From a virus, in IMG/VR virus record IMGVR_UViG_3300032050_000078, positions 1-64,000 of that record: a DNA stretch of 64,000 nt. One strand, given 5' to 3'. How positions within the stretch are numbered: the stretch's first letter is position 1; each line of letters opens with the position of its first letter. Shown piece by piece: positions 1-64,000 of the stretch. The translations under genes were made by a program, and so were the position numbers. The notes beneath the pieces were generated by a model. That model was not told the origin of the DNA. It did no database searches and saw only the letters and a list, made by a program, of their open reading frames with translations.

Positions 1-595
1 AATTCCACTGACCAAAAACAAGTTCCATAAACTCCTTCTTATCTTGTTCTTCATATACAACTTTCTTTTTTATGGTTCCATCCTCCTGTTCAATTTCAGT
101 AGGTGTCCCTTTCCACTGAGGTTCTCCCTTAACCTTTTTAATGTGGTGTTTTTTGTATGCAAGTATTACACACTCCTTTGGATTATAAATATACGGACTT
201 GACGGACTCATCCAAGATCCCCAAGCAGTTGTTTTACTACGATGAGGTGAATCTTCTTCTAAATCCACGATACCGAAGAAACCAAACCCAATTTGTTTCA
301 TTAATTGATACATTTCAGAAACAAAGAAAATTCTTCCCCCTTTCTTTTGTCTATTGATTTCATATGGAATATTCAACGCGATTCGTCCATCATCTTTCAA
401 AACATTATATGCTTCAGTTAACCAATTTTTGGCAAATACCAAATACTCCTCAAACTCCACATCATCATCGTGGGTATCATACGCAATCCCGACTCCGTAG
501 GGTGGTGATGTGACGATTAAATCCACAGACCCTTCAGGTAATGTTTTCATCACCTCAATACAATCTCCTGTTATTATTTTTCCTGTTTCTATCAT
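1..595 (-). CDS. DNA methyltransferase, TSPPY type (3' end outside window)
   Basis: About 198 codons are present and the C-terminus runs off the left edge. The N-terminus has GDCIEVMK followed about 15 residues later by TSPPYG, the catalytic loop of N4-cytosine or N6-adenine DNA methyltransferases; SPPY is commonest in the m4C enzymes. The SAM-binding motif expected near the C-terminus would lie outside the window. The ATG (593-595) overlaps the TGA of the upstream gene as ATGA, which fixes the start. It probably modifies phage DNA against host restriction, or acts as an orphan methylase. Target specificity cannot be read from the sequence. Confidence 0.85.
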   Translation of the reverse strand, partial: MIETGKIITGDCIEVMKTLPEGSVDLIVTSPPYGVGIAYDTHDDDVEFEEYLVFAKNWLTEAYNVLKDDGRIALNIPYEINRQKKGGRIFFVSEMYQLMKQIGFGFFGIVDLEEDSPHRSKTTAWGSWMSPSSPYIYNPKECVILAYKKHHIKKVKGEPQWKGTPTEIEQEDGTIKKKVVYEEQDKKEFMELVFGQWN

Positions 596-1431
596 TTTTT
601 CTCCAATGTTTCAATGTGGTGTTGCAAATACCACAATGCTTTTTTAAGATCCTGTAATTCTTTATCTAACTCTTTCTTACCCGCTCTTGAGATATACTTC
701 ACAGTATTACCAAGGGAGAATCCTAAGTCCCAAGCATCAATCACCTTGATTGCTTCATATGGGTTTGACTCTCCCCCATAGTGGTTAGGGTGATTTACTT
801 GTTCCTTTTTTTCTTCCATTTCTTTTTTCTTTTTGTGAGCCCAAAATACTCCATCAATATGATAGGTATTAAATCCTTGCCAGTCAAATGATTCAATTAC
901 ATTATTAACACCTTCAGTAGGATCTTTTGAGGACTTATAATCATCCAAATATACAATACCATCATCATTAATAAAATTAATCACATTATTAATATCACCT
1001 CTAACGCATTCCTCAAAGTGGCACCCATCAATCTCAATAAAATCAAATTTTGTTTTTGATGTGTCTAAAACTCTTGGAACAACCTCAAGGGAGTTACCAG
1101 GAAATAAACTCAAATGTATGTTCCACTTCCTGTAATGCTTGGCAAGTATTGAGTGATTGTTAACAGTACTCTCATATTTACAGTCATCAAATACAAAAAC
1201 AATTATTGGTTTCCTATTAAAATCAGGATCTTCATTAATTATTTTCAATAATGTCTCACATATTAAAACCATTGAATGTCCTTCATTGAATCCTATTTCA
1301 ATAATATTTCTTGGTTTAATTTGGTATACCAAATCTTGTAGGGTATGAATCCTTTCTGGGTACCAACTAATGTTACCCTCACCCTTACCAAACATCATTC
1401 CGGGTAATTTGTTAAATATATTATTTTCCAT
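592..1431 (-). CDS. SAM-dependent methyltransferase fused to a DUF3310 domain
   Basis: Two modules are visible in 279 residues. Residues about 30-190 look like a class I methyltransferase of the Methyltransf_24 or cephalosporin-hydroxylase-like type: IIEIGFNEGHS forms the SAM-binding loop, with FIEIDGCH and YLDDYK further on. Residues about 210-275 match DUF3310, the small phage domain sometimes annotated as nucleotide kinase-like, with NHPNHYGG and later KYISRAGKK. A Lys/Glu-rich linker joins them. I know DUF3310 mainly as a stand-alone short phage protein, so the fusion is notable. It overlaps glnA upstream by 11 bases and the DNA methyltransferase downstream as ATGA. The methyl acceptor is unknown. 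Confidence 0.8.
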   Translation of the reverse strand: MENNIFNKLPGMMFGKGEGNISWYPERIHTLQDLVYQIKPRNIIEIGFNEGHSMVLICETLLKIINEDPDFNRKPIIVFVFDDCKYESTVNNHSILAKHYRKWNIHLSLFPGNSLEVVPRVLDTSKTKFDFIEIDGCHFEECVRGDINNVINFINDDGIVYLDDYKSSKDPTEGVNNVIESFDWQGFNTYHIDGVFWAHKKKKEMEEKKEQVNHPNHYGGESNPYEAIKVIDAWDLGFSLGNTVKYISRAGKKELDKELQDLKKALWYLQHHIETLEKK

Positions 1432-2620
1432 TTAAATCAAATTTAATTTCTTTTGTAGGGATATTACTTCCATCCATTGTTTTACCATCCAATTCAAATT
1501 CTTCATCATTGAAGTATTCTTTTAATAGTTCATCGGTTGGGATTGTTTTATAATCCATCTTAAGGTTGTCCATATCAAGTTTATAATTCATTTTATGTTT
1601 GATGTCGTCAATCTCTTCAGCGTTTCTTAATGATTCACATATTTGATAAATGATTTTATATGGATCAGCATTAGATGATGGTCGTCTATCTTCAACATAT
1701 CCCTTCCATTCTTTTGCGGTTGATTGTGGAACTCTAATTGATGCACCTCTATCTGAAATACCCCAACTAAACTTATTAATTGATTGGGTTTCAAATTTAC
1801 CCGTCAATCTTAATTCATTTGATGAACCATAATTTTCAATATGTTCTTGGTGTCTTGTGGCAAAACTTGAGAAAATTGATTTAAAATGATTTTCACCACC
1901 TTCTTCCCTCATTTTATAATTTGAGAAGTTTGTGTGAAGTCCAGATCCATTCCATTCACCTTTTTGGATTGGTTTTGGGTGTAGTTCAATCCCATAATTA
2001 TATTTTTCGGACAACTTATGTAATAGGTATCTAGACATCCATAAATCATCTCCTGATTTCAATTTACCTTGAGAGAATACTTGATACTCCCATTGTCCAA
2101 GTGCAACCTCGGCATTTATTCCTGTTATGTTAATCCCATACCTTAAACATAAATTCATATGTTCTTCAACAAATTCTCTACCCGCAACATATTCTCCAAC
2201 ACCACAATAATATTTACCTTGTGGTTCCAAGTTGTTTTCATCGTGGCCTAAAATACATTTATTTTTTCTATCATAGATAAAGTATTCTTGTTCAAAACCA
2301 AACCACAAATCCTCTTGTTCATTACCAAGTAATGATCTGGTATTTGATTGATGTGGTGTTCCGTCTGAATTCATAACCTCACAAAGAACATACACACTAC
2401 CAAATTTATCATCCAAATAATGTCTTACAGGTTTTAAAATACAGTCTGAAGTCCCAGTTTCTGCTTGGTTTGTTGATGATCCGTCAAAGTTCCATTCAGG
2501 AAATCTACCCGTTATAAATGAATTTTTTATGTCATCGTAATTAACAATTTTTACCTTACTTCTTAAATTTGGTTCCGGCATATATCCGTCTAACCACAGA
2601 TATTCAAGTTTAATCTTCAT
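1421..2620 (-). CDS. glnA: Glutamine synthetase, GSII type
   Basis: Catalyses ATP-dependent ligation of ammonia to glutamate. The protein carries the GSII signatures NFDGSSTNQAETG and SDCILKP, the active-site FGFEQEYF, the ATP-site segment GEWNGSGLHTNFS, then RLTGKFET and GASIRVPQS, ending with YVEDRRPSSNADPY. These match the compact GSII enzymes of Bacteroidetes and eukaryotes rather than GlnA type I. At 399 residues it is longer than the roughly 340-residue Bacteroidetes enzymes I recall; the extra length is a charged C-terminal tail of about 60 residues. It sits in the operon with two methyltransferase genes. It is likely an auxiliary metabolic gene that sustains nitrogen flow to nucleotides during infection. 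Confidence 0.95.
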   Translation of the reverse strand: MKIKLEYLWLDGYMPEPNLRSKVKIVNYDDIKNSFITGRFPEWNFDGSSTNQAETGTSDCILKPVRHYLDDKFGSVYVLCEVMNSDGTPHQSNTRSLLGNEQEDLWFGFEQEYFIYDRKNKCILGHDENNLEPQGKYYCGVGEYVAGREFVEEHMNLCLRYGINITGINAEVALGQWEYQVFSQGKLKSGDDLWMSRYLLHKLSEKYNYGIELHPKPIQKGEWNGSGLHTNFSNYKMREEGGENHFKSIFSSFATRHQEHIENYGSSNELRLTGKFETQSINKFSWGISDRGASIRVPQSTAKEWKGYVEDRRPSSNADPYKIIYQICESLRNAEEIDDIKHKMNYKLDMDNLKMDYKTIPTDELLKEYFNDEEFELDGKTMDGSNIPTKEIKFDLNGK

Positions 2621-2799
2621 TTGTTTTTATTTATATATTTTATGATTTCATCCTCAGTTTTTCCTTCGCAGAACATTTTGAACACTTCATTTGAAAAGTC
2701 GTCACTAATAATAATTGCATCGGCTGATAGATATCTTGATAGGTTATCAAGATTATTAATAATATTATCTTTTCTGAGTATCCTCTTGTTGAATCCCAT
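2617..2799 (-). CDS. Hypothetical small protein
   Basis: A 60-residue, Asn/Lys/Ile-rich protein of unknown function. The frame is open to a GTG at 2808, but the first ATG is at 2799 and is preferred. Its TGA overlaps the glnA ATG as ATGA, a junction typical of real coupled genes in this genome. Its 5' end overlaps the preceding 46-residue gene in another frame. No domain is recognised. Confidence 0.6.
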   Translation of the reverse strand: MGFNKRILRKDNIINNLDNLSRYLSADAIIISDDFSNEVFKMFCEGKTEDEIIKYINKNK

Positions 2800-2905
2800 T
2801 ATTTTCACTCTTTAATTTGTGATACATTTCTCTAACTTTTTTACCCAAATCACTATCGTTTGGATTTTCCTTAACCAACTTTTCAAAAATTTCTATTATA
2901 TCCAT
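2765..2905 (-). CDS. Hypothetical small protein, 46 residues
   Basis: The frame starts MDIIEIFEKLVKENPND and ends IQQEDTQKR before TAA, giving an acidic helical peptide. The ATG follows the upstream gene's stop after one base (TAA-T-ATG), the kind of tight junction seen throughout this operon. No function is recognised. The main doubt is its 35-base overlap with the next gene. Confidence 0.55.
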   Translation of the reverse strand: MDIIEIFEKLVKENPNDSDLGKKVREMYHKLKSENNGIQQEDTQKR

Positions 2906-2906
2906 A

Positions 2907-3698
2907 TTACTTAACTTTAATTTGTATCACTTTTTTTTCTTTCCCATACATTTCTTGATTAATATATGAAATCAGTTTTCTTTTGAATAATGGTAGTAAT
3001 GTTTCATTGATTGGGAATATATCACTACATTTCATTTCAAACACAGGTAATGATGGTTTTTCTTCATCAGAACTCCATTGAGAAAATGTATTAATTATTT
3101 TTGGTATAGTCAACTTATCTTTTGGTTCGGAATGAATTAAATTTACAAGTGTTTTTTTCTCAATGGAACCTCTTGATGCTGGTGTTATGTTGTACTCCCA
3201 AACATATAAACTATTTGTTTTATTCTCATTGTAGTAAAAGTATCCTTTGTTTAACGATAGATTTTTTTTGTTCTTTTTAATTTTAACTTCAATTGTTTCA
3301 AACACGACTGACCACACGGACTTTGCAACATTGAAGTACTCCATTAGTCTTGGTGCGGAAAATTTTAATATACTAATAAACTCTTGAGTTTCTTCCTGTG
3401 TCATGTCAGGAATTTGTTTGATTTTCAAATCCTTAACAAGGAGTTCATCATCAATCGTATCAAACTTCTTATCAGTATAAATTAATTTTTTATCTTTAAT
3501 TAGGGTTTGAATACTTGCCAAATGCAATGACAACTCTATGAAACCAGGATATAGTTCCATATTATCAAGTTTCTCTCCCATTTTTTGGAAGTAACTTAAT
3601 AATTTATATTCTTTGTGTTCTTGATCAATTGGTTTTTCAAATAACCAATCTGTTTCCATTATAAATTCAATTCCTTTATTTTTCTTTTTTCTTGCCAT
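2907..3698 (-). CDS. Hypothetical protein, 263 residues
   Basis: It begins with a basic stretch (ARKKKNKG) and continues as a mixed alpha/beta soluble protein without signal peptide or membrane segment. The N-terminal part (WLFEKPIDQEHKEYKLL) is Asp/Glu/Lys-rich. I recognise no catalytic motif. It is the first gene of the run leading to glnA, starts about 36 bases downstream of the 502-residue gene's stop, and has no clear promoter of either class recognised here. Confidence 0.8.
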   Translation of the reverse strand: MARKKKNKGIEFIMETDWLFEKPIDQEHKEYKLLSYFQKMGEKLDNMELYPGFIELSLHLASIQTLIKDKKLIYTDKKFDTIDDELLVKDLKIKQIPDMTQEETQEFISILKFSAPRLMEYFNVAKSVWSVVFETIEVKIKKNKKNLSLNKGYFYYNENKTNSLYVWEYNITPASRGSIEKKTLVNLIHSEPKDKLTIPKIINTFSQWSSDEEKPSLPVFEMKCSDIFPINETLLPLFKRKLISYINQEMYGKEKKVIQIKVK

Positions 3699-3734
3699 TT
3701 ATTCAAGTATAATAAAGGTTTTGTCATCTGTAAA

Positions 3735-5243
3735 TTATTTATCGGTTATCATTACAACATAACTTTGGTTACCCAAATTAATAATATCATATGTTGAGTC
3801 GTAACCATTCAAAATACCATAATCCTCATCACCAGCAACATCTTCAATAAATGCCTTTTCATCAATAAAATTATCAACATCCATGTCGTAATTTCTCAAC
3901 CAACTTATAGGGTCATTAGAAATTTCGTATTTTTTATCTTCAACCCTTTCTTCAACCGAATCTTCATCCAAATCACCATCAGGATTTTCTTCAATTTCTT
4001 GTATTTCATATTCAATATCAGAAATTCTACTTTCACGATCATCTTGGTGATCGTCAGTGTCTTCATCATCATATAGTTGACCTGGTTGAACTATCGATCC
4101 GTCTTTATATAATACCCACTTATTTCCTTCATATTTTAATTGAAATTCGTGTTCTTCATCTTCATCCCAAAAATCAAATACAGTTCCATTTTCTTCTTTT
4201 GTTGGGTACTTTATTGGAAACCTGACTCCTTCATTTTCATAAACCCATTTCTCCATTTTAAGAACCCAAAGTTCATCTTTTTGACTTCTACTTAAATCTT
4301 TTACAACGTCATAATTATCAGGATCATCATATATCCATTCTCTAATAACATCTTCAAAATAGTCGGCAACCTCATCACCATCAATATGTCTTTCAACCGT
4401 ATATTGATTAAAGTGTCTATATCCTCCATCATCCAATAATTGTTCAACCCATTCTTTTTTTGATTCATCCGCTTCATATTCGGTTCCAACGGCAATTGTC
4501 ACATCATTAAAATCATCATATGTTGTCATAAAAGATAACATATTATAATGTCCAAAACTTTTGGGTATCAATCCATAAACATCATTATTTTCCTTTCTTA
4601 ATAAATCATCAATGTCTTCTTGTAATTCATCGTATTCACTTTGCAATTCAGATAAAAGTTCCTCATCATTTTCCGCTTCCATTCTATCAGAAATATTAAG
4701 TTGTCTTTGTTCTAAATTTTTTAATTCTCTTTTTTCTTCTGATGTTATTTCTTCTATCTCACCATTTTCAACAAGGTACTGAAACGCAGCATTTGCTTTT
4801 AATCCCTCATCATCAATGTTCGGATAATCTAAGTCCCACACACCATTTTCTCTTCTTTCTTGGGCATCATCCAATTCTTTTCTTCGTTTCCTTATCTTTT
4901 CTTTAGACTCCAATGGTGTATTATAGTACCATTTAGACCCCGTAATTGTCACACCATTTAAAGTTTCTAACTTTGATCTAGTTGCCTCTAATGATCCTTG
5001 TAGATATATTGTTCCAAGATTTGTAACTGGTTTACCTGATATATCTAACCTACCGTTTACTTTTATTTTCTTACCTCTAAACCTTCTTGTCTTTTCAAGA
5101 GCCGCACCATTATATCCAGTTACAGATAATAACTGTTCATATTCATTTGCGGGAATTTCAATAAATTCAGATTCTTCTTCGTTGAGTTTAGTTTTAATTA
5201 TTTTAATTAAATCTGATTCGGTAAGTCTAATTACTTTTTTCAT
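3735..5243 (-). CDS. Acidic hypothetical protein with putative capsid-targeting N-terminus
   Basis: A very acidic protein of 502 residues, rich in Asp/Glu and Tyr, with coiled-coil segments around residues 110-200 and 390-440. The N-terminus (KKVIRLTESDLIKIIKTKL, then NEE) is an amphipathic helix ending in LNE, resembling the targeting peptides of T4 internal head proteins that the prohead protease cuts after (L/I)xE. That role is inference. A short beta-rich segment (about 55-105, IYLQGSLEATRSKLETLNG) looks like a repeat-type fold. A TATTTATA element sits 4 bases before the ATG. No enzyme motif is seen. Confidence 0.75.
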   Translation of the reverse strand: MKKVIRLTESDLIKIIKTKLNEEESEFIEIPANEYEQLLSVTGYNGAALEKTRRFRGKKIKVNGRLDISGKPVTNLGTIYLQGSLEATRSKLETLNGVTITGSKWYYNTPLESKEKIRKRRKELDDAQERRENGVWDLDYPNIDDEGLKANAAFQYLVENGEIEEITSEEKRELKNLEQRQLNISDRMEAENDEELLSELQSEYDELQEDIDDLLRKENNDVYGLIPKSFGHYNMLSFMTTYDDFNDVTIAVGTEYEADESKKEWVEQLLDDGGYRHFNQYTVERHIDGDEVADYFEDVIREWIYDDPDNYDVVKDLSRSQKDELWVLKMEKWVYENEGVRFPIKYPTKEENGTVFDFWDEDEEHEFQLKYEGNKWVLYKDGSIVQPGQLYDDEDTDDHQDDRESRISDIEYEIQEIEENPDGDLDEDSVEERVEDKKYEISNDPISWLRNYDMDVDNFIDEKAFIEDVAGDEDYGILNGYDSTYDIINLGNQSYVVMITDK

Positions 5244-5247
5244 ATTT

Positions 5248-5255
5248 TATAAATA
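5248..5255 (-). promoter_or_regulatory. TATTTATA element before the 502-residue gene
   Basis: A perfect TATTTATA on the coding strand ends 4 bases before the ATG. It belongs to the recurrent set described in the findings. The distance is too short for an ordinary leader, so it implies a leaderless transcript or a role other than promoter. Confidence 0.4.
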
Positions 5256-5299
5256 TTATTGATATACCAAAATTATTTACAAAATACATTCTATTAAGA

Positions 5300-5307
5300 T
5301 ATTTATA
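5300..5307 (+). promoter_or_regulatory. TATTTATA element before the 48-residue gene
   Basis: A perfect TATTTATA 30 bases upstream of the plus-strand ATG at 5338, in the divergent interval between two transcription units. It fits a promoter position. Confidence 0.45.
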
Positions 5308-5337
5308 AGAAAATAAACCTAATAAAAACAATCAGCT

Positions 5338-5484
5338 ATGGGGTGTGGATGCAAAAATAAGAACAATGGTGGAACTCCCGCTACTCAACAAGCACCGGCT
5401 CAAGGACAGCCACAGCAAGTAAAAAATGCCACTGTTCAAGAGTCAGTTAAAAAAATCGTTGAGAAGTATTATAACAAGAGGTAA
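5338..5484 (+). CDS. Small Cys-Gly-rich protein, 48 residues
   Basis: It starts MGCGCKNKNNGG, continues through a Pro/Gln/Ala-rich linker and ends in a basic helix (ESVKKIVEKYYNKR). The two N-terminal cysteines could bind metal or form a disulfide. The gene has its own upstream TATTTATA and a downstream hairpin with a T-run, so it looks like a separate transcription unit. Function unknown; the C-terminal helix resembles the helices at the ends of other putative virion proteins of this window. Confidence 0.65.
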   Translation: MGCGCKNKNNGGTPATQQAPAQGQPQQVKNATVQESVKKIVEKYYNKR

Positions 5485-5508
5485 TTTATTTCTACCAAAG
5501 AAATTAAT

Positions 5509-5538
5509 GGGTGGTTACGGAAGTTTCCACCTTTTTTT
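5509..5538 (+). terminator. Intrinsic terminator candidate
   Basis: GGTGG at 5510-5514 pairs with CCACC at 5527-5531 across a 12-base loop, followed by seven T (5532-5538). It lies directly after the 48-residue gene. The stem is short. Confidence 0.45.
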
Positions 5539-5539
5539 A

Positions 5540-5547
5540 TATTTATA
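5540..5547 (+). promoter_or_regulatory. TATTTATA element before the 338-residue gene
   Basis: A perfect TATTTATA ends 3 bases before the ATG at 5551. As at 5248, this is unusually close to the start codon for a promoter. Confidence 0.4.
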
Positions 5548-5550
5548 GGT

Positions 5551-6567
5551 ATGTCAAAAGTTTTAGATTTAGTAAATAAATTCAATAATGGTGAATGGGA
5601 TGATATCTCTGATGTATTCGGAGGTGATGTAAAAAGATTTTATTCCTATGTAAAACGCGCAGGATTTTTAAATTATTTTGATTTAGATAGTATACACTAC
5701 GAAGATGAACGGTTTGTAAATGAGTTGATGTTATATCGCCTACAAAACGATCCTTCATATCTAAACGAGATTGTTCAGGGTTTTTTAAGTGATGTTGAAA
5801 TTCGTGGTGATGGTTATTATTTAATGTTGAGTGACTTATCTGAGTTATCCGATTTTTTTAAGGACAACCAGTATTCAAGAGAATATAACGATAGAGATAT
5901 TGTAAAAAATGTTTTAGATGAGGATTGGTGGGAACCTTATAGTGATACCGTTTACGATGTTTATAAAGATATTGTTGAAGAACTTAACGAAAAGAATATG
6001 AAATTATTAGCCGAGAGAGTTTTAGAATTGGTTGGTAATCAAGAATTATCTTTAGATGATTATAAAAGTGAATTGTTTAGAGATATGTCGGATGACGATG
6101 GTAGATTTATCATTACTGAATCAAATGTGATGTCTGTTGTTGAGGATGAGGACTCTATGAATTCATTATTTAAAGGTGATTTAAATGATTTGATGAATAG
6201 TTTTCGTTGGTTGGGTGATGAGGCTTACAATCAGGCATATAATGATGAAGTGTACTCGGAGGTATTTGATGAGTTATCAACTTACTTTGAGGGTAAGCAC
6301 AGTTGGGTTGAAAACAAAAACGGTTTAAAAACCGTATATATACCTTATATTAAAATTAAAAACATTAAAAGTGATATTGAGAATTTTTTAAATTCATTTG
6401 CTGGATATGAGGATACTTTATTTGAATATGGTGATTACTCATCAATGTTACGCCATTACATGGGCGATAGTGATGATTTTTTAAGAATCAGGGTTCCTGA
6501 CTATCCAGATAATAGAAAAGTTGTTGAGAATATCAATGACGGGTTACCTGATCGTCTTTATTACTAA
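5551..6567 (+). CDS. Acidic hypothetical protein, 338 residues
   Basis: Rich in Asp, Glu, Tyr and Ser, with no signal peptide, membrane segment or catalytic motif that I recognise. The composition resembles the 502-residue protein encoded divergently (3735-5243), so the two may be related or share a localisation. It is followed after about 50 bases by another plus-strand gene. Confidence 0.75.
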   Translation: MSKVLDLVNKFNNGEWDDISDVFGGDVKRFYSYVKRAGFLNYFDLDSIHYEDERFVNELMLYRLQNDPSYLNEIVQGFLSDVEIRGDGYYLMLSDLSELSDFFKDNQYSREYNDRDIVKNVLDEDWWEPYSDTVYDVYKDIVEELNEKNMKLLAERVLELVGNQELSLDDYKSELFRDMSDDDGRFIITESNVMSVVEDEDSMNSLFKGDLNDLMNSFRWLGDEAYNQAYNDEVYSEVFDELSTYFEGKHSWVENKNGLKTVYIPYIKIKNIKSDIENFLNSFAGYEDTLFEYGDYSSMLRHYMGDSDDFLRIRVPDYPDNRKVVENINDGLPDRLYY

Positions 6568-6569
6568 AC

Positions 6570-6577
6570 TATTTATA
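6570..6577 (+). promoter_or_regulatory. TATTTATA element before the 232-residue gene
   Basis: A perfect TATTTATA just after the stop of the 338-residue gene and 42 bases upstream of the ATG at 6620. It would allow separate expression of the second gene. Confidence 0.4.
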
Positions 6578-6619
6578 ATGTTGTTTTAATTTCATACACA
6601 TTATAAAAATTTAATAGTT

Positions 6620-7318
6620 ATGAGATTAATTAACAAAAATTCAAAAAGAGGAATCGTAAATTTATTTGCCGACTTTATTCTCTCAAAAATCAACAAAACA
6701 GAAAAATCAATTATCCAAGTCACAGATTGTGGTGCATTTATGGTTGTTAATGGTTTAACAACATCAAATGAGTATTTAGACATAAACGAAATTAAAAATG
6801 AGTTCAAGGAATCTTTTGGTGATACCCTGAAGGAGCTGGAAATGTCAGATATTAATACCATTGATGTTGTTAGATATAATCAGGATATAAACACAATTCA
6901 TAAGGGTTGGGTTATGGTAAAGAAAGATATTTTTGTTGAGGAACCTGAACCTGATATTTCAGAAATATCAATTTCATCAGAATTCCCATATGGTTATAGT
7001 TTAGATTGTGGAAGGTTAAACACATATTACTCACATTACATAATGAACCATATGTTTAATTTATTAGGTGTCAATGAAGTATCATTTTATTTCACCACTG
7101 AGGAAGATAATAATGAAGATTTAAAAATTAAAATTATATCCGACTCAAAAATTGACAAGAAATCAATTAAGTCACTTATTCTTGATGTATTTGATTTTAA
7201 TATGGACTCATTTAGAGAGCGTTTGTCGGATTATAATTTAATTGATGATGTCCTGAATCCTGATGGTGAAAAACCGTACCTTAAACAAGATTTATTAGAA
7301 CATATAATTCTATTCTAA
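6620..7318 (+). CDS. Hypothetical protein with faint MetK-like features
   Basis: A 232-residue acidic protein. Residues about 28-58 (DCGAFMVVNGLTTSNEYLDI, then NEIKNEF) resemble by eye the part of S-adenosylmethionine synthetase that reads roughly CETxxxxGxVxVxGExTTxxxVDI. The rest is much shorter than MetK (about 380 residues) and the ATP-site lysines are not evident. It is either a degenerate relative or chance similarity. It ends at a bidirectional terminator. Confidence 0.7.
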   Translation: MRLINKNSKRGIVNLFADFILSKINKTEKSIIQVTDCGAFMVVNGLTTSNEYLDINEIKNEFKESFGDTLKELEMSDINTIDVVRYNQDINTIHKGWVMVKKDIFVEEPEPDISEISISSEFPYGYSLDCGRLNTYYSHYIMNHMFNLLGVNEVSFYFTTEEDNNEDLKIKIISDSKIDKKSIKSLILDVFDFNMDSFRERLSDYNLIDDVLNPDGEKPYLKQDLLEHIILF

Positions 7319-7322
7319 CAAA

Positions 7323-7348
7323 AAACCCCATCCTAAAAGGTGGGGTTT
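7323..7348. terminator. Bidirectional intrinsic terminator
   Basis: AAACCCCA (7323-7330) pairs with TGGGGTTT (7341-7348), with A-run and T-run on the two flanks. It separates the plus-strand gene ending at 7318 from the minus-strand glutaredoxin gene ending at 7354. Confidence 0.85.
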
Positions 7349-7353
7349 ATTTT

Positions 7354-7638
7354 TTATTTCTCAATCCATTCTCTAATTATCTTGACACCGTCTTCTAAAT
7401 CTTGATAATCTCTATCAGGTGCAAATAATTGACTAATCGGTTCTGTCTCAGGATTTTCAATTAACATAAATGCCGGAACAAATTCATTCTCTGTTATCTC
7501 AACAAACATATTATATTCCTCTTCATATTCGTCAATGTCGCGATCAACAAAATCAATCCCTTCTTTAACTAACATATCTTTCATCTCAACACAAAAAGGA
7601 CATCCTTCCATTGTGAATAATACTACTACCTTATCCAT
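7354..7638 (-). CDS. Glutaredoxin-like protein
   Basis: A 94-residue thioredoxin-fold protein. The active-site CPFC lies at residues 13-16 after the strand VVVLFTMEG, and the cis-proline segment is EFVPAFML. It likely reduces disulfides, with ribonucleotide reductase (gene at the right end of the window) as the obvious phage substrate. It overlaps the thioredoxin gene by 8 bases, so the two redox proteins are co-expressed. Confidence 0.9.
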   Translation of the reverse strand: MDKVVVLFTMEGCPFCVEMKDMLVKEGIDFVDRDIDEYEEEYNMFVEITENEFVPAFMLIENPETEPISQLFAPDRDYQDLEDGVKIIREWIEK

Positions 7639-7945
7639 TGATTAATTCTTGAACTAAACCTTTTATTTCATTTTCTTGGAGAACCCCAACTCTTGTGTTA
7701 GTTACATTCCCACCATTAAATACTTTAATTGTCGGTACGCTCCTAACCCCTAATGCCATTGCAACTTCTCTGTTTTGATCAACATCCATCGTATACATCT
7801 GTACATTAGTAGTATTTTCAGTTGCAACTCTTTCAAAAATTGGTTTCATCATTTTGCAGGGTCCACACCAAGTTGCCCATAATTCAACGATTACTTTCTC
7901 ACCATTATTTATTTTTTCTTGTAATTGATTTCCTGTAATTTCCAT
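7631..7945 (-). CDS. trxA: Thioredoxin
   Basis: Full-length 104-residue thioredoxin with the canonical WCGPC (cysteines 27 and 30), the downstream DVDQN strand and the SVPTIKVF cis-proline loop. It supplies electrons to the phage ribonucleotide reductase or to other reductive enzymes in the cytoplasm. It is encoded just upstream of, and overlapping, glutaredoxin. Confidence 0.95.
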   Translation of the reverse strand: MEITGNQLQEKINNGEKVIVELWATWCGPCKMMKPIFERVATENTTNVQMYTMDVDQNREVAMALGVRSVPTIKVFNGGNVTNTRVGVLQENEIKGLVQELING

Positions 7946-7946
7946 T

Positions 7947-8288
7947 TTATTTTAATCTTGTTAAATTTTTTATGAATAACACAACTTCATCAAGTTGTGA
8001 TATGTCGTATATTACTTTTATTTTATAAGTAGTCTCAACCTCCATTTTAGATAAATACAAATAGATACCAGCATTATTTCTAAAAATACCTTCAGTATGG
8101 ATTAAAGAACCTCCATAAGATTTACTATCAAGATACTCAATTGTAAATCGTTTAGTTAATAAAAGTTCAGGTGTAATCGGAATATAATCCATACACTCAA
8201 TAACACTGTACACTTTATTCGTTTTCTCCAATAAAGAAGTAATAAAGTCATCAATCTTTTTAAAATATTTTATTTCACTATTCTCCAT
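7947..8288 (-). CDS. Hypothetical protein, 113 residues
   Basis: Soluble alpha/beta protein without recognised motifs. It ends one base before the thioredoxin ATG (TAA-A-ATG), so it is in that operon, and starts just downstream of a terminator that isolates the operon from the DUF932 gene. Confidence 0.75.
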   Translation of the reverse strand: MENSEIKYFKKIDDFITSLLEKTNKVYSVIECMDYIPITPELLLTKRFTIEYLDSKSYGGSLIHTEGIFRNNAGIYLYLSKMEVETTYKIKVIYDISQLDEVVLFIKNLTRLK

Positions 8289-8293
8289 AATAG

Positions 8294-8316
8294 AAAAGGA
8301 GGGTGATTAACCCTCC
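8294..8316 (-). terminator. Intrinsic terminator after the DUF932 gene
   Basis: On the minus strand GGAGGGT pairs with ACCCTCC (seven base pairs, between 8316 and 8298) followed by TTTTCT. It ends the transcript of the DUF932 gene. Confidence 0.75.
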
Positions 8317-8323
8317 GTTGTTT

Positions 8324-9079
8324 TTAAATCATTTCTTCGGCAAGTTCCCAAAGTTTTGTGTTGATGTTGTTTACCGCCAAGATACTTTTAAGATCTCGTA
8401 GTTTTGACTTTCGTCCTGTTTTAGTTCGGTAGTCAAACCCTCCTCGTACAAACTTCTCTTGTACTACATTGAAGGTTGTCCACAAGTCGTTATTACTATC
8501 TTCCACACGATTTGGTGTAAGGATGTCAACAAGTTGGTTGTCAGTTGGGATTGATCCTTCAGCCCATCGGATTTTTGACGCTTTCTGAACATATTGAATT
8601 TGTTCGTCAATGGTAAGTTCTCGTTCCATCATTCGTCCAACAGATCCTTGGATTGTTGGTAGTTTCTTTGCAAAACCGTCCATCAATCGTTTCACATCGT
8701 CAAGTTCAAACCCACTGTGTCTAACATTAAATTTGTCGGCAACTGATGTAGGTACTGTAAGTCCGTTAGAACATACCAATCGGTGAAGTCCAGCACTGAC
8801 TGAGAATGTTGACATACCATTGTGTGAGTTACGAACAATTGCTTCAACCAATGTGTCTCCAACTGAAGGAAGTTCTCCATTACGGAATCTAATTTGATGG
8901 GTTGCGTGAATTCCTTTACCTGTTTGTTTAACATCTGAAATTTCCCAACCTTCACGATCGAAAAATTCAATGACTTGATCGGTTGGTACAAAGACATACT
9001 TGTCAGACAACTTGCTTGATGCTGATGTTGCGAATACTGAAGGGGCTACGGATTTGATAAGTTCTGGTGTATAAATCAT
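8324..9079 (-). CDS. DUF932-family phage protein
   Basis: At 251 residues, it resembles DUF932 or phage/plasmid-like TIGR03299 proteins: an N-terminal segment with DQVIEFFDREGW, a central VRNSHNGMSTFSVSAGLHRLVCSNGL, and a helical C-terminal half. The biochemical function of the family is not established. It has its own host-type promoter and its own terminator, so it is a monocistronic, probably early gene. Codon use here is less A+T-biased than in its neighbours. Confidence 0.8.
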   Translation of the reverse strand: MIYTPELIKSVAPSVFATSASSKLSDKYVFVPTDQVIEFFDREGWEISDVKQTGKGIHATHQIRFRNGELPSVGDTLVEAIVRNSHNGMSTFSVSAGLHRLVCSNGLTVPTSVADKFNVRHSGFELDDVKRLMDGFAKKLPTIQGSVGRMMERELTIDEQIQYVQKASKIRWAEGSIPTDNQLVDILTPNRVEDSNNDLWTTFNVVQEKFVRGGFDYRTKTGRKSKLRDLKSILAVNNINTKLWELAEEMI

Positions 9080-9103
9080 AATGTTTTGGTTTTAATTACA
9101 TCA

Positions 9104-9134
9104 CAAAGATAGTAATTAATTTGTAATTGCCAAA
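9104..9134 (-). promoter_or_regulatory. Bacteroidetes-type promoter for the DUF932 gene
   Basis: On the minus strand TTTG (9134-9131), 19 bases, then TATCTTTG (9111-9104). This matches the Bacteroidetes primary-sigma consensus TTTG-N19-TAnnTTTG. The start codon is at 9079, giving a leader of about 20 bases. Confidence 0.8.
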
Positions 9135-9146
9135 TACGAAATGAAA

Positions 9147-9443
9147 TTAATTTAAAATAATATCCCCAAACTTTGTTTTTTGGATAAACCCTTCCACAAC
9201 TTGTTTAGGATTTAATTTATCCGATAGTTCAGGTATTTTAAGTTCCACCACAATATCAATAATTTGATTTTTTGTCAAAACAATATCTTCACCTTTCTTA
9301 TAGTTCTCTTCACACTTCTCTCTCAATTTATGATAGAACTCTTCTTTCTGAAGATTACCTATCAATTCAATTAAATCGTTTGGATTACTCTCAAAGAAAT
9401 TAATTAATTGTGATACATAAATTTCAATATCAACATTACTCAT
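9147..9443 (-). CDS. Hypothetical protein, 98 residues
   Basis: Helical, acidic-basic mixed protein with no recognised domain. It starts 15 bases after the stop of the 614-residue leucine-rich-repeat protein and is probably co-transcribed with it. Confidence 0.7.
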   Translation of the reverse strand: MSNVDIEIYVSQLINFFESNPNDLIELIGNLQKEEFYHKLREKCEENYKKGEDIVLTKNQIIDIVVELKIPELSDKLNPKQVVEGFIQKTKFGDIILN

Positions 9444-9458
9444 ATATTCGGATTTAAA

Positions 9459-11303
9459 TTAGTCTCTTGAAATATAGTAAAAACCATCACCTTCTTCAAC
9501 CATCATATTCTTTAATCTTTCAGGTATTACAACACTTGGATTTGATCCCGATAACGCAATAAGATCCAAATACTCTAAATCCGCTAAAGACTCAGGTAGA
9601 CTTTGAAGATTTTTATTATTCTGTAATGTTAGGAATGTTAATCCTTCCATTCTTCCTAATTCTTCAGGTAGTGATTTTACACAATTCTCAAGTACCAATG
9701 CTATTATATTTGTAAACTTACCAATGCTTGCCGGTATATCCAAATCAAGAGAATCGTTTGATTTATTTGATATTGTTAAATATGTAATACTTTCAGGTAA
9801 ATTTTCAAATAATTCATCAAAACCAAACAATGCAATATATTTTGATGACGCATCATTCGGGTATGTAATCTTAACAATGTTGTCACCTTCTGTTGCCAAC
9901 TGTCCGGCATATTTAACCTTAAGTTCTTCCTTAAGATTTTTCATTCCCGGCATATTAATCAAAGCAATATCCGCGGTGGTAAGATTATTTAAAGTTTTGG
10001 TTCTCAACGAATCAATCTTTCTTGCCAAATAATATTTAACAACATCAGGTTCTGAACTTGTAATCATATCACCTGTTAAATCCATACCCAAAGAAATATA
10101 TTTCTTTTTAAGTTCTGAAGGTAAATTAATATAAACTCTTGGTTTGTTTGTTAGGTTTGGACTTGCAATTTCTAACCAAAACTCAGCATCTTCAACCGAA
10201 CCAAGTTCTTTAACTGCATCGTCTTGAACATTAATATGTTTGTATTTTCTTAATAATCCTTTTTCTCTATCAGTAAGTGGATCTGGAGTAAATAAGTATT
10301 CTTTGTCTTTTAACTTCGGAACTTTAGATGAGATTGTATCCCAAGTCTCTGTTCTGTGTCCTGAATATCCACCAGCCATGTTTTTACCATCGGCAATTCT
10401 TTTTCTTCCATACTCATCAACCAAGATAACAACCGCGAAGTTCAAATCATCAAATGGGGTATCTCTGTCAATAACATAGTAAAGTGTTAAGTTATTTTCC
10501 AAACGATAGTTGTAATATAAGTTACCACCACCAATTCTTGATGTACACCAAGGTCTTCCATGTGCTAATCTAATACATTGTTCTTTACCGTTTGGTTTGA
10601 AGATATACAAATTATCTTTATCGTAGATTGTTTCAATATCTTTAAAGTCGTCACCTTTTTTCTTTGGTGTATCATCTCCGTCAGGTAAATGATCCAATGC
10701 CGCCTCCAACTCATCAAATGACATTAACATAATCGGTGGCGTATTTGCTTCCAATCTATCATACAAATCAACATATCTTTCAATGTAAGAAAGTATTTGC
10801 TCGTTTGTTAAATCGTTTCTTTCTTTCTTATATTTTTCAAATGCCGCCTTGGTAATAATTCCACCAAATTTATTTTGTATCAATTCAACCAACTTCAAAT
10901 AAGGGTATCTCATAATATCCCTATTAGGTTCAGGTAGATAATTTCTTATCTCTAAGAATTTCTTAATCATAGACTTAACTTGTCTTTGATCAGAACCTTT
11001 ACCAGGACCCTTCATATAGGTTTTAAATATATCACCTTCTTCCTTCTTAACTCTTTTTGATAAAATCACAGACTTAAGTTGATCATATGTATATTTTGTA
11101 ATGTCTCGTTTGTCGGCAGGTAATCCGTTTTTATATTTATCAAAATCACCAATATAACTTTTAATATCATCCTCAGAATCTTTAGTTTCGTTACTAAATT
11201 TAAGGACAAGTTGATTCATTAATTTATTTGATATTTCTGTTAATCTAAATTTAGGATCAACATTTTCTACGATTACCGATGATAAAATTTTTACTAATTT
11301 CAT
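9459..11303 (-). CDS. Leucine-rich-repeat protein, putative virion component
   Basis: A 614-residue protein in three parts. The N-terminus (MKLVKILSSVIVENVD) is an amphipathic helix ending in IVE, a possible head-targeting and protease-cleavage signal. The middle, around residues 240-310, has GRPWCTSRI followed by YNYRLENNLTLYYVIDRD; I have the impression that WCT-(x)n-LYxI segments recur in phage proteins without a known role. The C-terminal 120 residues hold about three leucine-rich repeats (LPESITYLTI, LPEELGRMEGLTFLTLQN, LPESLADLEYLDLIAL). A TATTTATA element precedes it. The leucine-rich repeats suggest protein binding; the partner is unknown. Confidence 0.75.
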   Translation of the reverse strand: MKLVKILSSVIVENVDPKFRLTEISNKLMNQLVLKFSNETKDSEDDIKSYIGDFDKYKNGLPADKRDITKYTYDQLKSVILSKRVKKEEGDIFKTYMKGPGKGSDQRQVKSMIKKFLEIRNYLPEPNRDIMRYPYLKLVELIQNKFGGIITKAAFEKYKKERNDLTNEQILSYIERYVDLYDRLEANTPPIMLMSFDELEAALDHLPDGDDTPKKKGDDFKDIETIYDKDNLYIFKPNGKEQCIRLAHGRPWCTSRIGGGNLYYNYRLENNLTLYYVIDRDTPFDDLNFAVVILVDEYGRKRIADGKNMAGGYSGHRTETWDTISSKVPKLKDKEYLFTPDPLTDREKGLLRKYKHINVQDDAVKELGSVEDAEFWLEIASPNLTNKPRVYINLPSELKKKYISLGMDLTGDMITSSEPDVVKYYLARKIDSLRTKTLNNLTTADIALINMPGMKNLKEELKVKYAGQLATEGDNIVKITYPNDASSKYIALFGFDELFENLPESITYLTISNKSNDSLDLDIPASIGKFTNIIALVLENCVKSLPEELGRMEGLTFLTLQNNKNLQSLPESLADLEYLDLIALSGSNPSVVIPERLKNMMVEEGDGFYYISRD

Positions 11304-11316
11304 TTGATGTTTTTAC

Positions 11317-11324
11317 TATAAATA
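11317..11324 (-). promoter_or_regulatory. TATTTATA element before the LRR gene
   Basis: A perfect TATTTATA on the coding strand, 13 bases upstream of the ATG at 11303. Confidence 0.45.
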
Positions 11325-11352
11325 TTACGATAAATAAAAATGAATAAATTAA

Positions 11353-12192
11353 TTAATAATTCAGTATAAGTAATTCTTCACCCATATTTTGTTTGGTACC
11401 TTTTTTGGCTGCCGCCGCCTTAGCGAATTCTTTTTTCTCCCAACTATATTGTTCTTTAGGGAACCATTCCGATAACAACGGGAAGTCATAATACGACAAA
11501 CTAAATTTACCTTCCATTCCTTTTAATATATTTGCAAGTCTTTCATGATCTTCTCTGTCAAAATCGTGATTTGAATAGTAATTTTCAGTTTTCCAATATG
11601 GTGGATCAACATAAAAATATGTTGTTGGTGAATCATACTTTTTAATGACATCCTCAAAATCCATATTTTCAACATCCGTAATTTTCAAGAAATGTTCTAC
11701 CCAATCAGGTTTAGATAATTTATCTCTAAATGTAAGATACTTTGATTTGTATTTACCTTTCAAGTCAATGAATGAACTTGTCTCAGGTTTAGAACCACTA
11801 AAAACCTGTGTAAGGACATAAGCGTATTTAGCAGCAACTTCATAATTACCAGGTTCTACACTGAAACCTTCACTAAAAATTTCAGCCTGAAACCTGATAA
11901 ACTGTTCTTTATAAATTGGTGGAGTTACTTCTACACCAAATTTCTGACAATCAATTGCGTTAATTGCATTCAATAATTCAGTTGGGTTCTGAATACATTT
12001 AAACAGATTGTAATTAAGTGGATTAAAGTCGTTATAAACAACTTTCTTTAGGTTTGGGAACTGTTTTAAGTCCATGTTGAAGAAACACCAAAACATCCCT
12101 CCGAATGTTTCAACATATGTTTCCATATTATTATCATAGAAAGGGACTATCCACTTTCCAATTTTACTCTTACCTCCGATATAACTTAACAT
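11353..12192 (-). CDS. D12-class N6-adenine DNA methyltransferase (Dam-like)
   Basis: A protein of 279 residues with the D12 layout: MLSYIGGKSKIG at the N-terminus, the SAM-binding ETFGGMF around residue 30, YNDFN around 54, and the catalytic DPPYW at 196-200. It transfers a methyl group to adenine N6 in DNA. The first two residues of motif I are intact but the usual FxGxG is FGGMF. It is the second of three DNA methyltransferase genes in the window. It starts divergently from the structured RNA. Confidence 0.93.
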   Translation of the reverse strand: MLSYIGGKSKIGKWIVPFYDNNMETYVETFGGMFWCFFNMDLKQFPNLKKVVYNDFNPLNYNLFKCIQNPTELLNAINAIDCQKFGVEVTPPIYKEQFIRFQAEIFSEGFSVEPGNYEVAAKYAYVLTQVFSGSKPETSSFIDLKGKYKSKYLTFRDKLSKPDWVEHFLKITDVENMDFEDVIKKYDSPTTYFYVDPPYWKTENYYSNHDFDREDHERLANILKGMEGKFSLSYYDFPLLSEWFPKEQYSWEKKEFAKAAAAKKGTKQNMGEELLILNY

Positions 12193-12258
12193 AGGTAAAG
12201 TATAAGATATTTATGATAATCAGTCAATGAATATTTTTTTTAAAAAAGATTACAAAAG

Positions 12259-12290
12259 TTTTGGCAGAACCAAAAACTTCACTATCTTTG
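12259..12290 (+). promoter_or_regulatory. Bacteroidetes-type promoter for a small RNA
   Basis: TTTTG (12259-12263), 19 bases, TATCTTTG (12283-12290): a full match to the host consensus. Transcription would begin near 12297 and run into the terminator at 12420-12450. No gene of ordinary size follows before that terminator. Confidence 0.8.
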
Positions 12291-12296
12291 TATTGT

Positions 12297-12450
12297 TGAT
12301 GTGGTTGAGTAATCAATATTATCAACAGGTTGTCAGAATCCTATTAAACAAACTGACCGCTAATGACTGGGTGAATCGGTCTGGGTTGATTACCTCAATT
12401 TTAGGAATGAAATAATTGTAACCCCATCTCTAAAAAGGTGGGGTTTCTTG
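12297..12450 (+). ncRNA. Candidate structured phage RNA
   Basis: A transcript of about 150 bases is predicted between a strong host-type promoter and an intrinsic terminator. Bases 12305-12316 (TTGAGTAATCAA) pair with 12386-12398 (TTGATTACCTCAA) as 12 base pairs with one bulged C, closing a domain of about 70 bases. Inside, GTCAG can pair with CTGAC, or alternatively GACCG with CGGTC, so two conformations compete. An alternative reading is a 37-residue peptide from ATG 12299 to a TAA at 12413-12415, but that ATG would lie at the very 5' end. The 62-residue frame starting at 12227 begins before the promoter and is not credible. Confidence 0.55.
12420..12450 (+). terminator. Intrinsic terminator
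   Basis: AACCCCATC (12420-12428) pairs with GGTGGGGTT (12437-12445) over nine positions with one wobble, followed by TTTCTTG. It ends the small RNA unit. Confidence 0.8.
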
Positions 12451-12458
12451 TATTTATA
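12451..12458 (+). promoter_or_regulatory. TATTTATA element before the 161-residue gene
   Basis: A perfect TATTTATA directly after the terminator, 6 bases before the ATG at 12465. A promoter here would give a leaderless transcript. Confidence 0.45.
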
Positions 12459-12464
12459 TTATAT

Positions 12465-12950
12465 ATGAATTTATTACCATTACTTAAGAGTATAATTGTT
12501 GAGAGTGTTCCTATTAAAAATGTTACCATTAATGGTCAACCATTGAGTATCGTTCAAACTTATGAATCTTTCCGAGCTATTACCGGTAGTGGTGAATTTA
12601 TTAGAGTCCCAACGGATGAAATCATGGACTCAATGTCGGACATATACGATGTTTTAATTAATCAATCATTTATTTTATTTAATACCTGTAAACATAAATG
12701 TGCATTATTGATTCGTGATTACCGTTTAGGTTTTGATTATCAATTATTTACTCATTACAACATAAAAAATAATAATCTTAAAATAACAATAAATACCTCA
12801 ATCCGTCACCCAAAAAAATTATTCAATAATGTTAACACTAGAGAGATTATAATAACAAGAAATGATGATATTGTGATAAGAGAATCAATTATTAACCAAT
12901 CATTCACTTATAAAATAATTGGTGATATAATTATTTATTATCAAAAATAA
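12465..12950 (+). CDS. Hypothetical protein with putative capsid-targeting N-terminus
   Basis: A 161-residue protein. The frame is open to 12438, but that upstream part lies in the terminator hairpin, so ATG 12465 is chosen. The N-terminus MNLLPLLKSIIVESV closely resembles that of the LRR protein (KILSSVIVEN), giving the same amphipathic helix ending in IVE. The rest is Ile/Asn-rich with beta character and no recognised domain. It is preceded by TATTTATA and followed after four bases by a small membrane protein gene. Confidence 0.7.
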   Translation: MNLLPLLKSIIVESVPIKNVTINGQPLSIVQTYESFRAITGSGEFIRVPTDEIMDSMSDIYDVLINQSFILFNTCKHKCALLIRDYRLGFDYQLFTHYNIKNNNLKITINTSIRHPKKLFNNVNTREIIITRNDDIVIRESIINQSFTYKIIGDIIIYYQK

Positions 12951-12954
12951 CATT

Positions 12955-13131
12955 ATGAAACAAGAAGTAGAACAATCAAAAAAAGAAGCAACACAAGTTA
13001 CAGGATGTAGTCAATGTAAAAAAGGTATGAGTAAAACACAATGGGGATTATTAATATTCTCATTATATATGTTTGGTGCCGGAATTTACGGTACCATCCA
13101 AATAATTAAAGATGTAATTTCTTTATTTTAA
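12955..13131 (+). CDS. Small single-span membrane protein, 58 residues
   Basis: The Glu/Lys-rich N-terminal part contains a CSQC pair, followed by one long hydrophobic helix (WGLLIFSLYMFGAGIYGTI) and a short amphipathic end. The topology could suit a holin-like or envelope-localised protein; nothing decides between them. Its stop overlaps the convergent dnaJ stop by four bases. Confidence 0.65.
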   Translation: MKQEVEQSKKEATQVTGCSQCKKGMSKTQWGLLIFSLYMFGAGIYGTIQIIKDVISLF

Positions 13132-14057
13132 TCCCTTTCAAATCGGACATGCTGGTTAACCAACAAGTCACCTATCACTTCACCTTTAAACCCTTTTGAT
13201 TTAACTCTTAAGGGTTTTGTTGTATCAAATGTCTTTGGGAATCTTAACCTTACCGTACCGTCAGGATGAGGTATTTCAAAATCACTCTTCTTCAAATCAT
13301 CCAATGTGAAATAAGCATTATAAATTAAGTGAGGTCCGTACTTTTCAAAATTATTATCAGAAACCAATTTAACTCTAACAACTAAGTTACCATAAACACC
13401 GTTTCTAAAATCCCCAACACCTTGTAATCGGATGAATTGTCCATCATCAATACCATTAGGTAATTTAACTTCAACAGTTTTCATCTCATCTTTAGTCCCA
13501 CTACCATTACAAATATGACAAGGATTTGTAATAACTCGTCCATGTCCTGAACAAGTGTTACAAGCAACTTGTACCATTTGTATAAACATACCAGACCCCA
13601 TCTGTCTCACTACAGAACCTTGTCCATTACATTCGGGACAAATTTTCTTCTCACCCCCACTACCATTACATGGATCACATTTTAATTTCCTACGATATGT
13701 GATTTCTTTATTCGCACCCAAATATGATTCAGTAACTTTTAATTCAGTATCAATAACTAAATCATGTACCACATTTTTTTGTCTACGATTACCAAATGCC
13801 TGATTAAACATCTGTTGGAATATATCGTCACCTCCTCCCATTCCTGCAAATGGGTTCTTTCTTCTCATATCATACTCTTGTCGTTTGTTATCGTCACCAA
13901 TAGTATCATATGCTTCAGCAATTTGCTTAAACTTTTCCTCATCACCACCAGCATCAGGGTGATTTTCTTTTGCCAGTTTACGATATACTTTTTTTATCTC
14001 ATCTTGGGTTGCAGTTTCAGGAACACCTAATATGTCGTAATAATTCGGAATATTCAT
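13128..14057 (-). CDS. dnaJ: DnaJ co-chaperone
   Basis: An Hsp40 of 309 residues. The J domain (2-65) keeps the HPD tripeptide that stimulates the ATPase of DnaK (HPDAGG). A short Gly-rich region follows, then four zinc motifs (CDPCNGSG, CPECNGQG, CNTCSGHG, CHICNGSG), then a substrate-binding domain. It is shorter than typical bacterial DnaJ (about 375 residues), mainly at the C-terminal dimerisation end. It probably recruits host DnaK for phage replication complexes or capsid assembly. A host-type promoter indicates early expression. Confidence 0.95.
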   Translation of the reverse strand: MNIPNYYDILGVPETATQDEIKKVYRKLAKENHPDAGGDEEKFKQIAEAYDTIGDDNKRQEYDMRRKNPFAGMGGGDDIFQQMFNQAFGNRRQKNVVHDLVIDTELKVTESYLGANKEITYRRKLKCDPCNGSGGEKKICPECNGQGSVVRQMGSGMFIQMVQVACNTCSGHGRVITNPCHICNGSGTKDEMKTVEVKLPNGIDDGQFIRLQGVGDFRNGVYGNLVVRVKLVSDNNFEKYGPHLIYNAYFTLDDLKKSDFEIPHPDGTVRLRFPKTFDTTKPLRVKSKGFKGEVIGDLLVNQHVRFERD

Positions 14058-14086
14058 TTATATAGTATTTTAATTATATTTAATTA

Positions 14087-14117
14087 CAAAGATATGAAAA
14101 AATGGACAATTTCACAA
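14087..14117 (-). promoter_or_regulatory. Bacteroidetes-type promoter for dnaJ
   Basis: On the minus strand TTG (14117-14115), 20 bases, TATCTTTG (14094-14087). The -7 box is perfect and the upstream element is the minimal TTG. It overlaps the start of the divergent gene at 14102. Confidence 0.65.
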
Positions 14118-14740
14118 TTGTATTATTCAAAAATAAGGTAAAAAAGAAAATTATAAAGAAGTTTAAAACTAAAGTTAATGCTACAAAATATTATAAAAAC
14201 TTAATAGAAGAAAATAAAAATGTATTTTTTGGTGTTGAGACTGAGAATGGTAAAAAATGCGTCTACGAACTTGCATTAGTTTCAAAGATGGATGAGTCAT
14301 CACCATATTTTGTTAGAGATGATTTTGGTAGAACAATAAAAATTGAACTTGAAGATCCAAACTATACTATAGTTGAAATTACTCCATATAGAAAAGAGGA
14401 ACAACTATACGATATTAAAAATAAAACTAAGATAGGTGTTGATAAGTTTATGAGGAAACATCTACCTAAAATTGGGGTTAAACTTTTATCGAAAATTAAT
14501 AACAAAATTGTTATCCAACATGACAGTGATATAAATCTATTTTCATTAAAGAGTGAAGATGATTGTGATAGATTTGTTGATGGTGTGTCTAATTATATGA
14601 TTAATAAAGGTAGAATTGATACTATTATTGTTAAAGATTCATCACCACAACAAAAGAAATACCTTTATGATTTATTATCCAGTAATGGTATTCCTAAATC
14701 GGTTTTATATAGACGATTTACGACTTATAAAAGGGAATAG
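14102..14740 (+). CDS. Hypothetical protein, 212 residues
   Basis: Lys-rich soluble protein with a basic N-terminus (KNKVKKKIIKKFKTK), an alpha/beta middle and no recognised motif. It stops with TAG, confirming that TAG is not reassigned. It is divergent from dnaJ and its 3' end overlaps a convergent minus-strand gene by 36 bases. Confidence 0.75.
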   Translation: MDNFTIVLFKNKVKKKIIKKFKTKVNATKYYKNLIEENKNVFFGVETENGKKCVYELALVSKMDESSPYFVRDDFGRTIKIELEDPNYTIVEITPYRKEEQLYDIKNKTKIGVDKFMRKHLPKIGVKLLSKINNKIVIQHDSDINLFSLKSEDDCDRFVDGVSNYMINKGRIDTIIVKDSSPQQKKYLYDLLSSNGIPKSVLYRRFTTYKRE

Positions 14741-14986
14741 TCTCCCAATAAAACTCCTTTTTACAGGTGCTACATTTATTTTTGAGTCGTCGTATTGACC
14801 CTCCAAAATAAAAACAACCTCAACTCCTGATATATCAATTTTAAATTTTTTATGTCCTTGATCGAGTTGTCTAAAATTTCCTAATACTTCTTTGAAGTCT
14901 CCCTCATTCAATTCAAAAACTATTACGGATTTACCTTTTGGGAACATTGATTGAGTGGCATCAGTTATTAATGCTAATTTTTCCAT
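14705..14986 (-). CDS. Hypothetical protein, 93 residues
   Basis: The frame is open to 15019, but ATG 14986 forms a TAATG overlap with the upstream gene's stop and is preferred. It is a small alpha/beta protein (GKSVIVFELNEGDFKEVLGNF) of unknown function, last in a run of five small genes. Its 3' end overlaps the convergent plus-strand gene. Confidence 0.65.
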   Translation of the reverse strand: MEKLALITDATQSMFPKGKSVIVFELNEGDFKEVLGNFRQLDQGHKKFKIDISGVEVVFILEGQYDDSKINVAPVKRSFIGRLFPFISRKSSI

Positions 14987-15159
14987 TATCCCATTAACAT
15001 TTTTTTCAGTTTCTGCCATATTGTTAGTTTAACTTTATTCGTATTTTTTTGAACTATGTCTTCTTTTTTAAAATTTTTAATCTCATTTAGAAATTTTATT
15101 TTTTCAAGTTCAAGTTCTTTCTTATCTTTATTAATCTCGTTCTTCAACCAATCCTGCAT
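14986..15159 (-). CDS. Small charged coiled-coil protein, 57 residues
   Basis: Lys/Glu-rich helix (NKDKKELELEKIKFLNEIK) with a C-terminal LTIWQKLKKMLMG. The frame is open to 15192; ATG 15159 is preferred because it reduces overlap with the upstream gene. Function unknown; the amphipathic C-terminal helix could touch a membrane or another protein. Confidence 0.6.
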   Translation of the reverse strand: MQDWLKNEINKDKKELELEKIKFLNEIKNFKKEDIVQKNTNKVKLTIWQKLKKMLMG

Positions 15160-15577
15160 CCCTTCCAGTTGGCTCAGTGGTTTCTTCGTCATCTTCTAAT
15201 TCAATTTTAGGATCATTTATGTCAAATTTCAAAGCTTGTAGACTATTTAAATTTTGTTTTTCAAAAATCGCTTTCAACTCATTTACCTTGTGTTGGAATA
15301 ACCTGTCTTTTTCTTCTCTTTCTTTATTGTAAGAGATGACATTTTTAATACTATCAATTAATTGGTTTGTTGAGGTTTCATTAAACTCAGCAACAAATGA
15401 GAAGAACCTATAACCTGTTGTTGTTTTTTCATTCTCCATTACAGATTTCTCATTAACATATTTTTTAGGTAACTTCCATGTTTCAGGAAATTCAATGTCA
15501 AAAGATAAATAATTTTTAATTTTCCTAACTGATTGTAAGTAAGGAAATAGTATACTGAATTCTTCAAATAATCCCAT
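15131..15577 (-). CDS. Hypothetical protein, 148 residues
   Basis: Soluble, charged and largely helical, with an acidic C-terminal tail (EDDEETTEPTG). The start overlaps the preceding gene's stop as TAATG. No domain is recognised. Confidence 0.7.
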   Translation of the reverse strand: MGLFEEFSILFPYLQSVRKIKNYLSFDIEFPETWKLPKKYVNEKSVMENEKTTTGYRFFSFVAEFNETSTNQLIDSIKNVISYNKEREEKDRLFQHKVNELKAIFEKQNLNSLQALKFDINDPKIELEDDEETTEPTGRDAGLVEERD

Positions 15578-15768
15578 TAATTTGATTGTATTAAATATGT
15601 TATGATGTAAGATATGAATAAACCTAAATAAATAGTTTCCCTACTACTCATCACAAATTTTTTCGGTTCAGATTGTAGTAGGGAAACAGTAAATCTAAAA
15701 ACAATTCTAAATACTGCAATTAGTGAGAACACAAATACAAAAAGATATATAGTATTTATGTTAGTCAT
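15577..15768 (-). CDS. Small membrane protein with two helices
   Basis: In 63 residues there are two hydrophobic spans, about 7-28 (IYLFVFVFSLIAVFRIVF) and 45-61 (TIYLGLFISYIITYLI). Size and topology match a class II holin, but the gene is about 4.5 kb from the amidase and no holin-specific motif exists, so this is only a possibility. It starts one base after the stop of the H1-like gene. Confidence 0.65.
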   Translation of the reverse strand: MTNINTIYLFVFVFSLIAVFRIVFRFTVSLLQSEPKKFVMSSRETIYLGLFISYIITYLIQSN

Positions 15769-15769
15769 A

Positions 15770-15943
15770 TTACGCAGCTTTTTTAGATTCTAGAATTTCA
15801 CCTCTTAATTGTTGTAATAAAGATTTTAATTCTTGGGAAGTCTTTCTTGCTCTAGTTCCCGCACTTTTATTACCACTGTTGAACTTCGTTACATCAACAC
15901 TAAGTTCCTCTGTAAGTGCTTTAATTTTTTCTAATGTTTCCAT
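15770..15943 (-). CDS. Histone H1-like (Hc1-type) DNA-binding protein
   Basis: A 57-residue peptide with the core FNSGNKSAGTRARKTSQELK. The pattern K-x-(S/T)AGTRxRKxxxxLK followed by a helix is the signature, as I know it, of the small Hc1/H1-like proteins abundant in Bacteroidetes. It probably binds DNA nonspecifically and could compact phage or host DNA, or alter transcription. A TATAAATA (15964-15971 on the complement) is 20 bases upstream of the ATG. It heads a run of five small minus-strand genes. Confidence 0.8.
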   Translation of the reverse strand: METLEKIKALTEELSVDVTKFNSGNKSAGTRARKTSQELKSLLQQLRGEILESKKAA

Positions 15944-16009
15944 TTTGTTAATTAAAAAAAGTTTATTTATATTATCATAAATCTAAATTAGTTAACTCTA
16001 ATGTCAATA

Positions 16010-16474
16010 TTATACTGACATATTTTTATCTAATGATTTATATATACTTGATATCATATCCAAATCAGATTTTGTAAAAGGTTTTTTCCTGTCGAATAAG
16101 TCGTTAAAGAATGTTCCTATTGAACTTTTTATTTTGTTCTCCTTTTGATTATAGAATATGTCAGTGAAGAATGATAAGAAATACTCATAATGATCCCCTT
16201 TTTTATTAAAAGTAATTTCTTCTTTTTGAAAGTTCTCAATTGTTTTATTCCAACACCATTCAAAATGTTTTAAATTATCTTCATCAGATAATACTATTTT
16301 GGTTTCACTATTTTTGTCGTCACCCAAATATGTGTCTAAAATCAAATAGTATAATGAAAAACTAAAGTCATAATATAAATCCATTTTTTCAGGTATTATA
16401 TTATTAACTCTAAACCATATGTCCACATCATCGGGATCCATTGGTTTTGCTATATAATTAAAAAAATTCTCCAT
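16010..16474 (-). CDS. Hypothetical protein, 154 residues
   Basis: Starts MENFFNYIAKPMDPDDVD; the ATG at 16474 is preferred to the in-frame TTG six bases upstream. It is an acidic, aromatic-rich helical protein without recognised domain. The start codon lies inside a perfect 12-bp inverted repeat, and a -7 box of host type sits just upstream, so expression may be controlled by RNA structure or by a dimeric DNA-binding protein. Confidence 0.7.
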   Translation of the reverse strand: MENFFNYIAKPMDPDDVDIWFRVNNIIPEKMDLYYDFSFSLYYLILDTYLGDDKNSETKIVLSDEDNLKHFEWCWNKTIENFQKEEITFNKKGDHYEYFLSFFTDIFYNQKENKIKSSIGTFFNDLFDRKKPFTKSDLDMISSIYKSLDKNMSV

Positions 16475-16495
16475 AGACAAGTATCTATGGAGAAT
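16466..16495 (-). promoter_or_regulatory. Perfect inverted repeat covering a start codon
   Basis: ATTCTCCATAGA (16466-16477) and its exact complement TCTATGGAGAAT (16484-16495) flank a six-base loop. On the minus strand the ATG lies in the 3' arm, followed immediately by seven T in the coding sequence. It could hide the start codon, attenuate transcription right after initiation, or be an operator. Confidence 0.6.
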
Positions 16496-16500
16496 AATAA

Positions 16501-16508
16501 CAAAGATA
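16501..16508 (-). promoter_or_regulatory. Host-type -7 box before the 154-residue gene
   Basis: TATCTTTG on the minus strand, 26 bases upstream of the ATG at 16474. I find no good TTTG at the expected -33 position, so this is a weaker candidate than the others. Confidence 0.45.
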
Positions 16509-16521
16509 TTTTTTATGTAAA

Positions 16522-17871
16522 TTATTGTGTCTTATCTTGATAACCAATCAACGACTTCATTCTATCGAACTCCTCATTAAGTTTTTCAATTTTTTTGTTT
16601 TCAACTGATTCAAGTTTCATCATAACTTTACTTGCTTTATCTGTTTCATTACCTGTTTTATCTGAAACTACTGGTTGTACAGATTTATTATATGCCTTTC
16701 TTTTTAGTTTACCAAGTAAATTATCTTTTCTTATTTTGTTTCTTTTCTTGTTTGTTGGTGTTTCAACCGCATTTGCCCATTCAGGGTTATTACCCGTTCT
16801 AGATGAACCTTCAATGTTATCTGTCATCCAATCCTCATTTGGAGCTATCCCATCATTGAAGTCTAAGTTTTCTAATGCTGCGGCGGTAAAGTTATCTACA
16901 TAATCCTGTACAGCATTTGATGGTACATAAGCCATTTTTTCCATTTTTTCAATTTCACCATTACCCATAGGAAAATGTTTAGGATTCATTTCATACTTAC
17001 CTTTAGATCCGTCTTTAAGATAATCTTTCATTTTCTTCTCAAAACTTTTCATATAGTCATCTTCTTCTTTTCCCGAACCTTTATGTGACTTTTCATATGC
17101 CATATACCCTGCAGGTGTTTTACCTGTTTTAATCGTATTTTTTGTTTTACTTTCTTCTTTAATAATACCCTCAATAATATCTATTATTTCATCTTCAGTA
17201 AACAATGCGGTTTCATTAATGTATTCTAATTTATATAAAACACCATTATCATTTTGTCTTTTACTTTCTTTAACAGTATATTTTTTACCATCAACAGAAA
17301 AATGAGATTTACCTTCTTTTTTAGCATTGGCAAGAGCTCCTGAAAATGCGTTGCCTTCTTCCATTTCCGTATTTTTTCCTTTTTTTCTAAGTAATCTAAA
17401 ATCTTCCGAATCTATTCTTCCATTTTTGTTTTTATCCAAACGAGATTGTTTACCATGAAGTCTTTCATCGATTTCACCTCTATTATCATTATATTCTTTT
17501 TGATCATAATATGATTGACATCTTTCAGGATCCATATCGTAATATTGAGCACAGTATTCTTCCATATCAAATCCTGGCATAGTCCATTCAGAATCTTGTC
17601 TTGATAATTCCTTTTTTTCGTTAGGGAATTTACCTCCTTTGGATGTAACATACCTACTTTCTTTCATCTCTTCATTCATGTATCCACATTCCATACATTC
17701 ACCTTCTTTCATTTCACCTCCACATTCACAAGTTTCTCCTTCTTGGACATAGTCAAACGATTTCCCTGGAGGATTAAATTTTAATTTTTCCATTATCTCA
17801 TCAGCCTTTCCTTCTAAAGTTTCGGTTAGAACTTTTCTAAATAAATTATCGTAATAAGTGTTACTTTTCAT
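16522..17871 (-). CDS. Putative internal virion protein with EF-hand-like loop
   Basis: A modular hydrophilic protein of 449 residues. The N-terminus YYDNLFRKVLTETLEG resembles a head-targeting peptide (LTE). Cysteines 48, 50, 59 and 62 (CECGG, then CMECG) could form a zinc knuckle. Residues 146-157 (DKNKNGRIDSED) fit the 12-residue EF-hand calcium loop. A module around 185-215 reads NAFSGALANAKKEGKSHFSVDG. The C-terminus ends EEFDRMKSLIGYQ. Such low-complexity modular proteins are common as minor virion proteins; the location is inference. A TATTTATT lies 14 bases upstream of the ATG. Confidence 0.7.
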   Translation of the reverse strand: MKSNTYYDNLFRKVLTETLEGKADEIMEKLKFNPPGKSFDYVQEGETCECGGEMKEGECMECGYMNEEMKESRYVTSKGGKFPNEKKELSRQDSEWTMPGFDMEEYCAQYYDMDPERCQSYYDQKEYNDNRGEIDERLHGKQSRLDKNKNGRIDSEDFRLLRKKGKNTEMEEGNAFSGALANAKKEGKSHFSVDGKKYTVKESKRQNDNGVLYKLEYINETALFTEDEIIDIIEGIIKEESKTKNTIKTGKTPAGYMAYEKSHKGSGKEEDDYMKSFEKKMKDYLKDGSKGKYEMNPKHFPMGNGEIEKMEKMAYVPSNAVQDYVDNFTAAALENLDFNDGIAPNEDWMTDNIEGSSRTGNNPEWANAVETPTNKKRNKIRKDNLLGKLKRKAYNKSVQPVVSDKTGNETDKASKVMMKLESVENKKIEKLNEEFDRMKSLIGYQDKTQ

Positions 17872-17885
17872 AATTGTGTTTTTAT

Positions 17886-17893
17886 AATAAATA
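17886..17893 (-). promoter_or_regulatory. TATTTATT element before the 449-residue gene
   Basis: One mismatch to TATTTATA, 14 bases upstream of the ATG at 17871. Confidence 0.35.
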
Positions 17894-17896
17894 TCG

Positions 17897-18598
17897 TTAT
17901 TTGTTTGTTTTTCTTAACTCATATAAAATAATGTCTTTTATATGTTCCTCGTGTAAGTTATAGGTGTTACTTACTTTCTCAATAACATTTTTAACAGTTT
18001 CGTTTTCAAATATATTAAGAGCCTTAATATCTCCCTGATTACAATAGGGAAATCGTTTACATTTTTTTTTAACCTGAACGAATTTTCCTCCTGGTATCTG
18101 TGTCTTCCTTGATGGTTTCCAATTCTTCTTACTTGTGGTTTTTGCCCAAATACTAGGTCCTTCATACGCACCAACTCCATAACCTGAAGACGCGGTTTCT
18201 GTGGCTTCAACTTTTTTGGGTTCTTCACCTGAAAACAATGGTGTTGTTATATCAGATCCCGAACTTCCAGTTCCTGTTGCCTCTTTAGTTTCAGTCTTAT
18301 CTTTACTAATTAAAGATTTTAAGAAATCTTTAAGTTCTTCAGGTTTCTTTAATAATTTTCTTATTTCACCTTTGATTTTATTATTAGTTAATTTTTTATT
18401 TTTAACTAATTTCATAATGTCGGATAAATCAACACCATCTTTAAGATAATCTTTTGATTTATTTCTAATATCATCATCTTCCGACTTTTTATTTTCAGTA
18501 AATTCTTTTCTCGCTTTTGCTTGATCAATACCTGTCAATCCAATCATATTGGCTTCTTGGTTGAATTGTTTTTTAAATAAGTCGGTTAGGTTTTCCAT
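17897..18598 (-). CDS. Hypothetical protein, 233 residues
   Basis: Lys-rich helical N-terminal half, a Gly/Ser/Thr-rich middle (around 105-150, TGSSGSDITTPLFSGEEP), and a basic C-terminal half with CKRFPYCNQGD. It could be a minor structural or scaffolding-type protein given its neighbours, but no domain is recognised. It overlaps the next upstream gene as TAATG. Confidence 0.7.
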   Translation of the reverse strand: MENLTDLFKKQFNQEANMIGLTGIDQAKARKEFTENKKSEDDDIRNKSKDYLKDGVDLSDIMKLVKNKKLTNNKIKGEIRKLLKKPEELKDFLKSLISKDKTETKEATGTGSSGSDITTPLFSGEEPKKVEATETASSGYGVGAYEGPSIWAKTTSKKNWKPSRKTQIPGGKFVQVKKKCKRFPYCNQGDIKALNIFENETVKNVIEKVSNTYNLHEEHIKDIILYELRKTNK

Positions 18599-18843
18599 TA
18601 CGCACTTCTGAATTTTGATTCCCAGAAACTTCTTTGTTGATACATTATCGTATAGAATTCTCTGAATGATTTTATTATTAAGTCTTTTACATCTTTTTCT
18701 AGTTTACCTCTCTTCATTTCTTTGGAAATTCTATCTAACAGTTTATCTTCAAACTGTTTCACAGTAGTTGATCCTAAGAAATCTTTAATCTCTTTTCTAA
18801 CCAATGTTTCAATTTCTCTTTTATCTGTTTGTGATAGTGCCAT
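18598..18843 (-). CDS. Hypothetical helical protein, 81 residues
   Basis: Charged and almost entirely helical (DKREIETLVRKEIKDFLG, then FEDKLLDRISKEM). It may be an assembly or adaptor protein. It is coupled by TAATG junctions on both sides within the lysis and virion operon. Confidence 0.7.
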   Translation of the reverse strand: MALSQTDKREIETLVRKEIKDFLGSTTVKQFEDKLLDRISKEMKRGKLEKDVKDLIIKSFREFYTIMYQQRSFWESKFRSA

Positions 18844-19250
18844 TATTTAAAAATAAGTATATAGGTTAATGCACCAATTATCGCCCCTCCAACAATTTCA
18901 ATAACTGTATTTTTGGTTTTAATTTTTTTAATATCTTTTCTTAATCCTTCATTTTGTTCTTCAACAATTCCAAATTTTTCTTGTTCCTTTTGAATTTGTA
19001 ACTCATAATTATCTTCTTTAAGTTCCATTGTAGTGATAATATCGTTTTGAACACTTACTTTGTTTTGAGTTTCTTTAAGTTCTGTTTCAGTTAATTTAAG
19101 TACTTCAGTTAACTGATCTAATTTATTTAAATCTAACGCAATTTGTTTTCCAACACTATATGGGAAACAAATCTGTGTTGTGTCCTTTTTAACTTGTCCA
19201 AATGATAACAATGGAACGAATAACAATAATGTAATTAATAAATTTTTCAT
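18843..19250 (-). CDS. Secreted coiled-coil protein with C-terminal anchor, spanin-like
   Basis: With ATG 19250 (135 residues) the N-terminus is a clear signal peptide, NLLITLLLFVPLLSFGQ, of the style seen in Flavobacteriia. A coiled coil follows (about 45-105), then a C-terminal hydrophobic helix (VVGGAIIGALTYILIF region). Earlier in-frame starts would bury the signal. There is no lipobox cysteine, so it is neither a classical o-spanin nor a u-spanin. It lies one base downstream of a second coiled-coil membrane protein and next to the amidase, suggesting a role in outer-membrane disruption. Confidence 0.7.
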   Translation of the reverse strand: MKNLLITLLLFVPLLSFGQVKKDTTQICFPYSVGKQIALDLNKLDQLTEVLKLTETELKETQNKVSVQNDIITTMELKEDNYELQIQKEQEKFGIVEEQNEGLRKDIKKIKTKNTVIEIVGGAIIGALTYILIFK

Positions 19251-19251
19251 C

Positions 19252-19605
19252 TTAATACTTATATCTTTTATGGAATAAACTGTCAATTTGAGATGGTTTC
19301 ATTCCTGTTATTTCTTCACCTTTTTCTTTATAATATTCTTTTATTATAGTTTTTTGGTTTCTGACTTGTGCAATTGTTGAGTCAATCTTACTTAGTTCTG
19401 TCTTATATTCTAAGATTCTTTTATCAAGCAGTTGTTGTTTTTTTAAAATTGAGTCAATGTCTTTATCTAATTGTTCTAATTTATATTTATCTAATTCTGA
19501 CATTTCAGGTTTTGGTGTAAATAAATAAACCATAAAGTACATAACAAATAATCCAACCCCAACAAATAGGATGTATTTAAAATTGGTATTTAAGAATTGT
19601 TTCAT
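19252..19605 (-). CDS. Rz-like inner-membrane spanin candidate
   Basis: A 117-residue protein with one N-terminal transmembrane helix (YILFVGVGLFVMYFMVYLF) and a long periplasmic coiled coil (YKLEQLDKDIDSILKKQQLL onward). This is the topology of Rz-type i-spanins, which bridge the envelope at lysis. Its ATG overlaps the upstream stop as ATGA, and the secreted coiled-coil protein follows directly. Sequence similarity alone would not reveal it; the assignment rests on topology and on the amidase two genes away. Confidence 0.65.
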   Translation of the reverse strand: MKQFLNTNFKYILFVGVGLFVMYFMVYLFTPKPEMSELDKYKLEQLDKDIDSILKKQQLLDKRILEYKTELSKIDSTIAQVRNQKTIIKEYYKEKGEEITGMKPSQIDSLFHKRYKY

Positions 19606-20216
19606 TTTTCAGGTGTTTTCTTTTTTGATGCAATCACTTTAGACCACTTAGATTTAAATTTCTCGTAGTATGTTTGTAGTTTATTAACAAATTCTAAGAA
19701 TTCATCATCCAACTTAATCATAGTACCATTTATGTATACCCCTTTAGTTTCACCAATTGAGAAGAAGAACTCAAGATCCAATTCTGTAATTTTACCTGAC
19801 CATTCTACATTATTTTCATAAACATTTAGTTTATTGAAGTCCACAATTTCCGCCACTTCCGCAACAAACTCATCCATACTTTCTTGGAATGCGATTTTAT
19901 CATCGGTTGTTAATTGTATATCAGTACTATCTGTTCCATGAAGAACTAAAATTCCGCCCGAAATTCTATATGCTTTTTTCTTTTCAGGTTTACTCTCTGT
20001 TTCTTCTTCACCGCTATCAGCAGTCTCATATTCAATTTCTTCTTCTGAGTCCCCTAATGGATTAATTTTTTTTGTTATATCAGTTGTTGGGTTAGACTGT
20101 TCAGTTATCATACCATAACTTTTTCTAATTCTATTAGACTCTTCGTTTAATAAATCCCCCCCAAGTAATCTTCTTGATGATTCTAATAATTTTTTTAGTT
20201 CCTCGTAATTATTCAT
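19602..20216 (-). CDS. Putative virion protein, 204 residues
   Basis: ATG 20216 is preferred to the in-frame TTG at 20222. The N-terminus (NNYEELKKLLESSRRLLGG, then DLLNEES) is helical and ends in LNE like the other candidate targeting peptides. An acidic linker follows (EEEIEYETADSGEEETES), then an alpha/beta domain. It lies between the amidase and spanin-like genes, overlapping the amidase stop. Confidence 0.65.
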   Translation of the reverse strand: MNNYEELKKLLESSRRLLGGDLLNEESNRIRKSYGMITEQSNPTTDITKKINPLGDSEEEIEYETADSGEEETESKPEKKKAYRISGGILVLHGTDSTDIQLTTDDKIAFQESMDEFVAEVAEIVDFNKLNVYENNVEWSGKITELDLEFFFSIGETKGVYINGTMIKLDDEFLEFVNKLQTYYEKFKSKWSKVIASKKKTPEK

Positions 20217-20805
20217 TTTCAATTAGCTTTATAAATTGTTCAAAATTAAAAGCCGGACTAACATCAGTAAATTCACTATCAAAATTACTTTTAGTCACAA
20301 TACCTTCATATCTTTCAACACCATTTATTTTAGTATTATGTCCGATACATTCTTTTGTTATAGAGAGTTCTTTCATTAAATGATTACATAATTCGGCAGT
20401 TTTTTCTATCTGAATTTCAGTATATGGTTGCCAAAAAAAGTAATCTCTCCACTTTTTTTCATATATCTTCTCCTTATAAATATTACCAATCCAATTAATG
20501 TGTGAATTTTTTAATGGTTCTTTTTCCATCCATCCTAAATTCTCTAAACATACTATGATTGAGTTCCTATTTATATTGGGTTCTGAAAAATAATTAGAGT
20601 GTTCATTATCATTTAGAAGTTTTAAAATTTTACCTTCTCGGTTAACAATATAATTTGGAACTTTGTCGTATTTTCCGTTATATCGGTACTTTAAAGACAT
20701 TAAATAGTTTTTAACATCTCTAGATGTATGAGATAAAATTATTTGTTTTTTCTTCTTTTGTTTTCCCGTCGGTTTAAATTCTCCGTATTTTACAACATCA
20801 ATCAT
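20209..20805 (-). CDS. N-acetylmuramoyl-L-alanine amidase (endolysin)
   Basis: A 198-residue Amidase_2-type enzyme. Visible elements are IILSHTSRD with the first zinc-ligand histidine, KVPNYIVNREGKI, NSIIVCLENLGW, and ECIGHNTKI with a second histidine. It cleaves the bond between muramic acid and L-alanine in peptidoglycan, releasing progeny. There is no signal peptide, so it would need a holin. The third zinc ligand is less obvious by eye. It is coupled to neighbouring genes by short overlaps. Confidence 0.85.
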   Translation of the reverse strand: MIDVVKYGEFKPTGKQKKKKQIILSHTSRDVKNYLMSLKYRYNGKYDKVPNYIVNREGKILKLLNDNEHSNYFSEPNINRNSIIVCLENLGWMEKEPLKNSHINWIGNIYKEKIYEKKWRDYFFWQPYTEIQIEKTAELCNHLMKELSITKECIGHNTKINGVERYEGIVTKSNFDSEFTDVSPAFNFEQFIKLIENE

Positions 20806-21890
20806 TCTTTTTTATATACTAATCTTTTTTTATTTTTTACTTCATTAATATCTAATTCATATTTATCAATTGTATCAAACAATTCATCAACAACTAAATC
20901 AGGGGATGATGGTTTTGGCGTATCATTTTCAATATCATCTGATAACTCCTTGGATATATCATAATCAATAAAACTATACTCATTGACTTGATCGGTAGTT
21001 GATCGGTAGTTCATCGGTAGTTCATCGGTATCATTAACTTGGGGGGTACTTGGAGGGTAGTTAATGGGTACTTGGGGGGTGTCTTCTTCTTTTCTTCTTG
21101 ACTTAAATGCTTGGTTTGTTGCAATAACCAATGTGATTGCTAAAGGATCGAATACAAATATTAAAATTAAAATAAATAAATTTGCAGTCCTTTTAATTTC
21201 CCAATCAAGAAGTTCACTTACATACTTAATAGCCCCAAGTTCACTACCAGATATTTCTTGAGATTCCATATCTAAAATTTCAATGTCAAGTTTAGTAATA
21301 CTATCATTCATTGAATCAATTCGTTTTGCGATAGTGTCTCTTCTAACTTGTGCTTGTGATAGTTGTGTCTCAAATGATCGTCTATTCGCATTATTTGCTC
21401 TTGTAACTACTTGTCCAGTTCTACCGTCCACAGATTGTGTGGTGGTGTTATTTGAAAGTCCGTCTCTCAACTTTGTTATATCCCCATTAAGAATTGTTTT
21501 TTCTTTAGAGAGTTCGTCTTTTATTTCTTCAAATCGTTTCTTTTTAACTTCAACATTTTTGACTTTTTTCTCATTTATTTCAAGTTTTGCAATGTTTCCC
21601 TGAAACCCTGTACTCAATAATCCATAAATCCCTAAAGAGGTTATAATTGATAAAGTCACCAATGCAATCGTCATGTATATCTTCAACGCGCCATATGTTT
21701 CCTTCCATTTGTCATGAAGATATGTTGCAATAGCAATTTTTGATATCTCCAAAAATGAACCCATTATTATTACTGGTATTGCAACGCCAATAAAAACAAT
21801 TGATAATCCAACAACACTATAATAGGCAGCAGTTCCCGATAAACCTATCGCACAAAATAATAAAAACCAAGGTAAAAATTTTTCTTTCAT
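20802..21890 (-). CDS. Multi-span membrane protein with coiled coil
   Basis: A 362-residue protein. Three hydrophobic spans lie in the first 100 residues (FLLFCAIGLSGTAAYYSVVG, then IVFIGVAIPVIIMGSFLEI, then TIALVTLSIITSLGIYGLL), then a coiled coil (about 110-220), then another span (LFILILIFVFDPLAITLVIA), then a Pro/Asn/Thr-rich cytoplasmic tail. I have the impression that similar proteins occur in other large phages without a known role. The tail is encoded by 11-bp tandem repeats. It may affect envelope physiology or superinfection, or act in lysis given its operon. Confidence 0.75.
   Translation of the reverse strand: MKEKFLPWFLLFCAIGLSGTAAYYSVVGLSIVFIGVAIPVIIMGSFLEISKIAIATYLHDKWKETYGALKIYMTIALVTLSIITSLGIYGLLSTGFQGNIAKLEINEKKVKNVEVKKKRFEEIKDELSKEKTILNGDITKLRDGLSNNTTTQSVDGRTGQVVTRANNANRRSFETQLSQAQVRRDTIAKRIDSMNDSITKLDIEILDMESQEISGSELGAIKYVSELLDWEIKRTANLFILILIFVFDPLAITLVIATNQAFKSRRKEEDTPQVPINYPPSTPQVNDTDELPMNYRSTTDQVNEYSFIDYDISKELSDDIENDTPKPSSPDLVVDELFDTIDKYELDINEVKNKKRLVYKKE
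20990..21080. repeat. Two blocks of 11-bp tandem repeats inside a coding region
   Basis: Block A repeats (G/C)ATCGGTAGTT at 20990, 21001, 21012 and, partly, 21023. Block B repeats ACTTGGGGGGT at 21037, 21048 (one change), 21059 (diverged) and 21070. The period is 11 in both, not a multiple of 3, so the repeated DNA is read in rotating frames and the protein repeats every 11 residues (TPQVPINYPPS). Confidence 0.85.
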
Positions 21891-21907
21891 ATTATTAAAC
21901 TATACCT

Positions 21908-21915
21908 AATAAATA
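21908..21915 (-). promoter_or_regulatory. TATTTATT element before the membrane-protein and lysis operon
   Basis: One mismatch to TATTTATA, 17 bases upstream of the ATG at 21890. It directly follows a terminator, as expected for a new transcription unit. Confidence 0.4.
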
Positions 21916-21930
21916 TAAAAGATAAAGAAA

Positions 21931-21953
21931 AACCCCCATTTTAGGTGGGGGTT
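21931..21953 (-). terminator. Intrinsic terminator after the 148-residue zinc-ribbon gene
   Basis: AACCCCCA and TGGGGGTT form an eight-base-pair stem (21931-21938 with 21946-21953). On the minus strand it is followed by TTTTTC. Confidence 0.85.
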
Positions 21954-21980
21954 CATATATGATAGGGCTGTTATTTTAAA

Positions 21981-22427
21981 TTAACGATCCTCAATTGTAA
22001 ATCCAGAAGAATCAACTTCAGGTCCATTATCAATTATTGTCTCAACAACAATTTCCTCGTTAATAAACCTGGATACCGACGCAAATTCAATTTCAACATC
22101 ATCCATAATACTTTTCTTAAACTCGTTACACTGTTCTTCATTCTCAAAAGAACCACACTGTGTTGCTGGTGAATGATATGTCTTTATTCTGTACGCACCA
22201 TAAGGATTTTTAAGTTCCGAAACATTCATAATCAGATTTTCAAAATGATAATCATCACTTCCGTCTTTGGTGATGAACCTTCCGGTACCGTCCCTTTGGA
22301 ATGTTTGTGAGTAGTGATACCCACAGTTATTACAACTTACATATTGTTCCCCTGTTTTGTAATAGAAGTCACTAAACGCTTCGTGTTTACAATTTGTACA
22401 TTCAATATAATCAATTACGCTTCCCAT
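21981..22427 (-). CDS. Zinc-ribbon hypothetical protein
   Basis: A protein of 148 residues whose first 45 contain CTNCKHEAF and CNNCGYHY, a CxxC...CxxC zinc ribbon. The rest is an acidic alpha/beta segment. Zinc ribbons of this size serve in nucleic-acid or protein binding; the actual role is unknown. It has its own terminator. Confidence 0.7.
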   Translation of the reverse strand: MGSVIDYIECTNCKHEAFSDFYYKTGEQYVSCNNCGYHYSQTFQRDGTGRFITKDGSDDYHFENLIMNVSELKNPYGAYRIKTYHSPATQCGSFENEEQCNEFKKSIMDDVEIEFASVSRFINEEIVVETIIDNGPEVDSSGFTIEDR

Positions 22428-22467
22428 ATTATTTTTTAATTTCCCAATAAGGTTGTTTTTGTGTATG

Positions 22468-22487
22468 TGGGGGGTTATACCCCCCCA
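22468..22487. terminator. GC-rich hairpin between two genes
   Basis: TGGGGGGT and ACCCCCCA form a strong stem with a three-base loop directly after the stop of the 148-residue gene at 22493. The T-run is on the plus strand, although the gene is on the minus strand, so a classical terminator for that gene is only partly supported. Confidence 0.5.
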
Positions 22488-22492
22488 TTTTT

Positions 22493-22939
22493 TTAGTTTT
22501 GTTTAAATGATTTGTCTGCCCAAGTTTTTGCTCCCATTCTACCCCAAAGTTCCATGTCACACATATCAGGGAATGACTCTCTCATTGTCCCAACAGTTAA
22601 CACATCCAAGAACCCTTTGTCGATTGAGTACCACTTACCACCTTTAATTGTGTAAACATTCATCCACTGTCCGTACTCATTTTTTGCTTGGATATTAACC
22701 AATGAGTTTTTTTGGTATCCACGAATAACACTCGCCGCAGTTCCTTTAGTGTCGTGGATATTGATGAATCCTGCCTGACATTTATTTGCGATACGGAATT
22801 CGTATTCTTTGTCCGCATCTTTAAGGTGGTTTGAAACCGAAACTGAAATTCTTTTACCTTTTACTGTGGTGTTGAATGATCCGTAGAATACGTCTCCTGA
22901 TAATGTTCCTTCGTTTACTTTGATGATGTCGTTTGTCAT
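22493..22939 (-). CDS. Hypothetical protein, 148 residues, host-type promoter
   Basis: ATG 22939 is chosen because the longer frame to 22996 runs through the promoter. It is a beta-rich soluble protein (GDVFYGSFNTTVKGKRISVSVS) with no recognised domain. Its own strong host-type promoter and downstream hairpin make it a separate, probably early unit; such genes often encode host-takeover functions, which here is speculation. Its codon use is less A+T-rich than its neighbours, like the DUF932 gene. Confidence 0.75.
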   Translation of the reverse strand: MTNDIIKVNEGTLSGDVFYGSFNTTVKGKRISVSVSNHLKDADKEYEFRIANKCQAGFINIHDTKGTAASVIRGYQKNSLVNIQAKNEYGQWMNVYTIKGGKWYSIDKGFLDVLTVGTMRESFPDMCDMELWGRMGAKTWADKSFKQN

Positions 22940-22962
22940 AATATTTCGTTTTAGATACATTA

Positions 22963-22993
22963 CAAATGTAATGATCTTTTTTAAACCACCAAA
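22963..22993 (-). promoter_or_regulatory. Bacteroidetes-type promoter
   Basis: On the minus strand TTTG (22993-22990), 19 bases, TACATTTG (22970-22963). It lies between the sigma-factor stop and the ATG at 22939. Confidence 0.8.
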
Positions 22994-23013
22994 CAAAAAG
23001 TATAGAAAATTAT

Positions 23014-23814
23014 TTAGATATAATCAAATAATTCAGAACTCTCATTTCGTAACCTTCTCAAAGCTCTTTCTTTAATCTGTCTTACTCGTTCTTTAGTTAA
23101 ACCAAAATCACCTCCAATATCTTCCAAAGTTCTTGGTGTTCCACTAAGTCCAAAATAATCCTCAATAATTACTCGTTCTCTTTCATCTAAAACACTAAGT
23201 GTATTGATTAATTTTTCTTTAAGAATGTCCGCAGTATTAAAAGCCGCATCAGGAGCGTCTGCATCCATATTTGGTATCATATCAAGGAATGTATCTCCCT
23301 CATCATTGATATTCATATCTAAGTCAATCATTGATGGTAAAGATGAGAATTTATCCGATAGTTTTCCTCCATTATTCTCAATTTCTTTTTTAGCTTTATG
23401 AAGTTCCTGAACAACATTTACAGGAAGTCTAATTGTTCTCGCATTGTCATTTAAAGACTGAATAATAGATTGTTTAACCCACCAAACGGCATATGAAATA
23501 AATCTCAAATTTTTACTCCAATCAAAGTTTTTAATTGCTTTCAATAACCCTAAGTTACCCTCAGCAACCAAATCAGGAAAATCCAAACCTTGATTTTGAT
23601 ATTGTTTTGCAACGGTAATAACAAATCGTAAATTACCTGTTAACAACTCCTGTTCAACTTGTTTTCGTTGTTTGTCAGTTAAAGTATCCGACATCATAAG
23701 TTTAGATAATTCTTTTTCCCTTTCAGGTGTCATAACTTTAATCTTCCTAATATCCTTTAGGTAGTGAGAGATTTCATCCTGATTAATGGGCATTCCTGTT
23801 CCTTTTTCCTTCAT
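23014..23814 (-). CDS. RNA polymerase sigma factor, primary sigma-70 type
   Basis: A complete 266-residue sigma with region 1.2 (DEISHYLKDIRKIKVMTPE), region 2 (NLRFVITVAKQYQNQGLDF, then DLVAEGNLGLLKAI and FISYAVWWVKQSI), a short region 3, and region 4 with LEDIGGDFGLTKERVRQIKE. It closely resembles the roughly 287-residue RpoD of Bacteroidetes rather than T4 gp55 or an ECF factor. It should bind host core polymerase and choose promoters. An acidic segment (about 165-190) between regions 3 and 4 is unlike the host protein as I recall it. It is in the unit driven by the host-type promoter at 24370-24400. Confidence 0.95.
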   Translation of the reverse strand: MKEKGTGMPINQDEISHYLKDIRKIKVMTPEREKELSKLMMSDTLTDKQRKQVEQELLTGNLRFVITVAKQYQNQGLDFPDLVAEGNLGLLKAIKNFDWSKNLRFISYAVWWVKQSIIQSLNDNARTIRLPVNVVQELHKAKKEIENNGGKLSDKFSSLPSMIDLDMNINDEGDTFLDMIPNMDADAPDAAFNTADILKEKLINTLSVLDERERVIIEDYFGLSGTPRTLEDIGGDFGLTKERVRQIKERALRRLRNESSELFDYI

Positions 23815-23819
23815 ATATT

Positions 23820-24356
23820 TTATTTTGAGTATTGTTCCAATTTTAATTTCTCCGCCTTTGTGAGTGAATTTATTCCCTTGTCATTGATTTTATCTAAAAG
23901 TTCGTCCAATGACATATTACACACATCTTCATTTGTTTTATTGATAATAAATGGACTACCTTGATTAATCATATCCATAAACATATCAAAAATCGCACCA
24001 TCATTACTAATATCTTCAGAACTAACAGTGAAAGTATTAATCTCAATCTTATCCTCCTCATCAATAGACAATAGGTGATTTTTTCTATCCTTACCCATAT
24101 TTGTTGCCATCTTACCATTAAATGGTATTAAGGTAAACATAATGTCTTCTAATTCTTCAAAAACCATCTCAACATACATAGACATTTCTTCATATTTTAA
24201 CTCAGATTCAAAATGAAAAATTGCGTTACCATCACCATAAATGTATTTTATCTGTTCTGAAATTACAATGGGTTGGATTTCTTTACCAATTTTAGTGGTT
24301 AAGGCTTCACTATCCATAGTTTCACTTTCACCGTACACAAACATTAGATATCTCAT
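23820..24356 (-). CDS. Hypothetical acidic protein, 178 residues
   Basis: ATG 24356 is preferred; the longer frame would start close to the promoter's -7 box. The protein is acidic with alternating beta and helical segments (MRYLMFVYGESETM) and a Lys/Leu-rich C-terminus. It lies directly upstream of the sigma gene (five bases apart), so it is co-transcribed and may act with it, for instance as a regulator of polymerase. No motif supports this beyond position. Confidence 0.7.
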   Translation of the reverse strand: MRYLMFVYGESETMDSEALTTKIGKEIQPIVISEQIKYIYGDGNAIFHFESELKYEEMSMYVEMVFEELEDIMFTLIPFNGKMATNMGKDRKNHLLSIDEEDKIEINTFTVSSEDISNDGAIFDMFMDMINQGSPFIINKTNEDVCNMSLDELLDKINDKGINSLTKAEKLKLEQYSK

Positions 24357-24369
24357 ATTGTTTTTTTTA

Positions 24370-24400
24370 CAAATATACAAATAATTATTAATCCAACAAA
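24370..24400 (-). promoter_or_regulatory. Bacteroidetes-type promoter for the sigma-factor operon
   Basis: On the minus strand TTTG (24400-24397), 19 bases, TATATTTG (24377-24370). It drives the 178-residue gene and the sigma factor, so the phage sigma appears to be made by host holoenzyme. Confidence 0.8.
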
Positions 24401-25299
24401 TTTTTAGATTCTTTATTATTTTTTCTTTTCAATAAAGCATCTTCTTTAGATAAAAGGAATTTAACCTTTGGATTAGGTGTTTCATTAGTGTATGGTTCAA
24501 TATTTTGTATTCTTAGATTTGATAAATCGACATATTCTTCATTGATGTCAATACCCAAATAATTCCTGTTATTAAGTTTCGCCATCTTCAATGTCGTTCC
24601 ACTACCACACATAGGATCTAATACTATATCACCTTCATTACTCCAAGATAGAATATGATCCTCAGCCAATGATTCCGGAAATATTGCAGGATGTTGGAAT
24701 GCAATGTCGTCTTTGGATGAGAACCCTTTACCATTATTAACATACCATACATTATACCTTGTACCGAATTCAGATACAACAAACTTGTCAACCTTTTTAA
24801 GGTTTCCGTCTTTTTCTCTTTTTGATGGATCACCAAAATTACTATGTCCCGCCCATCTATTTGGTTTATCTTTTAATAGATTAACCGTTTTTGGTTTCCC
24901 TTTTGAAAGGACGAACATATATTCAAATACTTGTGAGTATCTACCTGTTTCAGGAAATGGGGCTCCATTCTTATGATAAATCATCGTATCGTACAATGTA
25001 AATCCAATCTCCTTAAATTTAAGTGCTTGTCTGAATGAACTACCAGTTTCTCCACCATTTTTTACTTGATCATTTACCACCCAAATAACAACACCACCCT
25101 TCTTGGTTACTCTATATAACTCACGAGCCATTTCCACAAATGGGAAACTAAATCCATCTTCAAAGACAACCTCATCCTTAATTTTTCCATTATAAGTTCT
25201 TAAGTTATCATACGGTGGTGATGTTACAGTTAAATCAAATGTATTATCCTCATATCTTTGTAATACTTCAATCGCATTACCTAAAATTACTTCATTCAT
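24388..25299 (-). CDS. DNA methyltransferase of a restriction-modification-like pair
   Basis: A 303-residue protein. The catalytic TSPPY is at residues 26-30, after VILGNAIEVLQRYED. The SAM-binding motif DPMCGSGTT is in the C-terminal third, followed by NYLGIDINEEY. This order (catalytic motif first) is the beta-type arrangement of m4C/m6A enzymes in PF01555. Its start overlaps the stop of the upstream PD-(D/E)XK nuclease gene by four bases. Protection of phage DNA against that nuclease is the natural reading. Confidence 0.92.
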   Translation of the reverse strand: MNEVILGNAIEVLQRYEDNTFDLTVTSPPYDNLRTYNGKIKDEVVFEDGFSFPFVEMARELYRVTKKGGVVIWVVNDQVKNGGETGSSFRQALKFKEIGFTLYDTMIYHKNGAPFPETGRYSQVFEYMFVLSKGKPKTVNLLKDKPNRWAGHSNFGDPSKREKDGNLKKVDKFVVSEFGTRYNVWYVNNGKGFSSKDDIAFQHPAIFPESLAEDHILSWSNEGDIVLDPMCGSGTTLKMAKLNNRNYLGIDINEEYVDLSNLRIQNIEPYTNETPNPKVKFLLSKEDALLKRKNNKESKNLLD

Positions 25300-25985
25300 A
25301 TTTTTTCAAAAATTAGTTTTTGGTATACTTTATTGTTTTTAAGACTACCACAAAAAATATTTTCACTATAGTCAATATTTGATAAAAATTTAAGTGTAGT
25401 AAAACTACTATTATTTTTAGCCTCACCTTTCCAAAAATCTTTATCCAAGTTAATTAACATACCGAAAATACCATCAACATATTTTTCACTTTCCTTAACT
25501 TTTTTATCACGATTAATTGATAATGATATTAATAAAAAAATATCCGCTTTTGATGTTGTATGTGTTGCACCTGTAAATGCGGTATCGCTTTGGGTTACTT
25601 TAATTTCAATTATAATAATTTCACCGTTAAACTCAAATATAGCGTCAAAAGATTTACCCTCAATTTCTTCAGTATTAACAATCTCAGTAATTTTAAGTAC
25701 TTTAATATTTGCGTCGTTATAGGTTGAGAGAATTGTATTTAATTTGTAAACTAAAAATGATTTAACACCATCATATGATAATCTGGTTGTAGTCAAAACT
25801 GTGTGTTGTCTTACATCATCTTCAACATCTTTCACCCATTCATTAATTGTCAACCCCTCCCTATTCGCAATAGGGAATATGGTTAAAGGAATTTCGTTAT
25901 CAATATACTCAACTAAATATTTTGCAAACTTTAATTTTTTTAAATGAATAACTAAATCCCTAACCAAAATTTTCTTATCTCTCAT
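25296..25985 (-). CDS. Putative PD-(D/E)XK restriction endonuclease
   Basis: At 229 residues, it has the core FDAIFEFNGEIIIIEIKV, which gives D114, E127 and K129 spaced as in PD-(D/E)XK nucleases (D-x12-E-x-K) on consecutive beta strands. The following TTSKADIFLLISLSI resembles the segment after the active site in type II enzymes. It overlaps the methyltransferase start by four bases, the classic linkage of type II restriction-modification genes. I do not recognise a specific family member, so recognition site and activity are unknown. Confidence 0.75.
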   Translation of the reverse strand: MRDKKILVRDLVIHLKKLKFAKYLVEYIDNEIPLTIFPIANREGLTINEWVKDVEDDVRQHTVLTTTRLSYDGVKSFLVYKLNTILSTYNDANIKVLKITEIVNTEEIEGKSFDAIFEFNGEIIIIEIKVTQSDTAFTGATHTTSKADIFLLISLSINRDKKVKESEKYVDGIFGMLINLDKDFWKGEAKNNSSFTTLKFLSNIDYSENIFCGSLKNNKVYQKLIFEKI

Positions 25986-26037
25986 TTTAAACTTATTTAC
26001 CTAAATATAAGAATAAAAATCCACTTAGTCATCTATC

Positions 26038-28413
26038 TTATTGATATACCTTTGAAATATTATCTTCTTTTCTAATCTTAACGATGGTGTCCGCCCACTG
26101 ATTAACCATTGGGTTGTGTGTAATGACAAATATTTTCTCAAAATATTCTTTAATTTTAATAAAGAATTCTGAAACCATTTCCAAATTGTCGTTAGATATT
26201 TTTCCGAACACCTCATCAAAGACAATTATATTTGGTTTTGGTAACGAACAAATCTTACTTAATACTGATCTCAATGCCAATGATGCAATTGTTTTTTCAT
26301 AACCTGAACCTGATGTCATTAATTTCTCAACACCAGTACCGTTGTCAATCATCATAAACTCAACTTCATTCTTATCGTTAATTCTAACTTCAAGTTTGAA
26401 GTATGAACTATCCTCCATTAGTCTTTGAAGTTCTGAGTTTATTATCGGCATCATAGTTTTCATTATGATTTTAGATATCCCATTTTTACCGAACGCCTCC
26501 AAATATATTTTATATAATTTTTCTTTTTCAGATTCCTCCTGAATTTTGATTATTGTATTTAAATTATTTTTAATCTTATCTTCCAACGAGGTGATTTGGT
26601 AAGTATTATTATTGATTAGTGTTTGTTTTTGAGTCTTTTCTCTTTCAAGTTCCTCAATTCTAATACCTGCTTTTAACAACATACCCTCAATCTTCTCATT
26701 TTCCTTAATTTTTTCAATCAATTCGTTATACCTTCCTAATTTTTGTTTTAAATTTTCAATTTTAAGATTATAACTCTCAATACTCAAATCATATTTTTCT
26801 TTAATAAGTTTGTTTTTCTCATACTCATCAAACTCTTTTTTAAGTTGTACAAATGCCTGTTCTTTGCCTGATAAAACCGTCATTAACCCCTCTTTTTCCT
26901 CTTTTTGCCTATTATAACCATCAAGTTCGGCAATTTTAGATTGGGTGATTGATGCCATCATTAAATCAATACCACAGTGTTCGCATTTAATTCCACCATC
27001 AACGGAACTCTTTAATTCCTCAATTGATTTAATCTTACTCTCAACTTGGATTTTTTCCTTGAATACTTCGTTATATTCTTCTTTAACCTTATCGTGTTGA
27101 TCCTCATAATAAAAAGAAGATGGTTCAACTACCTGTAATTCATTTGACTTCTTAATGATGTCACCTTTTTGATACTCAAATGAGTTAATCTCATCTTGTA
27201 CCTTATCAGGGTTTGTTTGAGCAATATCATTATCTATATCAGTATGTTTCTTTTTTAACATATCGTCACGATAATCCTTACCCTTTGTTAAGTTTACTTC
27301 AACTTGATTAAGTTCGTCTTTCAATGTATCAATACTAGTTTTAAAATTTTCAATATCAGTTTCATATTGTTCATTATCACTTTTTAATTGCTCAGTATTA
27401 TAAACATTAGATAACATTGATTTAGAAAAATCAGAATAAATTTGTTTTGCAGATTCTTCTTTTTTCTTTAAAAACTCCAACCCCATAAACCTTGAGAGTA
27501 CCTGTCCTCTTGCCGTTGGTTTTGATTCCAAAAGGTCCTCAAGATTTGTTGCGGTGGTTAAAATTGTCATTAAGAAATCATCTTTAGAACCGATTGATGT
27601 TTTAATGAATTGTTCGGTTTCTCGTCTTTGTTCACCAGTAAAGTTTTGTAAACTACCGTCGGAAAGTTTTTTGAAGAAGTCTAATTCGGTTTTAACATTC
27701 CATTCACCTTTCTTAGACATTTTTCTTTCGATGTTTCTAACAATAATATATTCTTCACCATCAATAATAATTTCACCCTTTACAACTACCGAGTTTTTAT
27801 CGGTAAATCGATTAAAGATTTCTTCCGCCTTTGATGTTTTTGTTGTCTCATTAAAGAATAGGAACATTAATAAATCCACCGATAATACTGTCTTACCACC
27901 AAAGTTAGGTGGATTAGATTCAACTACTGTAATACCATTACATTTATCAAAATCAATACGCTGATTATCACCATATGATAAGAAATTAGAGAATTCAATA
28001 TTTTTGATATACCATTTCTTAAATGATGAGGTTTCATCTTCTGATTCAGACATTTTATTCTCAACCATTCTATTGATTGACATAACCTCATCAATACGAT
28101 TTTCATACCCCTTAGACTTAAGAAATTGTTTCAACAAATCAGTTTGATAATTTGTGTCCATAATGTTTACAGACACATCAACACTTTGCATAGTATCTTC
28201 CTGAATGTTTTTAACTTTTGTGATAACATTCACATTAGTGGAACCGTACTTCTTTTGGAAGTAATGTTTAACACTCTTAATCTTATCTTGTGTGAAATTC
28301 TCTGAAATGTCTTCCCATACTACTTGAATAGGTGGGTTTTCAAATTTAGAAAACTCTAAATCTTTTATCATAATTTTATAATTAAATGTTTTTGGTGGAT
28401 TAAACAGATCCAT
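26038..28413 (-). CDS. 46: gp46/SbcC/Rad50-like recombination ATPase
   Basis: A 791-residue SMC-type ATPase. The Walker A region is PPNFGGKTV near residue 170. Two long coiled coils flank a zinc hook CEHC near residue 478, the ABC signature reads SGSGYEKTIASLAL, and Walker B is NIIVFDEVFG followed by FVITHNPM. With gp47 it resects DNA ends for recombination-dependent replication. An extra domain of about 135 residues precedes the ATPase, absent from typical gp46. The first glycine of Walker A appears replaced by Ser/Asn. It is separated from the gp47-like gene by three small genes. Confidence 0.92.
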   Translation of the reverse strand: MDLFNPPKTFNYKIMIKDLEFSKFENPPIQVVWEDISENFTQDKIKSVKHYFQKKYGSTNVNVITKVKNIQEDTMQSVDVSVNIMDTNYQTDLLKQFLKSKGYENRIDEVMSINRMVENKMSESEDETSSFKKWYIKNIEFSNFLSYGDNQRIDFDKCNGITVVESNPPNFGGKTVLSVDLLMFLFFNETTKTSKAEEIFNRFTDKNSVVVKGEIIIDGEEYIIVRNIERKMSKKGEWNVKTELDFFKKLSDGSLQNFTGEQRRETEQFIKTSIGSKDDFLMTILTTATNLEDLLESKPTARGQVLSRFMGLEFLKKKEESAKQIYSDFSKSMLSNVYNTEQLKSDNEQYETDIENFKTSIDTLKDELNQVEVNLTKGKDYRDDMLKKKHTDIDNDIAQTNPDKVQDEINSFEYQKGDIIKKSNELQVVEPSSFYYEDQHDKVKEEYNEVFKEKIQVESKIKSIEELKSSVDGGIKCEHCGIDLMMASITQSKIAELDGYNRQKEEKEGLMTVLSGKEQAFVQLKKEFDEYEKNKLIKEKYDLSIESYNLKIENLKQKLGRYNELIEKIKENEKIEGMLLKAGIRIEELEREKTQKQTLINNNTYQITSLEDKIKNNLNTIIKIQEESEKEKLYKIYLEAFGKNGISKIIMKTMMPIINSELQRLMEDSSYFKLEVRINDKNEVEFMMIDNGTGVEKLMTSGSGYEKTIASLALRSVLSKICSLPKPNIIVFDEVFGKISNDNLEMVSEFFIKIKEYFEKIFVITHNPMVNQWADTIVKIRKEDNISKVYQ

Positions 28414-28416
28414 TTA

Positions 28417-28695
28417 TTATTGTTCTTCGTCTTCAAATGTGGTAGTTTCTTTAATAAGGGTTCCTTCACCAACAGTTTCAATGTCTATGGTGTTTTCTAC
28501 CTCATTAGGATCAACCACACTAAACTGAACAGGTTGATCACCCACTTGAACATTCAACTCCTCGTTTTCTTGGAATTTTTCCATTTGTTCTTGAAGAAGT
28601 TTATTAAATGCTCTTTGCATTTTACCTTTCTCTTCGGCAATTCTCTGATTTCTTTTTACCACTTTCGCTCTGTGTTCTTTCTTTGCTTTTCCCAT
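28417..28695 (-). CDS. Small basic-acidic hypothetical protein, 92 residues
   Basis: Basic helical N-terminal half (GKAKKEHRAKVVKRNQRIAE) and acidic C-terminal half ending EDEEQ. It lies between the gp46-like gene (three bases away) and a membrane-protein gene. The charge pattern suits nucleic-acid binding, but nothing specific is recognised. A TATAAATA is found 7 bases upstream of the ATG. Confidence 0.7.
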   Translation of the reverse strand: MGKAKKEHRAKVVKRNQRIAEEKGKMQRAFNKLLQEQMEKFQENEELNVQVGDQPVQFSVVDPNEVENTIDIETVGEGTLIKETTTFEDEEQ

Positions 28696-28705
28696 TTTTA
28701 CTTAT

Positions 28706-29059
28706 TTATAAAACATTATTATTAGGTCGATTTTCTTCAAACCATTCTACTATACCATTAAACGCCCATACAAATCCTGATGCTAACATACCATCAAAAA
28801 ATATAGATGCGTACTGATTTAATCCTATAATTTCATGCCAAGGTGAATACGCAACCAATGACATAAAAAATCCTACCCAAGTTGATGTACACATCATGCA
28901 GGACACTAAATCAGATATGAACTTAAAGAAGTCACTTATTACTGGTATTCCACTATTACCTGTGTTTTTAAACCAATCTCTTATTCCTTGAAATATTGAT
29001 CCGTAAACCAATATATTTGACATTCCATATGCCGCTAATAACCAAATTAATATCATCAT
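28706..29059 (-). CDS. Small membrane protein, DUF1360-like
   Basis: A 117-residue protein with hydrophobic spans (ILIWLLAAYGMSNILVYGSI, then WVGFFMSLVAY, then IFFDGMLASGFVWAF) and a central SCMMCTSTWVGFF, which resembles the SCxxCxxxW segment of DUF1360 phage membrane proteins. Function unknown. It overlaps the coiled-coil gene upstream by four bases, between gp47 and gp46. Confidence 0.65.
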   Translation of the reverse strand: MMILIWLLAAYGMSNILVYGSIFQGIRDWFKNTGNSGIPVISDFFKFISDLVSCMMCTSTWVGFFMSLVAYSPWHEIIGLNQYASIFFDGMLASGFVWAFNGIVEWFEENRPNNNVL

Positions 29060-29823
29060 AATCTTCGTGTTAAGTTTGAACCTTTGAGGTATACAGCACC
29101 TTGGCTTACCTTCATAGATTCTAATTGTTTATTTATTTCTTCTAATTCTTCAATTTTTTTGTCTTTTAATGATAGTTCTTTTCTAAGTTTCTGTAAAGTT
29201 TCTCCCATCATTTTTAACTTTTCATTATTTTCAACTTCTTTAATTACCTCTACCTCCTTGATAATTTCAACAGGAGGTTTGTCTAAAAGTTCGTCTAAAT
29301 TATGTCTAAGTTCGTCTAATTCTTCATCCTTTTTAGACATTTCATTTTGGAAAAAATTTTCCATTTCTTCGGTTTTAGTGGAAAATTTTTGTCTTTCTTT
29401 TTCTAATTCCTCATTTAAGTGGAAAATTTTTTCCGTTAATTCGTTCTCACTAGACTTGTCACTAATATATTCTATTTTTGTGACAACTTTTTCAACAGGG
29501 ACTTCCTTAATAATTTCAATGGGTACTTCTCTAACCACCTCAACTATTTTCTCCACCTCTTTGATAACCTCAATAGGAACTTCCACCCGTTTTTCAACAA
29601 TCACTTCTTTTATTAATTGTTTTTCCTCAACAACATCCGTTTTTAAGTCTTTTTCACCTTCATTAAGTGTTTCTCCCAAAAGTCCGTATTTTTCAATATT
29701 AAATCCATCAGTAAAACATTTTTTGATGAATTTATCTATATCGTCAATTTTGTTTAATTCACAAAATGCAGACACTGTCTGCATTGTTTTTTTATTAAAG
29801 ATTTTTGAGTAATTCGGTTCCAT
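29056..29823 (-). CDS. Coiled-coil protein with Val-Pro-Glu repeats
   Basis: ATG 29823 is chosen; earlier codons would extend the overlap with gp47. The N-terminal 60 residues (TVSAFCELNKIDDIDKFI) are a small helical domain. Then come about five imperfect repeats of the type VPIEVIKEVEKIVE and IEIIKEVPVEKVV, then a long coiled coil (about 130-245) and a C-terminal GAVYLKGSNLTRRL. It may bridge partners. Its location between gp47 and gp46 suggests involvement in recombination or replication complexes. Confidence 0.7.
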   Translation of the reverse strand: MEPNYSKIFNKKTMQTVSAFCELNKIDDIDKFIKKCFTDGFNIEKYGLLGETLNEGEKDLKTDVVEEKQLIKEVIVEKRVEVPIEVIKEVEKIVEVVREVPIEIIKEVPVEKVVTKIEYISDKSSENELTEKIFHLNEELEKERQKFSTKTEEMENFFQNEMSKKDEELDELRHNLDELLDKPPVEIIKEVEVIKEVENNEKLKMMGETLQKLRKELSLKDKKIEELEEINKQLESMKVSQGAVYLKGSNLTRRL

Positions 29824-30574
29824 TTTCAATATCCTCAAATGATTTAATTTCAAACTTTAAAAATGGCTTGGGGTTGAATAAGTCCGTATAGTTATATTCT
29901 TTTGTTTCTAAATTATAAACTCCATATCCATGTCTACCAATACTTTCACCAATATTTTGTTGTATTGGGCTACCTATCATATAACCTTTACCCGTTTTAA
30001 AGTTAAATTCTTGTCTTTTATGGATATCACCACATAATACAACATCAAGTCCATTGAACTTTTCAACATCATACGCCTCCTCTCCAAAGTCAAATCCCAA
30101 ATCGGTTTTCATTCCTTGAATTGGTCCGTGAAACAATCCCACTTTTATTCCTGTTGCAACATTCAAATCAGGAGGAATATTCCCTTGATATTGCGAGTAC
30201 ACACACCAACTAATATTCTCATCTTCATACACACCTCTATCTCTATAATAGAAAATGTTTTTATTATTTAACGAATTAATGATTGGTGTAAGTGCGTCTA
30301 ATCTTTCAACATTGTTTACAAGGAAATCGTGATTACCAGGTATAATGATTGTTGGTGCAATAAATGAACATTCCAAAAGCAACCACCGAACCATTTCAAT
30401 AAGTTCGGGAGTCATTTGATTTTTAGAGTGAACCAAATCACCAGTGAATACAATTCTATCAGGATTGATTTCTCTCCATTGGTTAATCGCATCTTCCATT
30501 ATTGACTTATACAAATCATGATCTTTATAAAGACGAATGTGTAAATCAGAAAAGTGTATTATTTTTTTTATCAT
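29795..30574 (-). CDS. 47: gp47/Mre11-like exonuclease subunit
   Basis: A metallophosphoesterase of 259 residues. Visible metal-binding motifs are FSDLHI near residue 10, VFTGDLVH, IIPGNHDF, and later CGDIHK. It is the nuclease partner of gp46 in end resection. ATG 30574 is chosen because it gives an ATGA overlap with the upstream gene's stop; the longer frame has a basic tail without motif. It is shorter than T4 gp47 (about 339 residues), lacking most of the capping domain. Confidence 0.9.
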   Translation of the reverse strand: MIKKIIHFSDLHIRLYKDHDLYKSIMEDAINQWREINPDRIVFTGDLVHSKNQMTPELIEMVRWLLLECSFIAPTIIIPGNHDFLVNNVERLDALTPIINSLNNKNIFYYRDRGVYEDENISWCVYSQYQGNIPPDLNVATGIKVGLFHGPIQGMKTDLGFDFGEEAYDVEKFNGLDVVLCGDIHKRQEFNFKTGKGYMIGSPIQQNIGESIGRHGYGVYNLETKEYNYTDLFNPKPFLKFEIKSFEDIENGTELLKNL

Positions 30575-30801
30575 TCTGTGTCTTTTGTACCGCAATAAAT
30601 TTCATACGGTGGGTTATACGGATTCGGTTTTATTGGTAATGGATTAATATCTCTATATCTTTTGAAGTCATCAATCCACTTTTGTTCATCACTAATAACT
30701 TCACCCATTTTTTCAACAATAGGTGTAATATCTATATGTTTATTTTCAAGTTTACCAGCAAGATAACCTTCTAACCAAATATAAAATTCTCTATGTGTCA
30801 T
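30571..30801 (-). CDS. Hypothetical protein, 76 residues
   Basis: Starts MTHREFYIWLEGYLAG, with the ATG one base after the upstream stop. It ends with a Pro/Asn/Tyr-rich tail. The N-terminal helix resembles short phage proteins without known role. It is coupled to gp47 by ATGA. Confidence 0.65.
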   Translation of the reverse strand: MTHREFYIWLEGYLAGKLENKHIDITPIVEKMGEVISDEQKWIDDFKRYRDINPLPIKPNPYNPPYEIYCGTKDTE

Positions 30802-30802
30802 T

Positions 30803-31018
30803 TTAATCAAACAATTTAAAATCAATATTCACATGACCACAATCATTACACATATATGTTGGGAATGGTACTAATGTATCTTCCGAACTTCCTGTCATTA
30901 ATTTAGGCACTTTTTTAATTAAAACAACCTCCTTAAAGAATTTACATTTACATTTTTCACACTCAACGGTTTCTTGTTGTTTTAAATCAATTTTAGGTCT
31001 AATAATATTATCTTCCAT
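30803..31018 (-). CDS. Zinc-ribbon protein, 71 residues
   Basis: Two CxxC pairs, CEKCKCKFF around 20-28 and CNDCGHVN around 57-64, separated by about 35 residues, form a rubredoxin-like or ribbon zinc site. Such proteins often bind DNA or RNA or act as accessory factors; the specific role is unknown. It lies in the operon of gp47 and primase. Confidence 0.7.
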   Translation of the reverse strand: MEDNIIRPKIDLKQQETVECEKCKCKFFKEVVLIKKVPKLMTGSSEDTLVPFPTYMCNDCGHVNIDFKLFD

Positions 31019-31022
31019 AGTT

Positions 31023-31274
31023 TTAATCTTCTAAATATAATGTGAATGTTTCATCACCCATTTTATCTTTAATAATTTCTTGTCCAAACTGAATTTCATC
31101 AACTAAACTTCCTTCTGAACCATCTTTAATTTCAAATTCATACATATTTTCATTCAAATAATCAATGATTTCTTCATTTGTCATTCCTTCCAATTCAGGA
31201 TAATCTTCTGGGTTAATTTCAATTGGTTCATATGATTCCCACATTTCATATGATCTTGTCATTCTAATTTTCAT
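31023..31274 (-). CDS. Acidic hypothetical protein, 83 residues
   Basis: Strongly acidic (NPEDYPELEGMTNEEIIDYL) and likely helical with a beta end. No domain is recognised. Its ATG overlaps the TGA of a candidate 30-residue frame as ATGA. Confidence 0.65.
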   Translation of the reverse strand: MKIRMTRSYEMWESYEPIEINPEDYPELEGMTNEEIIDYLNENMYEFEIKDGSEGSLVDEIQFGQEIIKDKMGDETFTLYLED

Positions 31275-31363
31275 TTTATAATATAATTAATTTTTATTTT
31301 ATATGGTAACTCGTGATCCCACGATGTTGTATATACCCATATTAATTCCACTGAATTTTCCAT
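31271..31363 (-). CDS. Candidate 30-residue peptide gene
   Basis: A frame starting MENSVELIWVYTTSWDHELP and ending in a TGA that overlaps the next gene's ATG as ATGA. It fills the gap between the nuclease gene (ends at 31386) and the acidic protein. Two tryptophans and mixed composition are not typical of random AT-rich frames, but the length makes it uncertain. It could be a leader peptide for the downstream gene. Confidence 0.35.
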   Translation of the reverse strand: MENSVELIWVYTTSWDHELPYKIKINYIIK

Positions 31364-31385
31364 ATTTAATTATAATTAAATTAAT

Positions 31386-32243
31386 TTATTTTTTCAAGTA
31401 TTTTGACATATCCATATTCAAAATAGTATTGATAACTTCTTTAGGTACTCTAAATTCTTCAAACTTACCTTCATCACTCAAATGAACAATAATACCACCA
31501 TATAATTTGGTATTTTCATACTTAGAACCTTTTAACATTTTCAATATTAACTTTGAATAGAACGGTAACTGTGTAAAGTAGTGCCCTAAGGCGTTATCAC
31601 TCAAACTTTGAAATGGTGGTTTCATTTTTTTGGTAAAGATGTTATCCTCAAAATTTTTCTTTTTGTTTGTCTTCCAATCGGTAATAATTAAACCAAATTC
31701 AGTACCTTCTCTATTCATTATTAACCAAAATTTATCTGGTTGTCCAACATATCCAATCTCATTACACCCTAATACTATTTCAGTATCCAATAATACAGCT
31801 CCCCTTTCTTTCATCAATTCCAAAAAATCAGTACCCGCATGAATCATAGAATCTCCCTTTAATATTTGTGTGAAATCACAATCAAATATTGGTTGTCTAA
31901 CCTCCTTTTCAATTCCAAACATTTCTAAGGATTTTTGTTCAAGAAAGAAGTGGACTCTAGAACCCATATTTGTAGAATAGGTTCCCGCATCTGACCATTC
32001 TTTCAATAAACGAGCCTTTTCTTCAGGGTCACCTTTAGCCTTCTTTTCAGCAATTCCATCCGAGTCAAATTCGGTATAAAATAACTTCATCACTTTTGAT
32101 ACTGACGGCCAATCACTTCTCAAGTTACCCGATGAATCAATCATTGTGTATGTGTGACTATCTTCCTCAAAAGTTAATTGTAGTTCCTTTTGTTTGTTTT
32201 CAATAATCTCTCTTATCTCCTTTGCAATTTCTTTTAAATCCAT
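31386..32243 (-). CDS. PD-(D/E)XK exonuclease-like protein
   Basis: At 285 residues, it has a central conserved block: GYVGQPDKFWLI provides the acidic residue, GLIITDWKTNKKKNF provides D-x-K (the ExK position occupied by DWK), and YFTQLPFYSKLI the downstream QxxxY-type helix. This is the RecB/Cas4/lambda-exonuclease style of motif III. It likely processes DNA ends in replication or recombination. Its ATG overlaps the primase stop by one base. Confidence 0.8.
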   Translation of the reverse strand: MDLKEIAKEIREIIENKQKELQLTFEEDSHTYTMIDSSGNLRSDWPSVSKVMKLFYTEFDSDGIAEKKAKGDPEEKARLLKEWSDAGTYSTNMGSRVHFFLEQKSLEMFGIEKEVRQPIFDCDFTQILKGDSMIHAGTDFLELMKERGAVLLDTEIVLGCNEIGYVGQPDKFWLIMNREGTEFGLIITDWKTNKKKNFEDNIFTKKMKPPFQSLSDNALGHYFTQLPFYSKLILKMLKGSKYENTKLYGGIIVHLSDEGKFEEFRVPKEVINTILNMDMSKYLKK

Positions 32244-33142
32244 TAATCTCGTATTTCAATATAATAATCATTTATTTCTCCCTTCAAATCACAAACATCC
32301 TTATCATCAGGTAATTTGATAATTTTTATTCTACCCCATAGAACTCCACCATTTAATTCGTGATAAAGTTTAACTGCGTTAACCCACGCATCAGCATCCA
32401 AACAAATAATAATATCACCTTTAGCTTTATTATATATTGATTCAAACAATAATTCTGACATATGTTTTCCGAGCATTGGTATTGAGTTTTCTAAGAAAAT
32501 CCCGTCAAAAGCACCTTCAACAAGGTATATATCTTTGTTCCAATCAATTAAATTTTCCCAAAAAATAATTTTTTCTTTCTCGGCTTCGGGATTTCGGTAT
32601 TTAGCTTTAGTATACGGATCCCAACTTCTACCTATGTAATAGTTAAGTTCTCCTTTTGCACTATAAGATGGAATAATTATCCTACCAGAATGACTACCAT
32701 TATCACAGAACCCAATTTGGTATTTTTCAATCATATAATCGGAAATTCCCCGATTATATAGGTAATTTATTGCTTGTTGTCTAATTGGATATCTTGGATT
32801 AACATCCTTAAATAACTTATACTCTTTTGGTAGTTGGACTTTAGGTTTTTTCTTTTCTTTCACCTGAACAGTTTCAGGTTTAAGGATGTTATATAATTTT
32901 TTATGTTTTTTATTCCCGTATTTATCAAAAAGTTTACCCAAAGATCCGTGCGTACCCTCACTTTCAGAACAAGACCAACATTTATAAACATTTGTAAAAT
33001 AATTTACCTCAAGGTTGGATTTGTTTCTATCGTCGTCACATACGGGGCAATTGAAGGATATTTGTCCTCTATTTGGGTAGTGTAATCCGTGATCCCCCAA
33101 AACATCCTCCAATAATTCAACCAAAGATTCATTTTCATCCAT
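32243..33142 (-). CDS. DNA primase (DnaG-type, zinc finger and TOPRIM)
   Basis: A 299-residue protein. Cysteines 32, 35, 55 and 58 (CPVC, then CWSC) form the zinc-binding domain. The TOPRIM fold shows IYLVEGAFDGIF with the catalytic Glu and IIICLDADAW with the DxD. It synthesises RNA primers for lagging-strand replication, as T4 gp61 does. There is no helicase domain; the helicase would be encoded outside this window. It is the first gene of the minus-strand operon that runs to gp46. Confidence 0.92.
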   Translation of the reverse strand: MDENESLVELLEDVLGDHGLHYPNRGQISFNCPVCDDDRNKSNLEVNYFTNVYKCWSCSESEGTHGSLGKLFDKYGNKKHKKLYNILKPETVQVKEKKKPKVQLPKEYKLFKDVNPRYPIRQQAINYLYNRGISDYMIEKYQIGFCDNGSHSGRIIIPSYSAKGELNYYIGRSWDPYTKAKYRNPEAEKEKIIFWENLIDWNKDIYLVEGAFDGIFLENSIPMLGKHMSELLFESIYNKAKGDIIICLDADAWVNAVKLYHELNGGVLWGRIKIIKLPDDKDVCDLKGEINDYYIEIRD

Positions 33143-33204
33143 AAATTATAATATAAACATAAATTATGGAATAATCAAACTTCACAAGTTTTTACATTCC
33201 TTTA

Positions 33205-33212
33205 TATTTATC
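33205..33212 (+). promoter_or_regulatory. TATTTATC element before plus-strand adhesin genes
   Basis: One mismatch to TATTTATA, 17 bases upstream of ATG 33230, in the divergent interval with the primase gene. A short palindrome AAACTTcacAAGTTT (33177-33191) lies in the same interval. Confidence 0.4.
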
Positions 33213-33229
33213 TAAGATAACAATAGTAA

Positions 33230-33451
33230 ATGCCAACAGATATAACAATAAATAATATTTCAGGTTCAACACCATTTGATGTTTATGTATGTGATACAGG
33301 ATACACAAGTTGTATTTATGTATCAACAATCGTAAGTGGTGACTTACCATATACCTTTGAGATTCCACCAGTGTACTCATCTTTAACTGATTTTATAGTT
33401 AAAATTGTGGATGATAATAATTGTGTTGTAACTGACACCGTAACCGTTTAA
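33230..33451 (+). CDS. Small beta-rich tail-associated protein
   Basis: A 73-residue protein. The sequence DITINNISGSTPFDVYVCD matches the start of the 100-residue minus-strand protein at 45259-45561 (VISNVTGLTIPYQIYVCD) and the following PYTFEIPP segment corresponds too. The two are paralogous small modules, each adjacent to large adhesin genes. Probably a tail-tip or fibre accessory domain. It is directly followed by the Thr-Pro-rich gene. Confidence 0.75.
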   Translation: MPTDITINNISGSTPFDVYVCDTGYTSCIYVSTIVSGDLPYTFEIPPVYSSLTDFIVKIVDDNNCVVTDTVTV

Positions 33452-33453
33452 GT

Positions 33454-34566
33454 ATGTCTTGTTTTGGTCAATATTGTGTAAGTGGTACTTCATCATCTTT
33501 TGATGGTACATATTTTTCCGCAGGTACTTACGATGCGGGTTATGATTATTTCACAGGAGATACATATACTATTTATTATTCAACAGGACAAACTCAATGG
33601 TGTTTAGCATTAACTTTAGGGGATCCAAATTGTTTATTATTTGGTAAATCACCTTGTGTAAGTTCTTGTCCTGATTTATGTGATGAACTTTTTAGTTCGG
33701 GTATTTGCCCTACACCAACTCCATCACCAAGTGCTGCTTGTTCAATAGATTTTGATGCGATTTTTGATTGTGATGTACCCACAACACAAACTCCAACTCC
33801 GACACCAACTCCGACATTAACCCCAACAATGACACCAACCTCAACAAACCCTTGTGGTGGGATCGGTATTAATGTTTCGGGTATTACATATACACCAACT
33901 CCAACACCAACTCCAACATTAACTCCAACACCTTCACCTGAAATTACCAGACCATGTAATTATACAGGTTTAGTAACATTTAACACTCTTGATGATTATA
34001 TTAAATGTCCAAATAGCAAACAATTCAAAGATTGTTTAAATGGATTTATTTATTCAACCACTGATGTTATATTAAACCCGACAGGTGGTACTCCAGTAAT
34101 TGGTATGGTATATGAGGCGGAAGTGAATGAGATAGATGTTTGTATTGAGTACATTGGTACTGCGGATAATATTAGTGGTGTTGATATTATAGTCTTGAAC
34201 ACTGAGAATGGTTTAGTTTCTGAAGGAGGATGTCTTGTTTGTATTCCACCTGTTAGTTCAACTCCAACACCTACACCAACACCTACACCTACATTAACAC
34301 CAACTCAAACTCCTGATGTTTGTTGTGAGTATAAAGTAACTAATTTACTATATACTGCAAATACTTTTAATATTAAAAACTGTAGTAATAACGAGACTCA
34401 AGTAATAAACATAAATGGTGGTTCAACAATTACTGTAAAATCATATAAGATACCTGTAGGTAATAACATTAATATAGTTTTTATTGATTGTCCTTGTGTT
34501 ACATTAACTCCGACACCAACTCCGACATTGACTCAAACACCAACACCAACTCCGAGTTCACCATAA
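33454..34566 (+). CDS. Thr-Pro-repeat adhesin-like protein
   Basis: A 370-residue protein. Cys-rich beta modules (FGQYCVSGTSSSFDGTYFSA, then CLLFGKSPCVSSCPDLC) are joined by four Thr-Pro linkers, for example TPTPTPTPTLTPT, including at the very C-terminus. There is no signal peptide, as expected for a virion component. Thr-Pro linkers of this kind space out receptor-binding domains, and the same linker occurs in the proteins at 35281 and 37753. It is a likely fibre or decoration protein expressed from a separate plus-strand unit. Confidence 0.75.
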   Translation: MSCFGQYCVSGTSSSFDGTYFSAGTYDAGYDYFTGDTYTIYYSTGQTQWCLALTLGDPNCLLFGKSPCVSSCPDLCDELFSSGICPTPTPSPSAACSIDFDAIFDCDVPTTQTPTPTPTPTLTPTMTPTSTNPCGGIGINVSGITYTPTPTPTPTLTPTPSPEITRPCNYTGLVTFNTLDDYIKCPNSKQFKDCLNGFIYSTTDVILNPTGGTPVIGMVYEAEVNEIDVCIEYIGTADNISGVDIIVLNTENGLVSEGGCLVCIPPVSSTPTPTPTPTPTLTPTQTPDVCCEYKVTNLLYTANTFNIKNCSNNETQVININGGSTITVKSYKIPVGNNINIVFIDCPCVTLTPTPTPTLTQTPTPTPSSP

Positions 34567-34570
34567 AAAA

Positions 34571-34596
34571 AAATATCGTCTAAAAAGACGATATTT
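34571..34596. terminator. Intrinsic terminator between convergent genes
   Basis: AAATATCGTC (34571-34580) and GACGATATTT (34587-34596) form a perfect ten-base-pair stem with a six-base loop. The T-run is strong on the minus strand, serving the RuvC-like gene; on the plus strand it stands directly after the Thr-Pro gene. Confidence 0.85.
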
Positions 34597-34621
34597 CAAA
34601 TTATCCTTTATCTAACCGATA

Positions 34622-35230
34622 TTATTTCCAAATTTCTTTTGAGTTCATATATCCTAATACACAGGTATAAGCATCGGTTTGATCAAAATTTTCTTTCTTT
34701 AAGGTGTTATTTTTAGTGTACAACCATTGGATTTGAGGTTCTTTTTTTGCCACTAAATCCCAAATAATTTGTTTCTTATCTATGTCTTTTGGAAGTCCCC
34801 CAAATAAAACATGCTTACCTTTATCATTAGGTTGTACTAATTCAGGGAATGCAAATTTTCTTGAGTTATATGTTGATATAAATTCGGGAACTATACCTAA
34901 CGCATCATAAATTTCTTTACATATTAATGTGTTAAATCTTAAAAGAGTTTGAATTGTATAGACATTATTTGAGTTCAACAACGGTTCCTCAATAACTACA
35001 TTAACAATCCCTAAATTTTTATATTCGGATAATTTTGTTCTGAATATTTCAGATTTAAGTAACAACTCCATCATTTTATTATCTCCAAAGTCTTTTGCTT
35101 TTGGTCTTGGTGAGATGTGAGTTAATTCTAATAATTCTTGTTCTTTAATATCAAATAATGCCCACCCAATGGTTCTTGTTGAGACATCTAGTCCAAGGAC
35201 TTTTGGTGAATTTTTAATAGTTTTAGTCAT
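34622..35230 (-). CDS. RuvC-like Holliday-junction resolvase
   Basis: A 202-residue protein with the RNase H-like fold of RuvC. VLGLDVSTRTIGWALFD carries the first catalytic Asp, VNVVIEEPLL the Glu, and FDQTDAYTCVLGY the C-terminal Asp pair. It resolves branched DNA before packaging, a role filled by endonuclease VII in T4. It is oddly placed between two adhesin genes and has its own terminator. Confidence 0.85.
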   Translation of the reverse strand: MTKTIKNSPKVLGLDVSTRTIGWALFDIKEQELLELTHISPRPKAKDFGDNKMMELLLKSEIFRTKLSEYKNLGIVNVVIEEPLLNSNNVYTIQTLLRFNTLICKEIYDALGIVPEFISTYNSRKFAFPELVQPNDKGKHVLFGGLPKDIDKKQIIWDLVAKKEPQIQWLYTKNNTLKKENFDQTDAYTCVLGYMNSKEIWK

Positions 35231-35280
35231 AAAAAATGATTTATTAATAATATAACAACTATTAATTAAAATTAAAGTTT

Positions 35281-37719
35281 TTAGAAATCTAACTTAACTA
35301 CGAACTGTTGGATACCTTGTCTTAGAACTGGTGATTGTAGTTTGGACATTACTAATATATCTTTATTTCTATCCAATAATGCAATCTCAGTAATATATGA
35401 TTTAGTTCCTTGAGTCCAAGTAGGATTTGATGTGTTTAAGAATTCAGCATTACTCAAATTAATCTTATATTTCATTTCATATATTGTTGCTTGGATATCT
35501 GTTTCCAAACCACCATAAAAATAAAATTCATCACCAAAATTTAATGTTTCACCTGTGGATCCTAATGTAGTTAAGGATATGTAATTATTTAAATTATAAT
35601 ATGGTGCTGCGTTGTATAATTCAGGTGTAATTACGAATGTCGTGCCTGTAATACCATCTTGAGTTAAATATCCATTAATTGTTGACGCACTAATAACATC
35701 GGTATAATCAATTATTCTCCATTGAGTTGAGTCAGGTCTATTTCCTGTTATAACTTTTTGACACAGAATTTCAAAATTAGTACCAAAATATCCTTGAGGT
35801 AAGTAGTTACAAGAAGTAATACAAGGTGTTCCAGCACTGTATGAAGGTTGTACCATACATCCGAATTCCGCACCAAATCTTAATGCAACATTTTTAGATG
35901 TGTCAGGATTACAATCATTATTATTACCGATTACTTTTGAGTAATAATTACAATGTAGTGAATCTGTAAAACCAGTTTGATTTGTGAATCTATAAGTCAC
36001 ATACATAGTTTCGTTATTTCCTGTTAAGATACCATCTACCGTTGTTGTTGGTGTTCCACAAGTATTTGGGGTTACTAAGGAAACTTGAGGTGCTGGTAAA
36101 GTCCAGTTTCTATTTGACTTATATGACATCGCCGCAATTATTTCCTCATCATCAATAATAACTATCTTACTATCAGGGAATACTTTACCAATTCTACTTG
36201 GGTATCCATCAGCATTTGCGTGAGTATCCCAAAGATGATAATATCTAATACCAGGTTGATTCATCCCTGAATTTTTATTTGATTGTATGTATTGGACATC
36301 AAATAGATTTTTATCTTCAAACCCCGCAGGATCAACCCAAAATGTTTCTCCCGAACAACACGCAGGATTTTTATGCCACATCAACCAAGGTAGATGTAAT
36401 TTAAAGTTTCTTGCTTGTCCTGTTGTATCATCAGGATTTGCGGAATCATATGGTTCTAGCGCAAATTTCTCTCCATAGAAGAAGTCAATGGTTTGATTTG
36501 TATAATGTATTATTGCAATTGCTTTTTGTTCTTCAGGTTGTACCGTAATCTTTTCATCAAATGAATTGTAGTAATATACCGAACTAGTGTCTTTTTGTCC
36601 CAAACTTGATGCGTATCCAAAATATTCTTTTGTCCCAAGATAATCTATTGATCCAAAATATTCATATCCCTCATATGTTGCAGGATATAAACCTGCAGGA
36701 TTTTCACTCCAAGGAATATTCATGTTCCATATTTTAACATCAAACTCATCAATATCACAAACAGTTTCAAAATTAATAACATCACTACTCCAATGAGGTG
36801 CCGGTGTTATACTATCATAAAGTGTTGTCATATTTGGTGGATAGATTAATGTTCTTGAATAACATGACCCAGAAAATGATGAAAAGTCAGGTAAATTCCT
36901 ATCAACAGTAATAACATTGTTACAGTACGCAATAATTCTATATGTCATCATTGGATAACAACTATTAATTGACATATAACAATCCGCCATAGGTGGTGGA
37001 GGACACGCAGGTGTGTTTGATGGTGTTAAACAAGGTGTCTTAGTTGGTGTTGGCGTTGGTGTTGCCGAACACACAAATGTATACGTTGAACTTGGTGTTG
37101 GGGTTGGTGTCGGTGTTGATGCGACGGACGCTGATGGTGTTGGGGTTGGTAAATTATAACAAGTGTTATTTATATCCCATTTACCGTCATAATATATTGT
37201 AATAAAATCACCAACTGAAGGTATTCCCTCATTAATTAAATTAGAACCAGAATATATTAATTCAACTTGGTTTGTTCCACTTAAAGAACACATATTTACA
37301 ACATAGTTTGAGCTAACTACATAATTATTGTTAGTTAAAGCACTCCAACTAATTGTGGTTGCACTAGTATTTCCTGAAAAAAATCCTCTTAAAGGAGCTC
37401 TATTAAATACAGGTTCAATAACCGAATCCATATAAGGAATTCCATATGTATTACCGGCAGAACCATCTACATAATAAGGGTATTTAACATTTTGTCTATT
37501 TGATTGTGGTGAACCAGCACTATTTTGACTATTAAATGGTGGTTCCAATACCATACTATATGGTTGATTATATGTTGACGATAATGCATTGTACGATACT
37601 TCACTATCCCCAACTTGGAAATACGCAATGTTAAAGTTACCTTCAGATAATTTTTGTCTACCTGTATCAGTAACTCTTGTATTGATTAAACCAGATGTAT
37701 TTTTGAGTATATATGCCAT
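35281..37719 (-). CDS. Large tail or baseplate protein with Thr-Pro linker
   Basis: An 812-residue protein. The N-terminus (AYILKNTSGLINTRVTDTGR, then GNFNIAYFQVGDSEVSYN) resembles the attachment domain of phage tail proteins. A Thr/Pro/Ser linker lies at about 190-240 (PTPTPTPSSTYTF). A large beta-rich central domain follows. The C-terminal segment SYITEIALLDRNKDILVMSK, ending FVVKLDF, resembles the end of tail-fibre-associated proteins. A TATTTATA lies six bases before the ATG. Probably a virion protein of the tail tip. Confidence 0.75.
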   Translation of the reverse strand: MAYILKNTSGLINTRVTDTGRQKLSEGNFNIAYFQVGDSEVSYNALSSTYNQPYSMVLEPPFNSQNSAGSPQSNRQNVKYPYYVDGSAGNTYGIPYMDSVIEPVFNRAPLRGFFSGNTSATTISWSALTNNNYVVSSNYVVNMCSLSGTNQVELIYSGSNLINEGIPSVGDFITIYYDGKWDINNTCYNLPTPTPSASVASTPTPTPTPSSTYTFVCSATPTPTPTKTPCLTPSNTPACPPPPMADCYMSINSCYPMMTYRIIAYCNNVITVDRNLPDFSSFSGSCYSRTLIYPPNMTTLYDSITPAPHWSSDVINFETVCDIDEFDVKIWNMNIPWSENPAGLYPATYEGYEYFGSIDYLGTKEYFGYASSLGQKDTSSVYYYNSFDEKITVQPEEQKAIAIIHYTNQTIDFFYGEKFALEPYDSANPDDTTGQARNFKLHLPWLMWHKNPACCSGETFWVDPAGFEDKNLFDVQYIQSNKNSGMNQPGIRYYHLWDTHANADGYPSRIGKVFPDSKIVIIDDEEIIAAMSYKSNRNWTLPAPQVSLVTPNTCGTPTTTVDGILTGNNETMYVTYRFTNQTGFTDSLHCNYYSKVIGNNNDCNPDTSKNVALRFGAEFGCMVQPSYSAGTPCITSCNYLPQGYFGTNFEILCQKVITGNRPDSTQWRIIDYTDVISASTINGYLTQDGITGTTFVITPELYNAAPYYNLNNYISLTTLGSTGETLNFGDEFYFYGGLETDIQATIYEMKYKINLSNAEFLNTSNPTWTQGTKSYITEIALLDRNKDILVMSKLQSPVLRQGIQQFVVKLDF

Positions 37720-37725
37720 TTGTTA

Positions 37726-37733
37726 TATAAATA
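37726..37733 (-). promoter_or_regulatory. TATTTATA element before the 812-residue gene
   Basis: A perfect match 6 bases before the ATG at 37719. Confidence 0.45.
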
Positions 37734-37752
37734 CTATGTTTGATATTTTATT

Positions 37753-39339
37753 TTACCCTACTTTTCCTATCGGTTTATTTATTACGGTTACCGAACAACA
37801 AGGACAGTTAGTTAACTTTACATCATTTAAATATAAATTATATGAATGTTTTTCAGATAAACAGTGAGTTTCTAAAGGTAGATTCAATATTGGTGTTGGA
37901 TTACTAATTGTACCACTAACAGTGTCTCCCTGTACCATAGTTATATTATCCCAAGTAAATGTTGTAAGTGACTCAACAACAACACCTCCAATACACACTT
38001 TATCAGGTAAAGCATTTGATGACCCACTATTAGTGGTTGTACTATATGGAACAGGAATCATATTTTTATTTACTGTAACCACATTATTCCAAGTGTACGC
38101 ATTAAATTGAGGTTGTTCTGTAAAATATTTCTCATGTACTAAATCAAATGAAAGAGTAGTACCTACAGGTAATTGTGGTGAAACCGTAACATTAAATGCG
38201 GTTGACGTGGCGTTTAGTGATAATGTTAGTGCATATATTTGAGGTGCTGCCGGTTGTATTAAATTCACAATTTGACTAAATGTTTGTCCTGAAGAGTCTG
38301 TAACAATTGTTGTGTATAACCCAGGACATAGACTTTGGAAGATAGGTTGGTTAGGGAAGAAGTTGAATCCATCTATACTATACTCATATGGTGGAACTCC
38401 ATCAATAATATTAAATATTATACTTCCGTCACTAATACATCCACCTAAACCATCTTTACGAACACAAGTAGGTTGGTTAACTGTTAATTCATATCTCAAT
38501 ATGTCTTGACTTGCACAAGTTCCTTCACTCATTTGTACCGATAATATTGACGGATTTGGTGGTACTGAACCAATAGATTGCCATCCAGCAATAGGTGGTG
38601 TAGCTGGATTTAAATTAACTAAACTACCGTATGTCCATCCTGACACTTCCCACTGACTTGTACCACTCATCCATACCACATCATAACCTGAAGGTGTTGA
38701 TGTCCAAGTTGGTTTTCCATTATAATACCCATTATAACCAAAATCAATTAATTCAAGATAAGGATCTTTACCTATTCTACCTTCAACAATTAAACATAAA
38801 CCACTAAATGCCGGTATCGGTGTAGGAGTTGGTGTAGGAGTTGGTGTTGGTGTCGGACTTGGTGCGGTTAAATAACAAGTTGTTCTTGCGGTAAAGTCAC
38901 CATAAAAATCGGTAACAACCGCATCATATTCTCCTGAACCCAAATTTGTTAATGTTTGAGAATAATTACCATTTTCCCATGATATAAAATATGGTGGTGT
39001 ACCTCCTGTAATATACAAAGATGCCACACCGTCAAAACTATTACTTGTTGTTGGATTTTCAGTTAAACATTGTACTCCCAATGGGAATATTGTTATTACA
39101 TCGCATTCATTTTGATATTTAAATAATCCACCAGGGCAAACTCCATTAACACAGAGTCCTTTAACTTCAAAATCAATATCTAAACAATTTGTTATTGGAT
39201 CAAAATTTTCACTACATATATTGTATGTTGTACCACTTTGGAATGTTTCTGTTACAGTGTTTCCACTACAATCTTGATAGGTTAAATCATACTGATTAAC
39301 CTTTGCAAAACTAAATTCTAAACAATAACAATTGGACAT
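37753..39339 (-). CDS. Adhesin-like tail protein with SprB-type repeat and Thr-Pro linker
   Basis: A 528-residue protein. A Cys-rich N-terminal domain (SNCYCLEFSFAKVNQYDLT) is followed by an SprB-like repeat around 105-155 (YITGGTPPYFISWENGNYSQ, then LGSGEYDAVVTDFYGD), a Thr-Pro linker near 165 (PTPTPTPTPTPTP), a beta domain, and a second SprB-like unit with IIDGVPPYEYSIDGFNFF near 310. SprB repeats are characteristic of cell-surface adhesins of gliding Bacteroidetes. It is likely a host-binding virion protein. A TATTTATA is 16 bases upstream. Confidence 0.8.
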   Translation of the reverse strand: MSNCYCLEFSFAKVNQYDLTYQDCSGNTVTETFQSGTTYNICSENFDPITNCLDIDFEVKGLCVNGVCPGGLFKYQNECDVITIFPLGVQCLTENPTTSNSFDGVASLYITGGTPPYFISWENGNYSQTLTNLGSGEYDAVVTDFYGDFTARTTCYLTAPSPTPTPTPTPTPTPIPAFSGLCLIVEGRIGKDPYLELIDFGYNGYYNGKPTWTSTPSGYDVVWMSGTSQWEVSGWTYGSLVNLNPATPPIAGWQSIGSVPPNPSILSVQMSEGTCASQDILRYELTVNQPTCVRKDGLGGCISDGSIIFNIIDGVPPYEYSIDGFNFFPNQPIFQSLCPGLYTTIVTDSSGQTFSQIVNLIQPAAPQIYALTLSLNATSTAFNVTVSPQLPVGTTLSFDLVHEKYFTEQPQFNAYTWNNVVTVNKNMIPVPYSTTTNSGSSNALPDKVCIGGVVVESLTTFTWDNITMVQGDTVSGTISNPTPILNLPLETHCLSEKHSYNLYLNDVKLTNCPCCSVTVINKPIGKVG

Positions 39340-39355
39340 TTATATTCTCTTTTAC

Positions 39356-39363
39356 TATAAATA
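39356..39363 (-). promoter_or_regulatory. TATTTATA element before the 528-residue gene
   Basis: A perfect match 16 bases upstream of the ATG at 39339. Confidence 0.5.
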
Positions 39364-39428
39364 ATCAACTTACCATTTTTTAGTAAATTAATTATAAATA
39401 AAGATATTATAGTATTGTAAAAAGTGAA

Positions 39429-40880
39429 TTATGGAACATAGTAAATACCACAACCTGTCGTACAATAATAAACAGAACCTGAAGGTAATGGTAATGACGA
39501 TTCATTTGGTAAATCCATAATTGATAAACAATTCATATATGTCGTATTAGGACAAGAAGTTGCTATTCCATTACCAACAATAAATGAACAATCGTGTATA
39601 ACCGTATTTCCAGAACCACCTAATATTGACGAAGATATTCCAATTGATGTGTTACATATACCACCACTTATTGTTGAATATGTAGATCCTGTTAATATTG
39701 TATTTTGATAACCACCACCAATTGTTGTACTTGTTGATCCTGTTAAAATTGTATTACAATACCCACCACTTATTGTTGAATACGAAGCACTTGATGTGTT
39801 ACTACGACCACCACCTATTATTGAATATGTTGACCCCGTTAATGTTGTATTTCTATATCCACCACTTACGGTTGAGTAACAAGCACTTGATGTGTTGTAT
39901 TTTCCCCCACCAATTGTCACATAATAAGAACTTGATGTGTTACCCGCACCTCCTACAACTGTTGAAAAATTATTAGTTGATTTGTTAAATGATCCGCCAC
40001 CAACAAATGAACCATTACCACTTGATGTGTTACCTCTACCTCCACCTATGGTTGAGCAATCTCCACTTGATGTATTATTTAGTCCTCCACTTACGGTTGA
40101 ATAATAACTACTTAAAACATTATTAATAGTTAATGTAACATCATTTGATGATGTACCACCAGGAAAAGTTGTTCCTGTAATAAAAATAGTGTCACCATTA
40201 CTATATCCAAAACCTCCATTTGTGATTGTAACTCCAGTTATTGTATTACCACTAACATCAAATGTAAAATCCGCACCAACACCATAACCACTTGTTGTTG
40301 TTTGAGAATAAGGTCCGTAAGTCGCATCTGCAAGACCTAATCCAGCACTTGGAGTATATGAACTTAGAGTTGAGATAACACCTGTTGGTCCTGTTAAATT
40401 ATTTGCACCACCCGATATAACACTTCCACAAGAACTATTATTATTGAAGGATCCTCCACCAATAAATGAATAAATACCGCTTGATGTGTTGTTACGACCA
40501 CCACTTACCGTCGAATAAACACAACTAGATGTGTTAGCCGCTCCACCACCAACTGTTGAGTAATAACTACTCGATGTATTAAGGTATCCACCACTTACAG
40601 TTGATTTATTTCCACTTGAGGTATTACAATAACCTCCACTAACTGTTGAATAACTTCCCGACGCTTCATTATTATTATCACATCTCATTGTTGATCCAAT
40701 TCCTGCATCCAAAACCATAATTGTGGAACCACTTATAGTGTCCATCATCTGACTAACGGTTGCTTTATATGATGAACCCGCAGGATCGTCAGTTATATCT
40801 GTCGGAATTACAATATGAATTAAATCATTTAATGTGACTCCCGTTGCCAATACTCTGTCTGTAAGTTTTTGATTTGCCAT
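39429..40880 (-). CDS. Repetitive beta-helix-type tail fibre, short paralogue
   Basis: A 483-residue protein. After an 80-residue head domain (LATGVTLNDLIHIVIPTDI, then DPAGSSYKATVSQ) it has repeats of about 15 residues of the type YSTVSGGYCNTSSGN. These resemble the head repeats of trimeric autotransporters and the NTASGxYSTVxGG arrays of bacterial and phage fibres. A non-repeat insert at about 170-265 (with GGFGYSNGDTIFITG) interrupts the array. The head domain is shared with the 1035-residue fibre at 42117, so both probably dock on the same baseplate site. A TATTTATA (40901-40908) lies 20 bases upstream. Confidence 0.85.
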   Translation of the reverse strand: MANQKLTDRVLATGVTLNDLIHIVIPTDITDDPAGSSYKATVSQMMDTISGSTIMVLDAGIGSTMRCDNNNEASGSYSTVSGGYCNTSSGNKSTVSGGYLNTSSSYYSTVGGGAANTSSCVYSTVSGGRNNTSSGIYSFIGGGSFNNNSSCGSVISGGANNLTGPTGVISTLSSYTPSAGLGLADATYGPYSQTTTSGYGVGADFTFDVSGNTITGVTITNGGFGYSNGDTIFITGTTFPGGTSSNDVTLTINNVLSSYYSTVSGGLNNTSSGDCSTIGGGRGNTSSGNGSFVGGGSFNKSTNNFSTVVGGAGNTSSSYYVTIGGGKYNTSSACYSTVSGGYRNTTLTGSTYSIIGGGRSNTSSASYSTISGGYCNTILTGSTSTTIGGGYQNTILTGSTYSTISGGICNTSIGISSSILGGSGNTVIHDCSFIVGNGIATSCPNTTYMNCLSIMDLPNESSLPLPSGSVYYCTTGCGIYYVP

Positions 40881-40899
40881 TTTTTAATCTATTTTTATT

Positions 40900-42120
40900 T
40901 TATAAATAATATAATACTTCTGCGGTTCCCAAAAATGTTGCACTTGCACTTAATGGTGTTATACATACCCACATTTCATCAAGTGTTCCATCAACATTAG
41001 AACCAACTCTAATTTGATTATCATCCACTTTAATTGTTGAAAGTGCTGATGATCCTGATTCACCAATTAAAGACGACATAATGTGACCTGGTGATGTTAT
41101 CGTTGTTGTAACAGTCCCATTATATATTGAATATTGAAATGGTGAATTTGGTATATCTGTCCAACTTGGAGTTGCAGATAATGTAGGATTAAATTCAATA
41201 GTCACTAAGTAATTATCATTTGAGGTATTTAAAATACTCAAACTACTATATTGCGATGTCACTGATTTATAACTTGGTTTAAGTCTATAACCAATATATG
41301 GATATTTTGTACCTGACGAATTTAAATCTGCAGTGGTTGAGTTTATAACTCCTACAGTGGAATATAGTCCGTTTAATGCTCCTTCGGTTGATACTTGTGA
41401 ACATATCATATCAAAACTTCCTGAACCAACACCAACTTGTCTTATTTCATACCTTATTGGTTGATTTGGTGATGACATATAAACATTTGGTTCGTTATTA
41501 GCACAATTATGTTCGGTAAAATAAATTAATATTCCATCTAAATCCAAACCAAATCTCATTCTACCAACACCTAACCATTGATAATCAACTGACATTAAAT
41601 TAGTGTTAGACCAATCTAAACCTATTGGGTTAAATTCATTAGTGTTCCATACGGTTGTTGCCGCACTATAAACCGTAGTTCCCGATCTCCATATTTGAAA
41701 ACTTATTTCGTTTGTTACCCCATTACTTTCTAAAAAGAACCCATCAAAAACCGAATTATATGTAGATGCCGTTGTTGAGGTGAATCCTCCCACCCTTTTT
41801 ATGACATTTGTTTCTAACTGAAAATTTGAGAAACTTGCTTGGAATAATTGACTTTTTCCTGGTTGGTAAATAGGGTGTGTTTTTGATTGTCTTATAACTA
41901 AATCATTATTTGCCGCAGTTGACATTCTAACTCTCGCAAATTGTTGATTAAAAATTGACGTTGCAGTTCCTGCGGTAACCTCATTTACTTGTAATGGATT
42001 TTTATCGTATACGTGTTTAATGTCCAATAAATTTTGGACTGCGGCAGTTCTTAACCTACCAAATGCATCTAAATTTGCACTGTCACTATAAGATACTTGA
42101 TTATTAAAAATAAAACTCAT
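40900..42120 (-). CDS. Tail-associated structural protein
   Basis: A 406-residue protein. ATG 42120 gives an ATGA overlap with the preceding fibre gene and is preferred to the in-frame TTG at 42132. The N-terminal SYSDSANLDAFGRLRTA resembles a widespread opening of phage virion proteins (ANLDAFGRLRVS). The rest is beta-rich without repeats. It lies between two paralogous repetitive fibres and may be the protein on which they are assembled, or a separate fibre; the exact position in the virion is unknown. Confidence 0.8.
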   Translation of the reverse strand: MSFIFNNQVSYSDSANLDAFGRLRTAAVQNLLDIKHVYDKNPLQVNEVTAGTATSIFNQQFARVRMSTAANNDLVIRQSKTHPIYQPGKSQLFQASFSNFQLETNVIKRVGGFTSTTASTYNSVFDGFFLESNGVTNEISFQIWRSGTTVYSAATTVWNTNEFNPIGLDWSNTNLMSVDYQWLGVGRMRFGLDLDGILIYFTEHNCANNEPNVYMSSPNQPIRYEIRQVGVGSGSFDMICSQVSTEGALNGLYSTVGVINSTTADLNSSGTKYPYIGYRLKPSYKSVTSQYSSLSILNTSNDNYLVTIEFNPTLSATPSWTDIPNSPFQYSIYNGTVTTTITSPGHIMSSLIGESGSSALSTIKVDDNQIRVGSNVDGTLDEMWVCITPLSASATFLGTAEVLYYL

Positions 42121-45100
42121 ATTATATACCAATTTCCGTTTCTCACCATAACAGTAAGAGACATATAGTTTATATTCATATCAACATATGAATTACCATC
42201 AATCAATCCTGATGCTGGCGTTAATCTTATTCTGTATGAACCAGAAGTTCCTGCTTCATCTTTTATCAATAAATAATAACCATCTTTCGATGTTGTTGTC
42301 GGTAATGTTAAATCAACATTTGATGAACCACTAACCCCCCAATAACTTTTATCCCAAGTTAATGTTTGTGATGATGTTATTGCGGAGGTCGCATAATTCA
42401 ACGGTAATGAAATATCTCTTGATTTAACGACACCTGTTGATGTATCTCTCACCAAGAAATTTGTATTTGACGGATCAGTATCTGGTGTATTTTGTAATGT
42501 TAAATAATTTGTATGGAATGTACACGCTGAAACCGATGTAATACCAACACCAAAAGCCGATGAACAATTATGTGTTACGGTATTTCCTGAACCTCCTAAA
42601 ATTGAAGAATAATTTCCTATTGAGGTGTTAAATACTCCACCTAAAATTGAGGAGTAGTTTCCTGTTGTTGTGTTATTACTTCCTCCACCAATGAAATTAT
42701 TACTTGCCGTTGTAGTTCCCGATATTCCACCACTTATTACCGAATAATCTCCACAAGCAGTATTGTTAGAACCACCACCAATTGATGCTCCGTTACCTAT
42801 AAGTCTATTACATATACCTCCAGATAAGGTACCCCAAACACCATTATTTGTATTTTGTAGTCCTCCACCAACAAACGAAAAATAATTTGATGCAGTATTA
42901 CGACAACCACCACCTACGGTTGATCCATTACAATTTGATGTATTACTAATTCCTCCTAATATTGACGAACAATTACCACTTGTTATATTTTGCAATCCAC
43001 CACCTATTGTTGATCCAACACCTAAAGATCGATTCAAACATCCACCACCTATTGTCGAATAACACCCACTTGATGTGTTACCTCTACCTCCACCAATAAA
43101 TGTAAAATAATTTGATGCGGTATTAGTTCTACCCCCACTTATTGTTGATACTACACCATTACTTTTATTTTGCGTTCCCCCACCAACGGTTGAATAACAC
43201 CCACTTGATGTGTTACCTCTACCACCACCTACGGTTGAGCAATCTCCGATTGATGTGTTACAATAACCTCCACTTACGGTTGATATAAAACCGATTGACA
43301 CATTTCTTCTACCACCACCGATAAATGAGTATCCCCCACTTGACGTGTTTAAACATCCACCTACTACGACTGATGAAAAACTACTTATTGTGTTACCACT
43401 ACCTCCACCAATGGTTGAGTTTGCTGCTGATGCTAATATTGTATTTTGTTGTCCACCACCAATGGTTGAACTTGTTGCTCCAGCTAATATTGTATTACAA
43501 TAACCTCCACTAACTGTTGAAGCTTTACCGTTAACTTTATTAAAATAACCTCCAACTACTAAACTATAAACATCACACGAAGTATTTCCACAACCTGATC
43601 CTATAAAACCACCCGTAGACATATTTGTATTACAAACACCCCCACCAATTACTGAGCACGCTCCTAATGATGTATTACCTATACCCCCACTTACCGTTGA
43701 GGTATCACCAACCGATGTATTTTGACGACCACCACTTACTGTTGAACACACACCATAAGATGTGTTACTGAATCCACCTCCAACAGTTGATGCATAACTA
43801 CTTGACGTATTAGCGTTTCCACCACCGACTGAACTATATGTTCCACACGAAATATTTGCTCGCCCCCCACTTATTGTTGATATTTGACCACACGCCCTAT
43901 TAAATTGACCACCACCTACGGTTGTAGAATCCCCTAACGATCTATTACATCTACCACCACCTACGGTTGAATAATATCCACTTGATGTACTACTTGCTCC
44001 CCCACTTATGGTTGATCTACCTCCACTTGAAGTGTTGTTTGCACCACCACCTACGGTTGAATAATAATCGCTTGAAGTATTACTCACACCCCCTCCAATT
44101 GTTGAATGTGTTGATCCTGTTAAGATTGTATTACATTCACCACCACCAATTGATGAACTTGTTGATCCTGTTAAGATTGTATTACATTCACCACCACCAA
44201 TTGATGAACTTGTTGAACCAGTTAATATTGTATTATTACACCCACCACCTATGGTTGATGTGTCACTATTTGTTTTGTTACTAAGACCACCACTTATGGT
44301 TGAATCCGCACCAATTGATGAGTTACAACGTCCTCCACTTATAGTTGAATAGTAACCGCTTGAGGTATTAAAACGCCCCCCACCTATGGTTGATTCACTA
44401 CCAATTGATGTATTACGATATCCTCCACTTATAGTTGAGTAATAAGTACCTGATGATGTGTTACATTTACCACCACCAACGGTTGAGTAACACCCACTTG
44501 ATGTGTTACTTCTACCACCGCCAATTGTTGAAAAATAATTACTTGATGTATTCCCACTACCACCGCCAATTGTTGACCAGTCACCACTTGATGTATTATA
44601 ATAACCTCCACTTACGGTTGAGTTAGCCCCATTTGATTCGTTACTTTGACCACCACCAACTGTTGATCCACCACCACTTGATGTGTTACCAACACCACCA
44701 CTTACGGTTGATCTAGAACCGCTTGATGTATTCAAACCACCACCACCAATCGTTGTTAAAGTTGATCCTATTAGTATTGTATTGGAGTTCCCTCCACCTA
44801 TAGTTGAGTTTGTTGCTCCTGTTAAGATTGTATTACAATACCCGCCACTTACAGTTGAATTATTAGATGTTGAACCATTTTGTTGTCCGCCACCTACTGT
44901 CGAATAACACCCACTTGATGTGTTACAATACCCCCCACTTACAGTTGACCAATTACAACTTGATGTATTTACTCTACCACCACTTACAGTGGAGTAGTTC
45001 CCACTTGCATCATTATTATTACCACATCTTTCAACCGAACCAATTCCAGAACCAACTATCATAACAGATGTTCCACCCGTTAATGCTCCAAGTACTTGCT

Positions 45101-45224
45101 GAAAACACGCTTTATATGATGATCCAGCAGGATTACCTTGTGATAAATCATTAGGATCCACTATGTGAAATAAATCAGTTAAATTAACCCCGGTTGCTGG
45201 TATTTGATCCGTTAAAAATGCCAT
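42117..45224 (-). CDS. Repetitive beta-helix-type tail fibre, long paralogue
   Basis: A 1035-residue protein. A head domain (IPATGVNLTDLFHIVDPND, then NPAGSSYKACFQQ) is homologous to that of the 483-residue fibre. About fifty repeats of 15-17 residues follow, such as STVSGGYCNTSSGCY and STIGGGNSNTILIG. A C-terminal domain of about 130 residues (LTLQNTPDTDPSNTNFLVRD, then GYYLLIKDEAGTSGSYRIRL) is probably the tip. The repeats form an extended stalk, likely trimeric. Cysteines recur inside the repeats. It starts 14 bases after a TATTTATA. Confidence 0.88.
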   Translation of the reverse strand: MAFLTDQIPATGVNLTDLFHIVDPNDLSQGNPAGSSYKACFQQVLGALTGGTSVMIVGSGIGSVERCGNNNDASGNYSTVSGGRVNTSSCNWSTVSGGYCNTSSGCYSTVGGGQQNGSTSNNSTVSGGYCNTILTGATNSTIGGGNSNTILIGSTLTTIGGGGLNTSSGSRSTVSGGVGNTSSGGGSTVGGGQSNESNGANSTVSGGYYNTSSGDWSTIGGGSGNTSSNYFSTIGGGRSNTSSGCYSTVGGGKCNTSSGTYYSTISGGYRNTSIGSESTIGGGRFNTSSGYYSTISGGRCNSSIGADSTISGGLSNKTNSDTSTIGGGCNNTILTGSTSSSIGGGECNTILTGSTSSSIGGGECNTILTGSTHSTIGGGVSNTSSDYYSTVGGGANNTSSGGRSTISGGASSTSSGYYSTVGGGRCNRSLGDSTTVGGGQFNRACGQISTISGGRANISCGTYSSVGGGNANTSSSYASTVGGGFSNTSYGVCSTVSGGRQNTSVGDTSTVSGGIGNTSLGACSVIGGGVCNTNMSTGGFIGSGCGNTSCDVYSLVVGGYFNKVNGKASTVSGGYCNTILAGATSSTIGGGQQNTILASAANSTIGGGSGNTISSFSSVVVGGCLNTSSGGYSFIGGGRRNVSIGFISTVSGGYCNTSIGDCSTVGGGRGNTSSGCYSTVGGGTQNKSNGVVSTISGGRTNTASNYFTFIGGGRGNTSSGCYSTIGGGCLNRSLGVGSTIGGGLQNITSGNCSSILGGISNTSNCNGSTVGGGCRNTASNYFSFVGGGLQNTNNGVWGTLSGGICNRLIGNGASIGGGSNNTACGDYSVISGGISGTTTASNNFIGGGSNNTTTGNYSSILGGVFNTSIGNYSSILGGSGNTVTHNCSSAFGVGITSVSACTFHTNYLTLQNTPDTDPSNTNFLVRDTSTGVVKSRDISLPLNYATSAITSSQTLTWDKSYWGVSGSSNVDLTLPTTTSKDGYYLLIKDEAGTSGSYRIRLTPASGLIDGNSYVDMNINYMSLTVMVRNGNWYII
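42560..45030 (-). repeat. Coding minisatellite array of 45-51 bp units
   Basis: The stalk of the long fibre is encoded by units of mostly 45 bp (some 48 or 51), each reading roughly (S/A)T(V/I)(S/G)GGxxNTSSGxx. Units vary in third positions but keep blocks such as CCACCACTTA, so recombination between units is possible. Confidence 0.85.
44110..44211 (-). repeat. Perfect 51-bp tandem duplication within the fibre gene
   Basis: Bases 44110-44160 and 44161-44211 are identical. They encode two copies of the 17-residue unit around SSIGGGECNTILTGST. Exact identity in an otherwise diverged array indicates a recent duplication. Confidence 0.9.
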
Positions 45225-45238
45225 TATTCTTTTTTATA

Positions 45239-45246
45239 TATAAATA
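45239..45246 (-). promoter_or_regulatory. TATTTATA element before the long fibre gene
   Basis: A perfect match 14 bases upstream of the ATG at 45224. Confidence 0.5.
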
Positions 45247-45258
45247 CACTTTAATTCA

Positions 45259-45561
45259 TTATTGGAACTGATAAATGCTATAATCCATAAAGAAGAAGTA
45301 ATCTCCGTCTTGGAATTGTTTTCCTACAGGTGGTAAATTAACGCAATTTAAAACAATAAATCTTTCACAATATAAATCTTTTACTAATACTCCTATTGCT
45401 GGTGACATATTAAATTGTGATGGTAATGTAATTGTAACCATTGGTGGAATTACAGTATTTACAGTTGCAACTATTGTACAATTATTACCATAAACATCAC
45501 AAACATATATTTGATATGGTATTGTTAATCCTGTAACATTACTTATCACCAATTGTGTCAT
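45259..45561 (-). CDS. Small beta-rich tail-associated protein, paralogue of 33230-33451
   Basis: A 100-residue protein. ISNVTGLTIPYQIYVCD and the PPMVTITLP segment parallel the 73-residue plus-strand protein. It ends with an aromatic tail (FQDGDYFFFMDYSIYQFQ) that resembles the C-terminus of the upstream SprB-repeat protein (FQDDFEFVFQDDNSYIFQ). Likely a tail-tip module. It overlaps the upstream gene as TAATG. Confidence 0.75.
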   Translation of the reverse strand: MTQLVISNVTGLTIPYQIYVCDVYGNNCTIVATVNTVIPPMVTITLPSQFNMSPAIGVLVKDLYCERFIVLNCVNLPPVGKQFQDGDYFFFMDYSIYQFQ

Positions 45562-47822
45562 TACTGTCCTTGGAATATATAACTATTATCATCTTGGAAT
45601 ACAAACTCAAAGTCGTCTTGGAAAACTTTTTGATATACTCCACATTCCACACAAGATATGTCATAATCTATTAACAAATTAATTATTACTCTTGTGTCAT
45701 CCAATTGTGTTGTTACCGTAGGTTGACAAGTTGTGCCTCCAGTTAAACAACCACTCTTAATTATTATTTTATTAGTTTCAATATTGGTTTCAACCGAAGT
45801 AATTCCCGAAAAACCATATAAAGAAGTTTTAATTTCATTAACCCATTCCTCATCTGTTGGGTAATCATCAAGTCCTGTTGATGTATAAAATACGGTTTGA
45901 GAATTAACACCATTTACTGTCACATCAAGCGTAAAAATAGCAGAATTTAATATACAATTAGTATCTCCCGATGTTAAATCAAAGAAACCTTCATTTAACA
46001 TTTGTTGTATACCTCTTCTACCAAGAGTACCACTATTTTGGAAATTATTAGAACATACTCTATATGTTTGATAACTACTATATAGTACTGTTCCAAATAA
46101 TTCAATCGTTTTAATTAATGCACATCCATTATCATCAATTACCTCTAATGAATATGTTCCCGCAGTTAAACCAGTCACGGTAGTTCCTGTTTGTCCATTA
46201 ACATTAGAACTCCAATTTAAAATAAACGGTGGCTCCCCACTTGTTATTAATACATCAAGTTCTCCATCATTCCCACTTATAGGTTGTGTAGCAAAAAAAT
46301 CAAAATACACTGGAGACGATCCTGTAATATATACCGTTTCAATTTGTTGACAACCTCCTGAATCCGTTACAGTTACATCATAAAATCCTGGAGATAAATT
46401 ACTAAATGTTGATACGGGTCCAGGTGGAAATCCGGTGATTTGATAGGTATATGGTAGTGTACCCCCACTTGACGCTAAAATCTGTATTGTCCCATTATTA
46501 AAACCACAAGTTGTACCTGTGGTATTTGCGGTAATTGTATATAAATTAGTATTATTTATTATTGTTGTTGCGGTAAATACACAAGAACCTCCACTAATCA
46601 AAATAGTATATGTATCCGATGATAATGGTGGCGAATGATAATTATTACCTTCAGTTGATGTAGATACAGTATTACCTAAAGAATTTATTAAAGTGTAAAC
46701 ATATGTACCAACATTAGAACCACCATTTAATTCAATAAAAATTTGTCCGTCACTATTATTACAATTTGAATTAACCGTACTAAGATTAAGAATTGAGAAT
46801 CCGTTAGGTGTTAATAATGTTGTTGTTTGTGAGCTAGTACATAATCCAGCATCGGTAACATTAACAGTAAAATCACCTGAAGATAACCCCGTAAATGTAT
46901 AACTATCTGAGAATGAAATTGCGACACTACCATTTGATCCTGAATAATAGAAAGGTGATGTCCCTCCTGTAAGTTGGACTGTAACCTCCCCGTCATTTGA
47001 GAAACAACTTGGTGACACAATAGTAAAATTAACAATACCAACAGGTAACACTTGGTTCACCGTAATATTTGTTAGTGTTTTTGAACATCCTAACGAATCC
47101 GTCATAGTCACACTATAAACACCGCTCGTTAATCCTGTAACTGTAGAACCTGTTTGTCCATTCGCATTACTACTCCAACTATATGTATATGGTGATGTTC
47201 CCGTCTGTCCTGTAACAATTATCTTCCCACTTCCATCAAGTGCAACACAACTACCATCATTTATAACATAAACACCAAAATCAACCGTTGTTGAGGATTT
47301 TACAATACAACTTTCACTTTTCCCAGTACATCCACCTCCATCATTTCCGATAACATAATATGTACCACCTGATAATGAATTAAAAGTATAACTACCAAGG
47401 GTTGTTGCACCACTTGATTGATACCCATTTGTTGTTTCATATAGAAAAACTTCTCCACCCCCATAATCAACTGAGAATGTTGAGGTTAAAGATCCGTTAT
47501 TATTACCACAAGTTGTATTTGTTGTTGACGATATTGATAAACAACTACCTGTAGATATATTAAAATTTATTATTGCGGATGAAGGTCCTGGACTTAAACA
47601 AGAATCCGTAATTTCCAAACTATATGAACCACCAGTTAAACCACTAAAATAATATGAAGTAGTAGACGCAGAAGTCGGTAACAAACCTGATGTGGTTAAT
47701 TCCATTACAGAATATGGAGGAGCGGTACTTCCTGTAATATCAAATGATACTACTCCAGCACCTATATTAGAGCAATCTCCGCTTACAAAATAATTATACA
47801 CATATGGTAAACCACAACTCAT
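45561..47822 (-). CDS. SprB-repeat adhesin of the phage tail
   Basis: A 753-residue protein with about seven units of 70-95 residues, each with a (T/S)GGTxPYxYxW-like start and an SGxYxVTVTDxxGC end (for example GLTSGVYSVTMTDSLGCSK). This is the SprB repeat of Bacteroidetes gliding-motility adhesins. The C-terminal 180 residues form another domain (WVNEIKTSLYGFSG) that resembles the C-terminus of the adjacent 1001-residue baseplate protein (WVDAIQTSFVDLQT). No signal peptide is present, so it is a virion protein, presumably a receptor-binding fibre. Joined to neighbours by TAATG overlaps. Confidence 0.88.
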   Translation of the reverse strand: MSCGLPYVYNYFVSGDCSNIGAGVVSFDITGSTAPPYSVMELTTSGLLPTSASTTSYYFSGLTGGSYSLEITDSCLSPGPSSAIINFNISTGSCLSISSTTNTTCGNNNGSLTSTFSVDYGGGEVFLYETTNGYQSSGATTLGSYTFNSLSGGTYYVIGNDGGGCTGKSESCIVKSSTTVDFGVYVINDGSCVALDGSGKIIVTGQTGTSPYTYSWSSNANGQTGSTVTGLTSGVYSVTMTDSLGCSKTLTNITVNQVLPVGIVNFTIVSPSCFSNDGEVTVQLTGGTSPFYYSGSNGSVAISFSDSYTFTGLSSGDFTVNVTDAGLCTSSQTTTLLTPNGFSILNLSTVNSNCNNSDGQIFIELNGGSNVGTYVYTLINSLGNTVSTSTEGNNYHSPPLSSDTYTILISGGSCVFTATTIINNTNLYTITANTTGTTCGFNNGTIQILASSGGTLPYTYQITGFPPGPVSTFSNLSPGFYDVTVTDSGGCQQIETVYITGSSPVYFDFFATQPISGNDGELDVLITSGEPPFILNWSSNVNGQTGTTVTGLTAGTYSLEVIDDNGCALIKTIELFGTVLYSSYQTYRVCSNNFQNSGTLGRRGIQQMLNEGFFDLTSGDTNCILNSAIFTLDVTVNGVNSQTVFYTSTGLDDYPTDEEWVNEIKTSLYGFSGITSVETNIETNKIIIKSGCLTGGTTCQPTVTTQLDDTRVIINLLIDYDISCVECGVYQKVFQDDFEFVFQDDNSYIFQGQ

Positions 47823-50800
47823 TAGTTACATAGTAAATTAAAATTTATTCCAACATTAAGTTCAAAACTTTGAACTACGCTTAATGGGATACAAGTACTA
47901 TTAAATACAGTAAAACTTGTTTCATCATCATTTAAATAATAACTTAACCCATATGTTTGTAAATCAACAAAACTTGTTTGTATTGCATCAACCCAAGTTT
48001 GTCCGCTTGGTACAGATAATGGGTTATTATATCCAACCCCATTGAAGAATGGGTAGTTAATAATATCATTTCCATTAAATTTAACATTCACATACCAAGT
48101 AGTTTGTAACGTATTCATATCACAATCACCAAATGTTAAACCGTTTGATGATAGATAACCATTTAACATATCACCAAGAACATTACCAAATGAATTAATA
48201 TAAGGATTTGTATCCCAAGGATACACTGAACAACTTACCGTTTGGATTGGACAATCGTAGGTAAATAATTGCCCCACTAATGTACATGGGTTACAAGGTA
48301 CAAGTACTAATTGACAACCCATCTGTCTTCTCCACACATATTTTTGCCTGTGGAATATTGAATTTTCGTACTTTGTACCGGCATTCCATATTGTTGTTGC
48401 CGGAACCATTTGTTCAATTAATCTAATCCAATAATCCCCAATACCATTTACATAATCTATCATTGTCTGATAAGTAAAATTGTCGTTTTTAATTCCCGCC
48501 AATTCTAGTGATTCAAGATATTTCCAATAAATTGACTGAAGTGTCGGATAACCTCCCGTCTTTCCATCAGTAATAAATTGTCTATTTCTAACATTAATTG
48601 TGTTATGCCAAAAACTTTGAGCAAATTCAAAAAATGTTTTTTGTTTTGGTTTTGGTATAATTTCAGTCCAATCTATTCCCCCTCTTTGTGGGTATGGTGT
48701 GTTAGGATTTGGGTTACAGTATGTTGGTGCAATATAATTCAATCCTTCTTCAGGTATTGGGTAATTATATTGTCGTGACATATTCCAAACATCGTAAACA
48801 AGTCCCTGAGCTGGATTCATAAAAATGTCAATATTTTTAACATTCAACACTAATCTATCATCATCAGTAGGGTAATAAGCTGTAAATCCACCATCAGTAC
48901 TTCTCCTAATAATTTCATTATTTACCACCCAACTTTTTTTATTATCCGCAGTTTTTCGTAATTTAAAACCTAAATCCATATATGGAAATTGTTTAAATCT
49001 CTGTAAATATTCTTCCCCGTAATTGAATGGTTGTAAAGTTGTTTGATAATTTGGGTTTGCACCTGTAAATACACTAGTCGTCAAATCAACTTGTGCCGGC
49101 ATTCTATGTTGTGGTGTAGATTCTATCCATCCTCCCCCAATTTGGAAGAAGAAATTATCACTGTCTACAGGCATACTTGGATAACCAAAACTATCTATAG
49201 GGTAATCAACTTTGGTTACTGTAATATCTTGAGTTACAGTATTTGTTGTGAATCCCGTATACTGAACACCCATAATTGAATATATGTCGGTAGTATCCAA
49301 TACAGGTATATCCTGTACATATGTACCTCCCGATATTTGAGTATATTGTTCCCCAAATTGAGTTAAATTTATTCTCTGATCAGCAACATACACATATTCA
49401 TTAAATTCGGTAATGGCATCAGGAGCACCAATCAATCTCAACAACATTTCAATTGATTTTCTTGTTCCTTTTGACTTAAATAGATATGCGGAATTTAATA
49501 TTAAATTTCTATAATATTGATAATTAATTTCTTCAGGAGTTTGTCCTTTAGAAAGTCCTGTAAATGTATTTTCCCCACTTGAGAATACAGAATCTAATAA
49601 TTGTTCGTTAGTGATTGGTGAAATATTATCTTTCCACCCTAAAGTTTGTGCTAAATTTTTTAAAAGTTGTGATGGGATATCATTTTTAACGGTATAATGA
49701 ACTGAATTCATATACGCTAAAGCACCTATGAATTTTTTTGTTTCATCAAAACTTCTACCATATATTTGTAATATTTTTTCTACTTTTTGATCCGATGTAT
49801 CAAATTCTTTTATCGCACCTGTAGTTAAAAATCTAGAAATTAAATTTGTTCTATATTCATCTAAATTTTCCGCAACACTACTTAATTTTAATAGATAACT
49901 ATTAAAATCATTACCACTAATACTTAAATTCCAAATACCACTTAATGGGAAAATTACAACTTCTTGAGTGATAGTATAAGTACCATCATCATTTTCAATT
50001 GGTTTATTAAAATAAGCACTATATTTTGGTGAAATTTCTCTATTTAATAAAAAGTTTTCAACTTGATCAAACTCCTCATTGAAGACTTTGTTAACATAGA
50101 AGTCTGTTGGTCTTATTATTATTGTTTTAAAAATCTCGGATTGTCCATTAAACGGGTTTCCTTCAATATACAATTTTAATGTTGTATCTGTGTCTGTTGT
50201 TGGTACTACTGTATTAATTGGGTAATTTACCCCATCAATAATAACCGTATATTTTGAGTATTCCACCGTTAAATTTCTCAATGGAGATACTGTAATCTCT
50301 CTTAATTGTAAGTTTCTTGTTGCATTAATACTAAAATCAATGTCAAACGGATTACGAATAAGATATAATGGAATTTCAAAATATGTCTCATTTTCAATAA
50401 CATCATACGATGAGGTTGTAACTGTTTGTCCTGTTACAAATCTTGTTGTTGATGAAAATATCTCTAACGCCGCAGGAAAGTAATTAATAATTTTAGTTAT
50501 GGATACTGAAAATCTTTTAGCCAAAGAACCATAAATTGTAAAATTAGTAATTTCACTTAAATCATAATTTGGGTATACTTGAAAATTTTTATTTACCAAT
50601 AATTTTGATTGTTCAATATCGGTAATATTCATTGATTCCAAAGAAATTGGATCGGAAAATGATCCAATTGAGAAATTTCTATTAACTTTTTCGGTCACAT
50701 TGGTAGTGAACTCAAAATTTGCTTGAGTAAAACCTCCACCGTCAACTAATTGAAATCCGACAAGATTGTCAGAAAAACTTCCTTCTCCGCTAGCCTGTGG

Positions 50801-50827
50801 TGGGCAAGTATACTTAATAATTGCCAT
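47822..50827 (-). CDS. Baseplate protein with tail-protein-I-like domain
   Basis: A 1001-residue protein. Residues about 355-465 (RSFDETKKFIGALAYMNSVH, then NLILNSAYLFKSKGTRKSIE and LLRLIGAPD) resemble P2 gpI or T4-type wedge proteins that connect baseplate to fibres. The N-terminal half is beta-rich. The C-terminal domain shares features with that of the SprB-repeat protein, which may reflect docking of the adhesin on this protein. It is in the middle of the baseplate operon. Confidence 0.85.
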   Translation of the reverse strand: MAIIKYTCPPQASGEGSFSDNLVGFQLVDGGGFTQANFEFTTNVTEKVNRNFSIGSFSDPISLESMNITDIEQSKLLVNKNFQVYPNYDLSEITNFTIYGSLAKRFSVSITKIINYFPAALEIFSSTTRFVTGQTVTTSSYDVIENETYFEIPLYLIRNPFDIDFSINATRNLQLREITVSPLRNLTVEYSKYTVIIDGVNYPINTVVPTTDTDTTLKLYIEGNPFNGQSEIFKTIIIRPTDFYVNKVFNEEFDQVENFLLNREISPKYSAYFNKPIENDDGTYTITQEVVIFPLSGIWNLSISGNDFNSYLLKLSSVAENLDEYRTNLISRFLTTGAIKEFDTSDQKVEKILQIYGRSFDETKKFIGALAYMNSVHYTVKNDIPSQLLKNLAQTLGWKDNISPITNEQLLDSVFSSGENTFTGLSKGQTPEEINYQYYRNLILNSAYLFKSKGTRKSIEMLLRLIGAPDAITEFNEYVYVADQRINLTQFGEQYTQISGGTYVQDIPVLDTTDIYSIMGVQYTGFTTNTVTQDITVTKVDYPIDSFGYPSMPVDSDNFFFQIGGGWIESTPQHRMPAQVDLTTSVFTGANPNYQTTLQPFNYGEEYLQRFKQFPYMDLGFKLRKTADNKKSWVVNNEIIRRSTDGGFTAYYPTDDDRLVLNVKNIDIFMNPAQGLVYDVWNMSRQYNYPIPEEGLNYIAPTYCNPNPNTPYPQRGGIDWTEIIPKPKQKTFFEFAQSFWHNTINVRNRQFITDGKTGGYPTLQSIYWKYLESLELAGIKNDNFTYQTMIDYVNGIGDYWIRLIEQMVPATTIWNAGTKYENSIFHRQKYVWRRQMGCQLVLVPCNPCTLVGQLFTYDCPIQTVSCSVYPWDTNPYINSFGNVLGDMLNGYLSSNGLTFGDCDMNTLQTTWYVNVKFNGNDIINYPFFNGVGYNNPLSVPSGQTWVDAIQTSFVDLQTYGLSYYLNDDETSFTVFNSTCIPLSVVQSFELNVGINFNLLCN

Positions 50828-51735
50828 TATCCTGTTATATTTGTAAAGTTTTTAGTAAAATCAATATTATTACCTCTGTCTTGTCTAACTTCATAAAGAA
50901 GTTCATTAAACTGATCTCTAATTTCGTATAAGTTGTATTGTTTGTATATATTATTTTCACTGTCGTAAATAGTGTAAATACCATCATCAATTGACTTAGT
51001 TTGATTCCCATAAAGAGCAAGTGCCAATGTTGATATATCGTGCTCAACAATCTCAATTTCAGTGGTTACCGGATTAAAATATGTATTACTAATAACAATA
51101 TCTTGATTTGGTTGTCCAATGAATGGTGTTGCGTTTGGTTTATTAGTTGGTGATGATGATGGTGAAAGCGTACAAAAAATTAAATTAGTTGTTCCTTCAG
51201 TATATCTATATCTAATTGATTTTTGTGATGTATTTGTAAGATTTTGTATTACTGGCTCACAATAAAAAGATGAGGTTATCATCCTAAAAAAGTTCGGTAT
51301 CTTTGTTCCATCAGAATTTAAATATTCAACTCTAAATCCAATTAAACCTTGATTAATAAAATTATTCCTAAATTGTGTTGGGACATTATTAACATCAATA
51401 ACAATCCCTTTAACATTTGGTAATGCCGATAAAATACCACAATCTGTAATTCTAGTTCTTATCTCTGCCGGTCTAATATATAATGTATATATCCCTAATT
51501 TATTGAATACATCCGCAGGAAGTTTTAAGTTGTATAATCCACCTAAAATCTCAACATCCGCATTACCACCAGTATTGTTATTATTAAAATAAGGTCGTAA
51601 TATTGTTTTTGCATCCAATTTTGTTAAAACGAAATTATCAGTATCGTCTCTACTTGGAGTGTAATTCAAAATGATGTCTACATCATCAGGACTAACATCT
51701 GCCGGTCTAATTGTTCCGTAACTACCTGTTGCCAC
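50827..51735 (-). CDS. Baseplate structural protein, 302 residues
   Basis: It begins GSYGTIRPADVSPDDVDIIL with a GTG start at 51735, the only in-frame option giving this N-terminus. Beta-rich with a Ser/Pro/Asn linker near residue 190. No named family is recognised, but the position in the wedge operon and TAATG coupling to the gpI-like gene support a structural role. Confidence 0.75.
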   Translation of the reverse strand: MATGSYGTIRPADVSPDDVDIILNYTPSRDDTDNFVLTKLDAKTILRPYFNNNNTGGNADVEILGGLYNLKLPADVFNKLGIYTLYIRPAEIRTRITDCGILSALPNVKGIVIDVNNVPTQFRNNFINQGLIGFRVEYLNSDGTKIPNFFRMITSSFYCEPVIQNLTNTSQKSIRYRYTEGTTNLIFCTLSPSSSPTNKPNATPFIGQPNQDIVISNTYFNPVTTEIEIVEHDISTLALALYGNQTKSIDDGIYTIYDSENNIYKQYNLYEIRDQFNELLYEVRQDRGNNIDFTKNFTNITG

Positions 51736-51769
51736 TATTAATATCTTTTATATTGTTTATCGTTTTAAA

Positions 51770-51777
51770 TATAAATA
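51770..51777 (-). promoter_or_regulatory. TATTTATA element before the 302-residue baseplate gene
   Basis: A perfect match 34 bases upstream of the GTG at 51735, in the 49-base gap between baseplate genes. It would give a second entry point into the adhesin half of the operon. Confidence 0.45.
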
Positions 51778-51784
51778 CTTAAAA

Positions 51785-52957
51785 TCATTGTTTTTCCACA
51801 TTAAAAAACCCATATCCATATTTGGTTAAGTCACCAACATTATCAACTTCACCAAGTCTTTCAATATATTCTAATGCAGACATTTTACCTCTTTCTATGA
51901 ATATATTGGACTGTATTTCGGGTTGATCAATGACATTAATTAATGCCTCATTTTTTGTTAATGCCGACAATACCAAATCATCTTGAGTGAAACCTGAAGA
52001 CTGTATTACATATAATGTTGTACCATCAGGATAGTCATAATAATCAACACCATCTATCGTATATGAAACATAAGTTCCACTTGGGTCAGGACCCCAATAT
52101 GTACCAACACTATTTGATGTTCCTGTCACTTGAATGCCAGGTTTAAACTTCCCTTCAGCTAATAAATATTTAGGTCCATACTGAGCTAAGTCATTTATAG
52201 ATGATTGGGTATATCCTGTGATTGTGAATGGTACTGTGGTGTAATTATAACTATAGAAATCATCTATATTTGTATTAGAATCACCACTAAATATATAATC
52301 ATAATTAAATGAAGTTGCCGACCAATTACCACCCGCAGGTGTAAATGTTGCGACACCAAACGGATCTAAATTAGGTACAAAAACAAACGGTACAGTTATT
52401 GTTTTTGATACTTGGGATATTCCCCAAGGTGATGTCGCAGTCATCGTTATTGTGTACTGACCATTACCTATTGGGTAACTATGTGATAATGGTGCCGTTC
52501 CTGTTATTGTCTGAACTGTTGACCCATCACCCCAATCTACCTTAAATGTTGTTAATTCTAAAAACTTTTTTAACTCTAAATCTGAAGTATTATAAAAGTA
52601 ATAGGTGTATGGACTACCTGTCGTTGCAGAGAACATAAAGTTGGTGATAACTTCTTTTTGTAATATCGCACCATCAAAAACAGAATAATAACCGTAATCC
52701 ACTCCTGTTTGAGTTAAGAGAATCGGTATAGTTAATCCTGTTAAAATTGATGTTCCTCCAGACGCTCCTGACAGAACATATGTCATTCCCGTATAAACAC
52801 CTGTTGATCCTGTTAATGTATTCTCAGTTATTGCAGTTATTGGGCAACAAGGATCAACATCATAAATATAATCAGTACCACCAGTATAATTTACCGTAAT
52901 TAAATCCCCTTTTATATTTTCGGGTGATATTTTAAAATAATACTTTTGCTCAACCAT
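51785..52957 (-). CDS. Baseplate-associated protein with PKD-like domain
   Basis: A 390-residue protein. Residues about 127-187 (FKVDWGDGSTVQTITG, then SHSYPIGNGQYTITMTATS) have the WGDGS and SHxYxxxGxYTVTxT pattern of PKD domains, common in Bacteroidetes surface proteins. The remainder is beta-rich. It starts one base after the upstream stop. Probably a tail protein with a carbohydrate- or surface-binding module. Confidence 0.8.
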   Translation of the reverse strand: MVEQKYYFKISPENIKGDLITVNYTGGTDYIYDVDPCCPITAITENTLTGSTGVYTGMTYVLSGASGGTSILTGLTIPILLTQTGVDYGYYSVFDGAILQKEVITNFMFSATTGSPYTYYFYNTSDLELKKFLELTTFKVDWGDGSTVQTITGTAPLSHSYPIGNGQYTITMTATSPWGISQVSKTITVPFVFVPNLDPFGVATFTPAGGNWSATSFNYDYIFSGDSNTNIDDFYSYNYTTVPFTITGYTQSSINDLAQYGPKYLLAEGKFKPGIQVTGTSNSVGTYWGPDPSGTYVSYTIDGVDYYDYPDGTTLYVIQSSGFTQDDLVLSALTKNEALINVIDQPEIQSNIFIERGKMSALEYIERLGEVDNVGDLTKYGYGFFNVEKQ

Positions 52958-52958
52958 T

Positions 52959-53777
52959 TTATACAGGATTTACATATTCAAACCAAATAATTGGGTTATT
53001 TTCCAACCCCACTCTTTGTACATTATTATCAGGTCGGTAAACCTGATAAGTTTTATTGTTATAATTTAAATTAACTTTATAATAAAAATAATTATCACCA
53101 TTAAATGTGTACGGATTTGGTATTTGGAACTGTGGTTGATTAACCATAGTTGCGTAAGTCCCTGTTCTTCCATTAAAGAACTTTGCCGACATATAAAATT
53201 CTGTTAAATCTATAAAGTCTCTCTTTCTTAACCAATATATAAAAAACCCTTCCTTATCACCAATAAAATCCAATCTCATTGTTGGTTTTTTAACATCAAC
53301 ATTTGGTAATAATGTAGATATTGAAACCGACTCTGTAAACCCTTGTTGTACAGGTAAAATTATGGTAAAATATATTTTTTGACTTATTGGATCCGCAGTG
53401 TCATAAAAATCTAATTTAAAAAATGATTTAGTGAACGGATTACTATAATAGTATATTTCTTTCTCAGTAAACCCAACTGTAGTATAACTACTCACATAGT
53501 TAGAAATATTTGCCGATGGTATATTTTGAGGTAGCCCGTTATAAAAATAAAACTCATAATTTAACGAAGTTTTTAAAACATTTAATATATCGTAATTATC
53601 ATGTGAAAATCTATCAACTTCAAAATCATTTGGTATTCCAACTATCTCACCTAAAATGGTTTTTTCATAATCTTCAATACCACCATCTCTTCCTCCAAAG
53701 TCCCACTTAAGTTCAATTGGAATGTCAATTTGTTTGTCATTTGCGGGGATTACTATCTTATATTTATTCACACTCAT
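52959..53777 (-). CDS. Baseplate structural protein, 272 residues
   Basis: Aromatic- and Asn-rich beta protein (NKYKIVIPANDKQIDIPIEL at the start). No domain is recognised. Its 5' end overlaps the upstream gene's 3' end by 14 bases. Assigned as structural from its position in the operon. Confidence 0.75.
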   Translation of the reverse strand: MSVNKYKIVIPANDKQIDIPIELKWDFGGRDGGIEDYEKTILGEIVGIPNDFEVDRFSHDNYDILNVLKTSLNYEFYFYNGLPQNIPSANISNYVSSYTTVGFTEKEIYYYSNPFTKSFFKLDFYDTADPISQKIYFTIILPVQQGFTESVSISTLLPNVDVKKPTMRLDFIGDKEGFFIYWLRKRDFIDLTEFYMSAKFFNGRTGTYATMVNQPQFQIPNPYTFNGDNYFYYKVNLNYNNKTYQVYRPDNNVQRVGLENNPIIWFEYVNPV

Positions 53778-55512
53778 CTATTGTAGGTTCTGCAATTTCG
53801 TTTATGAATTGGTTACCAATTTGACTACCTTCAGGTATTAATCTAAATATGTTTTCAACAAACGGATAATGTTTTCCATTAATAAATGGGAAGTCAACAC
53901 CAATACCACTTGCATCAATATATCCAAAAGGATATAAATCTCTCCATCTAAAACTATTTGATAAATTTGAATAGAACGAATAATCGGGTACCCCAACGAT
54001 TAATTGAGCATCACCTTCTTCAATATAATCAGAAAATCTTCTGATTACTACAGTTTTATGTGGTTGATAATAGTATCCTAATTGATTTGTATTATTAGAT
54101 GTAGTATTACCAGTTAAATTAAAATATGTTGGGTTAAATGTAAATTTGTGTAGAATATTTGATATTACTCTTTCTTCTTGGTTGTATGCATTAAATTCAC
54201 AGTAATCTCCGTCAACTATATCACCTATTTGTAAATTTTCATTATAAACAAAAGGTCCAACAGGTGGTGTAGTTTGACTAAAATAAATACCTATTGGTAA
54301 ATTAGCATCTGACGATACATTATTTATATCCCACCAAGGTGAAGGTTCATTATTAACTAATGGTAGGTTGAATGTAAATCCTTCCTTTAATGGGTTTGTC
54401 CACCCAAAATAACCTTTCCATATAGTAGTGAAGTATAATTCACTTAAAGGTCGTTTTTGATTATCAATTAATCCTGTTATATCAATGTCAGAATTAAATG
54501 TTAATGTGTAAGATTGATTACCTTCCTTAACAGATGTTCTTACAAGATTATTTGGGGTTAAAACTGCAGGTTCTAACTTACTTTTTGATGTAAATATATT
54601 TTGTTCAAATCCGGCTTTAACCAACACTGCGTTATCAGAACTTGTGAGTATTTTATGTCTTCTCACATAATAAGTTGACATTGTTTCCCCTGAATTCGCA
54701 TCATCCAATACTTTTTTAAAAGTACCAGTAACTCCCTGATTAAATGTTGTACCGATATAACCTATGTTGTCTATGTTGAAAATGTACTCTTCACTACCAA
54801 ACCCCGTATCACCTAAACTAGATACTAAAAACAACTGATCTCCAAAATAATCAAAAGATAAATAAACATAATCCCCTATATTTAACCCATGTGGCATAAC
54901 ACATCTAAAAGATATAACTCTTGTATTGTCATTACTTCCAACAACAATAATAAATGGGATACCATCAGATGCCACCCACGACCAAGATGTTGTTGTTTGT
55001 TGATCAACCGCTTCTAATTGTTTGTTTGGGTTATTATCATAAGCATAACTCATGTAATGAGTCCAATTATATGTAGTCGCACTTTTATTAACAAAAGTCA
55101 AATGATTATTTGGGGGTTGTGTGTATCCAGGATTATTATTATCCGTTCTAATAAAATCAAATTCAAAATACTGAGGATAACCATCCCAAGGTAAATTTGG
55201 GTTTACAGTTGCGGTAACCGCATTTTGTATTGCGTTTGCATAAAACATATTATTTTTAAACGGAGTATAGTTTGTAGATCCAACATAATTATTTTTAAAT
55301 ATGAATGAAAATTTACAAGTAGGTCTAAAAATTTGAGACGCTTCCCTTTCATTAATATAAAGTTGTTGTAAATTTACATCCGCAGTTCTATCAAATTCAA
55401 TATTTTCTCTTTGTGTCTGTTCTAATGTTATATTAGATAGCATATCAACATTAGGAGAAACTTTATTTCTCAGAGATCCTAAAATAATTCTTGTTTCGTT
55501 ATCAATACCCAT
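53764..55512 (-). CDS. Baseplate structural protein, 582 residues
   Basis: A large Asn/Tyr/Phe-rich beta protein with a helical start (RIILGSLRNKVSPNVDML). No catalytic motif is seen. It overlaps the 1754-residue gene by one base (TAATG). By position and size it is a wedge or fibre-connector subunit. Confidence 0.78.
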   Translation of the reverse strand: MGIDNETRIILGSLRNKVSPNVDMLSNITLEQTQRENIEFDRTADVNLQQLYINEREASQIFRPTCKFSFIFKNNYVGSTNYTPFKNNMFYANAIQNAVTATVNPNLPWDGYPQYFEFDFIRTDNNNPGYTQPPNNHLTFVNKSATTYNWTHYMSYAYDNNPNKQLEAVDQQTTTSWSWVASDGIPFIIVVGSNDNTRVISFRCVMPHGLNIGDYVYLSFDYFGDQLFLVSSLGDTGFGSEEYIFNIDNIGYIGTTFNQGVTGTFKKVLDDANSGETMSTYYVRRHKILTSSDNAVLVKAGFEQNIFTSKSKLEPAVLTPNNLVRTSVKEGNQSYTLTFNSDIDITGLIDNQKRPLSELYFTTIWKGYFGWTNPLKEGFTFNLPLVNNEPSPWWDINNVSSDANLPIGIYFSQTTPPVGPFVYNENLQIGDIVDGDYCEFNAYNQEERVISNILHKFTFNPTYFNLTGNTTSNNTNQLGYYYQPHKTVVIRRFSDYIEEGDAQLIVGVPDYSFYSNLSNSFRWRDLYPFGYIDASGIGVDFPFINGKHYPFVENIFRLIPEGSQIGNQFINEIAEPTIDECE

Positions 55513-58500
55513 TAGTCTAATTCTGTATCTATATATATTTTTATAAATCTATTTAATGCGGTTTTTCCGTTTTTTAATCCAAAATAGAAATGGTTTGGTG
55601 AACCAACTAAAACTCCATTAGCCGATGGTAATACGGTAGATGGGTTAGGTTGTGCGGGTGGTACTGCGGGTGGTATTGCGGGTGGTGCTGGCGGTACCGC
55701 AAAATTTGTAATAAACCCATAATAAATGTTAGGGAATGTCTGAGACATATCAGAAGTCTTAAAATAATCGTCCGATACTGCGTCTAAATCTTGATATCCT
55801 CTTTTATAAAAACCACCACCACTACTATCGGTATACCATGTATTGTCTTGATTTCCAAAAATACTATTGGCGTTACTTGTGTCAATTTTCCATTTATATA
55901 ATGGAACTTCTTGTGTATCAGGGTATCCTATATATGTTTGTAATGGAGGATTGGTTTGGAAACTGTAAATATTATACCCAGGTGACAATGCTCTCCTATT
56001 TCTATATTCGTTTTCACTTGTATTATAGAATATCCCAAAAACAGGTTCCCCATTTGTATTTTGTGCAACCCATATATAATCATCAGGATAGTTACCACCG
56101 ATAAACGGATTGACTTGATATTCCGAATTTATTGAGAAGGATTGTGCAATATCTCCATCAATTCTATCTCCAGGTCGATTAAAGAATTGTTCAATACCAC
56201 CATTTTGGATAGATAGTACTTGTTCTAAGAATGTTGAGTTTACTATTCTTGAGATTATTGCTAACTGTAATACATCTGAACTATCTTGATATGAAGTACT
56301 TTTTATTGTATTCGCTAAATATTTACCACTGAAGTCCGGATCCCCACAAATCTCTGATATAAATTCGTCTCTTTTTCCTAAATCCATAATTGTAGTTGGG
56401 AATAGAATTTGTCTTGTATTTTGTGAATCATCTTGTGGTTGATATCCTGTCAAATTAGTGAAGAAGTTACTTATGGTTGGTTGAGGTCCACCAATAAATT
56501 CACCTATATTATCCGCATATGGAGTACTTCTATAATAGAAGTTATTACTAATATCATTAAACATTACAATATCTTCACAGAAATTATAATTAGGTTGTCC
56601 TATTATATTATACGTTGTTTGTTTATTGAATGTTGGCATATATAATGTACCGTTAATCCAATTGTTTTGGAACATATGCCCAAACACTCCTCTACAAGCT
56701 CCAAATATGATTCTAAATCTTGTTCTCCATTCCGCTAAATACTTAATGTCATCTTTAATAGTTTTCACTAATTTGTCATCAACAAAATAATAACATCCAC
56801 CATTAACTCTTTTATTTACACCATTTTCTCCTGTTTGATTAAAAGTACAAGGATCTGAAACACCAAAATTAATTCCCGCACCTGAATAACATTTTAATGG
56901 AACCATTCCTTCACAACTAAATGTTTCCACAATTGTTGACGTAGATCCTGTTCCTAATTCACTAAACGCATCTAAATCATTTAATCCTTGTACTCCATCA
57001 CCTGAAGCGTTAAAGTTAGTTACCTGTCCTTGTTCATCAATTGCGTAGAATGTAAAGTTATTATTTTGATGTAATGGGAATGAGTTATATCCAACAGTAT
57101 CTGTTGAGTCAGATGTAGGTAACCTATCTGATCTAAATATTAAATTTTGACTTGGGGTTATATTTGTTGTTAATGGTATATTACCATTTGCACTCACATG
57201 ATATGCAGGTGCGTAACATCTTGCTAATGGGCTGGTTGTTGAGAATACCGGTGGACCAATAAGTCCAAGTCCTCCATCATAACAAATATAGTTAATTGCA
57301 TTTGTAACCGTAAATGAGCCACCATCAACTCTACCTATAAAATCACTTAATATTGTTGTTGCACCAATAGTACTTTTCCATCTAAAAATTTGAGGTAGTC
57401 CATTACCATTCTCAACTCTACCATTTGCCTCTATCCAGTTTGACATAGGATACCCCGCATCATACGAACCGTGAATATAAGATATTGTTGATTTATCTGT
57501 TGATATGTAATATCGTGGTGAATCGGTTGTGAATGCAGTAAACGCCGAGGTATCTACCGTAAATCCTATTGGTTGATGAAATAAAAATGTATTTGAGTTT
57601 GATGTTGCTAAACTATGTGATTCAGGTGTTTGTTGATCATAATAATATGTCGGGTTACCAGAATTTTGTTGTATCGGAATATTTAAAAAATATTCTCCCG
57701 TAACTGTTGTGGTACCCAATGGTTGTCCAAATAATTCAGATAAATCGTATTTTATTTCTTGTTTTTCAGTATATGGATCAACACCTCTAACTAATATTAA
57801 AATTTCTTGTTGTTGATAATCATTAAACCAAAACCAAGGTGGTGTGTGAGAACTTGCCGTTGGATTTAAATAGCTTATTTTATTTTGAAAGAAGTACTTC
57901 CACAACACTCCTGAATTAGTTACTGTTGATCCAACATAGGTACCTTGTGGTTGTAATGGACCTGTGGATACAAGTTCATCCCATGTATATCCGGCAACTA
58001 CTTGGAAATACTCTATACCTGATTTATATAAATATTCCTTTTCACTTTCAGTACCAACAACAGTTATATCTGATGTTATATTAACACCTAAGTCATTCAT
58101 ATAAGTTAAAGGTACTGTATATGTGCCAACCCCTAATGTAGTCCCTGTTATTGCATTTCCCCCAAATTGATTTTCGGTACCACCTGTAACATTAAAGTCA
58201 TTAGTATTCACCGGATTAGTAAAAGAAATTACTTTACCCACTAACTGACTAATTGTGCCCTGATCCGCTAACATTATCATTGATAAATCTTGATATGAAT
58301 TACCACCAACACCTAAAGTTGTTGTACCAACCAATGTTGGGTTTGGTGTTACTGTGATTCTGTTTCTAGCGGTAATATCAAAGTATCTCGATCTAAGATT
58401 AGCCATGTTCATTGATTGAGCCAATGTCATACCATCACCAAATCTTTTAAACAATTGTCCCGAATTAGCACTAGCACCATCAGGACCTAATTCCTCCCAT

Positions 58501-60776
58501 ATTGGTACTTTATAATAAACTCTAGCGGGATTAACTGCCCCAGCAAATAATTGTTGAGAACCTTGATCCCAAGCCGTTTGGTCCGGAGTTGAGGAAAAGG
58601 TTAATCCGCAAGGATTGTTTGTGGGATTCAATGTCCAAGTACTATAACTACCTAAAGTACCTAAATCACTTAATATTGATATATTAATACCTAACGCCGC
58701 GGCATTCCAAGAACCCGCAACAGAACTTGATGTTACCAAACTCTCATCAGGACAAGAACAAGCCTCACAATCAGGATATGTCATCATTGGTAATGATAAC
58801 CTTTTGAATGGGTTATCTTCACTCATTGGTTCTAATGTTTCTTTTTTACATTCAACATTACCTCCTAAATTTTTAACAATTTTACATATGTTATAAACAA
58901 TACCATTAACTAATTTTATAACAAAGTTAGCTATTGCAACTATTATTGGATATATTAATGCCAATACGTGATTTACAACTATTATAATAACAATCATTGG
59001 TGATACTATTGCAAGTAACAAAGTGAATAAGAAGAATATGAAGTCAAAATTCCTAACTAAATCATTAACAGGTAATTTGTTATTTTCACTCTGACAAGTT
59101 CTATTTGTAATTTCTTTAATCCCAAGATGTCTGGCTCTATTGCTACCATTTTTATACCTATCAATAAATGAACTTACGGTATAAACTTTATTGTAATGAA
59201 ATTTATAAAAACTATCCTCACAATCAATTGCCGCTTGAGTATCATAATAATCATCCCAATCTAAACTGAATGCGTAAGATCTTAATAGGTTAAATAGTGG
59301 TTCGTCATATATTGTGAACACAATATCAATAGGTTGTGTATTATCTATTGGTATTGCATTAAATGTAATTATATTGTTGACATTGGGTAATGGTACACTA
59401 TCCAAACTACCATAATATGGAACTCCGTTTACTTCAATTGTTAATTGTTGTGTATTTACCACACTATTAAGAAAGAACCCCCCTCTAGGTATTGGTCCAA
59501 CAGACAATGATGTTGATCCAACAGGTATTGACGCTTGATATTCACTTGTATATGTATCAGAATTTTTAAATGGATCATTATTCTCATCAGTACTATTCCA
59601 TCCGTGTTCTTTAATATTAGGTACCAAATAGTTACCTCTCATAAAGTTATTTTGCAAACCCTCTTCGTTTTGCCACTTAATTTTAAATCTGTACTTTGAA
59701 GTGGTTGGTATTCCCACTTTTGGATCGTTAGATAATACCTGTTCACCAAATTCATTTGTTGTTACATAATCCAAATTCATTGGTAAATTAACCAACCAAG
59801 TACCCTCACCATCAATTATCTTACCATCCTGTTCTAATCTATATTGTTCAAGAACAGGATATCCATTATCATCAGTATTAATTGTTTGTCTAATTGCCAA
59901 TATTTGTCCAGGACCCGCAATTAGTTCACACATATTTCCTGTGTTAATCTTTGGTTTACAACTTTTCTTAACCGCATCCTCATTTGTTGTTGAGAACATT
60001 GAACCCATAAACACAGAAGTCGGTTGTATGTTTACATTAGCAGATGCCGTTAAATCAAAATCAACTCTTGTGATACCCAATAAACAAATTTCAGGTTCAC
60101 CCCATAATGGTTGTACTTGAACTATTTTATTTAATGTTTTAACTTGTGGTAATTCTCGTAAGTTGGTTGAAGTTTTGAACTTGTTCCCATCAACTTGAGT
60201 TTCTGTTGCTAATCCTGAGTTAATTAAATCTTGTGGTGATAATGAGAAACACCCAATATCGGATAAATCAACATCCATAAATATTGTTTGTTCTCCAGTT
60301 GGTACCCCAAATATCATATAGTCACCACTTTCATTTGTTTTTACAGTAAACTTATAATATTTGTCGTATACCTCAACTAATGCTGCATCGGTTAAAACAT
60401 CCTCTCTACTTGGAAATGTACCTGTTGCTGAATGTCCTTGATATGAAGGTTCATAAGGTAATAAATTATATCTATAACCATCGTCATTTAAATCATCAAT
60501 GTTTTTATATGGATATAATTGAGAAATAATTGGGTTTTGTTCATCTTCGTCAGTTATTGGGATGAACACCGATACTTTAGCGTTTGGTACCCCAAAACCT
60601 CCGTTAACTAATACTCTACCTACAACAACACCGTAATCAGAACACATACGAGTGTATATATCATTTTGAAATATCTTCAAAGATAAAATCTCCAAGTATT
60701 CAAAATCCTGATCTAATTGTATTTTTATGGATTTATCTACACCTGGCTCGGTTCTAATTCTATATGATTTTGGCAT
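55512..60776 (-). CDS. Giant baseplate protein with internal membrane segments
   Basis: A 1754-residue protein, the largest gene here. The N-terminal 200 residues (VGRVLVNGGFGVPNAKVSVF, then GDYMIFGVPTGEQTIFMDV) look like a carboxypeptidase-regulatory-like beta sandwich. Residues about 575-645 form two to three strongly hydrophobic helices (FIFFLFTLLLAIVSPMIVII, then LALIYPIIVAIANFVIKLV), which is unexpected for a soluble tail protein. A Cys-rich segment (CEACSCPDE) follows, then long beta-rich regions, and the C-terminus has a proline linker (PPAPPAIPPAVPP). A TATTTATC is 14 bases upstream. A virion protein by position; membrane insertion during DNA delivery is a possible role. Confidence 0.85.
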   Translation of the reverse strand: MPKSYRIRTEPGVDKSIKIQLDQDFEYLEILSLKIFQNDIYTRMCSDYGVVVGRVLVNGGFGVPNAKVSVFIPITDEDEQNPIISQLYPYKNIDDLNDDGYRYNLLPYEPSYQGHSATGTFPSREDVLTDAALVEVYDKYYKFTVKTNESGDYMIFGVPTGEQTIFMDVDLSDIGCFSLSPQDLINSGLATETQVDGNKFKTSTNLRELPQVKTLNKIVQVQPLWGEPEICLLGITRVDFDLTASANVNIQPTSVFMGSMFSTTNEDAVKKSCKPKINTGNMCELIAGPGQILAIRQTINTDDNGYPVLEQYRLEQDGKIIDGEGTWLVNLPMNLDYVTTNEFGEQVLSNDPKVGIPTTSKYRFKIKWQNEEGLQNNFMRGNYLVPNIKEHGWNSTDENNDPFKNSDTYTSEYQASIPVGSTSLSVGPIPRGGFFLNSVVNTQQLTIEVNGVPYYGSLDSVPLPNVNNIITFNAIPIDNTQPIDIVFTIYDEPLFNLLRSYAFSLDWDDYYDTQAAIDCEDSFYKFHYNKVYTVSSFIDRYKNGSNRARHLGIKEITNRTCQSENNKLPVNDLVRNFDFIFFLFTLLLAIVSPMIVIIIVVNHVLALIYPIIVAIANFVIKLVNGIVYNICKIVKNLGGNVECKKETLEPMSEDNPFKRLSLPMMTYPDCEACSCPDESLVTSSSVAGSWNAAALGINISILSDLGTLGSYSTWTLNPTNNPCGLTFSSTPDQTAWDQGSQQLFAGAVNPARVYYKVPIWEELGPDGASANSGQLFKRFGDGMTLAQSMNMANLRSRYFDITARNRITVTPNPTLVGTTTLGVGGNSYQDLSMIMLADQGTISQLVGKVISFTNPVNTNDFNVTGGTENQFGGNAITGTTLGVGTYTVPLTYMNDLGVNITSDITVVGTESEKEYLYKSGIEYFQVVAGYTWDELVSTGPLQPQGTYVGSTVTNSGVLWKYFFQNKISYLNPTASSHTPPWFWFNDYQQQEILILVRGVDPYTEKQEIKYDLSELFGQPLGTTTVTGEYFLNIPIQQNSGNPTYYYDQQTPESHSLATSNSNTFLFHQPIGFTVDTSAFTAFTTDSPRYYISTDKSTISYIHGSYDAGYPMSNWIEANGRVENGNGLPQIFRWKSTIGATTILSDFIGRVDGGSFTVTNAINYICYDGGLGLIGPPVFSTTSPLARCYAPAYHVSANGNIPLTTNITPSQNLIFRSDRLPTSDSTDTVGYNSFPLHQNNNFTFYAIDEQGQVTNFNASGDGVQGLNDLDAFSELGTGSTSTIVETFSCEGMVPLKCYSGAGINFGVSDPCTFNQTGENGVNKRVNGGCYYFVDDKLVKTIKDDIKYLAEWRTRFRIIFGACRGVFGHMFQNNWINGTLYMPTFNKQTTYNIIGQPNYNFCEDIVMFNDISNNFYYRSTPYADNIGEFIGGPQPTISNFFTNLTGYQPQDDSQNTRQILFPTTIMDLGKRDEFISEICGDPDFSGKYLANTIKSTSYQDSSDVLQLAIISRIVNSTFLEQVLSIQNGGIEQFFNRPGDRIDGDIAQSFSINSEYQVNPFIGGNYPDDYIWVAQNTNGEPVFGIFYNTSENEYRNRRALSPGYNIYSFQTNPPLQTYIGYPDTQEVPLYKWKIDTSNANSIFGNQDNTWYTDSSGGGFYKRGYQDLDAVSDDYFKTSDMSQTFPNIYYGFITNFAVPPAPPAIPPAVPPAQPNPSTVLPSANGVLVGSPNHFYFGLKNGKTALNRFIKIYIDTELD

Positions 60777-60790
60777 TAAATTCTTTTTTT

Positions 60791-60798
60791 GATAAATA
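60791..60798 (-). promoter_or_regulatory. TATTTATC element before the giant baseplate gene
   Basis: One mismatch to TATTTATA, 14 bases upstream of the ATG at 60776. Confidence 0.4.
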
Positions 60799-60848
60799 GT
60801 TTATTTCCTATTTTCAAAAAATAATTCTTTTATTCTAAAAATAAATCA

Positions 60849-62687
60849 TCAAGAGAAATTCACCGTTTTTAAATTAAGAACTCTAACATTAATATCTTTA
60901 TTTGGATATCTAATTTGGTAAATTTGAGTTGGTTCTGCAAATATAGTGTCAGTAATTAATCCAATCTCTTTAGTTGCCGAATCAGAGTAAGGTTGTGATG
61001 TTTGTGATGATGAATATTGTCCTCCAACATTATTAATAAAACTTATATCGGAAATACTAATAACCCCATTTTCATTTTGAATTAATCGTCTTATTTCGGA
61101 TACATAAACATTCTCACCCATCTGTCTTTGTAATGGACTAAAATAGTTTGATATAATATCAATTATTTTAGTAACTACCGCACCTTGATTTTGACTCGCA
61201 TCTAATACTACATCAACATTAACACTTAAGTCAATAACATTTGCAGTTTCAATTGAGATATAGTCATTTATCATTCTATAATTAGAAAGGTAATTGGCGA
61301 CATTATTTTTTAATGTATTTGATATTACTTCAGTTAATTTACCTTCAGCGTCGTAAGATAACATTTTAATTTTAATTTTGTTGTTTTCTTCCGTAATTGC
61401 AACTTTACCAGGTGCCCCAAATTGTGACGGCATATTTCTTAAAATGGATTCATAATCATTTATAGTTACCGCTCTATTTTGTGCGGCAAAATTATATGTC
61501 ACATATTGTCTAACTTCTTCTGTTGATGGAGCATTTGCCCCTCCAATTGCCGCAGTAACATTATTACATGATAATGAATTAATAACAGTAGTATTTACGG
61601 ATTGTGACGGTCCATTCACATAAAATGAAACGGTACCTATTTGATTTATAATATTAACACCTAAATTCGTTCCTTGTCCACCACCGACTCTATATTGTAT
61701 GAATAGTGTTGAGTTAGATTTTAAAGCCGCACCCAAAGCTAAATTATTAATATATTTACTTAAATCTAATTGATATCCATTTCTTGCAAAATCTCTTAAT
61801 TGTTCGTCTGCAGAAACATTACCACCACCAAAAGTTAATTTCATAAACCCTTCAGGTGTATATTCAGTAATTAATTTATTATCTGTGGTTATGTATTTAC
61901 CGACTTTAACTCCTGGTTGATCAGATACCTTTGTAGGGTCTTCAATAAACACTCTATTCTCAACTAAAGCAGGTACTTCATACCATCTATTTTCTAAACC
62001 TAAAAACTCCTGTGGACTTGGTACCGTAGAATATTGTGTACCATCTTTTAATAATACACTTGTGATTCCCAATACATTTTTTTCAGGTAAGAAAAGTTCA
62101 AAGAATGGTTTAACATCATTTGGAGTTACAACTCTTCTAAATACTTTTGTTACTCCATTAACTACCACTTCTCTTTTTACAATTGTATAGTTAACTAATT
62201 TACCACTACCATCAAAATTAGGTATTTTTAATCTATTTGGTGATCCTTCAGCATTAATTGCCGATGCAAAATCAATATCATATACAGTTTCAAAAGGTTG
62301 TCCAGCACCATTAACTTGTGAACCTCTTCTCAAAATACCACAATATCTTAAATCTTCTCTATCCCCAAACGCAGGAACTGTAATTGAGAAGTCAACCAAT
62401 GCAACTGAAGGTCTCAACCCAGGTATTTTTAAACCATAAGTTCTTGCAATATTATAGATTGATGATTTTTGTTGTGCGTATTGTAATACGGTTTCTTGGA
62501 TACTTCTATCAATATTAAAATGTAGGTTGTCGGTTACTGCGGCATTTAAGTCTAACATTACCGAAAATATTCCAGCATCATTAAAATTCTGAACTAAATC
62601 AGGATAATAAGTTCTTGTAAAATTTATTAACTCAGTTCTTATCCCCTGAAAATCTCTCGTTGTGTACGATATTTTTTTATTTGCCAT
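60849..62687 (-). CDS. 6: gp6/gpJ-like baseplate wedge protein
   Basis: A 612-residue protein. The N-terminus ISYTTRDFQGIRTELINFTR, then DAGIFSVMLDLNAAVTDNLH, is typical of T4 gp6 and P2 gpJ wedge subunits, which form the inner baseplate ring. The central region includes a Gly-rich GGGQGTNLGVN, and the part around 410-470 (RAVTINDYESILRNMP) matches the J-type core. It lies directly downstream of the gp25-like gene, the standard order. Confidence 0.92.
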   Translation of the reverse strand: MANKKISYTTRDFQGIRTELINFTRTYYPDLVQNFNDAGIFSVMLDLNAAVTDNLHFNIDRSIQETVLQYAQQKSSIYNIARTYGLKIPGLRPSVALVDFSITVPAFGDREDLRYCGILRRGSQVNGAGQPFETVYDIDFASAINAEGSPNRLKIPNFDGSGKLVNYTIVKREVVVNGVTKVFRRVVTPNDVKPFFELFLPEKNVLGITSVLLKDGTQYSTVPSPQEFLGLENRWYEVPALVENRVFIEDPTKVSDQPGVKVGKYITTDNKLITEYTPEGFMKLTFGGGNVSADEQLRDFARNGYQLDLSKYINNLALGAALKSNSTLFIQYRVGGGQGTNLGVNIINQIGTVSFYVNGPSQSVNTTVINSLSCNNVTAAIGGANAPSTEEVRQYVTYNFAAQNRAVTINDYESILRNMPSQFGAPGKVAITEENNKIKIKMLSYDAEGKLTEVISNTLKNNVANYLSNYRMINDYISIETANVIDLSVNVDVVLDASQNQGAVVTKIIDIISNYFSPLQRQMGENVYVSEIRRLIQNENGVISISDISFINNVGGQYSSSQTSQPYSDSATKEIGLITDTIFAEPTQIYQIRYPNKDINVRVLNLKTVNFS

Positions 62688-62693
62688 ATACTA

Positions 62694-63152
62694 TTAAATA
62701 TTAATAATAACAAAATCACTTGATTCAAAAGCGGTATTAGTCGTTTTATAATCAATTCTAATTTTTGCCGTGTGTTCTAATTGTGATATATTTGAGACAG
62801 TATATTCTCTTTTATCCTCACCATTTATGTATGTTCCTTTATTTTCTTCTTCCATTGAGGCATCTGTTATTTTAACATTAGTAACAGTTAAACCTGGCAT
62901 ATAAGTTGATACCGAATCTCTAATCTCTGATTCTATTTCCGAAAATGTAGGTCCATCCAATGGTTCAAAAATATATTCATATAGTCTAGTACCAAAATCA
63001 GGTAAAAAATACCTAGTACCTTTTCTTGTTAAAAGTAAATGAATAAGATTACTCCTCACTTCTTCATCTGTTGTATCAGAACAATCTAAATACTTTCCCA
63101 CATACGAATTTTGAAAGGGGAAATTTATTCCATATGTTACTCCATTTGCCAT
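62694..63152 (-). CDS. 25: gp25-like baseplate wedge protein
   Basis: A 152-residue GPW/gp25-family protein. The conserved block reads NLIHLLLTRKGTRYFLPDFG followed by TRLYEYIFEP and an SEIESEIRDSV helix. It is the first gene of the baseplate operon. gp25 is related to lysozyme folds but acts structurally, joining wedges to the sheath. Confidence 0.93.
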   Translation of the reverse strand: MANGVTYGINFPFQNSYVGKYLDCSDTTDEEVRSNLIHLLLTRKGTRYFLPDFGTRLYEYIFEPLDGPTFSEIESEIRDSVSTYMPGLTVTNVKITDASMEEENKGTYINGEDKREYTVSNISQLEHTAKIRIDYKTTNTAFESSDFVIINI

Positions 63153-63182
63153 ATCTAATAAATATAATGTTGGGAAGTTTTA

Positions 63183-63190
63183 TATAAATA
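63183..63190 (-). promoter_or_regulatory. TATTTATA element before the baseplate operon
   Basis: A perfect match 30 bases upstream of the gp25 ATG, immediately after the nrdA terminator. A second copy, TATTTATT at 63157-63164, is four bases before the ATG. Confidence 0.5.
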
Positions 63191-63193
63191 AAA

Positions 63194-63215
63194 AATCCCA
63201 ACATAAGTCGGGATT
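63194..63215 (-). terminator. Intrinsic terminator after nrdA
   Basis: On the minus strand AATCCC pairs with GGGATT, extended by three further pairs including a wobble, with a TTAT loop and a following TTTTTT run. Confidence 0.8.
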
Positions 63216-63220
63216 ATATT

Positions 63221-64000
63221 TTAGGATGAACATCCAAAACAATCAAATTCACTATTTTCAGGTTTTGGTGGTAGATTCATGTTTGAATAGTCCACTTTGG
63301 GAACAAATGGTGTTGCTTTTGGTTTTTCTACTTTTGACATATCAACCGCCAAGTGTTTTGCCCCTGTGGAAATTGCCTTGGTTCTAACATAATAACAAAG
63401 AGTTTTCAAACCTTTTTCCCACGAGTGGAAATGTGATGATGTAATCTTTGACAATGTTGGGTTCGCCATATAGATATTCATTGATTGTGATTGATCAATA
63501 AATGGTGCTCTGTCTGCCGCCATATCAATCAATTCTCTTTGTGAAATCTCCCAAATTGTTTTATACTTTGGAATCAAATGCTCAATTCGTTTAACTTTCT
63601 TATTGTAGTGTTTATCTTCAGTATCTAAATAATTGTTAAAGTTAATGTTTTGAATCGATCCCTCATTGATAATAATTTCATTCTTCAAATCCTCAGACCA
63701 AATACCCATTTTTTCAAAGTCATTAATGAGGTATTTATTCACAATCATAATTTCACCACCTACCACTCTTCTGTTAAACAATGCTGAATGTGCGGGTTCT
63801 GTCATTTCAAATGAACCTGTAATTTTCGCTGAAGATGCTACAGGCATTTGTGCCGTGAATAATGAATTACATACCCCAAATTCTTTTACATCTTCTTTAA
63901 GTTGGTTCCAATCCCAGTATCCTGATAAATCACTTTCATTCAATCCCCACATATCAAATTGGAATATACCTTGTGACATTGGCGATCCTTCAAAGAATTT
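63221..64000 (-). CDS. nrdA: Ribonucleotide reductase large subunit, C-terminal part
   Basis: The frame stays open to the window edge (FFEGSPMSQGIFQFDMW), so this is the 3' end of a longer gene and the internal ATG at 63979 is not the start. It matches class I NrdA: MPVASSAKITGSFEM, NRRVVGGE, IWEISQRELIDMAADRAPFI and DQSQSMNIYMA. The C-terminus ends CFGCSS, a cysteine pair placed like the redox shuttle cysteines of NrdA. It makes deoxynucleotides, drawing electrons from thioredoxin or glutaredoxin encoded at 7.4-7.9 kb. Confidence 0.95.
   Translation of the reverse strand, partial: KFFEGSPMSQGIFQFDMWGLNESDLSGYWDWNQLKEDVKEFGVCNSLFTAQMPVASSAKITGSFEMTEPAHSALFNRRVVGGEIMIVNKYLINDFEKMGIWSEDLKNEIIINEGSIQNINFNNYLDTEDKHYNKKVKRIEHLIPKYKTIWEISQRELIDMAADRAPFIDQSQSMNIYMANPTLSKITSSHFHSWEKGLKTLCYYVRTKAISTGAKHLAVDMSKVEKPKATPFVPKVDYSNMNLPPKPENSEFDCFGCSS

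Follow-up and report, generated by a model that had tools for sequence, protein, structure and literature searches.

Why would a phage encode a nuclease directly beside a DNA methyltransferase? The methyltransferases of phages are usually solitary and serve as shields. In the DNA studied here (hereafter the window: 64,000 nucleotides, positions 1 to 64,000 of IMG/VR record IMGVR_UViG_3300032050_000078), the methyltransferase gene, which we call M, is preceded by a gene for a predicted nuclease, which we call R. An initial annotation, made without database searches, had proposed that the two form a restriction-modification-like pair with the layout of a type II system. We conclude that R and M most likely make up a single cognate type II restriction-modification system lodged in an exchange slot of a probably virulent jumbo phage, and we put the probability of this reading at roughly 0.85.

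The phage itself is large, freshwater and bacterial in host, and belongs to an uncultured lineage known to us from metagenome contigs, which make up all of the records used. There is no close cultured phage: within the phage collection, the top match to gp46 has only 26% identity. The full record containing the window is 77.8 kb long, and an identical stretch is present in a 304-kb record, so that this is probably a jumbo phage. The window encodes a baseplate J-like protein, a DnaG-type primase domain and a sigma-70 factor, and searches of six relatives of 214–304 kb turned up no Phage_integrase (PF00589) domain. The absence of an integrase from those six relatives is compatible with, but no proof of, a lytic lifestyle; taken with the gene content it fits a virulent jumbo phage. 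Bacteroidota promoters have a known −7 element, and the promoter-like TANNTTTG sequences of this lineage resemble it, which suggests by inference a Bacteroidota host. Among its other genes, all on the minus strand, the window carries a glutamine synthetase-like phage gene (1421–2620; PF00120 and PF03951), a phage-borne full-length DnaJ (13128–14057) with J domain, CXXCXGXG repeats and C-terminal domains, and a 1,035-residue protein with many STVSGGYCNTSSG-type repeats and no Pfam match (42117–45224). A shorter copy of the repeat protein lies at 39429–40880.

The R-M cassette lies, as the initial annotation had placed it, between sigma genes and gp46, and all the features given here are on the minus strand. 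The left anchor of the slot, outside the cassette, is the gene for gp46, an SbcC-like recombination subunit (26038..28413; PHROG 77, E 2.9e-41). A promoter-like sequence upstream of R, TTTTTATTCTTATATTTAGG (26000..26019), is an imperfect TANNTTTG; the sister records L204, L228 and L248 have a perfect TANNTTTG in its place. R (25296..25985) comes next, followed by M (24388..25299). The motif survey of slot edges found the promoter-like TATATTTG (24370..24377) at the right edge, upstream of the right anchor, a DUF6576 gene (23820..24380, with a likely ATG start at 24356; PF20216, E 2e-11), and beyond this flank is a sigma-70-like factor (23014..23814) with Sigma70_r2 and Sigma70_r4 domains. The predicted reading frames of R and M and their four-base overlap were borne out: the stop codon of R and the start codon of M share an ATGA (25296..25299), an arrangement common to all nine records L090–L098. 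We infer from this overlap that the two genes may be translationally coupled.

R, a protein of 229 residues with an ATG start, falls in no named family. It gave 0 Pfam, 0 NCBIfam and 0 PDB sequence matches, and does not meet the criterion of membership in a named restriction enzyme family. Searches of PHROGs and PADLOC returned insignificant matches only, and a PDB profile search returned only weak, unrelated and spurious ones. A scan of GTDB using the alignment of R found no relative, though with a single peptide pattern used the absence of R from cells is only weakly tested. Its conserved residues nevertheless include those expected of a nuclease of the PD-(D/E)XK superfamily. In an alignment of 11 sequences (the window R and ten relatives of 26–80% identity), D114, E127, I128, K129, Q132, G139, T141 and K146 are invariant. 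This set includes the D114, E127 and K129 that had been proposed as the active site (codons at 25644..25646 for D114 and 25599..25607 for the E-x-K of E127-I128-K129).

A structure prediction without a PD-(D/E)XK core had been named beforehand as an outcome that would refute the initial annotation. That outcome did not materialize. The AlphaFold model of R is confident (pLDDT 90.3, pTM 0.89), with D114 at the start of strand 115–119 and both E127 and K129 on strand 122–131, although it lacks a predicted helix of the kind usually found between core strands 3 and 4. Ranks 1–9 of the Foldseek search against the PDB (EcoRV, NaeI and the homing enzyme I-Ssp6803I) are all PD-(D/E)XK enzymes, led by EcoRV (E 2.8e-3, probability 0.98), with NaeI at probability 0.96. 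Hjc follows, RecU and SfiI are lower, and unrelated proteins are intermixed from rank 15. No PDB match reaches E 0.001, and TM-scores are about 0.3–0.4; the fold assignment therefore depends on the list being consistent, together with the invariant catalytic residues, and not on any single score. A viral structure library yielded two unnamed proteins that match R strongly (E 6.6e-13 with TM 0.73, and E 3.3e-9). On the evidence of the model, R satisfies what defines the superfamily, a core fold whose adjacent strands carry D and (D/E)xK, and also fulfils the type II requirement of a nuclease that has a known restriction-enzyme fold and intact catalytic residues. It is most likely the endonuclease, of an unnamed family, of a cognate type II system, a judgement made with no biochemical data to support it; cleavage itself is inferred.

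M is far easier to classify. It is a protein of 303 residues with an ATG start and matches the N6_N4_Mtase family PF01555 (E 9.3e-43). Its motif IV, TSPPY (residues 26–30; 25210..25224), and its SAM-binding motif I, DPMCGSGTT (residues 228–236; 24592..24618), are intact as had been claimed: across 13 relatives T26–Y30 are invariant, as are D228, P229, G232, T235 and T236. Judged from its sequence, M thus meets the type II criterion of intact SAM and catalytic motifs. The order TSPPY then DPMCGSGTT is that of the beta class, and S-P-P-Y suggests N4-cytosine methylation, an inference from known methyltransferase motifs. Selection on both genes is purifying, with dN/dS in close pairs of 0.11–0.20 for R and 0.03–0.06 for M, so both are maintained as proteins.

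Relatives of M are widespread, occurring in 636 phage records. We dropped an attempt to read specificity from its cellular relatives (45–59% identity), the neighbours of which are Hpy99I-like, endonuclease VII-like, HNH or unrelated genes. One such relative adjoins an Hpy99I-like His-Me endonuclease (L160:3756-4340; SH3_17, His_Me_b4a2 and Endonuclease_7), and further ones adjoin endonuclease VII-like or HNH proteins. A PF01555 methyltransferase is present in 6/6 large relatives of the window phage, and five of the six have at least two. Most of them encode, outside the slot, another N6_N4 methyltransferase similar in length (G001:C1:2744-3469, G002:C1:21763-22488, G005:C1:215632-216357 and G006:C1:89175-89897).

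Evidence that R and M belong together is that R was not found without M in any record sampled. In 16/16 records retrieved by alignment to R alone, M is directly downstream, either overlapping the R stop codon or starting no more than 26 bases from it. The ATGA overlap is kept in records with 72–100% R identity; in the remaining records the overlap is longer or gives way to a short gap. Some of these 16 duplicate a phage already represented, which reduces the independent cases to about four close lineages together with L025, L027, L028, the pair L029/L038 and the pair L039/L040. The linkage holds in more than one genomic background: R-M is upstream of gp46 and near a p117-like gene in L029 and L038, and is present without the gp46 flank in L039 and L040. 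In L078, a more distant relative of R precedes an M that is 55% identical to that of the window. No R without M was seen among the records retrieved, whereas M without R is common (L013–L016, L019, L023 and others). A restriction endonuclease without its methyltransferase would be self-destructive, and restriction-modification predicts such an asymmetry. Sister phages that carry a near-identical M (91–93%) without R indicate that M also has value by itself. The type II criterion of an adjacent nuclease and methyltransferase forming a conserved unit is met.

Two candidate replacements for R were set aside. A 178-residue gene that takes the place of R beside M in L013–L015 looks by eye like a D...ExK nuclease, but AlphaFold models of two sequences reached a pLDDT of only 35 and we make no claim for it. 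A 182-residue gene beside M in L019 was rejected because it is present without M in L190, L191 and L263.

What else occupies the position of R-M in related phages? We surveyed 80 records of the lineage, fetched by gp46, and defined the slot as running from the end of gp46 to the DUF6576/sigma genes. The slot is empty (<300 bp) in 26 records and filled (0.5–2.6 kb) in 54, and 47 of the 54 filled slots contain a methyltransferase. Clustering at 98% gp46 identity gives 52 clusters (17 empty, 29 with methyltransferase cargo, 5 with other cargo, 1 mixed). Methyltransferase-like reading frames are concentrated in the slot: in the same records, 49 lie within slots, which total 90 kb, against 2 across 825 kb of sequence outside them.

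Some of the cargoes are recognized restriction-modification systems. The slot of L235 holds an EcoRI endonuclease (PF02963, E 5.1e-123; top PDB match EcoRI, E 5.7e-108) beside an EcoRI methylase (E 2e-122). Both EcoRI genes are complete in this phage contig (L235:7431-9214), and the endonuclease retains its PDGG...EAK catalytic region. The slots of L016 and L202 hold an IceA-family nuclease (E 2.5e-36) with its own methyltransferase; IceA1 is an isoschizomer of NlaIII. This second pair lies between gp46 and M, beside a remnant of the 178-residue gene (L016:3591-4955, and also L202). Further cargo comprises Eco57I-like proteins of about 800 residues, a protein with N6_Mtase and type I specificity domains, D12 methyltransferases with unknown partners, Dam-like methyltransferase cargo, an HNH-like protein (below the curated cut-off) with a methyltransferase, and several unclassified genes, each partnered by a methyltransferase. 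The partner genes of several cargo methyltransferases were not identified as nucleases. In L278 the slot (36–1211 after gp46) contains a TnpB/OrfB-like gene alone, a different type of mobile cargo that we identified by eye. With R never found without M in the sampled records, several genomic backgrounds and recognized EcoRI and IceA-family systems in sister slots, the type II layout originally proposed is supported.

Sister phages also reveal where cargo is gained or lost. The flanks of the empty slot of L231 and the filled slot of L233 are 94–97% identical in nucleotide sequence, and the slot of L232, another sister, is empty as well. At both ends of its cargo, L233 has an exact 18-bp promoter-like repeat, TTTTATTCGTATATTTGT, which is present as a single copy in the empty L232. 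Empty and filled sisters define an insertion at the 18-bp repeat. More generally, the TANNTTTG motif is found in 26/26 empty slots, at 47/53 right edges and at 30/53 left edges, compared with 7% of random 85-nt windows; that these sequences act as promoters is inferred. Two other records show arrangements of this sort. L203 has, after another methyltransferase cassette, a 35-bp copy of the gp46 3′ end and then a relative of R that is truncated by the contig end, and in L202 only the C-terminal remnant of the 178-residue gene survives beside the IceA system. These patterns match recombination between short repeats, but the mechanism is an inference. The gp46 gene is itself interrupted in L013, where an intein-like sequence (L013:2083-2579) is inserted at the Walker A motif (GGK|TVLS). 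Its N part, beginning CIRYDTNIEIEF, runs for about 30 residues before a stop codon, and a distinct reading frame ends VSHN|TVLS. The broken frame rules out an in-frame mini-intein; the insert may be an atypically split or frameshifted intein.

Could M be an orphan methyltransferase that protects against host restriction, with R an unrelated nuclease that neighbours it by chance? The best PADLOC family of M is indeed an orphan one (oMTase, PDLC03714, E 2.8e-96, compared with E 7.7e-51 for MTase_II), M persists under strong constraint (dN/dS about 0.04) beside other genes or none, and PF01555 methyltransferases recur throughout the large relatives. An orphan, however, has no adjacent nuclease: this criterion holds for the M of sister phage L023 and fails for that of the window. 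Chance adjacency does not account for recurrence in 16/16 R-retrieved records across more than one background, nor for purifying selection on R, and the same slot hosts recognized R+M pairs. We regard this explanation as unlikely.

The fold of R allows two other roles, for which we find still less support. I-Ssp6803I is among its Foldseek matches, and cargo is present or absent among phages with nearly identical gp46 (empty in L231 and L232, filled in L233), as might be seen if R were a free-standing PD-(D/E)XK homing endonuclease that mobilizes the cassette into empty slots. Yet different phages have nucleases of different families in the slot, among them genuine restriction enzymes (EcoRI and the IceA family), and R tracks M and not an intron, an intein or even the slot, because R-M is also found elsewhere (L029 and L038–L040). 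A homing role is accordingly very improbable. Weaker Foldseek matches to Hjc and RecU, and the adjoining gp46, might instead point to a recombination nuclease of the Holliday-junction resolvase type acting with gp46. But restriction enzymes rank above resolvases in the Foldseek results, R is missing from most phages of the lineage (it is complete at the junction of gp46 and the DUF6576/sigma genes in 8/80 gp46-anchored records), and it follows M rather than gp46. This last possibility we consider scarcely credible.

A cognate restriction-modification pair, the reading we prefer, resembles known systems in some respects and departs from them in others. Orthodox type II systems likewise have two separate adjacent genes, and R shares the PD-(D/E)XK fold of EcoRV and NaeI and is linked to a beta-class methyltransferase. 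Unlike those systems, R has no detectable sequence relation to Pfam, NCBIfam or PDB entries, and the pair is phage-borne. M resembles the phage orphan methyltransferases in its PADLOC score but differs in having, in a subset of phages, a linked nuclease. The chloroviruses are also large lytic viruses with adjacent R and M, though they infect eukaryotic algae whereas the window phage is bacterial; there the viral R degrades host DNA and is carried inside the virion, and it did not prove to be the cause of mutual exclusion among viruses (PMC7019647). The slot itself is most like the antiviral hotspot described in 2022 in temperate P2-type phages and P4-type satellites, which carries mixed defence systems (PMC9122126). 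Both are small (1–5 kb) high-turnover loci with variable defence genes between two conserved phage genes, and the gp46 slot meets this criterion of conserved flanks and diverse defence genes, although protection by its cargo has not been shown. It differs in lying on jumbo phage contigs in which no integrase was detected, rather than in a P2-like phage or P4-like satellite, in being dominated by methyltransferase cargo, and in often having promoter-like repeats at its edges. In the open-access literature, to which our search was confined, we found no description of a slot between gp46 and the DUF6576/sigma genes.

How might the system work? M would mark the phage's own DNA at its recognition site during replication, yielding protected virion DNA, and R, whose gene immediately precedes that of M in what appears to be one operon, would cut unmarked DNA, whether the host chromosome or an unmodified competing phage or plasmid. 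The pair occupies a fixed cargo slot, in which related phages have other restriction-modification systems or nothing, and the contents of the slot might be replaced by recombination, either at the promoter-like repeats or at the 3′ end of gp46. Several points count against this proposal, among them the modest Foldseek scores of R and the restriction of the data to metagenome contigs. There are no cleavage data, no methylation data and no recognition site for R-M, which leaves the cognate specificity of the two enzymes, as well as any benefit to the phage, inferred; M belongs to the PADLOC orphan family and is present, nearly identical, without R in sister phages; and R before M is not the safest order for a system entering an unmodified cell. 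The virion DNA of a virulent phage would, however, arrive already methylated from the previous host, leaving no need to postpone R, and this may account for the gene order.

A restriction-modification pair is, by itself, a known kind of system; what is new is the exchange slot that a lineage of jumbo phages has for such systems. We see about even odds for a broader proposition: that a lineage of virulent Bacteroidota jumbo phages keeps a dedicated exchange site in its recombination/sigma operon, where unrelated complete restriction-modification systems are swapped via promoter-like repeats, so that cut-and-protect specificities, aimed at host DNA and rivals, differ between phages. If this is true, the trading of complete type II systems through a fixed slot would point to offensive restriction, destroying host DNA or excluding competitors. 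The slot is also a discovery tool, because an unannotated gene beside a slot methyltransferase is a candidate for a new restriction enzyme family, and R, without a named family, is already one such candidate. Moreover, the question of why viruses encode restriction becomes directly testable, by comparing sister phages whose slots are empty with those whose slots are filled.
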